From contig JAAUTZ010000004.1 of the NCBI GenBank assembly GCA_012031225.1, forward strand, positions 62,409 to 104,952: a stretch of 42,544 nucleotides of DNA, given 5' to 3'. A model generated the notes under the pieces. That model was not told where the DNA came from. It saw nothing but the letters and a program-made list of their open reading frames with translations, and did no database searches. Below, in pieces: positions 1-42,544 of this stretch (positions are counted from its first letter, which is position 1; every line of letters starts with the position of its first letter). A program made the position numbers and the translations under genes. The stretch comes from Chloroflexaceae bacterium. Lineage in GTDB: Bacteria; Chloroflexota; Chloroflexia; Chloroflexales; Chloroflexaceae.

Positions 1-2
1 TT

Positions 3-2659
3 GATGATCGCATCACAGAAGAGGTTGAATTCCCGCACCTGTTCAATCCGGGTACAGGGACGAGCGTGGGTATCCAAGTCCCGCTGACAGTTGCGATTGG
101 TTCTGACCCGCGTGCGGTAGCACCGGGCGAACAGGCCAAACTGACGCTGGAAGTGAGCAACTTCTTGCCGCAGGAAGTGCGTGGCGTGCAGCTCGTCTAC
201 GACATTCAGCCGGGGGCCTACTACATCACCAACACGGCCAGCATGCCCACCGCCATCACCACCATGCCGCGCACTGATCAGCCCGCGCAAACTATCGCCT
301 GGACGTTTGATATATCCGGCACGCAAAGCCTCCGAGCACCGACCAAGCTGGCGTTTACGTTCACCATCTCGACGACGGCCACCAAACCAGATCGGGGTAC
401 CGCCACGCTGATTATTCCAGAGCGTGCGAATGTACCGAGCGAGTGTATCGGCAGCGTACTTGGTGGCACGCGGGTCAATATTCCGGCTGATGACAAAGTG
501 GTGGTGACAAAGCGGGTTGACCTTCCCGAAGAACGCTTCGCAGGTGATATTGCGTTGGTTGATCAGGGCGAGGAAGTCACCTTCCTAATCGAGATCGAGA
601 ACCGCAGCACCCGTGCGATCAATGGCTTTAGCTTGACCGACCAGCTCCCCGCGCATAGTGCCGAGAGCATCACCGCCGAAAATCCAGATGGATCAGCCCG
701 CTTCAATCTCCTACAGGATTCGATCACGCCTCCCCCAGCCGACATCGGCACGGAGGGCGGGGGCGCAATCTTCTGGCGCAACATCAACCTACCCGCGCTG
801 GATACCACCGTGCTGCAATATCGGGTAGCGGTAGGCGGGTTGGAATACTTCACCTACTGCAACGTTGCGGAAGGGATCCTTCCGGCTGGAGCGCAAGGCT
901 TGCAGGTAGATAATAGAGAAGCTACGCAGTGCATCAAAGTCAATCCTGAAATGGAGATGCTCAAGACGAGTAACAAAGAAGGGGCCCTCCCCGGTGAGGA
1001 GATCCGCTTTAGCCTACGCCTGCAAAACAATACCGGCATTACTCAAACCGTCGGGATCGCCGATGCGTTTGTGCCCAGCGAATTTGAGTTCCTGCGCGTG
1101 GACCCGAGCCAGACCTATGGCACCCCGCCACGCACCATTTCCCTCGATGATGGCCGAACCGTGTTGCAGTGGGACCAAGTGCCAATGCCACCGGGCGGGC
1201 GGCTCGAAGCGGCCTTCTTTGCGCGCATTCCGCCGGGCGAGTGTAGCACCGGGCGCGGTGCCTACACCAATCGTATGCTGATGTTGTATCGTTCGATCAT
1301 CAGCCCATCTACACCGCCGTATCTCGTCGTCCGCTCACCCGATACCAATTCAAAGGTGCAGTTCAAGTGTATCCGGCGCACGCTCGAATTTAACATTCGT
1401 GCCAACCAGACCAATCCGTCGCTGGAAACGGCATTCCCGTATCAGCTCGATATAAAGAATACGAATGTGATTGAGCCAGCCCGCAACGTGCGCGTGCAGC
1501 AGCTGCTGCCGCGTGGCTTCCGCTACGACAGCCCGTCGACTTCGGGCAACATGCAAGAACGCCCAACCGAAACAACGCTTCCCGATGGGCGCGTGCAACT
1601 GACATGGAACATTCCAGAGATTGCCCCCAATACCAGCTTCCGCATCCAATATCTGGCCCGGGCGGGGCAGAGCGTTGGCCCGCAAGTCACCGAGATGCGC
1701 GTGGTGCCAACCGAGGCCACATGGACAGCCGACTGCCCCGCCGCACGCACGCTCTGTGTAGCGGGTGATGACACGGTGAAATATGCAACCACTACTGTCA
1801 ATGTGCTGGCCCTGCTCACAGCTACCCCGAATCTGATCGTCCCTGAGGGCTGTCTGGATGTCGGTGAGCCTCTGCAATACGTCGTTTCGCTTGTCAATAC
1901 CGACTCATCCCGGGCCTACGCCAATACCACCGTCGCGCTCACGCTATCGCTCGGACTCCAGTATGTCGGCGTATTGACGGATACCGTGCCGACCCAGTAC
2001 GGCAGCTCGGAGCCAATGGCGAGACGGTGCTAACGTGGGAGAATTTGACCGTCGAGCGGCCCCGTTCTGGGCAGCAAATCCAACTCGACTTGGGCATCAG
2101 GCTGCAAGTGGGCGGCGTGCTAGGGCGGCTACCCACCAACGTCGAAGTGAATACCCCCGATGGACTCGTGCCCCTCAAAGAGGGCGAGGTTGACCCGAAC
2201 GTGAGCGTATGTGATGATACTGTGCAGAACCTGACCGTGCTGAAAGAGATCAACCCGCGCCGGGCCCAGCCGGGCGAGGAGTTTGTCTACCTAATCACGT
2301 TAGGCAATGACAATGCGGGTGCGGTGAATGTGACGAGCTTACGCGAGCAACTGCCCGCCAACTTCACGTTCGTTGAGATGATGCCCGAGTCCGGCATTAG
2401 CCAAGCCCCGACGATTAGCGACGGTCGGCTGGAGTGGCGGCGCATCCCTGTGCCACGCAAAGAGGGTGATGTGCCGGGCAGAACAGAACTCCGCTTCCGC
2501 GTGCGCGTAGAGCGCAGTGCCCAACTCGCTACGTACAGCAGCAACACCACCGTCACGGGGACAACCCCCACCGTCCCGGTCGAGTATATCGGACAGGATG
2601 TCCAGATCCGTGTTGCCTACGAGAATGAAATCTACTTGCCGCTGATTGTGCGGCGGTAG
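3..2659 (+). CDS. DUF11-repeat surface protein, 5'-partial, frameshifted
   Basis: The frame is open from the first bases of the window, so the true start lies upstream; the GTG at 66 is internal. About 885 residues are visible. They form at least six repeats of the DUF11/conserved-repeat type, beta-sandwich modules built around PGE(E/Q) followed by a V-x-N-x-x-x motif and an LP-x-x-(F/L) motif. These are typical of large secreted cell-surface or adhesive proteins. The frame is lost between about 2000 and 2016: the upstream frame stops at 2033, while the continuation (NGETVLTWENLTVERP) is read from about 2017 in the frame that ends at 2659. One missing base restores a continuous protein. The C-terminus ends in IYLPLIVRR, matching the tail of the protein at 34728-35330 and possibly a sorting signal. 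DUF11 assignment is firm; ligand and role are unknown. Confidence 0.8.
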
Positions 2660-2706
2660 TTGTCCGTTGCTGGGCCGCTACCGTGCGTAGCAGCTGAGAC
2701 ATCCAG

Positions 2707-2740
2707 CCCCCTGTATAGTTCACTGTACAGGGGGTTATGT
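2707..2740 (+). terminator. Rho-independent terminator of the DUF11 gene
   Basis: A 12-bp stem pairs 2707-2718 with 2723-2734 (CCCCCTGTATAG / CTGTACAGGGGG, one G-U pair) around a TTCA tetraloop. It is followed by the T-rich TTATGTTT. It lies about 50 bp after the stop codon, the classical intrinsic-terminator layout. Confidence 0.85.
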
Positions 2741-2842
2741 TTAATTGATAATATCATCCTATACGGGTACATTGTCGTAATCTCAAAGTTATTGCATTGT
2801 CGCAGTAACGCTCGCTTAAAGCACAGAGAATGGAGATGAGGA

Positions 2843-4114
2843 ATGATGAGTCATATCGCCCCCCCAACCGAGCCACGCAATCCGTTTGTAATGGCGCAGC
2901 AGCAGTTCGATCTCGCGGCCGATCTGCTGGAACTCCCAAACAGCATTCGCCGCCGCCTGCGTGTGCCCCGCCGCGAGCTGAAAGTTGCCGTGCCTGTCCG
3001 GATGGATGACGGCGAGGTGATGGTGTATGAGGGCTACCGCGTGCAGCACAGCCTTGCGCGGGGGCCTGCGAAGGGGGGGATCCGGTATCACCCCGATGTG
3101 GATATTGACACGGTGCGGGCTTTGGCCATGTGGATGTCGTGGAAGTGTGCGCTGGTGAATATCCCCTTTGGCGGATCGAAGGGCGGGGTTGCCGTTGATC
3201 CGCGGGGGCTTTCGCTGGGCGAGTTGGAACGCTTGACACGCCGCTATGCCGCCGAGATCAGCATCATCATTGGGCCTGAGAGCGACATTCCCGCACCCGA
3301 TATGAACACCAACGCGCAGACGATGGCGTGGATGATGGATACGCTCTCGATCCATCGCGGGCATACGGTACGGGCCGCCGTGACGGGCAAGCCGCTGCAC
3401 ATTGGCGGCTCGGAGGGGCGCGTTGAGGCAACCGCACGCGGGCTGATCTATGTGCTGCATGAGAGCCTGAAATTGCTGGAGCTATCGCCGCCCGCAACGC
3501 GAGTAGCGATCCAAGGCTTTGGCAATGTGGGCGGAAATGCAGCTCGTATGCTGCACAACGATGGTCTGCCGATTGTAGCGGTGAGTGATATGTATGGCGG
3601 GCTATACCATCCCCGCGGGCTAGATATTGCGGCGGTGCAAGTGCATGTGCAGCGCACGGGCAGCGTGATCGGCTACCGTGAAGCCGAGCCGATCAGCAAT
3701 GCCGAACTGCTGGAGCTACCGTGTGAGGTGCTGATCCCAGCTGCACTCGGCAATCAGATCACGAGTGAGAATGCTCACCGCATCCACGCCCGCATCCTTG
3801 CCGAAGGTGCGAATGGGCCCACTACGCCCGAAGCGGACGCGATCCTGCAAGAGCAGGGGACGTTTGTTATTCCGGATGTATTGGGCAATGCGGGCGGGGT
3901 GATCGTGAGCTACTTTGAGTGGGTGCAGGGCTTGCAGGAGTATTTCTGGTCGGAGCAGGAAGTCAACACGAATCTCGAACGGATCATCGTGAAAGCCTTC
4001 CACGATGTCATGCGTGTCGTGGCTGAGCAGCAGCACTATGCCCGCACCGCGGCGTATCTGCTGGCGGTGCGGCGAGTTGCCGATGCCGCCGAGACCCGCG
4101 GCGTATATCCCTAA
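2843..4114 (+). CDS. gdhA: Glu/Leu/Phe/Val dehydrogenase family (glutamate dehydrogenase)
   Basis: The 423-residue product has the usual length of hexameric glutamate dehydrogenases, which interconvert glutamate and 2-oxoglutarate plus ammonia with NAD(P)(H) in the cytoplasm. Near residues 70-80 lies the GPAKGGIRYHP substrate-binding segment. The catalytic-lysine motif PFGGSKGGV is near residue 110, PAPDMNT follows, and the Rossmann dinucleotide motif GFGNVGG is near residue 220. The C-terminal half contains the conserved ILAEGANGPTTPEAD segment. The ATG at 2843 follows a purine-rich GGAGATGAGGA. Upstream is the terminator of the DUF11 gene, so it is transcribed on its own. Coenzyme preference and leucine- versus glutamate-type specificity cannot be settled from motifs alone; glutamate dehydrogenase is the best call. 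Confidence 0.92.
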   Translation: MMSHIAPPTEPRNPFVMAQQQFDLAADLLELPNSIRRRLRVPRRELKVAVPVRMDDGEVMVYEGYRVQHSLARGPAKGGIRYHPDVDIDTVRALAMWMSWKCALVNIPFGGSKGGVAVDPRGLSLGELERLTRRYAAEISIIIGPESDIPAPDMNTNAQTMAWMMDTLSIHRGHTVRAAVTGKPLHIGGSEGRVEATARGLIYVLHESLKLLELSPPATRVAIQGFGNVGGNAARMLHNDGLPIVAVSDMYGGLYHPRGLDIAAVQVHVQRTGSVIGYREAEPISNAELLELPCEVLIPAALGNQITSENAHRIHARILAEGANGPTTPEADAILQEQGTFVIPDVLGNAGGVIVSYFEWVQGLQEYFWSEQEVNTNLERIIVKAFHDVMRVVAEQQHYARTAAYLLAVRRVADAAETRGVYP

Positions 4115-4117
4115 GCC

Positions 4118-4169
4118 CCTACACGCCCCACCACATGCGGGGCAAGCGTCCCGCATGTCCCCTTGTAGG
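4118..4169. other. Strong nested inverted repeat after gdhA
   Basis: An inner perfect 9-bp stem (ACATGCGGG 4133-4141 with CCCGCATGT 4150-4158) is flanked by an outer CCTACA/TGTAGG pair (4118-4123 with 4164-4169). It starts four bases after the gdhA stop. No T-run follows, so it would be an mRNA 3'-end stabiliser or an atypical terminator rather than a classical one. Confidence 0.55.
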
Positions 4170-4197
4170 CCGTGCCCATGCACAGTCCGCTCGAAAC

Positions 4198-4206
4198 TGG
4201 TACAAT
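4198..4206 (+). promoter_or_regulatory. Extended -10 promoter element (TGGTACAAT)
   Basis: TGG at 4198-4200 followed by TACAAT at 4201-4206 forms an extended -10 box about 70 bp upstream of the peptidase start at 4275. No convincing -35 lies 16-18 bp upstream. It matches other start regions in this window. Confidence 0.5.
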
Positions 4207-4274
4207 GCCTGTAGTGTGAGTTCCTGTTGGGCGCACGCCGCGCCATGAGGCTTGATGTTGCAAGGATGGAAGAT

Positions 4275-5720
4275 ATGCCCCACGTTTCCCGTGTCCCCAA
4301 TAGATCCCGCGCTTGCTGGGTGTGGCAAGTGCTGGTGCTGCTGATCCTGCTTGGCGGCAGTGCCGTGTTGCCCCTGCGCCCCGCCGCCGCCCAGAGTGAC
4401 GAATGGGCTGAACTCTCGACCACCTATTTCACGATCCTGTATGCCCCCGATGAGACTGGGCGGCTGGAAGCGGAAGCCTATGCTGGCTTCGTGGATCAGA
4501 TTTATGACGAGATCGCTACCTTGTTTGAGTATCGTGCCGCTGCGCCCTTGATGCTCCGCCTGTTCCCCTCATTCGAGAGCTACCAAGCGGTCAACCCGCT
4601 CGCCCGCGATATACCCGGCATTGTCGCGCATGCCGATTTTCGCAAGCGCGAATTGGCGGTGGTGTTGCCCCGCACCGAGCAGCAATCGCCGGATGAGATC
4701 CAGAACAATATCCGCCACGAACTGACCCACATCTTCGCCGCAGATCTAAGCAACAATCAACTGAATACTGGCTTCCAAGAGGGCATTGCCCAATATGTTG
4801 AAATCCCAACGGGCGAGTATACCCGCAAGCTCGAACTGATCCAGCAAGCCCTTGCGAGCAATCGCGTGATTAGCTGGAGCGATCTGCAAGAACGCGAGCG
4901 CATCTACAATGAGCCACAGATCGGCTACCCGCAATCGCTCTCGATTGTCACCTTCCTGATCGAGAACTATGGCTTCCGCGCCTTCCGCACGTTTATCGAA
5001 GAGACGGGCCGCAGCACAGGCTACCGCGCCGCCCTGCAAACAGTCTACCGCACGTCCCCATCCGAGCTAGAGGCGCAGTGGCAAGCGTGGCTGCCCTCGT
5101 TTGTAGATGGCACGTATGTCACCCGTCCGGCGATTGGCTTCGACCTGAACTACCCGATCCGCCTGCTTGAGCAGGGCCGCTATGCGGAAGCCCAGAGCGA
5201 GCTTGAAGCCACGATTGAGTGGCTCCGCACGACCCCGCAGCAGGATACCCTGCAAGAAGCGGAAGCCCTGCTGATCCGTAGCCGCGCCGGCCAGCAAGCC
5301 ACCCAGATTGCGCTGAGTGCCCGCACCGCGCTTGCCAGTGGCGAGTATGAACAGGCATTGAACCTGATCCAGCAAGCCCGCCAAGCCTTTGCTGCGATTG
5401 GCGATACGCGCCAAGAGCAGGTGCTCGAGGTTTATGCCGCACGGGCCACACGCGGCTTACGGGCCAATCAGCAACTCGCCGCCGCCAGTAGCCAGATGGA
5501 GTCGTTCCGTTTCTGGGATGCGCGTGATGCTGCCGAGCGAGCGGCACAAGAGTATGCCCGGCTCGGCGATACGCAACGTGCCGAGCAGGCTCTTGCGCTG
5601 CGCGATAGCCTCAGCGATTGGCAACGCCTCGCAGGGGGTGGCTTGGTGGTGCTCGGTGTGTTGAGCTTGCTGGCGAGCCTGTGGGGGCGATGGCTCCTCA
5701 ATGACCAAGAGGTGTGGTAG
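4275..5720 (+). CDS. Secreted/membrane-anchored MA-type (gluzincin) metallopeptidase
   Basis: The product has 481 residues from the ATG at 4275, preceded by AAGGA at 4262-4266; in-frame starts at 4227 and 4266 are less well placed. An N-terminal signal segment (hydrophobic stretch near residues 14-36 ending RPAAAQSDEW) directs export. The catalytic zinc motif HELTH occupies residues 148-152, and a downstream glutamate in QEGIAQY (E169) fits the third zinc ligand, as in MA-like peptidases (PF13485 type). The second half (about 300-455) is helical with TPR-like, Ala/Gln/Glu-rich repeats, and a C-terminal hydrophobic helix (about 456-475) would anchor the protein. It would therefore act on the outside of the membrane. 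Substrate unknown. The stop lies 6 bp before pxpA, so the two are probably cotranscribed. Confidence 0.8.
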   Translation: MPHVSRVPNRSRACWVWQVLVLLILLGGSAVLPLRPAAAQSDEWAELSTTYFTILYAPDETGRLEAEAYAGFVDQIYDEIATLFEYRAAAPLMLRLFPSFESYQAVNPLARDIPGIVAHADFRKRELAVVLPRTEQQSPDEIQNNIRHELTHIFAADLSNNQLNTGFQEGIAQYVEIPTGEYTRKLELIQQALASNRVISWSDLQERERIYNEPQIGYPQSLSIVTFLIENYGFRAFRTFIEETGRSTGYRAALQTVYRTSPSELEAQWQAWLPSFVDGTYVTRPAIGFDLNYPIRLLEQGRYAEAQSELEATIEWLRTTPQQDTLQEAEALLIRSRAGQQATQIALSARTALASGEYEQALNLIQQARQAFAAIGDTRQEQVLEVYAARATRGLRANQQLAAASSQMESFRFWDARDAAERAAQEYARLGDTQRAEQALALRDSLSDWQRLAGGGLVVLGVLSLLASLWGRWLLNDQEVW

Positions 5721-5726
5721 GCGCGT

Positions 5727-6512
5727 ATGGCAGCAGAGCGCATCCTTGCCCCAAGCCCGATTGACCTGAACTGCGACTATGGTGAGACCTTCGGTGGCTC
5801 GTTGGTGCAAGATGATGTCACCCTGTTGCAGTATGTCTCCTCGATCAATATTGCCTGTGGCGCACACAGCGGCGATCCCGACGTGATGCGGCGTGCGCTG
5901 ACTCAAGCCCGCACGCACGGCGTAGCTATTGGGGCCCATCCCGGCTTCCCCGACATCAGCGGCTTCGGGCGGCGGTTGCTGCATATGTCACCCGATGAGG
6001 TCTACAACAGTGTGCTGGCTCAGGTTGGCGCGTTGGCGGCACTAGCGCGGGCGGAAGGGCTGACGCTGACGCACGTCAAGGGGCATGGCGCACTCTACAA
6101 CCACGCCGCCCACGATCTGCCAACAGCCACGGCTATCGCGCAGGCAGTTGCTACCTTCGATCCCGCGCTGATCCTTGTTGGGCTATCCGGCTCGGCGATG
6201 ATAACGGCGGGCGAGCAGGCGGGCGTGCGGGTGGCCCGCGAGGCCTTTGTAGACCGGGCCTATGAAGCGGATGGCAGCCTGCGCTCGCGGCGGCTAGAAG
6301 GGGCGGTGATCCTCGACAACCAGCACGCCCTTGCGCAGGCCCTGAGCATTGCCCGCGAGGGCACGGTGATAACCTATGCCGGAACCCAGATTGACGTACC
6401 CGCCGAGACCCTGTGCCTGCACGGGGATACACCCGGCGCACGCGAACGGGCAGCAGTCGTGCGGCAGGGGCTAGCGGCGGCGGGGGTGGTGGTGCGTAGG
6501 CTGGGGGTCTAG
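5727..6512 (+). CDS. pxpA: 5-oxoprolinase subunit A (LamB/YcsF family)
   Basis: The 261-residue product has the usual length of PxpA, which works with PxpB and PxpC in ATP-dependent opening of 5-oxoproline (pyroglutamate) to glutamate. Diagnostic motifs are visible: DLNCDYGETFGG near the N-terminus, NIACGAHSGDPDVM, GAHPGFPD followed by GFGRR, VKGHGALYNH, and ETLCLHGDTPGA near the C-terminus. The ATG at 5727 sits 6 bp after the peptidase stop. The linkage is suggestive: a peptidase could release N-terminal pyroglutamate, and a glutamate dehydrogenase gene is close by. PxpB and PxpC, normally adjacent, are not in this window. The stop codon runs directly into the 14-bp repeat array. Confidence 0.9.
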   Translation: MAAERILAPSPIDLNCDYGETFGGSLVQDDVTLLQYVSSINIACGAHSGDPDVMRRALTQARTHGVAIGAHPGFPDISGFGRRLLHMSPDEVYNSVLAQVGALAALARAEGLTLTHVKGHGALYNHAAHDLPTATAIAQAVATFDPALILVGLSGSAMITAGEQAGVRVAREAFVDRAYEADGSLRSRRLEGAVILDNQHALAQALSIAREGTVITYAGTQIDVPAETLCLHGDTPGARERAAVVRQGLAAAGVVVRRLGV

Positions 6513-6687
6513 GTGTCAGGGGTCAGGTGTCAGGGATCAGGTGTCAGGGGTCAGGTGTTAGGCGTTGAGAGGTAAGGTATGCCTGAAAGGCCTTCCACTT
6601 TCCTTGACAGTCTTCGTGGTTGCCTTTACCAAAGCAGCTAACCCCGCATCCTAACACCTAAATCCCTGACTCCTGACACCTGACACT
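6512..6687. repeat. Inverted arrays of a 14-bp GGTGTCAGGGGTCA repeat between convergent genes
   Basis: The left arm (6512-6562) holds three direct 14-bp units, GGTGTCAGGG(G/A)TCA, followed by a partial GGTGTTAGG. The right arm (6650-6687) carries the same family in the opposite orientation and likewise ends in the complement of GTGTTAGG. About 87 bp of unrelated sequence separates them. The arms could fold into a long hairpin. Filling the gap between convergent genes, the element could act as a bidirectional terminator or be a decayed REP/MITE-like element. Confidence 0.8.
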
Positions 6688-6694
6688 TCAGCCC

Positions 6695-7705
6695 CTACGG
6701 TACTGCTTGCGTTTCGTGTTGAGTGGGGGCTACATCCGCCAGTGGCAGGGACATGCGCTGGCGGTGGCGAGCATGCAGATAGATCCCCAAGCCAACTAGC
6801 AAGCCTAGCGCAAGGCTGAGTTGCAGGGCTAGCACGAGACCAAATACACCTAGCAAGAGCGGCACAAGCAGGGCAACCGTTGCAGTTGGGATTGGGAGCG
6901 TGAGTTGCACCGGTATCGCCACCAACGACAGTAGCGCATCGAGCACAGAGCCGAGCAGGATGCCCACGACCAGCGCACCAAAGCCCTCGCGCAGGGGCAA
7001 TGTTGCTGCACCAGCAGCTAGCGCGAGCATTGCGCTGCGGGCCCGAGTAAAGCCTTCGAGCAGCAGATACACAAGCCAAAATACCACGCTTGCGCCGCCT
7101 AGCCCATACAATACCCCAAATACCGTTAAGGCGAAGATTTGCTCGGTGTTAAAGCGTATGGTGTGGAGCGGGGCCGCACTGATGTGCCTCGTACTCAGGA
7201 ACACCACGACCAGCATCGGGATGACGCTGCCGCCCAACGCTCGCCCCAAGACATTCCCTAGCCCTACTGGAAGGGGCACATCGGGATCACGCGGGCTGAC
7301 CCCAGTCAGATATTGCGCGGTTCCAATGAACAGGGCGAGGCCGAGTACCACCGCGCCGATGACGGTATACAGCACCGGTAGCGTAACCGCCATGCGCTGC
7401 AACAGGTTCCAGAGCAGCAGCAGGGCCGGGGTGACAAACAACGCCGTTCCGAAATTAGGAGACAGTAGTACCGTGGGCATGTAGAACTTATCTTCTGGGG
7501 GCAGCTCCAACGCATCGGCATACGATACATACGTACCGATACTGGTGAGGGCGGCGCAGAACAAGAGCAGCACCACCGCAGCAAGCGTTGCGAAGAGACC
7601 ATCCGGAGCGACAAAGCATGTTTCCGATAGGAGCGTACAAGACTGTACCGATGGCGGCGAAGCAGACCACAGGTACAGGTGGACAGGAGCAACACTGATG
7701 TGCAT
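6695..7705 (-). CDS. Unidentified polytopic membrane protein
   Basis: I do not recognise this family. The 336-residue product has roughly eight hydrophobic segments. A short N-terminal region is followed by a helix near residues 35-58, a loop with PPEDKFYMP, paired helices at about 80-130, a loop containing SPRDPDVPLP, and further helices to about residue 312. A short polar His/Arg-rich tail ends the protein. The ATG at 7705 has a good ribosome-binding site (AAGGAG, 9 nt spacing), and a possible -10 TACAAT lies at 7755-7750 on the minus strand. It is monocistronic and converges on pxpA across the repeat array. No transporter or enzyme motif is apparent. Confidence 0.7.
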   Translation of the reverse strand: MHISVAPVHLYLWSASPPSVQSCTLLSETCFVAPDGLFATLAAVVLLLFCAALTSIGTYVSYADALELPPEDKFYMPTVLLSPNFGTALFVTPALLLLWNLLQRMAVTLPVLYTVIGAVVLGLALFIGTAQYLTGVSPRDPDVPLPVGLGNVLGRALGGSVIPMLVVVFLSTRHISAAPLHTIRFNTEQIFALTVFGVLYGLGGASVVFWLVYLLLEGFTRARSAMLALAAGAATLPLREGFGALVVGILLGSVLDALLSLVAIPVQLTLPIPTATVALLVPLLLGVFGLVLALQLSLALGLLVGLGIYLHARHRQRMSLPLADVAPTQHETQAVP

Positions 7706-7854
7706 AACAAGAACTCCTTCTGACGTAAGATAATAAAACTATGCTCTCTATTGTACGCCCCGTAGGTAGCTTCTGTCAGTAGGACTTTACGGCTAATGTC
7801 GGCTAGTGCTTCTGCTTCATGTATCGCTCGCTAGCGGTGGGTGCGCCAAACCTA

Positions 7855-7863
7855 TGGTATACT
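7855..7863 (+). promoter_or_regulatory. Extended -10 element (TGGTATACT) for the CDGSH gene
   Basis: TGG (7855-7857) plus TATACT (7858-7863) gives an extended -10 box, about 50 bp upstream of the GTG start at 7916. No good -35 is seen. The 210-bp gap 7706-7915 also contains the divergent start region of the 7705 gene. Confidence 0.55.
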
Positions 7864-7915
7864 GCATGTATGGGTTTATAGGTAAACTTGAAAGAGCCAA
7901 GAGGAGCTAACGAAC

Positions 7916-8140
7916 GTGGCAGAAGAAACGCTACTCTCATTGAAGAACAATGGGCCAATTATCATTGAAGGCAACTTCCGCATTATGATGGCGGACGGCA
8001 ACGAAGTGATGGTCGAAGGCACCCGCGCCGCGCTGTGCCGCTGTGGAATGTCCGCCAACAAGCCCTTCTGCGATGGCGCACACGCCCGCAATCAGTGGAA
8101 GGCAGAGAACCCCGCGCCCGCCCCTACCGAACAGGAATAG
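7916..8140 (+). CDS. CDGSH-type iron-sulfur protein
   Basis: The 74-residue protein carries the CDGSH iron-sulfur motif in its short prokaryotic form: C41-R-C43, SANKP, then F-C52-D-G-A-H56. The three cysteines and one histidine would hold a redox-active 2Fe-2S cluster. The GTG start at 7916 is preceded by AAGAGGAG at a plausible distance and gives the correct N-terminus. The rest is a small beta-rich domain (IEGNFRIMMADGNEVMVEG), and the C-terminus is Pro/Ala-rich. These small soluble proteins are usually assigned to electron transfer or Fe-S/redox homeostasis; the exact role is unknown. It stands alone between a promoter-like element and a strong hairpin. Confidence 0.9.
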   Translation: MAEETLLSLKNNGPIIIEGNFRIMMADGNEVMVEGTRAALCRCGMSANKPFCDGAHARNQWKAENPAPAPTEQE

Positions 8141-8178
8141 TCCCCGCGCTCACCTTGCCGATCTGGATCACGGGCCGC

Positions 8179-8210
8179 GTGCCTGCTTTGCCGCCGCGCA
8201 AAGCAGGTAC
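8179..8210. other. Perfect hairpin between CDGSH and M42 genes
   Basis: CCTGCTTTGC (8182-8191) pairs perfectly with GCAAAGCAGG (8198-8207) around a CGCCGC loop. Three further pairs, including one G-U, extend the stem to 13 bp. No T-tract follows, so it may be an mRNA-stabilising or processing element, or an atypical terminator. Confidence 0.6.
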
Positions 8211-8266
8211 GTTGCCCTGTGCAATACAAGAACCGTAATGTAACCGATAGCTGAGAGGAGAGATCT

Positions 8267-9336
8267 ATGCAAGAGCTGTTGCAGATGCTCAAAGCCCTAA
8301 CCGATGCGCCCGGCGTGCCCGGCAATGAGAAGATTGTGCGTGATGTGACCGCCAGCTACTTCGCCCCGTTGGGCGAGGTGATCAGTGACAACTTGGGCGG
8401 TGTGGCCTGTGTGAAAGCGGGCACGGCGAGCAGCCCCAAGATTGTGGTGGGCGGGCACTTGGATGAGATTGGCTTTATGGTGGCCCGCATCACCGATGAA
8501 GGCTACATCAAATTCCAGCCACTCGGCGGGTGGGTCAGCCAAGTGCTACTTGCCCAGCGGGTCGAGATCTACACCCGCAATGGGCCGATCTTGGGCGTGA
8601 TTGGCGCAAAGCCGCCGCACATCCTCTCGCCCGAAGATCGCAAGAAACTGGTCGAGATTAAGGATATGTATATTGACATTGGCGCAGCCTCGCAGGATGA
8701 AGCAACAGCATGGGGCGTGCGTCCGGGCGATATGATTGTGCCCAAGATGGAATTTGCCCCGCTGCACAATGAGAAGTTCCTGCTGGCGAAGGCGTGGGAT
8801 AATCGCATCGGCTGTGCTGTAGCGATTGAAGTGCTGCGCCGCCTGCAAACCGAAACCCACCCGAATACGGTCTATGGTGTTGCGACGGTGCAAGAGGAGG
8901 TCGGCTTGCGCGGCGCACGCACGATGGCTAACCTGATCGAGCCGAATGTGGCGATTGTGGTGGATACGGCGATTGCGGGCGATACGCCGGGCGTAACCCC
9001 CGATGAGGTGCAGGCGAAGCTGGGCAGGGGGCCGGTGGTGCTGATCTACGATGCGCTGATGATCCCCATACCCCCCTGCGTGAGCTAGTGATAGACACGG
9101 CGGAAACGGCTGGCATCCCGCTCCAATTTGACCGGATGGCCGGTGGCGGCACGGATGCGGGCGCATTCCATGTGTGGGGGCAAGGCGCACCCTCAATTGC
9201 GATTTGCCCGCCAGTGCGTTACATTCACAGCCACACCTCGATCATGCACCTTGACGACTTCACCCAGACGGTGGACTTGATCGTCGCCCTGTGCCAGCGA
9301 CTTGATGCTGCGACAGTGCAGGCATTGGTAAGCTAG
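8267..9336 (+). CDS. M42 family aminopeptidase, frameshifted
   Basis: Read across one missing base, the gene encodes about 356 residues, the normal length for M42 peptidases (dinuclear-metal aminopeptidases and former endoglucanase-M proteins). The first metal-binding region is [12 protein letters not shown], the middle has [15 protein letters not shown], the catalytic Glu pair lies in [13 protein letters not shown], then [10 protein letters not shown]. After the break come [14 protein letters not shown] and a final metal-ligand region [13 protein letters not shown]. The frame is lost in the C6 run at about 9070-9075: the 5' frame stops at 9088, and adding one C gives [15 protein letters not shown]. 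The ATG at 8267 has GAGAGGAGAG upstream. The protein is intact otherwise, so a sequencing indel is as likely as a pseudogene. The stop overlaps that of the opposite gene. Confidence 0.85.
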
Positions 9337-10646
9337 TGCGGCTCTGTGGGTGGAACACCTGCGCCTGTTAGCGCGGCGACCTGCGCCTGCGCCCACGCCA
9401 CCTCTTCGGCGCGAGTCGTGACCTGACCATCGAGGACAGCTACCCGCAACTCAGCCAAAAGCTGCCCTAGCAGCTTGCCGGGTGGCACACCAAGCCGATG
9501 CAGATCGTGCCCGTTCAGGTGCGGGCGGCGCAGGCGGAGCGTGTGCAGGTAGTGTTCGAGCTGCGGGCGGGCCGCGCCATCACAGAGTATGGCAAGCTGA
9601 AGGGTGCGTGGCTGGTAGCGGTGCAGCAGCGCATCGAGGTAGCTATTGGCGAGCGGGGCGTGCAGCGTCGGGAGCAGCGGCTGGAGCGTGTCCAGTTCGG
9701 TGAGCAGGCGCAGCGCCGCCCCATCGAGGCGGTAATGCCGCCCCAGCCCAAGCCGTGCGGCAGGCGTACAGTCCCACAGCACCGCCCCCGCCACAAGCAG
9801 GGGATCGTTGTACTGGCGGGCGTGGCGCACATCGGCGGCACGGGCAGGGTTCCACGCTCGCTCTGGGGCAAGCTGCGGCAGTAGCCCTAGCTGATCGGCG
9901 AGGGCAAGGCAACCCGCTGGATCGGGTTCTTCTAACGCGAGGCATAGCTCATTGCGGATCCGTTCGGGCGAGAGCTGGTGCAGGTAGCCCTGCGCCAGCA
10001 TGTCGCTGATCTGGGCCCGCGTATCCGGCGTGAAGTGCATGTCCATCCGCACCGCAAGGCGCACCCCCCGCAGCACGCGGGTCGGGTCATCGCGCAGGCT
10101 GTGGGCGTGCAGCAGCCGCAGGCGGCGGGTGTGCAGATCGGCCACCCCACCGTGCGGATCAAGCAGTCCGCCCAAGCCGAGCGTGGGCGGGTTGGCATCA
10201 ATCAATCCTAGCGGCACTGCCATCGCATTCACGCTAAAGTCGCGCCGCCCCAGATCGGTGACAATATCTGCCGGTGAGACGTGCGGCAAGCTGGCTGGTT
10301 GGGGGTATTGCTCACGGCGCGTGCGGGCCAGATCGAGCAGCAGCGGGGGTGCGGCGTTGGGCATCGGCACGGCGAGGGTTGCCGTACCAAAGGCGCCATG
10401 TTCTGCCACCAACGTTGCGCCGAGTGCAGCGGCGAGGTCCGCGCATAGCTGCGGCGCATCGCCTGCATACGCCAGATCGAGGTCGCGGGTGGGCCCCCGT
10501 TGCTGAAGCAGATCGCGCACGACACCGCCTACCAGCCAGAATTGCACGCCCTGCATTGCGGCAACCCGCACGCAGGTTAAGAGAACGTGTTGCAGATCGG
10601 GCGGCAGCTGTGCGAGCGTGAACGGCGGGGCTGCGGTGTTTACCAT
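9333..10646 (-). CDS. CCA tRNA nucleotidyltransferase / poly(A) polymerase family
   Basis: The 437-residue product belongs to the class II nucleotidyltransferases that add CCA to tRNA 3' ends or, less often, poly(A) to RNA. The N-terminal head contains FWLVGGVVRDLL (residues 37-48) and the metal-binding pair in TRDLDLAY (D55, D57). The RRDFSVNAMAVP motif follows, then the RNA- and nucleotide-binding segment with DDPTRVLRGVRLAVRMD. The C-terminal half is the helical body and tail, Leu/Ala-rich. I chose the ATG at 10646, which has AAGGG just upstream; a TTG at 10664 would overlap the tRNA promoter. Its TAG stop shares the four bases CTAG (9333-9336) with the convergent M42 gene. A tRNA gene is its divergent neighbour. 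CCA- versus A-adding specificity is unresolved. Confidence 0.88.
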   Translation of the reverse strand: MVNTAAPPFTLAQLPPDLQHVLLTCVRVAAMQGVQFWLVGGVVRDLLQQRGPTRDLDLAYAGDAPQLCADLAAALGATLVAEHGAFGTATLAVPMPNAAPPLLLDLARTRREQYPQPASLPHVSPADIVTDLGRRDFSVNAMAVPLGLIDANPPTLGLGGLLDPHGGVADLHTRRLRLLHAHSLRDDPTRVLRGVRLAVRMDMHFTPDTRAQISDMLAQGYLHQLSPERIRNELCLALEEPDPAGCLALADQLGLLPQLAPERAWNPARAADVRHARQYNDPLLVAGAVLWDCTPAARLGLGRHYRLDGAALRLLTELDTLQPLLPTLHAPLANSYLDALLHRYQPRTLQLAILCDGAARPQLEHYLHTLRLRRPHLNGHDLHRLGVPPGKLLGQLLAELRVAVLDGQVTTRAEEVAWAQAQVAALTGAGVPPTEPH

Positions 10647-10654
10647 AGTTTCCC

Positions 10655-10683
10655 TTGACAGCAAGATATGAGTATGCTAGGAT
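10655..10683 (+). promoter_or_regulatory. tRNA-Val promoter (TTGACA-N17-TAGGAT)
   Basis: A perfect -35 TTGACA (10655-10660), a 17-bp spacer and -10 TAGGAT (10678-10683) preceded by TGC give a strong sigma-70-type promoter. It lies about 20 bp before the tRNA. The -10 is inside the inverted repeat TGCTAG-GAT-CTAGCA (10675-10689). The -35 lies only 9 bp from the start codon of the divergent CCA-enzyme gene. Confidence 0.8.
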
Positions 10684-10704
10684 CTAGCATGCCCTATGGT
10701 ACGC

Positions 10705-10781
10705 GGGCGATTAGCTCAGTTGGTTAGAGCGCCACGTTGACATCGTGGAGGTCACTGGTTCGAATCCAGTATCGCCCACCA
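10705..10781 (+). tRNA. tRNA-Val (anticodon GAC)
   Basis: A complete cloverleaf is visible. The acceptor stem pairs GGGCGAT with ATCGCCC, the D-arm is GCTC...GAGC, and the anticodon arm is CCACG-TTGACAT-CGTGG with anticodon GAC at 10739-10741 (reads GUC/GUU valine codons). The variable loop is AGGTC and the T-arm is ACTGG-TTCGAAT-CCAGT. The 3' CCA is encoded (10779-10781). Length is 77 nt with no intron. Confidence 0.97.
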
Positions 10782-10832
10782 GCATAGTGTAGCACAGGTA
10801 CACGAAGCACATATACAACACAACTTTGTAGC

Positions 10833-10897
10833 GTAAACAATGATGTTTACATCTGTGTCATGCCGATAGATTCTGCTGCTGTCTTGCTATCGGCATG
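10833..10897. other. Two inverted repeats in the gap after tRNA-Val
   Basis: The 393-bp gap 10782-11174 has no convincing gene. It contains GTAAACA-ATGA-TGTTTAC (10833-10850) and a perfect 11-bp stem, CATGCCGATAG (10859-10869) with CTATCGGCATG (10887-10897), around a 17-nt loop containing CTGCTGCTG. Neither is followed by a T-tract. They might stop transcription from the tRNA promoter or form part of a small RNA; function is unknown. Confidence 0.55.
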
Positions 10898-11045
10898 CTA
10901 GGTCATTTCCGACCCTCAACGACGAGCTGTTGCGTTAGACAGACGCGCCCGCTCAGTGTGCTTTTGCAGCATCTTCTGCCTATAGCACGACAGCCCGCCA
11001 GTATCGCTTATCTCCACTGAAACTGACAGCATTATCATACATTGT

Positions 11046-11111
11046 ACAGGTTCAAAATGTGAACTCTGTGCTGACTCTGTTTGTCAGCGGCTTGTGTGAA
11101 AGATTTCACAC
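11046..11111 (+). promoter_or_regulatory. Two operator-like palindromes, one matching the CRP-type consensus
   Basis: GTTCA-N5-TGAAC lies at 11050-11064, with outer ACAG/CTGT pairing at 11046-11069. A second site, GTGTGAAAGATTTCACAC at 11094-11111, contains TGTGA-N6-TCACA, the textbook recognition pattern of CRP/FNR-family regulators. Both lie 60-130 bp upstream of the membrane-protein gene at 11175. A possible -35 TTGTCA sits at 11081-11086 between them. Regulator identity is inferred from pattern only. Confidence 0.5.
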
Positions 11112-11174
11112 TATGCATCGGTAGCGTGTGTCACTGCGCCGATGTGCAATGGAAAAGGAGCGTTGCTCAAGGTT

Positions 11175-11717
11175 ATGAATAGTCCCCTGCTGTATCCAGT
11201 GACGACCCTGTTGAGTGTTGCGGCGGGTATCCCGCGCAAAGTTAGCGCGTATCGCAAGCAGTTGCTACAACGCCAGTACCCCGATTGTACGGCAACCACT
11301 GATGCGGTCTTGGTCATTTCGTGCGATGAGTTGCTGTGCCGCAAGAAACATCGCACCCGCCAGATGTGGTTTTTCAGTGGCGGCATAGCTCTATTTACGA
11401 CCATATTTGCGCCGATGGTCGGCTTGCTTCTGCTCTTGATGGTAGGCATCGCGGCAGTGTGGCACGGCGCACTTACCCATCATGGGGCGTGGCTGCTGAC
11501 CGGTTGTGTCCTCTCCAGCGTGACCACCGCGCTGCTGATGACAGTCAGCTTGCACCTCATCAGCAACGATCTGTCGGGGGCATTCTTCCTGATCACGGTG
11601 GCGACGGGCTTGGTAGGCATCACCGCCCTGTCGCGCAGCTACACCTGCACCACCCAATGGTGGGCCCTTGCCCCAGCCTCAATGCTAGCAATCGCCGGCA
11701 TCGTGACGCTGCTGTAG
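11175..11717 (+). CDS. Small membrane protein of unknown function
   Basis: I do not recognise this 180-residue protein. The N-terminal third is soluble and basic (RKVSAYRKQLLQRQ, then CDELLCRKKHRTRQ, a Cys-containing patch). It is followed by four hydrophobic segments arranged as two pairs: about residues 62-97, then 103-132 and 133-180. The start is uncertain. The ATG at 11175 has AAGG two bases upstream and AAGGAG at 11155-11160, 14 nt away, whereas an in-frame ATG at 11142 would add 11 residues. It is preceded by two palindromic operator-like sites and followed by an intrinsic terminator, so it forms its own transcription unit. Confidence 0.65.
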   Translation: MNSPLLYPVTTLLSVAAGIPRKVSAYRKQLLQRQYPDCTATTDAVLVISCDELLCRKKHRTRQMWFFSGGIALFTTIFAPMVGLLLLLMVGIAAVWHGALTHHGAWLLTGCVLSSVTTALLMTVSLHLISNDLSGAFFLITVATGLVGITALSRSYTCTTQWWALAPASMLAIAGIVTLL

Positions 11718-11767
11718 CCGCGCCAGAAACCGCCGCCCCTAAGTAGCCAACAACCTGTATACGCTAG

Positions 11768-11797
11768 AAAGACGTGTCACCGGCACGTCTTTTATAA
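11768..11797 (+). terminator. Rho-independent terminator
   Basis: AAAGACGTG (11768-11776) pairs with CACGTCTTT (11784-11792) around a 7-nt loop TCACCGG. The T-rich stretch TTTTATAATTT overlaps and follows the stem. It lies 50 bp after the stop of the 11175-11717 gene. Confidence 0.8.
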
Positions 11798-11841
11798 TTT
11801 ACCCCAGCGTGCATTCTGCGTGGTCCATCGTCCATCGGCAA

Positions 11842-11850
11842 TGCTATAAT
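11842..11850 (+). promoter_or_regulatory. Extended -10 element (TGCTATAAT) of rsmI
   Basis: TGC (11842-11844) and a consensus TATAAT (11845-11850) lie about 40 bp upstream of the rsmI start at 11891. No clear -35 is seen. The ATG overlapping this box at 11849 is therefore not the real start. Confidence 0.7.
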
Positions 11851-11890
11851 GGACGTTGGGGATACAGGTCAAGGAGAAGGAACCCGCACC

Positions 11891-12806
11891 ATGCCGCACG
11901 TAGGCACGCTGTATGTCGTCAGCACCCCGATTGGCAATCTCGAAGATATTACCATGCGAGCGTTGCGTGTCCTCCGCGAGGTGCAGCTGATTGCGGCGGA
12001 AGATACGCGCCATACACGCCGCCTACTGCAACGCTATGCGATTGACACGCCCTGTATTGCCTATCACGAACACAACAAACTACGCCGCCTTGACGACATC
12101 CTGACCGCCCTAGCCAACGGCGATGTGGCGTTAGTCTCGGATGCGGGCACGCCCACCCTCGCCGATCCGGGGCGCGAACTAGTGCAGGCCTGCCTTGCGG
12201 CCGGCATTGCCGTTGTGCCAGTGCCGGGCGCAAGTGCGCTATTGGCGGCATTGGCGGCGGCGGGCTTGCCGGTTGTGCCGTGCCACTTTCTGGGCTTCCT
12301 GCCCAACCGCAAAAGCGAACGCCAGAAGGTACTGACCCACGTTGCCCAGCTCCCGGCTACCCTGATCTGCTACGAGGCTCCGCACCGCTTGGTTGCCAGC
12401 CTGCTCGATATTCAGGCAATCCTTGGCGAACGGCAGATCGTGGTTGCGCGTGAGCTAACCAAGCTGCACGAGCAGTGGCTGCGCGGGCAGGTCGCGGAGG
12501 TGCTAGAACACTTCCAACAGACGGCCCCGCGTGGCGAGTTTACGCTAGTGATTGCGGGCGCACCACCTGCCCCGACGCGGCGCACACTGGACGTAGCCAC
12601 GCAGCCCGATCCGACACACCCCTCACCCCGCCCCTAGCGCGGATGCGCTGCGCGAGCAGGCTCTCGCGCAGATGCACACGCTGGTACAGCAGGGCGAGCG
12701 CAGCAGTGCCGCCGCCCGCCATGTTGCCAAAACACTGGCGTTGCCCAAGCAGGTCATCTATCAGTGGTGGCTGGAAGCACAGGCCGCCGAAGATGATGCA
12801 GAGTAG
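11891..12806 (+). CDS. rsmI: 16S rRNA (cytidine(1402)-2'-O)-methyltransferase, frameshifted near the C-terminus
   Basis: RsmI uses S-adenosylmethionine to 2'-O-methylate C1402 in the ribosomal P site. Seen here are the tetrapyrrole-methylase-fold motifs TLYVVSTPIGNLEDIT at the N-terminus, AEDTRHTRRLL, HEHN, VSDAGTPTLADPG, and FLGFLPNRKSERQK. The ATG at 11891 follows AAGGAGAAGG. The main frame stops at 12637, but the typical RsmI C-terminal helical region (DALREQALAQMH, later RHVAKTLALPKQVIYQW) continues in another frame to a TAG at 12804-12806. One extra base in the C-rich tract at about 12618-12637 explains this, giving about 304 residues, the normal size. Either an assembly indel or a real truncation of the C-terminal domain. 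Confidence 0.9.
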
Positions 12807-12863
12807 ATGCGGGGCTGAGGGCTGAGAGAAACACTGGAGATTACGTTGTATCTTTAGAAAGTA

Positions 12864-12872
12864 TGCTATAAT
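12864..12872 (+). promoter_or_regulatory. Extended -10 element (TGCTATAAT) of the PilJ-STAS gene
   Basis: TGC plus consensus TATAAT (12867-12872), about 55 bp before the GTG at 12928. A weak TTGTAT lies 15 bp upstream. The same nine-base box occurs in front of rsmI. Confidence 0.7.
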
Positions 12873-12927
12873 CCAGATATTTTGTGGACCTTCTCTATAT
12901 TGCACACCCCCAAGGAAGAGACATCGT

Positions 12928-14085
12928 GTGAGTAATAATGCTGGCCGCAACCGACCTCAACGGCAGAGCACGTTGCAGTATGTGCTCGTGCTGGGTACAC
13001 TAGCCCTGATTGCTATTTTCTCGCAAACCGTTACACAGTATCAACTCGCCCTTCAAGCGACTGATGCGCGAGTGATCAACATCGCCGGACGGCAACGCAC
13101 GCTCAGCCAACGCATCAGTAAAGCCGCGCTTGGGATTAGCAGTTTTAACAGCTCGATCCTGCGCGAACGGTATCGGGCTGAATTGGCCGAGAGCCTTATC
13201 CTCTTTGAACGTTCGCAGCTGGGCTTGCAGCAGGGTGATGCAGAGCTGGGCTTGCCCGGACGCAATAGCCCTACGGTAACGCAGATGTTTGCGGAGCAGC
13301 AGCCGCATTACGTTGCACTCGTTACATCAGCAGGCGCAATCCGCGACGGCAGTGGCAGTATGTCCGATCAGGTACTCCAAATTCTCGATAGAGAAGCACA
13401 GTTTTTGTCCCGTATGGATGCAATTGTGTTTCAGTATGACAGCGAAGCCCGCGCCAGTGTCGTGCTATTGCAACAGCTACAGCTCGGCTTGCTGGGGCTG
13501 ATGCTCGCTACCTTGCTCTTGCAAGGACTGTTCATCTTTCGTCCGGCCATTCGGCGCATCGAGCAGAACATCAGCGAGATCGAGGCCGCCCACGAACAGG
13601 CTACCACAACCGCGCAGGAACTAGCCGGGGCAAATACCGAGCTAGCAGCGATGCTTGAACAGATGCGCCAGCATGAAGCCCAGCAACAGTACATTATCCG
13701 GCTGGAACAGCAGCAAGAGATCATTCGCACGCTCTCTACGCCGATTGTGCCGATTGCGGAAGGGGTGATTGTGCTGCCCCTGATTGGCGCACTTGATGCC
13801 GAGCGCGGCGCACAGCTTCAGCACACGCTCTTGCACCACATCAGTGAGCAGCACGCCCATACGGTTATCGTGGATGTAACGGGCATGGTTACACACGATA
13901 GCCCAACGATTGCCACACTCCTTGAGACTGCAACTGCTGCCCGACTTTTAGGCACGAAGGTTGTCTTCACCGGCATCCGCCCGCAAACTGCCGCAGCATT
14001 TGTGAATGCCCAGATCAAGCTCGATAGCGTGCGGACCTTCAGCTCGCTGCAACAAGGCATTGCCCACGCTATGCGCGGGAGTTAG
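12928..14085 (+). CDS. Membrane PilJ-type sensor with RsbR-like STAS output domain
   Basis: The 385-residue product has TM1 at about 17-36 and a PilJ-type (type IV pili methyl-accepting) extracytoplasmic sensor domain from about 43, recognised by INIAGRQRTLSQRISKAA. TM2 is at about 185-205 and a coiled coil at about 208-268. The C-terminal STAS domain (about 272-383) contains VLPLIGALDAERG and VDVTGMVTHDS. It resembles RsbR-type stressosome proteins, in which Ser/Thr residues near this position are phosphorylated. Here D324-S325 lies at the usual site, while the equivalent of a later Thr (present in the protein at 37967-39654) is Ala. The GTG start has AAGGAAGAG upstream. Role inferred: transmembrane stress signal into an anti-anti-sigma type switch. 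No kinase or phosphatase partner is adjacent. Confidence 0.8.
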   Translation: MSNNAGRNRPQRQSTLQYVLVLGTLALIAIFSQTVTQYQLALQATDARVINIAGRQRTLSQRISKAALGISSFNSSILRERYRAELAESLILFERSQLGLQQGDAELGLPGRNSPTVTQMFAEQQPHYVALVTSAGAIRDGSGSMSDQVLQILDREAQFLSRMDAIVFQYDSEARASVVLLQQLQLGLLGLMLATLLLQGLFIFRPAIRRIEQNISEIEAAHEQATTTAQELAGANTELAAMLEQMRQHEAQQQYIIRLEQQQEIIRTLSTPIVPIAEGVIVLPLIGALDAERGAQLQHTLLHHISEQHAHTVIVDVTGMVTHDSPTIATLLETATAARLLGTKVVFTGIRPQTAAAFVNAQIKLDSVRTFSSLQQGIAHAMRGS

Positions 14086-14144
14086 ACCGCGCCAGCCCGC
14101 TCACGCTCGCCACAGCCCGAATGCGTATTTGTACACCGCCTCCG

Positions 14145-14153
14145 TGCTATACT
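14145..14153 (+). promoter_or_regulatory. Extended -10 element (TGCTATACT)
   Basis: TGC (14145-14147) and TATACT (14148-14153) lie 69 bp before the ATG at 14222. A short CCCCG-TGAT-CGGGG hairpin falls in the predicted leader at about 14163. Confidence 0.6.
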
Positions 14154-14221
14154 GGAGCTATGCCCCGTGATCGGGGTACGTGGCAATTGGGTTTGTTGGA
14201 GAGTGAGCAGGAGGCTTACAC

Positions 14222-14800
14222 ATGAGTGGCTATACACAAGTTCCTCGTAGTGACGTGAAAGAATCACATTCAGTTGCTCGCCCTAGTGTGAATATGCAGT
14301 ACAATGCCCTGAAATCTATAGCAACGTTGTACCGCGTTTCAGGATTTATTGCATTCCCTTTTATCGTTGGTGGCTTTCTTTTTTTATTTTTTAGCATAAT
14401 TCTAGGTTCCTTTGCTTCGATCCCCATATTGATCAGCATCTTTCCTGCGCTGGTGCTTGTACTCAGCCTGTTTGCCTTCGCCGACCTACTGCTGGCCGTG
14501 CGCTCAACGGAATACCACACGCGCTTGCTGAGCGAATATGCGTGGCAGTTCAAGCTGATGCTGACCCAGCACCACGCCGCCCCTACGCCGCCGATGTCGG
14601 CCCCGGCGGACCTGCCCAATCTTGACCTGCTCGTGCAGCAGCTTGAGCAGGTGCAGCAGCAGCAGGCCGCGCAACTGGACCACCTGACGACGGCGATGGA
14701 GCAGCTGACGGCCCAACAACAGGCTTCGACGGAAACACTACGGCTGATTGCCGAGAATACCCGGGCTGCCGCGTGGCTGCTGAACCAGCAGCGTTCGTAG
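14222..14800 (+). CDS. Two-TM protein with Gln-rich coiled-coil tail, unknown function
   Basis: This 192-residue protein is not recognised. A polar N-terminus of about 38 residues is followed by two hydrophobic helices (about 39-62 and 64-90) and a short linker with PTPPMSAPAD. The C-terminal tail (about 134-190) is rich in Leu, Gln and Ala with heptad spacing (LLVQQLEQVQQQQ), predicted to form a coiled coil. Both membrane segments pair as a hairpin, so both ends should face the same side, probably the cytoplasm. The start is well defined: AGGAGG lies 6 nt before the ATG. It has its own promoter-like box and sits between the PilJ-STAS gene and tsaE. A scaffold or partner role is possible but not shown by sequence. 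Confidence 0.7.
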   Translation: MSGYTQVPRSDVKESHSVARPSVNMQYNALKSIATLYRVSGFIAFPFIVGGFLFLFFSIILGSFASIPILISIFPALVLVLSLFAFADLLLAVRSTEYHTRLLSEYAWQFKLMLTQHHAAPTPPMSAPADLPNLDLLVQQLEQVQQQQAAQLDHLTTAMEQLTAQQQASTETLRLIAENTRAAAWLLNQQRS

Positions 14801-14837
14801 GCAGGCTACCCCCAAGCTGTACGGCAGGCCCAAGAAA

Positions 14838-14846
14838 TGCTACAAT
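14838..14846 (+). promoter_or_regulatory. Extended -10 element (TGCTACAAT), leaderless arrangement
   Basis: TGC plus TACAAT (14841-14846) end only 8 nt before the tsaE ATG at 14855, about the usual distance to a transcription start. No Shine-Dalgarno sequence fits between them, so a leaderless tsaE mRNA is predicted. Confidence 0.6.
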
Positions 14847-14854
14847 AGCATGCT

Positions 14855-15379
14855 ATGAGTAGTAGCCAATCACATCCGAATGTTTTGACACCGCACGTAT
14901 TGGACTTCATCAGCCACAGCCCGGCCCAGACGCTACGGATCGGGCAACGCTTGGGCGAGTACTTGCAAGCGGGCGATCTGATCTTGCTCAGTGGCGATCT
15001 GGGCGTGGGCAAAACGCAGCTCGTGAAAGGCATTGTACAGGGGCTTGGCTCACCTGATCTGGTCACGAGTCCGAGCTTCGTGCTGGTCAATCAATACACC
15101 CCCGACCCGCGCTGGAGCCGGATGCAGATCCACCACGCCGATCTGTACCGCCTTGCCGACCCATCAGAGATCCTGAATATCGGGCTAGATGAGCTGTGGA
15201 ACCAACAGGACATCTGCCTGATCGAGTGGGCGGAGCATGCCGGGGCCTATCTGCCGGACACGCACTTGAGCATTGCCATGCGCTACCTCGATGAGACCAA
15301 GCGCGTGCTACGCTTCACGCCGCACGGCAGCCGCTACGAGCAACTCGTGGATGCGTTTAAGGTGGCCGCGTTTGGCTAA
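14855..15379 (+). CDS. tsaE: tRNA threonylcarbamoyladenosine biosynthesis ATPase TsaE
   Basis: TsaE is the ATPase that drives turnover of the TsaB-TsaD complex during synthesis of the universal t6A37 tRNA modification. The 174-residue product has a P-loop GDLGVGKT at residues 47-54, the TSPSF switch-like segment, HHADLYRL, and IEWAEHAG, all family signatures in the right order. Length is slightly above the usual 150-160. The ATG at 14855 lies 8 nt downstream of a -10 box with no ribosome-binding site, suggesting leaderless translation. tsaB follows after 39 bp, as in many bacteria; tsaD is not in this window. Confidence 0.93.
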   Translation: MSSSQSHPNVLTPHVLDFISHSPAQTLRIGQRLGEYLQAGDLILLSGDLGVGKTQLVKGIVQGLGSPDLVTSPSFVLVNQYTPDPRWSRMQIHHADLYRLADPSEILNIGLDELWNQQDICLIEWAEHAGAYLPDTHLSIAMRYLDETKRVLRFTPHGSRYEQLVDAFKVAAFG

Positions 15380-15418
15380 AGCATAGGCAGCGCGGCGCAC
15401 AAGGAGAATGACCCAACG

Positions 15419-16174
15419 ATGCTTCTGGCAATTGATACGTCTACGATGCAGAGCGGGCTAGCCTGCTACACCGCCGATGAGCTACTCGGCGAATGTAGCT
15501 GGAACTCCGGGCGCAACCACACCACCCAAGTGCTAGCGCAACTCGATCTCCTGCTGCGCCACATTGGTCGCCGCACCAGTGCCATACAGGCCGTGGCTGT
15601 GGCGCGGGGGCCCGGTAGCTGGAGTGGGCTGCGCGTGGGAATGAGCCTCGCCAAAGGCATTGCGCTAGCGGGCAACCTGCCCCTGCTTGGCATCGGCACC
15701 CTCGATGCGCTGGCCTATCAGCATCAGCAGCCATTGATCCCGATTTACCCCTTGATCAGCTTGGGGCGCGAACGGGTAGCGACAGCCCGCTTTCAGCTTA
15801 CCACCGCATGGCAACGCCAGAGCGAGTACCTCAACCTGAGCCTGCCTGAACTTGCCCACGCCGTCGCCAATGATGATCAGGTCCTCTTCTGTGGCGATAC
15901 ACCTGCCCCGCTGCGTGCGAGCCTGCGTGAGCTACTCGGCCCCCAAGCCCAGTTTGTTGGGGCCGCAACGGCGTTGCGGCGCACGGGCTACCTCGCCGAA
16001 CTTGCGTGGCAACGGCTCCAACGCGGCGAGCAGGATGTGATTGCCACGCTTGAGCCGATCTATCTTGGGGATGCCGTGCGAATCCCAGCGGCAACCACCA
16101 CCGACCACCCGCCCCCAGACCTAACAGACGCGCATCAGCCTGATCTCAGCCCACCGCCCACCCTAGAGGTGTAG
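15419..16174 (+). CDS. tsaB: tRNA threonylcarbamoyladenosine biosynthesis protein TsaB
   Basis: TsaB is the catalytically silent ASKHA-fold partner that pairs with TsaD in t6A synthesis. The N-terminus MLLAIDTSTMQSGLACY, the segment AVARGPGSWSGLRVGMSLAKG and LGIGTLDALA are characteristic. The length is 251 residues. The last 25 or so are Pro/Asp/Thr-rich and look like a disordered extension not found in shorter homologues. An AAGGAGAA ribosome-binding site precedes the ATG at 15419. It is downstream of tsaE and probably cotranscribed. Confidence 0.92.
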   Translation: MLLAIDTSTMQSGLACYTADELLGECSWNSGRNHTTQVLAQLDLLLRHIGRRTSAIQAVAVARGPGSWSGLRVGMSLAKGIALAGNLPLLGIGTLDALAYQHQQPLIPIYPLISLGRERVATARFQLTTAWQRQSEYLNLSLPELAHAVANDDQVLFCGDTPAPLRASLRELLGPQAQFVGAATALRRTGYLAELAWQRLQRGEQDVIATLEPIYLGDAVRIPAATTTDHPPPDLTDAHQPDLSPPPTLEV

Positions 16175-16182
16175 GCATACGC

Positions 16183-16188
16183 TATAAT
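16183..16188 (+). promoter_or_regulatory. Consensus -10 TATAAT upstream of the FHA genes
   Basis: TATAAT at 16183-16188 lies 50 bp before the ATG at 16238, just after the tsaB stop. It lacks the TGn extension and an obvious -35. It suggests that the FHA pair can be transcribed separately from tsaEB. Confidence 0.5.
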
Positions 16189-16237
16189 AGAGCGGGAAGA
16201 TCATTGCCACAAGACCAACGCAGGAGGAGCCAACGGT

Positions 16238-16972
16238 ATGTCTGCCCTCAACCGCTTTGAGCAATTTATGGAAAGCATGGTCGAGGACTCGGTAGCGCGG
16301 CTATTCCGTAGCCCAGTGCAGCCCGCCGAGATCGCCAAACGCCTTGAGCGGGCGATGGAGAGCAACCAAACGATCAGTGTGCGCCGCGTGATCGTACCGC
16401 ACCACTACCGCGTCTACCTGCACCCCCAAGATTACCGTGACTTCCCTGCCCATCTACGCCTCGATCTAGAGCGCGAAATGGCAACCTACCTCAATGATCT
16501 AGCTCTCGAGCGTAAATTCACGCTGCTCGAACACCCCAAAGTGCTGATGTCCGAAGACCCCGCCGTGCCCCGCCGCACAATCCAAGTGGCTATCGAGACG
16601 GCTGACCCTCATGCCGGCGATGCCAACAGCAGCACCCAAGTCCTCTCGGCAACGGGCCAGCAGCACGCCAATGCTCGCAATGGGCGCACCGCCGCACTAC
16701 TGATCGAGACCACCGGCGGTATGCACCGCATGCCGCTTGCCAGCACGCTACTCACGATTGGGCGCGGGCTGAACAACGACATCATCCTCGAAGATACGCG
16801 GGTATCGCGCAACCACGCCCAACTGCGCTACAAGTCGCGCCGCTTCTGGATCAACGATCTCAGTACAACCAACGGAACCTTCATCAATGGGGAACGGATC
16901 AGCGAAGCCGATCTGCGGCACGGCGATGTCATCTCGCTCGGCGGGCTAGAGCTGACGTTTGAGGAAGGGTAA
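16238..16972 (+). CDS. fhaA: FhaA-type protein (DUF3662 plus FHA domain)
   Basis: The 244-residue product has the two-domain layout of actinobacterial FhaA. The N-terminal DUF3662-type domain covers about residues 1-120 (MSALNRFEQFMESMVED, PAEIAKRLERAME, VPHHYRVYLHPQDY). A variable linker follows, then a C-terminal FHA phosphothreonine-binding domain from about 150 to 244, with IGRGLNNDIIL, VSRNHAQL and the NGTFINGE loop. It should bind Thr-phosphorylated partners of a Ser/Thr kinase; in actinobacteria such proteins act in cell-wall control. AGGAGGAG lies 7 nt before the ATG. No kinase is adjacent. The gap to fhaB is only 11 bp, so the two form an operon. Confidence 0.88.
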   Translation: MSALNRFEQFMESMVEDSVARLFRSPVQPAEIAKRLERAMESNQTISVRRVIVPHHYRVYLHPQDYRDFPAHLRLDLEREMATYLNDLALERKFTLLEHPKVLMSEDPAVPRRTIQVAIETADPHAGDANSSTQVLSATGQQHANARNGRTAALLIETTGGMHRMPLASTLLTIGRGLNNDIILEDTRVSRNHAQLRYKSRRFWINDLSTTNGTFINGERISEADLRHGDVISLGGLELTFEEG

Positions 16973-16983
16973 GCCCCCTACCC

Positions 16984-17436
16984 ATGATTGACTTCTCGGC
17001 AATCTCCATCAATGTGCTCGTGCTGATCCTGCGCCTCGTGGTAGTGGTGCTGCTGTATACCTTCTTGTGGCAGGTACTCCGCACCATCACGAGTGACCTG
17101 CGGCGCGGGGTGACTCCCATTGTTGAAGAATCTTCACCCTATGGGCAGTTTATTTTAGTCAGTGCAGGGCAGACCGGGCTATCGGTGGGCAAGTCTTTCC
17201 CGCTCCAGCCAGTCACGAGCATCGGGCGAAGCCTTGACAGCGATATTGCCTTAAATGATGGCTTTATGTCCGCCGACCATGCCCGCCTAGAGCTACGCGA
17301 CGAAGGCTGGGTGCTGCACGATTTGGGCAGCACGAACGGTACATTTGTCAATGGTTTTGAAGTCAAAAGCGCAACGATTGTCTACAATGGCGACGTAGTG
17401 CGGGTTGGGCGTGTCGAGTTGCGGATGGTCTTGTGA
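16984..17436 (+). CDS. fhaB: FhaB-type membrane-anchored FHA-domain protein
   Basis: This 150-residue protein has one N-terminal transmembrane helix (about residues 5-32, very Val/Leu-rich), a short linker, and a C-terminal FHA domain (about 70-148). The FHA signature pieces are IGRSLDSDIALND, SADHARLEL, LGSTNGTFVNG and a final VRVGRVELRMV strand. The layout is that of FhaB/FipA, which recruits phosphorylated partners to the inner face of the membrane. It follows fhaA closely. The complex I promoter lies directly after its stop codon. Confidence 0.87.
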   Translation: MIDFSAISINVLVLILRLVVVVLLYTFLWQVLRTITSDLRRGVTPIVEESSPYGQFILVSAGQTGLSVGKSFPLQPVTSIGRSLDSDIALNDGFMSADHARLELRDEGWVLHDLGSTNGTFVNGFEVKSATIVYNGDVVRVGRVELRMVL

Positions 17437-17439
17437 GAG

Positions 17440-17469
17440 TTGTAGCAGATTGGCGACTTAGTGTATAAT
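17440..17469 (+). promoter_or_regulatory. Promoter of the nuo operon (TTGTAG-N18-TATAAT)
   Basis: A -35-like TTGTAG (17440-17445), an 18-bp spacer and consensus TATAAT (17464-17469) lie 57 bp upstream of nuoA. TG directly abuts the -10. It is the only strong promoter seen between the FHA genes and the 14.6-kb complex I operon. Confidence 0.65.
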
Positions 17470-17526
17470 GGCGGTAGAGAAGTCAATGAAGTGATGTGTC
17501 AGCCTGAATGAACAGGACAAGAGCCA

Positions 17527-17883
17527 ATGTACGATAACTACGTATTTCTCGGACTCTTTCTGATTGCCGCAATCAGTTTCCCGGTGCTGCCGCTTATCGT
17601 AGCCCGTCTGATTCGTCCCAAACGCCCAACCCCGATCAAGCAATCCACGTATGAATGTGGCTTGGAAGTGATTGGGGATTTCCACGTCCAATTCAAGATT
17701 CAATACTACCTGTATGCCCTCGCCTTCGTCATCTTTGATATAGAGGTGGTGTTCCTGTATCCGTGGGCGGTAGCCTACCCAGAGCTAGGCATGCCCGCCC
17801 TGTTTGCGATGCTGATCTTTCTCGCTATCCTCGCCTTTTCGCTGGTGTACGACTGGCGCAAGGGTGCGCTGGAATGGATTTAA
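17527..17883 (+). CDS. nuoA: Complex I membrane subunit NuoA
   Basis: NuoA is a three-helix subunit of the membrane arm of NADH:quinone oxidoreductase, near the quinone site. The 118-residue product shows TM1 at about 5-27. The conserved [11 protein letters not shown] segment (cytoplasmic loop) leads to [23 protein letters not shown], the diagnostic TM2 with acidic residues, and then TM3. The start at 17527 gives the correct N-terminus. First gene of the operon; nuoB follows after 6 bp. Confidence 0.96.
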
Positions 17884-17889
17884 CCCACA

Positions 17890-18684
17890 ATGAGTACCGA
17901 CGATCTGCACCAACTTCAGCTTGATGCCGAACAGCGCGGGGTCTATCTCTCCACGCTGAACCGGTTCTACAATTGGGGGCGGCGTTCATCCGTCTGGCCC
18001 TTGTCGTTTGGGCTAGCCTGCTGTGCCATCGAGATGATGGCGTGGGGACTGAGCCGCTACGACGTGTCACGTTTTGGAGCCGAGCTGTTCCGCGCTAGCC
18101 CACGCCAAGCCGACCTGATGATCGTGGCGGGCACGGTGACGAAGAAGATGGCTCCACAGGTGGTGCGCCTATACAACCAAATGGCGGAACCGCGTTATGT
18201 CATCTCGATGGGGGCGTGTGCCACCTCTGGCGGGCCCTTCCGCGACGGCTACAACGTGCTACGCGGGATTGATCTGTTTATTCCGGTGGATGTGTATATC
18301 CCCGGCTGCCCCCCGCGCCCCGAAGCCCTGCTGCACGCCTTGATTACCTTGCAGCAGCAGATTGACCGCCAAGAGCTAGGGCGCATGCGCTGGTATGGTA
18401 ACGATAAGCCCCATGCCACTGAAGATTTCCCGGTGCCTGAGTATGGGACCCAAGGGCTTGAGATCAACGGGCAATTGGCTGATCCCGTCGGGGGCTTGCC
18501 ACTGGTGAGTGCCTACACCTCGCCAGAGATGGGCGAAATCAAAAGCGGCGTGCTTGAGCATCCCGAAGTGGTACGCCACTTCCCGATCCTTGATGCGACA
18601 GTGGAACTGGAACACGCGCTGAAAGCGAAGGGCATCTCGCCCGAAATTGCTGCCAACGATCTGAAGCGCAAGGAAGTGGAGTAG
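17890..18684 (+). CDS. nuoB: Complex I subunit NuoB (N2 cluster)
   Basis: NuoB carries the terminal 4Fe-4S cluster N2 that passes electrons to quinone. The ligand cysteines are visible in [14 protein letters not shown] (two adjacent Cys), MGACATSGG and [10 protein letters not shown]. The [18 protein letters not shown] segment is typical. At 264 residues it is longer than many NuoB proteins (about 160-220). The extra residues form a C-terminal tail that ends with Glu/Lys-rich sequence and probably contacts the neighbouring NuoC/D. Very tight spacing on both sides supports one mRNA. Confidence 0.96.
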
Positions 18685-18689
18685 CTGTT

Positions 18690-19199
18690 ATGTCTCCTAC
18701 ACCAGATCCAAGCCCTAGCCCGCGTGATCTCCTGCGCGAGCAACTCGCTACGGTGTTGCCCCATGCCTGCGTGGCGTTGCCGGACGATCTGCCAGAGCTG
18801 ATCCGCACCGCCGATGTCGTTGTGCATGCTGATGCACTACCAGAGGTCGTGCCGTTTGTGATTGATCAACTCGGTTATGGACTGCTCTCCGATATAGCCG
18901 CCGTAGATTACTTTGAACACGGACTGTTTGAGTTGGTCTACCGCTTCTACAGTATTGGTGGCGGGGGCGATCTGGTCATCAAGGTGCGGGTTCCCCGTGA
19001 GCAACCGGACGTACCCTCGCTCATGCCGATCTTGCCGGGCGCAATGCTGCACGAACGGGAAGCCTACGATCTGTTTGGGATTAGATTTATTGGCCACCCC
19101 GACCTGCGCCGGATTTACATGTGGGATGAGTTTGAAGGCTTTCCCATGCGGAAGGACTTCCCGAAGCAGGGCGATAACTATATAGGAGAGGGCGCATAG
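18690..19199 (+). CDS. nuoC: Complex I subunit NuoC (30-kDa subunit)
   Basis: This 169-residue hydrophilic subunit belongs to the connecting part of complex I. The family signature is clear: [18 protein letters not shown] followed by [26 protein letters not shown]. It is a separate gene, not fused to nuoD. The N-terminus is short and Pro-rich. It starts 5 bp after nuoB and ends 13 bp before nuoD. Confidence 0.95.
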
Positions 19200-19212
19200 T
19201 CGCCACACCACT

Positions 19213-20322
19213 ATGATTACGACCGACGAACTCCAGATTAACATTGGCCCCCAGCACCCCTCGACGCACGGCGTATTTCGTATGCTGCTCACCGTAGATG
19301 GCGAGACGGTTGTCCATCTTGAACCCGTCTTTGGCTACCTGCACCGCAACCACGAACAGCTCGCCGAAGTGAATACCTATCTGCAAAATATGCCCTACAC
19401 GGATCGGCTGGACTACTTCAATTCGATGGCGAACAACCACGCCTATGCCCTCGCCGTTGAGAAGCTGGCCGGGATTGAAGTACCCGAACGCGCCGAGTAT
19501 ATCCGCGTGCTGATGGTTGAGCTGACCCGAATCCTCAACCACGCGGGCGCACTTGGCTTTATGATCAATGATATGGGCGCGTGGCAAACGCCGCTCGCGT
19601 TTGGCATTCGGGAGCGCGAGAAGATTCTCGACCTGTTTGAGCTAGTCAGTGGCGCACGGATGATGTGCAACTACTTCCGCTTCGGGGGCGTGGTGCGCGA
19701 CATTCCCGATGAGTTCATCCCGCGCATGAAGAAGCTCATGATCGCAATGCCAGCCTATATGGATGAGCTAGAGCGACTGCTGCGTGAGAACGAGATCTTG
19801 CTCGCCCGCAGTGAAGGGATTGGCATTTTGCCGCGTGAGGTCGCGGTGTCGTATGGTGTGACCGGCCCCGTGTTGCGCGGCAGTGGCATTGCCTACGACA
19901 TCCGCAAGGCCGAGCCGTACAGCATCTATGATCGCTTTGACTTCGATGTGCCCGTCGGCAGCGTCGGCGATGTGTATGATCGTTTTCTGGTGCGGATCGA
20001 GGAGATGCGCCAGAGCCGCCGGATCTTGGAGCAGATCATCGAGCAACTGCCGGATGCAAGCGGCGGGCATATCAACCCCAAAGCCCGCCAGAACGTGCGC
20101 CCGCCCGTTGGCGATGCCTATGCGCGGGTTGAGTCGCCCAAAGGTGAATTAGGCTTCTATCTGGTCAGCGATGGGGGCACCAAGCCCTACCGCTACAAAG
20201 TGCGTGCGCCCTCGTTTATCAATCTCACCCCGCTCGGTGATATGTGTCGCGGCTACAAAGTCGCCGATATTGTGGTCATTTTAGGCAGCATTGATATAGT
20301 GATGGGCGAGGTAGACCGATGA
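19213..20322 (+). CDS. nuoD: Complex I subunit NuoD (49-kDa subunit)
   Basis: NuoD forms the quinone-binding cavity with NuoB. The 369-residue product opens with [20 protein letters not shown], followed by [12 protein letters not shown], and closes with [12 protein letters not shown], the family terminus. The quinone-site His is kept in QHPSTHG. The HRNHEQ sequence replaces the more usual HRG-x-EK seen in enterobacterial NuoD. The stop overlaps the nuoI start by 4 bp (ATGA), implying translational coupling. Confidence 0.96.
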
Positions 20323-21458
20323 GCAACGACACCCTAACCCACTCCGTCACCTTTACGGAAGCCCCCGCCGCCCTCACGGTGGTGGTTGATCCGACACCCC
20401 AGATTGCACGCGGTAGCGCGGTGATTGTCGAACGCCGCCGCCCGAAGGCCGCCGGATGGAGCCTGCTGCAAGGGCTGGGCGTGGTGGTGGATCACTGGCG
20501 CAAATCGTTCCGCAAGCTGGATGATCCGACGCAGATTGCGGGGACCTTCACGACGGAGTACCCCGAAGAACGCCTGCCCCTGCCGGAAGCCTACCGCAAT
20601 ATGCCCATCCTGCTTTTTGATGATGCCACCGGGCACGAACTCTGCACCTCTTGCTTCCAGTGTCAGCGGATCTGCCCGCCACAAGTAATCCATATGACGC
20701 AGGCGAAAGACCCTGAAACGGGCAAGCCGGTGCCCGCCGTGAGCGAGTTCATCATCGAGTATGATGCCTGCATGAGTTGTGGCTTTTGCGCGGAGGTATG
20801 CCCCTTCGATGCGATCAAGATGGACCACGACTTTGAACTCTCGACGGCCAACCACCCTAGCCTAACGGTGCATAAAGCTGGACTGTTGCGCCCCGTCTCC
20901 TATTACCAATCTATTGCCCCGACCTTCTGGGCCGAAGCCGAAGCAAGTGCCTACAAGAAGCTCGAAGCCAATAAGAAGCGGCGACCCGCGAGTATTGGCA
21001 TTGCGCCGCAGATGATCGAGCAGGTCAAGGCGGCGCACGAACTGCGCGACGATCAGCAGGAGGCGGACTCGCCGCCTGCACCTGTCGCCATTGCGCCTGC
21101 CCTCGATGCGGGCCGGGCCGCTACACCGGCAACCGCAAGTGCTGCGCCTGCTGCGAGCGACGGCGATCTGCCCACCGACAAAGCCGCCCGCCTCGCTGCG
21201 ATCCGCGCCCGCAATGAAGCCAAGAAAGCCGCTGAGCAAGCTGCCCCCGCCCAAGCGCAACCCGCCGCCGAAGGAGCTGCAACCGCGCTGACCACGCCGG
21301 ATGCGCCGCTCACGGATGCACTGCCTGCCGCAAGCGAGCGAACTGCACCGCCTGCACCTGCCACGCCAGATGCGCCGCTCGATGAGAAAGCCGCCCGCCT
21401 CGCTGCGATCCGGGCCCGCAACGCCGCCAAGAAAGCCGCCCAAGCCGAAGAGGAGTAA
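20319..21458 (+). CDS. nuoI: Complex I ferredoxin-like subunit NuoI with long repeat tail
   Basis: NuoI carries clusters N6a and N6b, the last two stations before N2. Both 4Fe-4S motifs are intact: C109, C112, C115, C119 ([11 protein letters not shown]) and C151, C154, C157, C161 ([11 protein letters not shown]). At 379 residues it is about twice the usual size. After about residue 235 the protein continues as an Ala/Pro-rich low-complexity tail with two copies of [12 protein letters not shown] followed by AKKAA, at residues 288-306 and 357-375. The tail is not interrupted and keeps the frame, so it is part of the gene. It overlaps nuoD by 4 bp and ends 3 bp before nuoH. Confidence 0.93.
21180..21440 (+). 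repeat. Direct repeat inside the nuoI tail
   Basis: Two near-identical copies of about 53 bp, starting at 21180 and 21387 (each beginning AAAGCCGCCCGCCTCGCTGC), are spaced 207 bp apart, in phase. They encode the [12 protein letters not shown] units. Their near identity at DNA level suggests recent duplication or gene conversion and makes tail-length variation likely. Confidence 0.8.
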
Positions 21459-21461
21459 CCG

Positions 21462-22808
21462 ATGTACGATGTTGTTGATTTCCTGCTCAATACCCAACTC
21501 GGCTTGAACAGCCCCGATTGGGTGGTGATGTTAATCAGCCACCTCGTCGTCGTGGGCATGCTCTTTGCGGTTGCCCCATTGCAAGTACTCTTCCTAACCT
21601 ACTACGAACGCCGTGCTATCGCCCGTATGCAAGATCGCGTGGGCCCCAATCGCGTCGGCTACGAGGGACTACTCCAACCAGTAGCAGATGGCGTGAAGAT
21701 GTTTACCAAAGAGGATATTGTCCCTGATTCGGCGGATAAGATCGTCCACCTGCTCGCCCCAATTGTCGCCGCTGCACCTGTGCTGTATATGTTTGCGGTG
21801 CTGCCGTGGGGGCCAAATATGATCGCCGTAGATTTGCCCACCGGCTTGCTGTTCTTCTTTGCGATCTCCTCGATCAGCACCGTCGGCTTGCTAATGGCCG
21901 GCTGGGCGAGCAACAACAAATTCGCCCTACTGGGGGCAATGCGGGCGGTGGCCCAAGTCGTCTCGTATGAGATTCCCGCCCTGCTCAGCCTCCTGTTTGC
22001 GGTGATGTTCGCCGGCAGCATGTCACTGATGGCGATTGTCGAGGCGCAGGGGGGGCTGTTCATCAGCACCACCGATGTGCCGAGCGTCCCCGATCTGGGG
22101 CTAGGCTGGTTTGTGTTTACCCCCGTCGGCTTCCTTGCGTTTGTGTGCTTCTTCATTGCCGCCCTTGCCGAAGGCGAACGTACCCCCTTCGATATTCCCG
22201 AAGCCGACTCCGAGATTGTCGCAGGCTATATGACCGAGTATAGCGGCATGAAGTTTGCGATGTTCTACCTCGCGCAATACATTCTGAACTTCCTGCTGTG
22301 TGCAATCACGGCGACGATCTTCTTTGGCGGCTGGCAAGGGCCCGGTGTTGCGTGGCTGGTGAGCCAAAGCCTGAGTGCTGACAATCCGGCGGGCAACCCC
22401 GTGTATAATGTGCTGGCAGGCATGCTGGGTACGTTCTACCTGTTGGCTAAAACGTATATGTTCTTCTTTGTGATGGTTGCCTTGCGCGGAGCCTTCCCGC
22501 GCCTACGGATTGACCAACTGATGAATTTCGGCTGGAAGTTTCTGATCCCGCTCACCATGATCAACATCCTGAGTGCCGCGCTCTGGATTGCGATCACCCG
22601 TTGGGGCACGGCGCAGGGCTTCGGCATCATCGAATTTGCAGGCGAGCCGGGCAATCTCGTGCGTTGGGTGATCGCCTTTGCCGTGACACTCGTCATCAAT
22701 GTTGCCGCGTATTGGTTCCTTGCCCGCTTGAATGTACAGGATCACGCCGCCCGCCAAGCGGCCCTGACCGCCGGAGGGCTAGCCGTATCGCCGCCCCGCT
22801 CAGCCTAA
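21462..22808 (+). CDS. nuoH: Complex I membrane subunit NuoH
   Basis: NuoH bridges the quinone cavity and the membrane arm. The product shows YYERRAIARMQDRVGPNRVG, KEDIVPDSADK, an AEGERTPFDIPEADSEIVAG loop rich in the conserved acidic residues, and YSGMKFAMFYLAQY. At 448 residues it is longer than the usual 320-350. The extra length comes from an extended loop with an Asn/Gly/Pro segment near residues 300-320 and a C-terminal extension. It starts 3 bp after nuoI. Confidence 0.95.
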   Translation: MYDVVDFLLNTQLGLNSPDWVVMLISHLVVVGMLFAVAPLQVLFLTYYERRAIARMQDRVGPNRVGYEGLLQPVADGVKMFTKEDIVPDSADKIVHLLAPIVAAAPVLYMFAVLPWGPNMIAVDLPTGLLFFFAISSISTVGLLMAGWASNNKFALLGAMRAVAQVVSYEIPALLSLLFAVMFAGSMSLMAIVEAQGGLFISTTDVPSVPDLGLGWFVFTPVGFLAFVCFFIAALAEGERTPFDIPEADSEIVAGYMTEYSGMKFAMFYLAQYILNFLLCAITATIFFGGWQGPGVAWLVSQSLSADNPAGNPVYNVLAGMLGTFYLLAKTYMFFFVMVALRGAFPRLRIDQLMNFGWKFLIPLTMINILSAALWIAITRWGTAQGFGIIEFAGEPGNLVRWVIAFAVTLVINVAAYWFLARLNVQDHAARQAALTAGGLAVSPPRSA

Positions 22809-22839
22809 GCGCGGCGTAGCACGAGACGAAGGAGCGCGT

Positions 22840-23502
22840 GTGGACCTAGTTGTCCAGATCATGTTTGGCGTAACCGGTCTGCTCATTCTGGGGGCAGCCT
22901 TCATGGTCGTATCGGTGCGAAACATCATCCATGCAGCACTGTGGCTGATCACCTGCTTCTTCGGCATCGCCATGCTGTATCTGTTGCTACAGGCTGAGTT
23001 TCTGGCTATCGTGCAAATCCTGCTGTATATCGGGGCAGTTGCCGTACTCGTGCTATTTGCGGTGATGCTCACGCGCCAGATTGACGATCCCGATGAGCCA
23101 GTCCTGTTCCAACGCTGGCGTTCGACGCTGCTGATCACGGCGATCCTATTTGCAGCAGTCCTTGTCCCGACAATCTATAACCACAATTGGCTAATCTTCG
23201 CCGACCCGCAACCCGCCTTCGCAGGCCCCCGCGAACTCGGCTTCGCCTTTATGAATGCCTATCTCCTGCCCTTCCAAATTGCCGCTGTGTTGCTCTTGGC
23301 GGCTCTCGTTGGGGCAATCATTATTGCAATGGAAGATCAGGAGCAACGCCGGGTGCGCGTGCTGACCCTCGCGGAGGAGGTAGCCCTGCGGGGCGAGCGG
23401 GAGCCAAGCCCACCCACTCGCCCCGCCAATCCACAACCCGCGAGCAGCAGCAGCAACCCCACCCCACCACCCGCACCTGAGCAAGCAGGAGAAGGCGCGT
23501 GA
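22840..23502 (+). CDS. nuoJ: Complex I membrane subunit NuoJ
   Basis: This 220-residue subunit has five hydrophobic helices: LDLV-type TM1, NIIHAALWLITCFFGIAM, an AEFLAIVQILLYIGAVAVL helix carrying the conserved Glu, and two further helices up to about residue 170. The last 50 residues are a Pro/Ser-rich soluble tail. The GTG start at 22840 follows GAAGGAG. The stop overlaps nuoK by 4 bp (GTGA). Confidence 0.94.
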   Translation: MDLVVQIMFGVTGLLILGAAFMVVSVRNIIHAALWLITCFFGIAMLYLLLQAEFLAIVQILLYIGAVAVLVLFAVMLTRQIDDPDEPVLFQRWRSTLLITAILFAAVLVPTIYNHNWLIFADPQPAFAGPRELGFAFMNAYLLPFQIAAVLLLAALVGAIIIAMEDQEQRRVRVLTLAEEVALRGEREPSPPTRPANPQPASSSSNPTPPPAPEQAGEGA

Positions 23503-23816
23503 TTAGTGCAGTTCCCCTTGAATGGGTCTTAATCCTTGCCTCCGGGCTATTCTGTGTCGGATTATTCGGGGCCCTCTCGCGGCGGCATGCGGTAAGTATG
23601 CTCATGGGCATTGAACTAATGCTCAATGCCGTCAATATCAATCTCGTAGCATTCTGGCGATATACCCAACCGGACGAAGTGGGCGGCATGATCTTCGCCC
23701 TGTTTGTGATTGTGGTGGCCGCAGCCGAGGCGGCAGTTGGCTTGGCAATGGCGATTGCAATCTACCGCACATGGCAGACGGTGAATGTAGACAGCGTAGA
23801 CTCGCTGCGGGGGTAA
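23499..23816 (+). CDS. nuoK: Complex I membrane subunit NuoK
   Basis: This 105-residue, three-helix subunit carries the two membrane glutamates needed for coupling: MGIELMLNAVNINLVAFW and VVAAAEAAVGLAMAIAIYR. The GTG start lies inside the nuoJ stop (GTGA), and nuoL follows after 4 bp. Length and motifs are standard. Confidence 0.95.
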   Translation: MISAVPLEWVLILASGLFCVGLFGALSRRHAVSMLMGIELMLNAVNINLVAFWRYTQPDEVGGMIFALFVIVVAAAEAAVGLAMAIAIYRTWQTVNVDSVDSLRG

Positions 23817-23820
23817 AGCG

Positions 23821-26133
23821 ATGGCATTCTTTTTGCAACTAGCGTGGCTGATTCCACTCCTCCCGCTCACGGCATGCGTGCTGATTACCTTTGTGCCGCC
23901 GCTGCGCCGCAATGCCCCCGCGAGCGGCTGGCTCGCAATTGGGCTGATGCTGCTCGCTAGCGTGATCGCACTCGGCACACTGGCCGCAGTTGGGAGTGGC
24001 TTACAGATCACCGCCGATGGGCAAGTGACCAACCTGCATAGCGATACCGCGCACGACGCAGGGCACGGCGAGGCGTTTCACTTCCCGCCCGCCAATCTGA
24101 TCCAGCGTATAGATTGGGCCCCGACGGGGGCCAGCACGTTCCAGATGGGCATCTACATTGATGGCTTGACGGCGGTGCTGCTGGCAATGGTCACGATTAC
24201 GTCAACCTGTATCCACCTGTTCTCGTTCGGCTACATGGCTGGGCATCCACGCCAAGCTCGCTTCTTTTCGTTTATTGCCCTCTTCACGGCAGCCATGCTG
24301 CTGATGAGTATGGCTGACAACCTGCTCCTGTTTTTTATGGCGTGGGAGGTGATGGGCTTATGCTCATATCTCCTGATCGGCTTCTTGTTCACCCGCCCCA
24401 CCGCCTACCGTGCAGCCGTCAAAGCCTTCATCGTGACGCGCATCGGCGATGTGCTGATGCTGATCGGCATGGTCTATCTGTACACCCGCACAGGCACCCT
24501 CGCCTTTGGCACACAGGCCGGTGAGTTGTTCGATACGGCTATGCTCGCCGAGCTAGCGGCAACCCAGAATATGCTCGGCATGAGCCATATCACCGCCATC
24601 GCCCTGCTGATCTTTGCCGGCACAATCGGCAAAGCCGCGCAGTTCCCACTGCACGTCTGGCTGCCGGATGCAATGGAAGGGCCCACGCCGGTCTCGGCTC
24701 TGATCCACGCCGCCACGATGGTTGCCGCCGGTGTATTTCTGGTGGCGCGGGTCTACCCGATCTTCACCGCTGATGGCGGCGCGGCATTGCAGGTGGTAAC
24801 GTGGATAGGAGCCTTCACTGCGCTGTTTGCCGCCACCATCGCCGTCGCCCAATACGACATCAAACGGATCCTTGCCTACTCCACCCTCTCGCAGCTTGGC
24901 TTTATGGTCGCGGCATTGGGGATTGGTGGGTTTGTGGCGGGCTTCTTCCACCTGATTACGCACGCCTTCTTCAAGGCGTTGCTGTTTCTTGGCAGTGGCT
25001 CAGTGATCCACGCGATGGAACATACGCCCGCGATTGAACACATCCACCACCACAACGAATACGCCGCGCAGCAGACCGCGCAAGATATTCGCAATATGGG
25101 CGGCTTGCGCCACGTTATGCCCTACACCTTCATTACCTACCTGCTCGGTGCGCTCGCCCTGATGGGCATTCCGCCGCTTGCGGGCTTCTGGAGCAAAGAC
25201 GAGATCCTCGCCGATGGCTGGAAGTATAACTTCCCAGTTTACATTATCCTCTCGCTGGCTTCGCTGCTCACCGCCTTCTATATGACGCGCCAAGTCTGGC
25301 TGGTATTCTTTGGCGAGTTTCGCGGCGCAAACCCGCTCGCCTACCGCTACACCCCCAAGCCGAGCGGCACGCCCGCCGTCGCGCAGAGCGTAGCGGTAGA
25401 GCAGGATGAGCAACCAGCGCAGATCATCCACGCTGAACACGCCCACCAACCCGACCCCATCACCTATGACGAACATAGCGCACACGGGCACGGCGCACAC
25501 GAGCACGCTGACCATAGCGGGCACGGCGCATTGCCGCACGAGAACGGCTGGCACATAGTTGCGCCGTTGGTTGTCCTTGCCTTCTTTGCGGTGTTTGCGG
25601 GCGCACTGAACCTGCCGGGCAGCCACTGGCTGGCAGACGTGCTAGGGCAAGCCGCGATTGACTTCAACATCCTTGTGGCCCTGATCTCGACGGGCATTGC
25701 CGGATTGGGCATTGCGGCGGGCTGGAACCTGTACCGCACCGCCTACCCTACTGCCCACAGCAGCGACCCATTGGCAAGCGCACAGCCGGGCCTATTTGAC
25801 TTGTTGCACCATGCGTACTACTTTGATCGGCTGTATCGCCTCACCGTCGTGACTGCCACCAACGTAGCGGCAGCCCTGTGGGATTGGTTTGACACCATGA
25901 TCCTCGCCCGCATTGTGACCGGCATCGGCGCAATGACGCGCATCATCGGGCGGGTCAACTTCATCGCCGACGATGCCGTGCTCAATGATGGGCCGGATGC
26001 GGTGGCGCAAGGCTCAGTGCAAGTGGGCGAGCAGGTGCGCCAAACCGAAACGGGCAAGGCGCAGGATTACATTGCCCTGCTGTTTGGCGCGGTGGTGCTG
26101 CTGGCTCTGGCCTTTCTGTATGGATTTCGTTAG
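23821..26133 (+). CDS. nuoL: Complex I proton-pumping subunit NuoL, extended
   Basis: NuoL is the distal antiporter-like subunit. Family signatures include FMAWEVMGLCSYLLIGF, TIGKAAQFPLHVWLPDAMEG (TM7 Lys kept), TPVSALIHAATMVAAG and STLSQLGFMVAALG. At 770 residues it is longer than the roughly 610-residue enterobacterial protein. Two insertions account for much of this. One is a His-rich soluble loop (about 536-580, twelve His) just before the helix WHIVAPLVVLAFFAVF. The other is a longer C-terminal lateral-helix region between FDRLYRL and the last transmembrane helix, about 29 residues longer than in E. coli by my recollection of that sequence. The second insertion fits a complex with an additional NuoM. 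Confidence 0.95.
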   Translation: MAFFLQLAWLIPLLPLTACVLITFVPPLRRNAPASGWLAIGLMLLASVIALGTLAAVGSGLQITADGQVTNLHSDTAHDAGHGEAFHFPPANLIQRIDWAPTGASTFQMGIYIDGLTAVLLAMVTITSTCIHLFSFGYMAGHPRQARFFSFIALFTAAMLLMSMADNLLLFFMAWEVMGLCSYLLIGFLFTRPTAYRAAVKAFIVTRIGDVLMLIGMVYLYTRTGTLAFGTQAGELFDTAMLAELAATQNMLGMSHITAIALLIFAGTIGKAAQFPLHVWLPDAMEGPTPVSALIHAATMVAAGVFLVARVYPIFTADGGAALQVVTWIGAFTALFAATIAVAQYDIKRILAYSTLSQLGFMVAALGIGGFVAGFFHLITHAFFKALLFLGSGSVIHAMEHTPAIEHIHHHNEYAAQQTAQDIRNMGGLRHVMPYTFITYLLGALALMGIPPLAGFWSKDEILADGWKYNFPVYIILSLASLLTAFYMTRQVWLVFFGEFRGANPLAYRYTPKPSGTPAVAQSVAVEQDEQPAQIIHAEHAHQPDPITYDEHSAHGHGAHEHADHSGHGALPHENGWHIVAPLVVLAFFAVFAGALNLPGSHWLADVLGQAAIDFNILVALISTGIAGLGIAAGWNLYRTAYPTAHSSDPLASAQPGLFDLLHHAYYFDRLYRLTVVTATNVAAALWDWFDTMILARIVTGIGAMTRIIGRVNFIADDAVLNDGPDAVAQGSVQVGEQVRQTETGKAQDYIALLFGAVVLLALAFLYGFR

Positions 26134-26142
26134 GAGGAGCGC

Positions 26143-27891
26143 ATGCCCGACTATCTACTCGCGTCGCCCGATGGCATCGCATGGCTAACGCTGCTGCTGT
26201 TCAGCCCGCTCGTGGGGGCAGCTATCGTCGTTGTTGCCATGCTCACCCATCAATCTGACCAACTGGTCAAGCGCGGCGTAGTCGCGTGGATGTTTGTGCC
26301 GCTCGGCATTGCACTGTATATCTGGGCCGGCTACGATCCAACGCTGGTACGCGATGGGCAAGGCGTGATCCAATTCGTGGAGCGCGTGCCGTGGATCCGC
26401 ACCATACAGGTAGATTACTTCTTGGGCATAGATGGGCTAAGCCTGCCGATGGTGCTGCTCACCGTTGTGATGGCTCCGATTGCCGCCCTCTCCGGATTCA
26501 GCTTGACCAAGCGCGTCAAAGAGCATTTCGCGGTGCTGCTGCTGCTAGAGTGGGCCTTGCTGGGCTACTTCCTTGCGCTGGATTTCTTCTTCTTCTTCAT
26601 CTTCTGGGAGTTCAGCCTTGTGCCGGCGTTCTTCCTGATCCTGATGTGGGGGCGTAGCAACCTCGAAAGCAAACGCGCCAACGGCGAATCCACCCGCGAA
26701 GCTAGCAGCGACGACGACCCCTTCAGCCGCCGCCGCCACGCTGCGGTGATCTTCTTCATTTACACAATGGCCGGTTCGCTCGGCTTGCTGCTGCTCTTCC
26801 AGTTCATCTATCTCGCCACCAAAGCGGGGGGCTTCCCCACCTTCGACCTGATCGCACTAGGGCGGCTTGGGAGCGGCTTGCCCGTTGCCGGAGCCGACCT
26901 GACGCTGAGCGAGATGTTCAGTGCCTACGCTGCCCAGCTCGGCATAACGGCAATGCTAGGCACAGACCCACTGATCTACACGGGGATTGCCTTCTGGGCC
27001 ATCTTCATTGCCTTTGCAATCAAGCTCGGTGTCTGGCCCCTACACATCTGGCTGCCCGCCGCCTACAGCGAAGCCCCAACCGCCGCGTCAATCCTGCTCG
27101 CCGCCGTGATGAGCAAGATGGGTGCGTATGGGATGCTGCGCCTGCTCCTGCCAATGGTTCCCGATGCCGCACAATACTTTGCCCCGGTGATGGCCGCCCT
27201 CGCCCTGATTGGCATTGTGGCTGGGGCAGGCGGGGCCCTTGCCCAAGCTGGCGGCGACATCAAACGACTGATTGGCTACACCTCGATCAACCACATGGGC
27301 TACGTAATGCTGGCGATTGCCGCTGCCGCCGCAAGTGGCGCAGGCACGCAACTGAGTGAAGCGGCCCTGCAAACGAGCCGCACGATTGCCCTGAATGGTG
27401 CAGTCATGCAAATGGTCGCGCACGGCTTGTCTACAGGGGCCCTGTTCCTCTTGGCGGCATGGCTGATGCAGCGCGGGGGCAGCTATCGCCTCGGCGATTA
27501 TGGCGGGCTACGCACGGCTGCGCCCGTGTTTGCGGGCGTGTTCGGCGCAACGATGTTTGCCAATCTCGGCTTGCCGGGTCTAGCTGGCTTTGTCGGCGAG
27601 TTTTTCATCTTTCGGGGGGCGTGGGCAACCCTGCCCCTCTTCACCCTCTGTGCCACTATCGGCTTAGTGGTTACGGCATTAGGCTTGCTGCTCATGCAGC
27701 AGCAGATCTTCTTCGGCGAACTCAACCCCAACCTACGCAACACCAGCGACCTCACCCCCGGCGAGTTGGGCATCATTGCGCCGTTGTTAGCTCTGTTGCT
27801 ACTCTTGGGGATCTATCCGGCTCCGTTGCTATCGCTCTCGAACACCGTCGCCACGCAGGTGGTGCAGATTTTTGATCGGCTGCTCGCTTAG
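26143..27891 (+). CDS. nuoM: Complex I proton-pumping subunit NuoM (first copy)
   Basis: The 582-residue antiporter-like subunit keeps the key pump residues: Glu156 in FFIFWEFSLVP, Lys294 in FAIKLGVWPLHIWLP, and the C-terminal Glu in GLAGFVGEFFIF. It carries a hydrophilic insertion (about 172-198, SKRANGESTREASSDDD...) between helices, so it is longer than the usual 500. AGGAGG precedes the ATG at 26143. It is followed by a 108-bp gap and an Uma2-family gene before the second nuoM. Confidence 0.94.
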   Translation: MPDYLLASPDGIAWLTLLLFSPLVGAAIVVVAMLTHQSDQLVKRGVVAWMFVPLGIALYIWAGYDPTLVRDGQGVIQFVERVPWIRTIQVDYFLGIDGLSLPMVLLTVVMAPIAALSGFSLTKRVKEHFAVLLLLEWALLGYFLALDFFFFFIFWEFSLVPAFFLILMWGRSNLESKRANGESTREASSDDDPFSRRRHAAVIFFIYTMAGSLGLLLLFQFIYLATKAGGFPTFDLIALGRLGSGLPVAGADLTLSEMFSAYAAQLGITAMLGTDPLIYTGIAFWAIFIAFAIKLGVWPLHIWLPAAYSEAPTAASILLAAVMSKMGAYGMLRLLLPMVPDAAQYFAPVMAALALIGIVAGAGGALAQAGGDIKRLIGYTSINHMGYVMLAIAAAAASGAGTQLSEAALQTSRTIALNGAVMQMVAHGLSTGALFLLAAWLMQRGGSYRLGDYGGLRTAAPVFAGVFGATMFANLGLPGLAGFVGEFFIFRGAWATLPLFTLCATIGLVVTALGLLLMQQQIFFGELNPNLRNTSDLTPGELGIIAPLLALLLLLGIYPAPLLSLSNTVATQVVQIFDRLLA

Positions 27892-27908
27892 CCCGCGTTG
27901 GATGAAGA

Positions 27909-27917
27909 TGGTATCAT
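27909..27917 (+). promoter_or_regulatory. Possible internal extended -10 (TGGTATCAT) before the Uma2 gene
   Basis: TGG plus TATCAT (27912-27917) lies in the only sizeable gap of the nuo operon (27892-27999), 82 bp before the preferred ATG at 28000. No -35 is visible. It resembles the extended -10 boxes elsewhere in the window and could add transcription of the Uma2-nuoM-nuoN end. Confidence 0.35.
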
Positions 27918-27999
27918 GCCGATGAAAGCAGACAACCAACCAACAACCGAACCAGTCAGCAATACATCTATTCACGCACCCATACGGAGAGAGGCGCGT

Positions 28000-28959
28000 A
28001 TGTCGAGCAAACCTACCCCCACCCCACCTGTCACCGAACTGTTCCGCATGCCCGATCAGGATGAACTGTCGGGCGCGAGCGGCGTTACCGGCGGAACTAC
28101 CCCGCCCACAACCCCGCCTGAGCCGTATGCGCCGCCGAGCGCACCGCACCCCGCGTCAGGTCAACCGCTACCGCCTCCGCCGGTCACAGGATTGTTCTCT
28201 ATGCCGACCCAAGATGATCTTCCCGATAGCGATGGTGAAATTGTGGAAAATTTCCAAGAACATCCGCAGTCCATCCTGCTCACCACATCTATTCGCCCGT
28301 GGCTTGAGCAACTCCACCCCGACGGCAAGTTTATGATTGGGCAGAATAGCGGCATCTACTGGGACTTGACTACCGCCCGCTCGGATACGCCCGTGCGTGG
28401 CGCAATCGCACCCGACTGGTTCTATGTGCCCAATGTCCCGCAGGACTACAACGAGCAGCCGCGCCGTTCGTATGTGCTGTGGCATGATCGCACCCTCCCC
28501 TTGATTGTCCTCGAATTCATCTCGCGCGGCACGGGGCGCAAAGAGCGCAGCCGCACCCCCCTCAAAGGGAAGCTATGGGTCTATGAAAACATTGGTGTAC
28601 GCTATTACGGTATTTTTGATGCTCGCCGCGCTATCCTTGATGTCTACGTTCTCGAAGGCAATGAGTACATCCCCATCCTACCCAACGAACAGGACCGCTA
28701 CCCGATCCCGGAAATGCAGGTTGAGCTAGGGCTGTGGCGCGGCTCTTACCTCAGCAAGGATGTGATGTGGCTGCGCTGGTGGGAGCTAGGTGGGGAGATG
28801 CTGCCCACCGGCGAAGAACGCGCCGAGCAGGAAGCTGCCCGCGCTGTCGCCGAACGCGAACGCGCCGAGCAGGAAGCTGCCCGCGCCAACCGTGAGTATG
28901 AACGTGCCGAACGCCTTGCTACGCTGTTGCGCGAAGCGGGCATAGACCCGGACGCATAA
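28000..28959 (+). CDS. Uma2-family (PD-(D/E)XK-like) protein inserted in the nuo operon
   Basis: The 319-residue product has a Pro/Thr-rich N-terminus (about 1-75), an Uma2/DUF820 domain (about 76-255) and a charged coiled-coil C-terminus with repeated AERERAEQEAARA. Domain features include APDWFYVPN, PLIVLEFISRGTGRKERSR (the E and K/R region usual for the nuclease-like core), KLWVYENIGVRYYGIFD and YPIPEMQVELGLW. The family is predicted to have a restriction-endonuclease fold and is common in Chloroflexota and cyanobacteria, with no agreed function. I chose the ATG at 28000 because GGAGAGAG lies about 6 nt upstream; an in-frame ATG at 27922 would add 26 residues. It ends only 2 bp before the second nuoM, so it is cotranscribed with it. 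Confidence 0.82.
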   Translation: MSSKPTPTPPVTELFRMPDQDELSGASGVTGGTTPPTTPPEPYAPPSAPHPASGQPLPPPPVTGLFSMPTQDDLPDSDGEIVENFQEHPQSILLTTSIRPWLEQLHPDGKFMIGQNSGIYWDLTTARSDTPVRGAIAPDWFYVPNVPQDYNEQPRRSYVLWHDRTLPLIVLEFISRGTGRKERSRTPLKGKLWVYENIGVRYYGIFDARRAILDVYVLEGNEYIPILPNEQDRYPIPEMQVELGLWRGSYLSKDVMWLRWWELGGEMLPTGEERAEQEAARAVAERERAEQEAARANREYERAERLATLLREAGIDPDA

Positions 28960-28961
28960 CC

Positions 28962-30464
28962 ATGAATATGCTGACTCTGCCACCCACCATACCAATCCTG
29001 AGCCTGATCTGGCTGAGTATGGTGCTGCCTGTCGCCCTGATTGCTGTCGTGCCCGCTAGCCGTGCCACCCTGATCCGCGTGATCGGGACGGGCTTTGCAT
29101 TGCTCTCGCTCGTGTTGTCGGTGTTGGTGTTTCTGGCATACGATCAGGGGCAATCCGGTTTCCAATTTGTCGAGCAGCTGGCGTGGATTCCGCAGCTGGG
29201 GATTGCCTACTATCTCGGTGTAGATGGGATCACCGTGCCCCTGCTATTGCTGAATGGGCTGGTGATCTTCACGGGTGCGCTGATGAGTTGGAACATCGCG
29301 CAGCGCATCAAAGAATACTGGATTCTGCTGCTGCTGCTTACGGCTGGCGTGTATGGCGTATTCGTTGCCCTTGATTTATTCCTGCTGTTTGTGTTCTATG
29401 AACTCGCGGTACTGCCGATGTACCTGCTCATTGGCGTATGGGGCAGCACCCGCCGCGAATACGGCGCAATGAAGCTGACCCTGTTCTTGATGGCAGGTAG
29501 TGCGCTCGCTCTGATCGGCATGCTGGCGATCTATTTCGGCAGCGGGCTACGCACCTTCGACATCCCGCGCCTTGCCGCCAACGTCAACTTCGAGCAGCAG
29601 TATCAGGTGCTCTTTTTCCTGCCGCTGTTCATTGGCTTTGCGGTGCTGGCCGGCATGTTCCCCTTCCATACGTGGTCGCCGACGGGCCACGTCGCCGCGC
29701 CGACTGCCGTCTCGATGCTGCACGCAGGGGTCTTGATGAAGCTCGGTGCGTATGCCTGCCTACGGATTGCGCTGTGGCTGATGCCGCACGGGGCCGCCGA
29801 GTGGCTCCCCGCAATTGCGATCCTGACGATCTTCAATGTGGTCTATGGTGCAACGATTGCAATGGTGCAGCGCGATGCAAAATTTATGATCGGCTATTCT
29901 TCCGTAAGCCATATGGGGCTAGTCATGATGGCTCTCGCCGCAGGCACGCAGATCGCCCTGACTGGCGCGGTGTTGCAGATGTTCGCGCACGGGATCATGA
30001 CCGCGCTGTTCTTCTCGGTGGTGGGGCGGATGGTCTACGAGCGCACGCACACGCGCCAGCTCGGTGAACTGGGCGGCTTGGGGCGGGTGATGCCTTTCGC
30101 AGCGGTGATGTTCATCATTGCCGGATTGTCAGGCATGGGCATGCCCGGCTTGGCTGGCTTCTGGGCCGAGTTCACAATCTTCATTGGGGTGTGGGAACGC
30201 TACCCGTTGCTGGCAATCATTGCCGTCATCTCGATCCCAGTCACAGCGGCGTATGTGTTGCACGCGATCTACCGCGTCTTCTATGCCGATGTGGATAGCC
30301 CGCACCTGCATGATCTGCCGCCACTCACATGGCAAGAGATCACTGGCGCACTGATCCTCGCCGCCGTGCTGATTGGCGTGGGCTTCGCGCCCGGCATCCT
30401 GACCGATATGATTGCCGCAGGGGTACGCCCCATCGCGCAGCAGTTGCAGGGGGTAGGCTGGTAA
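28962..30464 (+). CDS. nuoM: Second NuoM-like proton-pump subunit
   Basis: A second, divergent NuoM of 500 residues, with YYLGVDGITVP, Glu147 in VFYELAVLPMYL, Lys260 in HAGVLMKLGAY, and a Glu in GLAGFWAEFTIF. The TM7 lysine of NuoM (Lys294 in the first copy) is Leu229 here (FAVLAGMFPFHTW), and the following loop is SPTGHVAAPT rather than LPAAYSEAPT. It is therefore a distinct subfamily, not a recent duplicate. Tandem nuoM genes mark the so-called 2M complex I, proposed to pump more protons per electron pair. It starts 2 bp after the Uma2 gene, and its stop overlaps nuoN by 1 bp (TAATG). Confidence 0.93.
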   Translation: MNMLTLPPTIPILSLIWLSMVLPVALIAVVPASRATLIRVIGTGFALLSLVLSVLVFLAYDQGQSGFQFVEQLAWIPQLGIAYYLGVDGITVPLLLLNGLVIFTGALMSWNIAQRIKEYWILLLLLTAGVYGVFVALDLFLLFVFYELAVLPMYLLIGVWGSTRREYGAMKLTLFLMAGSALALIGMLAIYFGSGLRTFDIPRLAANVNFEQQYQVLFFLPLFIGFAVLAGMFPFHTWSPTGHVAAPTAVSMLHAGVLMKLGAYACLRIALWLMPHGAAEWLPAIAILTIFNVVYGATIAMVQRDAKFMIGYSSVSHMGLVMMALAAGTQIALTGAVLQMFAHGIMTALFFSVVGRMVYERTHTRQLGELGGLGRVMPFAAVMFIIAGLSGMGMPGLAGFWAEFTIFIGVWERYPLLAIIAVISIPVTAAYVLHAIYRVFYADVDSPHLHDLPPLTWQEITGALILAAVLIGVGFAPGILTDMIAAGVRPIAQQLQGVGW

Positions 30465-32113
30465 TGAGCTTTCTTTTAACCGACATTCCACGTATTCTGC
30501 CGGAGATTCTGCTGCTGGTACTGGCTCTGCTCATTCTCGGCTCAGATGTCTTCGAACGTTGGGCCGCTGACGAGCAGGCTGCACTCGAACGCCACCGCGC
30601 ATCAGCATCGCTGGCGGCATTGGGGCTAGGCATGATCTTTGCCATCACGCTCCTCCAGAGTGGCTACCTCTACACCGTGCCGGATACTGCCGATAGCAAC
30701 TACTTCACCAACCTGCTCCGCAACTTGCAGTCCGGCATTCCGCGTGGTAGCAACGTGCCCCTACCTGTGATGGATATGTTTGCCACCGATCACCTCACGA
30801 TCATCGGGCGGCTGCTGTTTACTGGGGCGGCGTTCCTCATTGTGCTCCTCACATATGACAACCCGCCACTCCGCAATCCCGGCGAGTTCTACAGTCTGCT
30901 GGTGCTGTCCACGTTGGGGATGTGCCTGATGGCCGGCGCAACTGAGCTAATCATGCTGTTTCTGGCCATTGAGCTGACTTCGATCCCGCTCTATGTATTA
31001 GCAGGCTACTTCCGCAATGACCGCCAATCGGTAGAGGCGGGCATGAAGTATTTCCTGTATGGCGCATTCTCATCTGCGCTCCTGCTCTATGGCATGAGCT
31101 TCGTCTATGGCTATGCGTCATCTACTGCCGTAGCTGCTGATCTGACGGCCCTCCCCACGAGCGTGATTACCAGCTTTGATACCTTGCGCGAACTGATCGC
31201 CCAAGCCGGTGAGCCAGCCCCGATCTTGCTGATTGGCATGCTGTTTATGATCGCAGGCATCGGCTACAAAATCGCCATCGTGCCGTTTCACGGCTGGTCG
31301 CCCGACGTGTATCAAGGTGCGCCCACCACCATGACGGCTTTCATCTCGACCGCCTCGAAAGCGGCGGGCTTCTTCCTGCTGCTGCGCGTACTGGATACCG
31401 TTTTCCCCAACGTGGTTGGCAACCCAATCCCCGTCTTCGATGAGTTTGGCGGCTGGACCGGAATGCTCGCACTGCTCGCCGCCCTGACGCTAATTATCGC
31501 CAATCTTGCCGCGCTCCCCCAGACCAACGCCAAACGCCTGCTAGCCTATTCGGGCATTGCCCACGCCGGCTTCCTGCTGATGGGCGTGATTGCCCAAGCC
31601 GCCCCGTTCAGCACAGATCGGCTAAACGGCGTGGTGGCCCTGCTCTACTATCTCGTGGTATACGCCGTGATGAATATCGGCGCATTCGGGGTTATCGCCA
31701 TCGTTGCCCAAGATACGGGCAGCGATGAGATCACCGCGTTGAATGGCTTGGCCCAGCGCAATCTCGGCTTGGCGGCCCTGTTCACGGTGTTTGTGTTTGC
31801 GCTGGCGGGTATTCCGCCTTTAGCTGGCTTCTTCGCCAAGTTCTACATTATGCTGGCGGTGTGGCAAGCCAATGCAATCTGGTTGGTGGTGATCGCTCTG
31901 ATCAGCACAATTCCCGCACTCTACTACTACCTGCGCCTGTTGCGGGCAGTCTTCATGATGCCCCCTGATATTTCCACGCCGATGCCCGCCCCGCGCTGGA
32001 TGATGGCAAGTCTGGTTGTATCGGCGGTGTTGGTACTCGTGCTGGGGCTATTCCCTGCGCCGCTGCTGGATGTGCTGGAACAGGTGCAGGTGCAAGTGAT
32101 TGCAGGGCGGTAG
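30464..32113 (+). CDS. nuoN: Complex I proton-pumping subunit NuoN
   Basis: The 549-residue antiporter-like subunit starts at the ATG within TAATG (MSFLLTDIPRILPEILLLV). Family motifs: LFLAIELTSIPLYVLAGYFR with the TM5 Glu, GIGYKIAIVPFHGWSPDVYQ with the TM7 Lys, GAPTTMTAFISTASKAAGF, and AYSGIAHAGFLLMG. It is slightly longer than the usual 480-500 because of a loop near residues 60-110. Last gene of the operon. The 124-bp gap to the convergent cobS holds no convincing terminator, only a weak 8-bp inverted repeat (GGTGATAG/CTATCACC). Confidence 0.95.
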   Translation: MSFLLTDIPRILPEILLLVLALLILGSDVFERWAADEQAALERHRASASLAALGLGMIFAITLLQSGYLYTVPDTADSNYFTNLLRNLQSGIPRGSNVPLPVMDMFATDHLTIIGRLLFTGAAFLIVLLTYDNPPLRNPGEFYSLLVLSTLGMCLMAGATELIMLFLAIELTSIPLYVLAGYFRNDRQSVEAGMKYFLYGAFSSALLLYGMSFVYGYASSTAVAADLTALPTSVITSFDTLRELIAQAGEPAPILLIGMLFMIAGIGYKIAIVPFHGWSPDVYQGAPTTMTAFISTASKAAGFFLLLRVLDTVFPNVVGNPIPVFDEFGGWTGMLALLAALTLIIANLAALPQTNAKRLLAYSGIAHAGFLLMGVIAQAAPFSTDRLNGVVALLYYLVVYAVMNIGAFGVIAIVAQDTGSDEITALNGLAQRNLGLAALFTVFVFALAGIPPLAGFFAKFYIMLAVWQANAIWLVVIALISTIPALYYYLRLLRAVFMMPPDISTPMPAPRWMMASLVVSAVLVLVLGLFPAPLLDVLEQVQVQVIAGR

Positions 32114-32237
32114 CAGGTGCGCGGTAGCGCGGGCTAGGTATCAGCTATCGGGTACGAGACGGCAGATTGGGCGCGGGTGATAGACACCGCTGCTGCCCTT
32201 GCTTGGCTCCCTTTGCACCCTTCATCATTAGCCCCTA

Positions 32238-32987
32238 TCACCGCACCACCACTGCCGCCGCAAGGGTTGCCAGCACCACTACCTCGCCGATCTCGCACAG
32301 TGCGCCGTAGGTATCGCCGGTCAGCCCACCCAGATCGCGGGTCCACCAGCGCGCGAGCCACCACGTCACCAGCCACACTAGCCCGCCTGCAAGCAACGCA
32401 ACCCCGCCCCCGATCAGGAGGGCGCAGGCGACTGTAGCGGCGGTGGTGATGATGAAGTGGCGCGGCTGAAGTTCGGCTTGGAAAGTGCGCCCCAGCCCGC
32501 CCTCGCGGGCCGGCGGGAACCAGTGAATGCCGTAGCTATCGGCCCAGCGGCCCCACAGCGGCGCAAGCAACACCGCCTGCCACCATTGCTCGCCCGCGCC
32601 TGCGAGCCACACGAATTTGAGCAGCAGCACCGCAACCAGTGCGAGCGTGCCCATCGCCCCAATCCGGCTATCCTGCATAATCTCCAGCTTGCGCTCACGC
32701 GGTCGCCAGCTCCACACGCCATCAAAGGTATCGCTCAGCCCGTCGAGGTGCAGCCCTCCCGTCAACACCGCCCACGCCACCACCAGCACCGCCGCCCGCC
32801 CCAGATCGCCCCAGAGCCAGCCCGCCACAACGCCCAGCGGCAACAGCACCACGCCGATGATTAGCCCGACGATGGGGAACCACGGGATTGAGCGCGGGAT
32901 GCTTTTCTCGTCCATCATGGGCAGAAACGGGATCGGGATGATCGTGAGAAACCGGATCGCCTCAAACAGGCTCAAGAGATTGCTCAT
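32238..32987 (-). CDS. cobS: Adenosylcobinamide-GDP ribazoletransferase (cobalamin synthase)
   Basis: CobS is the membrane enzyme that joins adenosylcobinamide-GDP to alpha-ribazole (or its phosphate) in the last steps of cobamide assembly. The 249-residue product contains the GGLHLDGLSDTFDGVWS motif with the catalytic acidic residues, QDSRIGAMGTLALV, and about six hydrophobic segments; length is normal. Its ATG overlaps the cobT stop by 4 bp. It is the last gene of the minus-strand operon. Confidence 0.93.
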   Translation of the reverse strand: MSNLLSLFEAIRFLTIIPIPFLPMMDEKSIPRSIPWFPIVGLIIGVVLLPLGVVAGWLWGDLGRAAVLVVAWAVLTGGLHLDGLSDTFDGVWSWRPRERKLEIMQDSRIGAMGTLALVAVLLLKFVWLAGAGEQWWQAVLLAPLWGRWADSYGIHWFPPAREGGLGRTFQAELQPRHFIITTAATVACALLIGGGVALLAGGLVWLVTWWLARWWTRDLGGLTGDTYGALCEIGEVVVLATLAAAVVVR

Positions 32988-34084
32988 GCAGTGCTTACTC
33001 CCGCCGCCTCAAAGGTGGCCATCGTGTGCAGCAGGCGTAGCGTGTGCTGGATCAGAGGCAGCGCAAGTGCCGCACCGCTGCCTTCGCCCAGCCGTAGCTC
33101 CAGCTGCAAGAGTGGGGCGGCGGCATTGTCCCCAGTTAGCCCTAGCTCGGCGAGGGCCAGTGCGTGGCCCGGCTCTGCCGAGCAGTGCGCGGCGATCAGG
33201 TGCGCGGGCAGCTGCGGAGCCAGCCGCGCCGCAACGAGGGCGGCGGCAGTGGTGATGTAGCCATCCAGCAGGATTGGGATGCGTTGCGCGGCTGCCGCGA
33301 GCATTGCCCCCACAAGCACCGCCAGTTCCAGCCCACCCACTTCTGCCAGCAACAGCAGTGCATCGCCGTCCCAGCGTTGCCCATCGCCCAGCCCCACGCG
33401 CCGCAATGCCTGCGCCACCAATGCCTGCTTGTGAGCGAGCCGCGCTGCATCTATGCCCGTGCCACGCCCGACAGTCTGGGTGGGGGGTGCGCCCGTGAGC
33501 GCACTTGTCAGGGTGGCGGCGGCAGTGGTGTTGCCAATGCCCATCTCGCCCACCAGCAGCATGTCCATACCGTCTGCGTGGGCCGCCTGCGCTAGGGTCA
33601 TCCCGGCTAGCACGGCGGCATGCGCTTCAGCCAACGTCATGGCTGGCTCAGCGGCGAGGTTGGCTGTGCCCCGCCGAATATGCAGGCGATGCAGATCGGG
33701 GTGATCGGGCAGATCACCGACGACACCCGCATCCACCACGATCAGGCGGGTATTGGTTGCGTGCGCCAAGACACTGATCGCCGCCCCGCCCGCCAGAAAG
33801 TTCAGCACCATTTGGGCCGTTACAGCTTGCGGGTAGGCACTCACGCCAGCCACCGCAATGCCGTGATCGGCGGCACACAGCAGGATCACGGGCTGCTGCA
33901 CCTGTGGCAGCGCGTGGGCTGTACTCCCCGCCAAGCGCACGAGGAGGTGTTCGAGTTGCCCCAAGCTGCCTTGCGGCTTGGTCAAATGATCGAGCCGCTG
34001 CTGCACCGCAATCATTGCAGGCCCATCAGCCGGGGCGATCTGAGCCGCACAAGCGCGGATCGGATCTGGGGTAGGGTTGGTCAT
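32984..34084 (-). CDS. cobT: Nicotinate-nucleotide--dimethylbenzimidazole phosphoribosyltransferase
   Basis: CobT activates the lower-ligand base, making alpha-ribazole phosphate from nicotinate mononucleotide and dimethylbenzimidazole. Visible motifs: LTKPQGSLGQLEHLL near the N-terminus, AADHGIAVAGVSAYPQAVT, GEMGIGNTTAAA, PILLDGYITTAAALVA, and HCSAEPGHALAL, which contains the catalytic-Glu region. It has 366 residues, the normal length. The gene overlaps cobC upstream and cobS downstream by 4 bp each, so translation of the three is coupled. Confidence 0.94.
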   Translation of the reverse strand: MTNPTPDPIRACAAQIAPADGPAMIAVQQRLDHLTKPQGSLGQLEHLLVRLAGSTAHALPQVQQPVILLCAADHGIAVAGVSAYPQAVTAQMVLNFLAGGAAISVLAHATNTRLIVVDAGVVGDLPDHPDLHRLHIRRGTANLAAEPAMTLAEAHAAVLAGMTLAQAAHADGMDMLLVGEMGIGNTTAAATLTSALTGAPPTQTVGRGTGIDAARLAHKQALVAQALRRVGLGDGQRWDGDALLLLAEVGGLELAVLVGAMLAAAAQRIPILLDGYITTAAALVAARLAPQLPAHLIAAHCSAEPGHALALAELGLTGDNAAAPLLQLELRLGEGSGAALALPLIQHTLRLLHTMATFEAAGVSTA

Positions 34085-34695
34085 AACAAACGGGGAACCT
34101 CATTCACAACACGGATGATCGGGCTACTTGCATACACATCAATCGCCGTGATGCTTGCTAAATCTATGCGCCACTGCCAATGCTGGGGAAGCGGCATTCC
34201 CGTCAGACTGCTCAGCACAATGCGGATCGGTGTAGCGTGGGTGACAATTAAGATGCGCCCACCCGCATGCTCACGCAATAAAGCGAGCCAGCCCTGCTGC
34301 ACCCGCGCCGCCACATCCGCCAACGACTCGCCCCCGCTGGCGCGTCCGTGCAGCGCATCCGCAAAACGCTGGTGGGCTTCGGTGGGGTAGCGTTGCAGCA
34401 CCTCGCGGTAGGTCAGCCCTTCCCATGTGCCGTGTGCGCTCTCGGCCCACGCCGGGTCAATCAGGGTTGGGACGGGCGCTTGGCGATTGGCAAGGATGGC
34501 GGCAGCAGTTGCCTGCGTGCGCTCGGTGGCGGTGGTCAGGGCCAGCGTAAACGGGATGCGCCGCAAGCGATGCGCGAGGGCCGCTTGCTGGCGTATGCCA
34601 TAGGCGGTAATTGGGCTATTGCTGTGGCTTTGGTAGCGTTGCTCGCGGTTATATTCGGTTTGCACATGGCGCACCAGCCAGATGCTCGTTCGCAC
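34081..34695 (-). CDS. cobC: Histidine phosphatase, probable alpha-ribazole phosphatase
   Basis: This 204-residue protein is a member of the histidine phosphatase (phosphoglycerate mutase) superfamily. By context it should dephosphorylate alpha-ribazole phosphate before or after CobS. The N-terminal phosphohistidine motif reads LVRHVQTEYN: His10 is present but the usual RHG glycine is valine. ATERTQATAAAI, WAESAHGTWEGLTYREV and VTHATPIRIVL (second His) complete the active site. It sits between the DUF4430-like gene (32-bp gap) and cobT (4-bp overlap). Assignment as CobC rests on the neighbours; other phosphatase roles are possible. Confidence 0.75.
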   Translation of the reverse strand: MRTSIWLVRHVQTEYNREQRYQSHSNSPITAYGIRQQAALAHRLRRIPFTLALTTATERTQATAAAILANRQAPVPTLIDPAWAESAHGTWEGLTYREVLQRYPTEAHQRFADALHGRASGGESLADVAARVQQGWLALLREHAGGRILIVTHATPIRIVLSSLTGMPLPQHWQWRIDLASITAIDVYASSPIIRVVNEVPRLL

Positions 34696-34727
34696 AGGGT
34701 CTCCTCGTTCAGGGTCTTGGGCTGCCG

Positions 34728-35330
34728 TCAGCGTACCACCAACGGCAGATATGCCCGATCCATACGCGGCGCAGGGGCGACGGTAGGCGTAGCCGTCGGC
34801 GTGCCAATCGGCGTAGCCGCCGGCGCTACGGTTGCAGTTGGCAACTCCGCGTTCGGGCAGATGTCGGCGAAGGCGATCACGGGCGGGGCAACATTTGTAT
34901 CACTCCACACCCAGCCATCTACATCACCCGCCCGCAGGGTGCGGCTGCTTGCACCCAGCCCCGAAAATTGCCACTGCTGCGCGTCGGCATTCTTCAGCCA
35001 GTAGCGCCAATAGGTGGGCGGATAGGCACACGCGCAGTTATCGGCAGGGCAGCCCTCTTGGCCAATCTTGCATACAAACTCGCCTAAGCCCGGATCATTC
35101 TGTGTTTCCAGTGCCAACTCGGACTGACGCAGCAGGTCAATCGCCCTGATCGTCTCAGTCGTAAAACTGACACAGCGCGTCGTGACGGTGCCATCACCGG
35201 ATACCACGACTACGCCTGCCTGCTGCACTGTCTGGCCATAGCCGCGTGCGGTCAGGCCTAGCCCTAGCAGCAGTGCGCCAAGGAGCAGCAGCCAGAGCGG
35301 GATGTGCAAGAGCTGCTTGGGCAACAGCAT
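34728..35330 (-). CDS. Secreted Cys-rich DUF4430-like protein with YLPLVVR tail
   Basis: The 200-residue product starts with a signal/anchor helix (about 10-28) and exports a small domain (about 38-160). Its ending GDVDGWVW, the YWRYWLKN segment, and an early TTETIRAIDLL helix resemble DUF4430, the domain related to the C-terminal beta domain of transcobalamin/intrinsic factor. Six cysteines (C53, C87, C94, C99, C101, C158) would suit disulfides or a ligand. A Pro/Thr/Ala linker (about 163-189) leads to the final AYLPLVVR, nearly the same tail as the DUF11 protein at the left end. The gene lies 10 bp after the permease gene and 32 bp before cobC. Cobamide binding is inferred from fold resemblance and operon only. 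Confidence 0.6.
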   Translation of the reverse strand: MLLPKQLLHIPLWLLLLGALLLGLGLTARGYGQTVQQAGVVVVSGDGTVTTRCVSFTTETIRAIDLLRQSELALETQNDPGLGEFVCKIGQEGCPADNCACAYPPTYWRYWLKNADAQQWQFSGLGASSRTLRAGDVDGWVWSDTNVAPPVIAFADICPNAELPTATVAPAATPIGTPTATPTVAPAPRMDRAYLPLVVR

Positions 35331-35340
35331 GCGTGCGTCC

Positions 35341-36441
35341 TTACAGCCCCGAACGGGGATAGCTTGGGCCGGATGCTTCGGGCATCAGCGCAACGTCAGA
35401 GTGCCCACCATTTGCGGCTTCAATCACCTCAGTATCTGCGGGATCTGTACGGATTTCGCGCACAAGCACCACAATCACCGTGATGATCGGCACGGTGAGC
35501 AGGGCCGCCAGAAAGCCGCCGACCTGCCCGCCCACGAATAGCCCCAGCAGCACGAGGGCGGGCTGCACCTTGATCGCCCGCGCGAAGAAGTAGGGCGCAA
35601 CGAAGTATACGGCCACCGCCCCAACAATGGTTTCGAGGATCACCAACCATAGGATCGTCGTCCAGCCCATGCCCGCACTGAGGGCTGCCAGCACCGACAA
35701 TGCCATCCCGACGATGCCGCCTAGGTAGGGGATGAACTCTAACACGCCGCCAATCACTGCAATCGTGAGTGCGAAGGGAATACCCAATATGAGATTGATG
35801 ATCCCGTAGCACACAATGTAGTAAAAGCTGATCGCAACTTGAGCTACGAACCAACGGGCCAAGCCGCTGCTGACACTGTCAGTCAGATGGATGAGGCGGG
35901 CATGATACTGCACGGGCACGAACAGATCGAGCAAGCCCCGACTGAAGCTCGGCTCGGCAACCAATGCAAACACCAACACAACCATGACAAACAGCATAAA
36001 GAGGGTTGCCCCGACCTGCCCTAACACGCCGCCCACCGCACCACCAAGATAGGCGAGCGAGTTGGAGACGATACTCGTGATACTGCCATCATAGGTCGTC
36101 AGATCGGGCAGGAACGGGGCAAAGAAGGCTTGCATACCTACCAGATTGTTGTAGAGGATAATCAGACTATTGTAGACGATGGGAGCAATAATCAATAGCA
36201 TGACTGCGGCAGCTACGACAACGATTAGCAACACCCCCCCAACTGTCACGCCGCGCTTGATGCCGCGCTGCTCTAGCCAATTGGCTAATGGGTTGATCAG
36301 TAATGCCAAGAGCGCGGAGAGCAGCAACAACACGGTGATGCTGACAATGATCGAGCTGAAGGTGTATGTCACCCCGAACGCCAAGCCAAGCGTGAACAGG
36401 GCAAACCACGTATTGCGGGAGATTTCGATTCGAGTTGGCAT
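35341..36441 (-). CDS. AI-2E family (PerM/YdiK-type) transporter
   Basis: The 366-residue membrane protein has the typical layout of this family: two N-terminal helices, LINPLANWLEQRGIKRGVTV, a long helical middle, VSSGLARWFVAQVAIS, EFIPYLGGIVGMALS, and a last pair of helices including VQPALVLLGLFVGGQVGGF. Members export or exchange small molecules; the AI-2 name is historical and does not fix the substrate. I chose the ATG at 36441, about 11 nt after AAGGAG; the GTG at 36453 overlaps that site. It is the first gene of the operon continuing to cobS, which raises the possibility of a link to cobamides. Confidence 0.85.
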   Translation of the reverse strand: MPTRIEISRNTWFALFTLGLAFGVTYTFSSIIVSITVLLLLSALLALLINPLANWLEQRGIKRGVTVGGVLLIVVVAAAVMLLIIAPIVYNSLIILYNNLVGMQAFFAPFLPDLTTYDGSITSIVSNSLAYLGGAVGGVLGQVGATLFMLFVMVVLVFALVAEPSFSRGLLDLFVPVQYHARLIHLTDSVSSGLARWFVAQVAISFYYIVCYGIINLILGIPFALTIAVIGGVLEFIPYLGGIVGMALSVLAALSAGMGWTTILWLVILETIVGAVAVYFVAPYFFARAIKVQPALVLLGLFVGGQVGGFLAALLTVPIITVIVVLVREIRTDPADTEVIEAANGGHSDVALMPEASGPSYPRSGL

Positions 36442-36496
36442 ACGTTCGGGCACTCCTTATTTGGGCAACCACGTTTAGCCCTATGGGACTAACACG

Positions 36497-36525
36497 AGTC
36501 TAACAGGCTTTGCCCAACTGGTCAA
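36497..36525 (-). promoter_or_regulatory. Promoter of the permease-DUF4430-cobC-cobT-cobS operon
   Basis: On the minus strand TTGACC (36525-36520) is followed after exactly 17 bp by TAGACT (36502-36497), which is preceded by TGT, an extended -10. It lies about 56 bp before the ATG at 36441. No cobalamin-riboswitch structure is recognisable in the short leader. Confidence 0.65.
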
Positions 36526-36541
36526 CACCGCTTCAAAGGAG

Positions 36542-37630
36542 CTACTCCAGCAGCGTGGGCGGCACCGGCGCAGGTGGCGGGAGTATGTGTTGGAGCCAGC
36601 GGATCAGGTAGGGGCTAAGCAGCACGATGCTGATGAAGCGCAGGAGGCTGAGCGTGAGGATCAACGCAACATTGGCATTGCTCTCAAGGGCAATGATTGT
36701 CACCACGTTCAAGCCACCGGGGGTGGTGGCAAGGTAGCCACTAAACAGATCGCCATCGGTGCGGTAGGCAAGCACGGCTCCTGCCCCTGCCGCCACGCCC
36801 ATCAGGAGTAGCGTGCTGAGCGTAAATGGTAGCAAGATGCGGCGGGCGGTATGCAGCGCGGGCAGATCGAACTGTAGCCCAATTTGCACGCCGATCAAGG
36901 CATACGCCAGCGTCAGCAGCAACGGCGGCGGGGCGGGGTGCGGCAATCCGGCTAGCCCAGCCAGCATGCCCAAGATCGCCGGCCCAATGAGCACGCCCGC
37001 AGGCAGGTGCAAGCGCACCCCTAGCCAGCCGCCAATCCCAATGATTGCCGTGCTGATCCCGATGGCAATCCAGTTCCACCCAGCTGCTGCGCTCGGCAGG
37101 AGCACCGGTGAGGGCAGCGCGGCGGCAGGCGCAACCAGCAACGTTACCAGCGTGAGTGTGCCCAGCACCAGCATAATGCGGAGCGATTGCATCAGCGCGA
37201 CAAGGCGGCTATCGGCTCCGAGTGCCTCGCTCAGCGCAACCATGCCGGGTGCGCCGCCCGGCTGGGTGCCGAGCACCGCCGTAACAAGATCGAGTTCGGT
37301 GGTGCGAGCGAGGAACAATCCGGCTCCAACACTCGCAAGGTTGAGCAGCAGGATGATCAGCAGGATGGGGAACCAGCTTTCGAGCAGCACCGTCAAAGCT
37401 GCTGGCGTGATCGCGGTGCTCATCGCCCCTCCGACGAGGGCTTGGGCAATGGTGTAAAGCCAACTCGCGAGGGCCATCTGGCGCGGCTGCCACGCGACCC
37501 ACAGCCCCACCCCCATCATGGGGCCAAGGAACCACGCGGCGGGCACACCGAGCCACGCGAAGCCAAGTCCACTGATCGCAGCAATGGCACTAAGCAAGAG
37601 CCATGCACCGATGGTAGCTGATGTTTGCAC
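36542..37630 (-). CDS. AbrB-family membrane protein (PF05145 type)
   Basis: The 362-residue protein has about ten hydrophobic segments arranged as two related halves. The first contains GVPAAWFLGPMMGVGLW and GTQPGGAPGMVALSEALGAD, the second LPAGVLIGPAILGMLAG and ATTPGGLNVVTIIALESN. The paired PGG motifs are diagnostic of the Gram-negative AbrB duplication family. Members are sometimes mislabelled ammonia monooxygenase; a transport or regulatory role is presumed, with substrate unknown. The GTG start at 37630 lies 7 nt after a -10 box without a ribosome-binding site. It is upstream of the permease operon but separated by that operon's promoter. Confidence 0.85.
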   Translation of the reverse strand: MQTSATIGAWLLLSAIAAISGLGFAWLGVPAAWFLGPMMGVGLWVAWQPRQMALASWLYTIAQALVGGAMSTAITPAALTVLLESWFPILLIILLLNLASVGAGLFLARTTELDLVTAVLGTQPGGAPGMVALSEALGADSRLVALMQSLRIMLVLGTLTLVTLLVAPAAALPSPVLLPSAAAGWNWIAIGISTAIIGIGGWLGVRLHLPAGVLIGPAILGMLAGLAGLPHPAPPPLLLTLAYALIGVQIGLQFDLPALHTARRILLPFTLSTLLLMGVAAGAGAVLAYRTDGDLFSGYLATTPGGLNVVTIIALESNANVALILTLSLLRFISIVLLSPYLIRWLQHILPPPAPVPPTLLE

Positions 37631-37637
37631 ACCCTAT

Positions 37638-37643
37638 AGTATA
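37638..37643 (-). promoter_or_regulatory. -10 TATACT of the AbrB-family gene, leaderless arrangement
   Basis: TATACT on the minus strand (37643-37638) ends 7 nt before the GTG at 37630. No Shine-Dalgarno sequence fits, and it is preceded by GGG rather than TGn. Transcription would start at or next to the start codon. Confidence 0.5.
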
Positions 37644-37757
37644 CCCTGTATTGTTCTGCATCAGCTGTGCGGGGGGCAGGAGGGAACCTATTCCAAAGCA
37701 CCGCCGCGTTTATATAGGCGCAGGCTCGCGCTAGCTACACCAGAACCGTAGACTTTC

Positions 37758-37865
37758 TGGTATACTTGCAAAGAACGGTCTAATATTCAAGTCTAATTCC
37801 AGCACATGACATTGCCTCGCCTTCCAATCAGTAACCGTGCTGACATAACAATGATAACATATAAT
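37758..37865 (+). promoter_or_regulatory. Two candidate promoters in an AT-rich intergenic region
   Basis: The 336-bp gap 37631-37966 has no gene. On the plus strand it holds an extended -10 TGGTATACT (37758-37766) and a consensus TATAAT (37860-37865) with a poor CTGACA upstream. Base composition from about 37740 on is markedly richer in A and T than the flanking genes. A short ATGCC/GGCAT hairpin with T-rich sequence lies near 37900-37925, in the leader of the PAS-STAS gene. Confidence 0.5.
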
Positions 37866-37966
37866 GTGCGTATGCGAAATTCGTTTATGCACCCTGATGA
37901 ATATGCCCAAATAGGCATTATTTTACTACAATCATGATCAAATTATCCCATGAAGGGGGAAGTGTA

Positions 37967-39654
37967 ATGGGTGCGGAACAACCGGAACTTGACCAGCTGC
38001 GGCAGAAAGTTATCCAACTCGAACAGGAGCTAGCCCTATATCAGGCACTCTTTGCCTGTTCGCCAGTTGGGATGTTTGTGTATAAGCTGGAGGATAGCAA
38101 CAATGATCGGAGCCTGCGAATGGTTGCCGCTAACCCTATCGTTGAAGCACTGACAAACGTTGTTCCAGCCGAAATTATCGGCAAAACGCTCGATGAGAAT
38201 TTCCGGGCTTGCGTGAGCAGGGCCTTCCGCAAGCCTATGCACAGGTCATCCGCACTGGCACACCCTTCAGAACTGAAAGCATCTATGGCAACGAACGGGT
38301 GATTAGCAGTACGTTTGATGTGCATGCGGTGCCCCTGCCAGAGCAACACGTTGTGGTGATGTTTGAGAATATCACCGCCCGTAAGCAAGCCGAGCAGGAC
38401 CTGTCACAACTCAATACCGAGCTAGAGCAGCGCGTTGCTGACCTCGATTCCGCGTTGAGGAATAGTGCCCGCCTCGCACCGGATGATGCCGAACGCTACT
38501 TTGAGGTGATCGAGATCACGCGGGATGGCTTATGGGATTGGGACATAATGACGGACTATGTGTATTATAGCCCCCGCTGGCTTGCTGCACTTGGCTACAC
38601 CGCTGATGAGGTGGTGGACGATGTGAGTACATGGGAGTCATTGATTCACCCCGATGATAAAGCCCATACAATGGCTAGCTTGCAGGCCCATCTGATGGGC
38701 CAAGCGGCATCGTATGAAGCCGAGTTACGCCTACGCACCAAAGATGGGGCGTGGAAATGGGTGCTTGATCGCGGCAAAGTGGTGCGGCGTAGCCCAGAGG
38801 GGCAACCCCTGCGCGTAATCGGAACCTTCACCGATATTACCGAGCGCAAACAACAGGAAGCCGAGCTGCAGGTGTTCAAAGCCCTTGCCGACAACGCCCT
38901 CGATGGGGTCGCTATGGCCGATCTCGACGGGACGCTGACGTATGTCAATCCGGCGTACAGAACGATGTTTGAACAACACGGTGATCCCGTCGGACAACGT
39001 GTAGCAGATCTGTATCCATCTGAGGTGCGCGAGATTATCTACCAAGAGGTCTTTCCGCATGCCGTGATGCAGGGCGAATGGCTTAATGAGATCGAATTGA
39101 CGCGCCCCAATGGTAGCCATTGGGTGGCCCAACAGAGCGTCTTCGCGGTGCGGGATGAGCAGGGCCAGCCGATCAAGGTGGCCAATCTGCTGCGCGATGT
39201 CACTACCCAACGGCAACAGGAAGCCGAGCGCGAAGCCTTGCAGCAGCAGCTGATCGAGGCCCAACGGTACGCCCTGCGTGAACTCTCGACCCCACTGATC
39301 CCAATCTCCGAGCGGGTGGTGATTATGCCCCTGATCGGCGCGATTGATAGCAACCGCGCCCAGCAGGTGATGGAGACACTGCTCGAAGGGGTTGCTCAGC
39401 ATAGTGCTGAATTAGCCATCCTCGATATTACGGGGGTGCAGGTGGTGGATACGCAAGTGGCGCAGGCATTCATCCAAGCGGCGCAGGCGGTGCGCTTGCT
39501 GGGCGCACAGGTGATGCTTACTGGCATTCAGCCCCAGATCGCGCAGACGCTCGTGCATCTAGGGGTGGATCTGGACGGCATCATCACTCGCGGCAGCCTG
39601 AAAGCGGGCATTGCCGCCGCCCTCCACAAAGCCCCTGAGCGCAGTATAGACTAG
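37967..39654 (+). CDS. PAS-PAS-PAS-STAS sensor protein, frameshifted
   Basis: Read across one missing base the gene encodes about 562 residues: a short coiled coil, PAS1 (about 26-135), PAS2 (from about 165, with GLWDWDIMTDYVYYSPRW and the PAC end VIGTFTDITERKQQ), PAS3 (GVAMADLDGTLTYVNPAYR), a coiled coil, and a C-terminal RsbR-like STAS domain (about 440-562) with VIMPLIGAIDSNRAQQ and LDITGVQVVDTQVAQ. The ATG at 37967 has AGGGGGAA upstream. The frame is lost near 38195-38206: one added base in TTCCGGGC gives ENFPGLREQGLP. It is a cytoplasmic sensor feeding an anti-anti-sigma/stressosome-type output, with the same output module as the PilJ protein at 12928. The PAS ligand cannot be told from sequence. 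Confidence 0.85.
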
Positions 39655-39817
39655 GGGCTAGCAGGGGCTAGCATTATTCAAGAAGATGCACCCAACGCAA
39701 CCACGCCGAAGGCACGCGAATATGGATGTACGGATGTAGCAGCGTGGCAAGGGCACGGTGCTACTGATGCTACTGATGGTTTTCTCATCCTTCTACCAAA
39801 CCCGCCACCGGCCCCCG

Positions 39818-39826
39818 TGCTATACT
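39818..39826 (+). promoter_or_regulatory. Extended -10 (TGCTATACT), leaderless arrangement
   Basis: TGC plus TATACT (39821-39826) end 7 nt before the ATG at 39834. There is no ribosome-binding site in between, so a leaderless mRNA is predicted. The 180-bp gap before it contains short direct repeats (AGGGGCTAGC twice near 39655-39673, GCTACTGAT twice near 39760). Confidence 0.6.
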
Positions 39827-39833
39827 TACCCCT

Positions 39834-42098
39834 ATGAACCGTAACACCCTGCTGCTGATCCTCGCCCTGCTGCTGCTCGCAAGCTGTGCGCTCCAGCCGG
39901 CTACCCCACCAGCACCCCGCCCCACCCCGCCCGGGCCCACATTGCCGGTGCAGCTTGCTACGCCGCTGCCGGAAGCCACCCCCTACCCTACCGAATCGCC
40001 GTGGTATCGGGGCACACCCGCGCCACTCGTTGCGCCGCTCACGGGCGAATGTTTCGCCCAGCAGCCGTTCCCGCCCCAGCTTACCAGTGTGCAATATGGC
40101 ATCAATGCGTTCCTATTCGCTACGGATCGCACGCGGGTTCTCGCCCTCACCCGCATCGGCGGCTTTACGTGGGTCCGCCAACAGATCCACTGGCGCGATC
40201 TAGAAGGCGAACGCGAACAGTTTGTCTGGCGCCCGCTGGACCAGATTGTCAGTGCGGCACGCGCCAACGACACGCACCTCCTGCTCAGTATCGTGCGTGC
40301 GCCACCGTGGGCAACCGCTACCGGACACGATGGCTTACCCGACGACCCGCAAGACTTCGCCCGCTTTGCCGGATTGCTCGCCAGCCGCTATCGCGGGCGG
40401 GTTGCCGCCTACCAAATTTGGAATGAGCCGAACCTCGCCCACGAAGGCGGCGGCACACCGGCTGATCCGGCGCACTACCTCGCGGTGTTGCAGGCAGGCT
40501 ACCAAGCAATCAAAGCGGCTGACCCCTGTGCGCTTGTTGTGTCGGCGGCCCTTGCAGCCACCCACAATCCCGATCCGGCCGTTGCCCGCGAGGATCTGCC
40601 CTACTTCGAGCAGCTCTACCAACTCGACAATGGCGCATTCCTCCGGGCTGCCGATATTGTCGGTGTGCATACCGGCGCGGGCAACCACCGCCCCACCGAT
40701 CTATGGCAGGATGCCGACTTGTCGCATACCTACTTCCGCCACATCGAACGCACGCGGGCAATTATGGAACGCTACCGCGACCCGCGTCAAGTCTGGCTGA
40801 CTGAGTACGGCTGGACCGTCACAACGGCAACGGGTGCGCCACCGCCCGTGAGCGAACAGGAACAGGCGACCTACCTTGTGGATGCGCTGTGGCAGCTACG
40901 TCAACGCTATGCGTGGCTATCGGGCGTGTTTGTGTGGAACCTAAACTTCAGTGTCATTAGCACGCCCGATGATGAGAAGACGACCTACAGCATCCTTGCC
41001 CCCGATTGGGGAGTGCGGCCAGCATTTATTGCCCTGCAAAACAGCGTGCCCGCCCTGCGCGAAGCCGACCGCCCGCTTGTGCTTGCGCCAGATCTGCCCG
41101 CCCAGCATGCGTGGACATTTCCGACACGCGGCGCAATCCACTATTTGCGCGATGGAGCCACCGCCTCGATCACCCGCACGCTCGCGGTAGTAGCTGCGCC
41201 GGGTACGCTGTATCTGCTCCACCCAGAAGGGCGGCTCCAGCACGCCTTCGATGCGCCGGGCACAATCACGGGCGCACCAGCACGCGGCAGCGATGGGGGC
41301 TGGTATGTCGGCGATTCGGGCAGCCTGCTCACGGCCCTCGATGCGGCGGGCCTGCCCCGCTGGACAGTGCGCCTGCGTAGCCCAGTTCTCGGCAACCCCC
41401 ACTATCACGCCGCAAGCGACGACGTGGCAGTGGTGGATAGCACAGGCGAGGTGCAGGTGTACACCAGCAATGGGCGCAGGCAGTGGGCCTACTTCCTCCG
41501 CAGCGATACCACCCCGCTCGCCCAAGCCCCCGATGGCAGCCTCGTGATTGGGGCGGCAGCGGGTAAGCTGTACGCCTTTGCACGCGAGCAGGCTACGCCG
41601 CGCCGTGTGCGCTGGCAGGTGCAGCTTGAGGGCGAGCTATGGGCTGCTCCTGTCATTGATCGTAATGGTACCGTCTATGTGGCCACAGTTGCCGGATCAA
41701 TCATCGCGGTAGATCAGCAGGGGCGCATCCAATGGCAGACGCAGCTTGCTACACCGGTTGAACACCCCCCCCTGATCGGGCGTGACAACCGTCTCTACAT
41801 TGCCGATCAGCGCGGCACACTCACCGCCCTAACGCGGCAGGATGGGCAGATCGTGTGGCAGTATGCGGCAGGCAGTCGCCTTACAGCGGCACCGATCCAA
41901 GCCCGTGATGGCACGCTGTATATCGGCACCGCCGATGATCGCCTGCTAGCAGTGCAGCCGGATGGCAGGCAGGCGCGGTGGCTGCTGCTACGCAGTACAC
42001 TGAGCAGCACGCCGCTGCTCGCTGAGACCAGCGAGCAGCGGATGCTCTACATTCCCACGCAGAGCGGGCGGCTATATGCACTGCGGCTAGGGCCGTAG
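39834..42098 (+). CDS. Lipoprotein with glycoside-hydrolase-like domain fused to PQQ-type beta-propeller
   Basis: The 754-residue product has a lipoprotein signal (LLLLASC, Cys18) and a Pro/Thr-rich linker (19-60). A clan-A glycoside-hydrolase-like TIM barrel follows (about 80-390). The acid/base motif IWNEPN gives Glu198 and the nucleophile motif VWLTEYGW gives Glu324, matching GH5/GH39-like enzymes. The last 300 residues form PQQ/pyrrolo-quinoline-quinone-type propeller blades, each near L-Y-(I/V)-x-(T/D) followed by G-x-(L/I)-x-A-(L/V) and IQW or IVW. It would be tethered outside the membrane; the propeller may bind carbohydrate or protein. Substrate unknown. The start is supported by a -10 box 7 nt upstream. 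Confidence 0.82.
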   Translation: MNRNTLLLILALLLLASCALQPATPPAPRPTPPGPTLPVQLATPLPEATPYPTESPWYRGTPAPLVAPLTGECFAQQPFPPQLTSVQYGINAFLFATDRTRVLALTRIGGFTWVRQQIHWRDLEGEREQFVWRPLDQIVSAARANDTHLLLSIVRAPPWATATGHDGLPDDPQDFARFAGLLASRYRGRVAAYQIWNEPNLAHEGGGTPADPAHYLAVLQAGYQAIKAADPCALVVSAALAATHNPDPAVAREDLPYFEQLYQLDNGAFLRAADIVGVHTGAGNHRPTDLWQDADLSHTYFRHIERTRAIMERYRDPRQVWLTEYGWTVTTATGAPPPVSEQEQATYLVDALWQLRQRYAWLSGVFVWNLNFSVISTPDDEKTTYSILAPDWGVRPAFIALQNSVPALREADRPLVLAPDLPAQHAWTFPTRGAIHYLRDGATASITRTLAVVAAPGTLYLLHPEGRLQHAFDAPGTITGAPARGSDGGWYVGDSGSLLTALDAAGLPRWTVRLRSPVLGNPHYHAASDDVAVVDSTGEVQVYTSNGRRQWAYFLRSDTTPLAQAPDGSLVIGAAAGKLYAFAREQATPRRVRWQVQLEGELWAAPVIDRNGTVYVATVAGSIIAVDQQGRIQWQTQLATPVEHPPLIGRDNRLYIADQRGTLTALTRQDGQIVWQYAAGSRLTAAPIQARDGTLYIGTADDRLLAVQPDGRQARWLLLRSTLSSTPLLAETSEQRMLYIPTQSGRLYALRLGP

Positions 42099-42277
42099 CG
42101 GCGGGTGGCTCCCCACCACCACCGCTTTGCGGCCCGCACCGAACCCCGCCTTGCCACCGCCCTGCGCCCCAAATGGATAAGCGTATGTAGAAGACTCTAC
42201 AGAACCCGCGCCGCAGGCTCGTGTAGACTAGCAGCATACGATCAATCGTTAGCCTGTGAGAAAGGAACCCCTAGCAT
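42099..42277. other. Intergenic region between two lipoprotein genes
   Basis: No gene is seen in these 179 bp. They contain a short hairpin TGTAGA-AGAC-TCTACA near 42187-42202, not followed by a T-run, and an AAAGGA ribosome-binding site just before 42278. No clear promoter matches the TGnTAnnnT pattern found elsewhere. Confidence 0.4.
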
Positions 42278-42544
42278 ATGTTGCGTTACCTTGCTTTGTC
42301 CAGCGTATGGCTTGTCGTTGCGTTGATCAGCGCGTGCAGTACCGCCACCCCACCGCCCGCTACCACCGATGTGGCGCAGGTGGCAGGAGCCACAGCCGAA
42401 CCAACCGCCGTGCCGGAGCCAACCGCCGTACCGCCGACAGCAGAGCCAGAGCCAACGGCCGAACCAGAACCGACGGCAGAGCCGACGGCTGAACCAGAAC
42501 CGACGGCAGAGCCGACCGCCGTGCCGCCGACGGCAGAGCCAGTC
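42278..42544 (+). CDS. Lipoprotein with Pro-Thr-Ala-Glu repeats, 3'-partial
   Basis: The frame is open from the ATG at 42278 to the end of the window (89 residues), so the gene continues beyond it. AAAGGA lies upstream. The N-terminus is a lipoprotein signal: a basic start, a hydrophobic core, and lipobox LISAC with Cys20. A low-complexity stalk of repeated EPTA, VPPTAEP and EPEPTAEP units follows. Such Pro/Thr/Glu stalks hold a distal domain away from the membrane; that domain is not visible. The DNA repeats (GAACCAGAACCGACGGCAGA type) are nearly identical and could mislead assembly. Confidence 0.7.
   Translation, partial: MLRYLALSSVWLVVALISACSTATPPPATTDVAQVAGATAEPTAVPEPTAVPPTAEPEPTAEPEPTAEPTAEPEPTAEPTAVPPTAEPV

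Follow-up and report, generated by a model that had tools for sequence, protein, structure and literature searches.

A short C-terminal tail without a transmembrane helix as a putative cell-surface sorting signal of exported Chloroflexota proteins

Introduction

Why do two unrelated exported proteins, encoded far apart in one stretch of a Chloroflexaceae genome, end in nearly the same few residues? The window analyzed here, i.e. the whole stretch of 42,544 nucleotides, codes for a Cys-rich secreted protein (P0001) ending in AYLPLVVR and for a DUF11 repeat protein ending in IYLPLIVRR, and the initial annotation raised the possibility of a sorting signal. A transmembrane (TM) helix is part of the signals recognized by sortases, exosortases, rhombosortases and myxosortases, whereas in type IX secretion a C25 sortase acts on a signal that is TM-less. 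The envelope of filamentous Chloroflexota is multilayered and in places outer-membrane-like, without BAM or LPS genes (PMC7332563, PMC13319060). The analysis presented below indicates that the tail very likely marks these proteins for the cell surface.

Two proteins of the window share a C-terminal tail

P0001 (34728-35330, minus strand) is a secreted protein of 200 amino acids, with a signal peptide, a Cys-rich domain that gives a weak, below-threshold match to the SCO2322 family, a Pro/Thr/Ala-rich linker leading from the folded domain to the tail (LPTATVAPAATPIGTPTATPTVAPAPRMDR, 34755-34847, minus strand) and the tail itself, AYLPLVVR followed by the stop codon (34728-34754, minus strand). 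Its direct translation ends in APRMDRAYLPLVVR, the last residues being RAYLPLVVR. The gene is located directly upstream of those for a CobC-like phosphatase, a CobT-type phosphoribosyltransferase and CobS (32238-34695, minus strand; Pfam PF00300, PF02277 and PF02654), the whole group spanning 32238-35330. These genes for cobamide lower-ligand assembly are genomic context and not sorting machinery, and P0001 may be a secreted corrinoid-related protein.

The DUF11 repeat protein is encoded on the plus strand in two frames that overlap out of register, an upstream one (3-2033; PF01345, 3.5e-17) and a downstream, tail-bearing one (2027-2659, here P0003), which matches TIGR01451 with 27.2 bits (cut-off 24) and PF01345 with 22.8 bits, slightly below the cut-off. 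The frame changes at 2020-2040, where ...SSEPMARRC and a stop are followed by VLTWENLTV..., and both frames probably belong to one long protein split by a frameshift or an assembly error near 2027-2033. The gene starts upstream of the window (L051), with a signal-peptide-like N-terminus (MRVLNQPIRITLLLLALITFAAGG). The tail, IYLPLIVRR plus the stop codon (2630-2659, plus strand), closes a translation ending in YENEIYLPLIVRR, with EIYLPLIVRR as its last residues. In both proteins the motif is therefore the exact C-terminus and neither has a C-terminal TM helix, as originally annotated. When all six frames of the window were searched with a loose motif, five further matches were obtained, none of them ending a credible gene. 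An AlphaFold2 model of P0003 built from the single sequence had a pLDDT of 41 and decides nothing on the structure of the tail.

The motif is already catalogued. NCBIfam release 20 names a "YLP-box putative sorting motif", identical to our tail in sequence and position, in two models, NF053834 (ultrashort_CTERM) and NF050076 (sort_motif_YLP); these entries provide a name only. P0003 passes the first (12.1 bits, cut-off 10) and falls below the second (11.8 bits, cut-off 15). There is no row for P0001 with either model, ten-residue models being readily dropped by HMMER filters, and AYLPLVVR fits the tail consensus; with E values of up to 10, NF050076 matched 22 of 47 tailed proteins. No paper on YLPL, the YLP-box or a Chloroflexota C-terminal sorting motif was found in the literature searched. 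What is new here is the exchange of tail and membrane anchor, the near-exclusion of tail and TM helix, a variant ending in K, C25 orthologues that have lost Y, and the link with C25 peptidases.

The tail is associated with signal peptides and nearly excludes TM helices

In the 4.2 Mb genome that contains the window, Y-L-P-[LF]-[VILM]-x-R gave 31 matches, whereas the reversed pattern used as a control gave none. In stretches taken from four genomes we counted 97 tailed genes, grouped in 66 homology clusters. Considering the tailed genes with both ends visible, and calling signal peptides by a home-made heuristic, a signal-peptide-like start was present in 76 of 90, versus 376 of 1288 other genes (p=1e-25). 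The motif was also recovered without being presupposed, by comparing the C-terminal 14 residues of signal-peptide genes with those of other genes for all 22,783 spaced triplets that occurred: YxPL, YLP and LPL came out on top in the former (best p 2.6e-26), in genome stretches that had been picked around motif matches, which inflates the abundance of the motif and does not select for its association with signal peptides. The enrichment that the initial annotation had proposed to look for is thus present in the direct comparison, and the triplet count agrees with it.

A C-terminal TM stretch was found in only one of the 97 tailed genes versus 83 of 376 untailed signal-peptide genes (p 2e-8), so that tail and C-terminal helix are nearly exclusive. 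The 97 tails follow the consensus [VIL]-[YFH]-L-P-[LF]-[VI]-x-[RK], in which L and P were fixed by the search itself, and R is often found two places ahead of Y. No more than 2 residues come after the basic one in 83 of them (overall range 0-6). The tail is less strict than first thought: K may replace R and Y may be lost, the near-invariant elements being P, its hydrophobic flanks and the basic residue. Since 28 of the 97 tails end exactly at the basic residue and the others go on, a strict free carboxylate is not a general rule.

Tandem paralogous secreted genes, each with a YLP tail, were observed in G011 (five consecutive genes in L101, 12708-19853, minus strand; also in L093). Elsewhere (L251, 863-5054, minus strand), adjoining signal-peptide proteins ending in GGNALLLPIELGTASAQEPTP and GGNALLLPLVVR lie beside a sortase-like gene, and these endings are a possible variant of the tail in which L replaces Y.

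Tail and membrane anchor alternate in the P0001 family

The secreted domain of P0001 is common in its own order, where homologues show 35-51% identity. About 22 homologous copies continue through a Pro/Thr linker into a C-terminal hydrophobic helix and a basic end (e.g. SYLVFGALLAAVLGAIAVALRRRT). Four copies, from the genome of the window and from G091, G218 and G195, are tailed instead, with the ends RAYLPLVVR, RRVYLPLVSR(+8), i.e. RRVYLPLVSRTSFYTNYR, GRVYVPLIR and WRVYVPLVR. In the last three genomes, which belong to one genus, TM-anchored and tailed paralogues exist side by side. Members of this family bear either a TM anchor or a YLP tail, so that the tail substitutes for the anchor. Among the matches of tailed proteins are, in addition, choice-of-anchor families and models of M36 peptidases whose named members are myxosortase- or rhombosortase-dependent. 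The anchor swap, the exclusion of TM helices and these choice-of-anchor matches are the pattern expected of interchangeable surface anchors.

Distribution of the tail

The pattern R-[VIM]-Y-L-P-[LF]-[VIM]-x-R-stop was present in 96 stretches of 84,980 species genomes. Among the 80 of these 96 matches listed, nearly all convincing cases were from Chloroflexota, including Chloroploca, Viridilinea, Oscillochloris, Roseiflexus, Thermoflexus, Ardenticatenaceae, Caldilineaceae, Anaerolineales and further Chloroflexi metagenome-assembled genomes. Most of the listed matches labelled as other phyla did not end a long exported frame: the Nostoc match had no frame, the Sphingomonadales and Proteobacteria matches corresponded to one protein without a signal peptide, and the remaining ones had no frame of 20 residues or merely a short one. 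Together with the 31 matches in the genome of the window, these results agree with the initial annotation, in which similar tails were described as common on exported proteins of filamentous Chloroflexota.

In the phylum itself, high numbers of tails are found in the order of our organism and in scattered other families, and many lineages with small genomes do not exceed the controls. Some genomes, such as Chloroflexus-like ones, have few tails of the strict pattern. The C25 peptidases of one genus (g6) end in YLPAIIK, a K variant, and a search with a K-ended pattern gave 5 matches each in G107 and G031, versus 0 and 2 in the controls.

Candidate machinery and C25 peptidases

Tailed genomes have virtually no exosortase or Omp85. 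Among 18 YLP-positive genomes, a full exosortase match was obtained in G011 only and a sub-cut-off one in G189, and no Omp85 homologue was present in any of the 15 genomes analyzed. From these 18 and 15 genomes, exosortase and BAM were rejected as the machinery, the latter in consonance with published data (PMC7332563). All 18 YLP-positive genomes have at least two PF04203 sortases, and many YLP-poor genomes have sortases as well; no sortase clade tracks the tail, a contrast that is weakened by the K-ended tails of some genomes labelled negative there, such as those of g6, which had counted as YLP-negative. Canonical LPATSTG/LPETSTG proteins with a TM helix adjoin one sortase type. A sortase subfamily is not supported as the machinery, given that sortases are found in tailed and untailed genomes and have an LPATSTG-TM partner of their own.

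The genes neighboring tails in four genomes likewise revealed no machinery candidate, the recurrent ones being mainly LuxR/MalT-like regulators and response regulators, besides an ABC-transporter-like family and a single family of small secreted proteins. Tails are often near large LuxR/MalT-like regulators or response regulators (L061-L150 neighborhoods), a hint of regulated surface proteins. No dedicated machinery for the tail was identified in these searches.

Peptidase_C25 is the one family that follows the tail. In 24 C25 orthologues from many genera the catalytic domain ends in LGDP and is followed by a variable stretch and the tail. All 24 close with P amid hydrophobic residues, nearly always with R or K as the final element (VALPLVQR, VNVPIVQR, IFLPVVGR, YLPAIIK, YLPLVRAE); Y can be lost, and P and usually the basic residue are retained. 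The tail comes after a bare catalytic domain or after added Ig-like sequence and, being preserved behind variable linkers, is kept at the C-terminus whatever precedes it. Full-length C25 genes were present in 18 of 20 YLP-high genomes versus 25 of 281 others (p 2.5e-15, a value inflated by shared ancestry), and outside the order of our organism in 3 of 5 versus 12 of 266 (p 0.0013). Because nearly all C25 proteins carry the tail themselves, they may be cargo rather than machinery. Gingipains cleave after Arg or Lys; cleavage after the tail Arg was rejected as a general rule, in view of the 28 tails that end at that residue. In one family (f2), a PF04203 sortase gene comes immediately after the YLP-tailed C25 gene (L287, 1168-4038 and 146-1054; L316; L299), and in G067 (L278) the gene that follows has TP repeats.

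Comparison with known systems and alternative explanations

The explanation that we favor, and consider probable from the sequence patterns described, is that the tail is a TM-less C-terminal signal for surface sorting or retention, with a putative receptor. The protein would be exported by means of its N-terminal signal peptide and then held or handed over at the cell envelope by the short tail, at the C-terminus or within some six residues of it, which would do the job of the C-terminal membrane anchor of homologues. A putative envelope receptor or enzyme would read the P-centred hydrophobic core and the basic residue. The tail may serve to dock the protein to an envelope layer, or the protein may be cut on the N-terminal side of the tail. 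This surface-signal explanation is favored by the association with signal peptides, the occurrence in unrelated families, the conservation in C25 peptidases, the anchor swap and the restriction to Chloroflexota. Against it weigh the 0-6 residues beyond the basic one, by which a free carboxylate could not be what is recognized in all tails, the neighboring genes, which revealed no machinery, the home-made calling of signal peptides and the scarcity of strict tails in genomes such as the Chloroflexus-like ones. General features of sorting signals are also found, namely a shared tail on unrelated exported proteins, placed at a fixed distance from their C-terminus, and homologues with an alternative anchor, and the initial proposal is supported in particular by the signal-peptide enrichment and the anchor swap. 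As to the target, tomograms of Roseiflexus showed no outer-membrane-like layer (PMC7332563); the tail is present in this genus, so such a layer alone is probably not the target.

The tail resembles PEP-CTERM, GlyGly-CTERM, MYXO-CTERM and LPXTG in being a C-terminal tag shared by numerous unrelated exported proteins (dozens in each genome), and in its choice-of-anchor architecture and trailing basic residue. In all of these, however, a TM helix separates the motif from the basic tail, while the YLP-box has none, and the exosortase of the PEP-CTERM system is missing from nearly all YLP-tailed genomes. With the beta-signal of BAM it shares being a short hydrophobic C-terminal motif with an aromatic residue, but YLP-tailed proteins are not beta-barrels and Omp85 is absent, as indicated above. 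With the type IX C-terminal domains and PorU of Bacteroidota it has in common a TM-less C-terminal signal on unrelated exported proteins along with a C25 peptidase bearing the signal, although the type IX signal is a beta-sandwich domain and the YLP-box has seven residues, and the lack of Omp85 in the 15 genomes analyzed implies that there is no BAM-built outer membrane.

A specific version of the surface-signal explanation is that YLP-box proteins have as their sortase a secreted C25-family peptidase (clan CD, gingipain/PorU family), which would cleave them at the tail or ahead of it and attach them to a surface polymer, in the manner of PorU with the TM-less C-terminal domains of type IX secretion. 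Such a PorU-like transpeptidase would recognize the YLP-box and fix dozens of proteins to a multilayered envelope devoid of a BAM-built outer membrane. We regard this as unlikely, and a PorU-like processing enzyme as a speculative lead, despite the co-occurrence of C25 with YLP-high genomes, also outside the order, the tails of nearly all C25 proteins and the resemblance between the TM-less YLP-box and the TM-less type IX signal, a C25 substrate; the parallel with PorU, a C25 enzyme bearing the signal it processes, is suggestive. C25 peptidases could simply be common tail-bearing cargo, and no single orthologue is common to all, the genome of the window and G067 being without the type present in most of the order. 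Besides, G009 and G126 are YLP-high without C25, whereas G061, G141 and G290 have tail-less C25 proteins and few YLP matches, and in the many tails that end exactly at R a cut after that residue is impossible.

The other alternatives seem less probable still. A structural element, in which the tail would form the final beta strand of the preceding domain or cap it, and would recur because Ig-like domains end many of these proteins, would fit the beta-prone tail and the beta-rich final domains of many tailed proteins; we find it very unlikely, as tails are also found behind long Pro/Thr linkers (P0001, L118, L194), catalytic C25 domains and propellers, as it is the C-terminus and not a domain that sets their position and sequence, and as a TM anchor replaces the tail in other members of the P0001 family. 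The linker of P0001, the differing domains that precede the tail in C25 proteins and the anchor swap thus tell against the final-strand objection that the initial annotation had foreseen. That the tail could be an LPXTG-like signal for the PF04203 sortases of tailed genomes is hard to sustain: the presence of these enzymes in every YLP-positive genome tested and the adjoining C25 and sortase genes of the f2 family speak for it, but no TM helix follows the YLP motif, sortases also exist in many YLP-poor genomes, no clade of them follows the tail (with the reservation made above about K-ended tails) and one sortase type has LPATSTG/LPETSTG-TM proteins beside it. We give equally little credit to a quality-control or stability tail, read for instance by a protease of periplasmic type that is specific for C-termini. 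In its favor, PDZ-containing proteases are known to bind short hydrophobic C-termini; such ligands need a fixed free C-terminus, however, while here 0-6 residues follow the basic residue, and conservation behind a variable linker speaks against a degron.

Concluding remarks

The YLP tail would thus represent an ultrashort, TM-less kind of C-terminal sorting signal in a phylum without BAM. It is carried by dozens of exported proteins in each genome and is interchangeable with a membrane anchor, which makes it a direct handle on how proteins reach, and stay in, the layers of this envelope. If it is indeed a sorting signal, C-terminal sorting signals would extend to a class without a membrane helix; were the C25 transpeptidase version also true, it would be the smallest known C-terminal sorting signal, and PorU-type sorting would exist outside type IX secretion.
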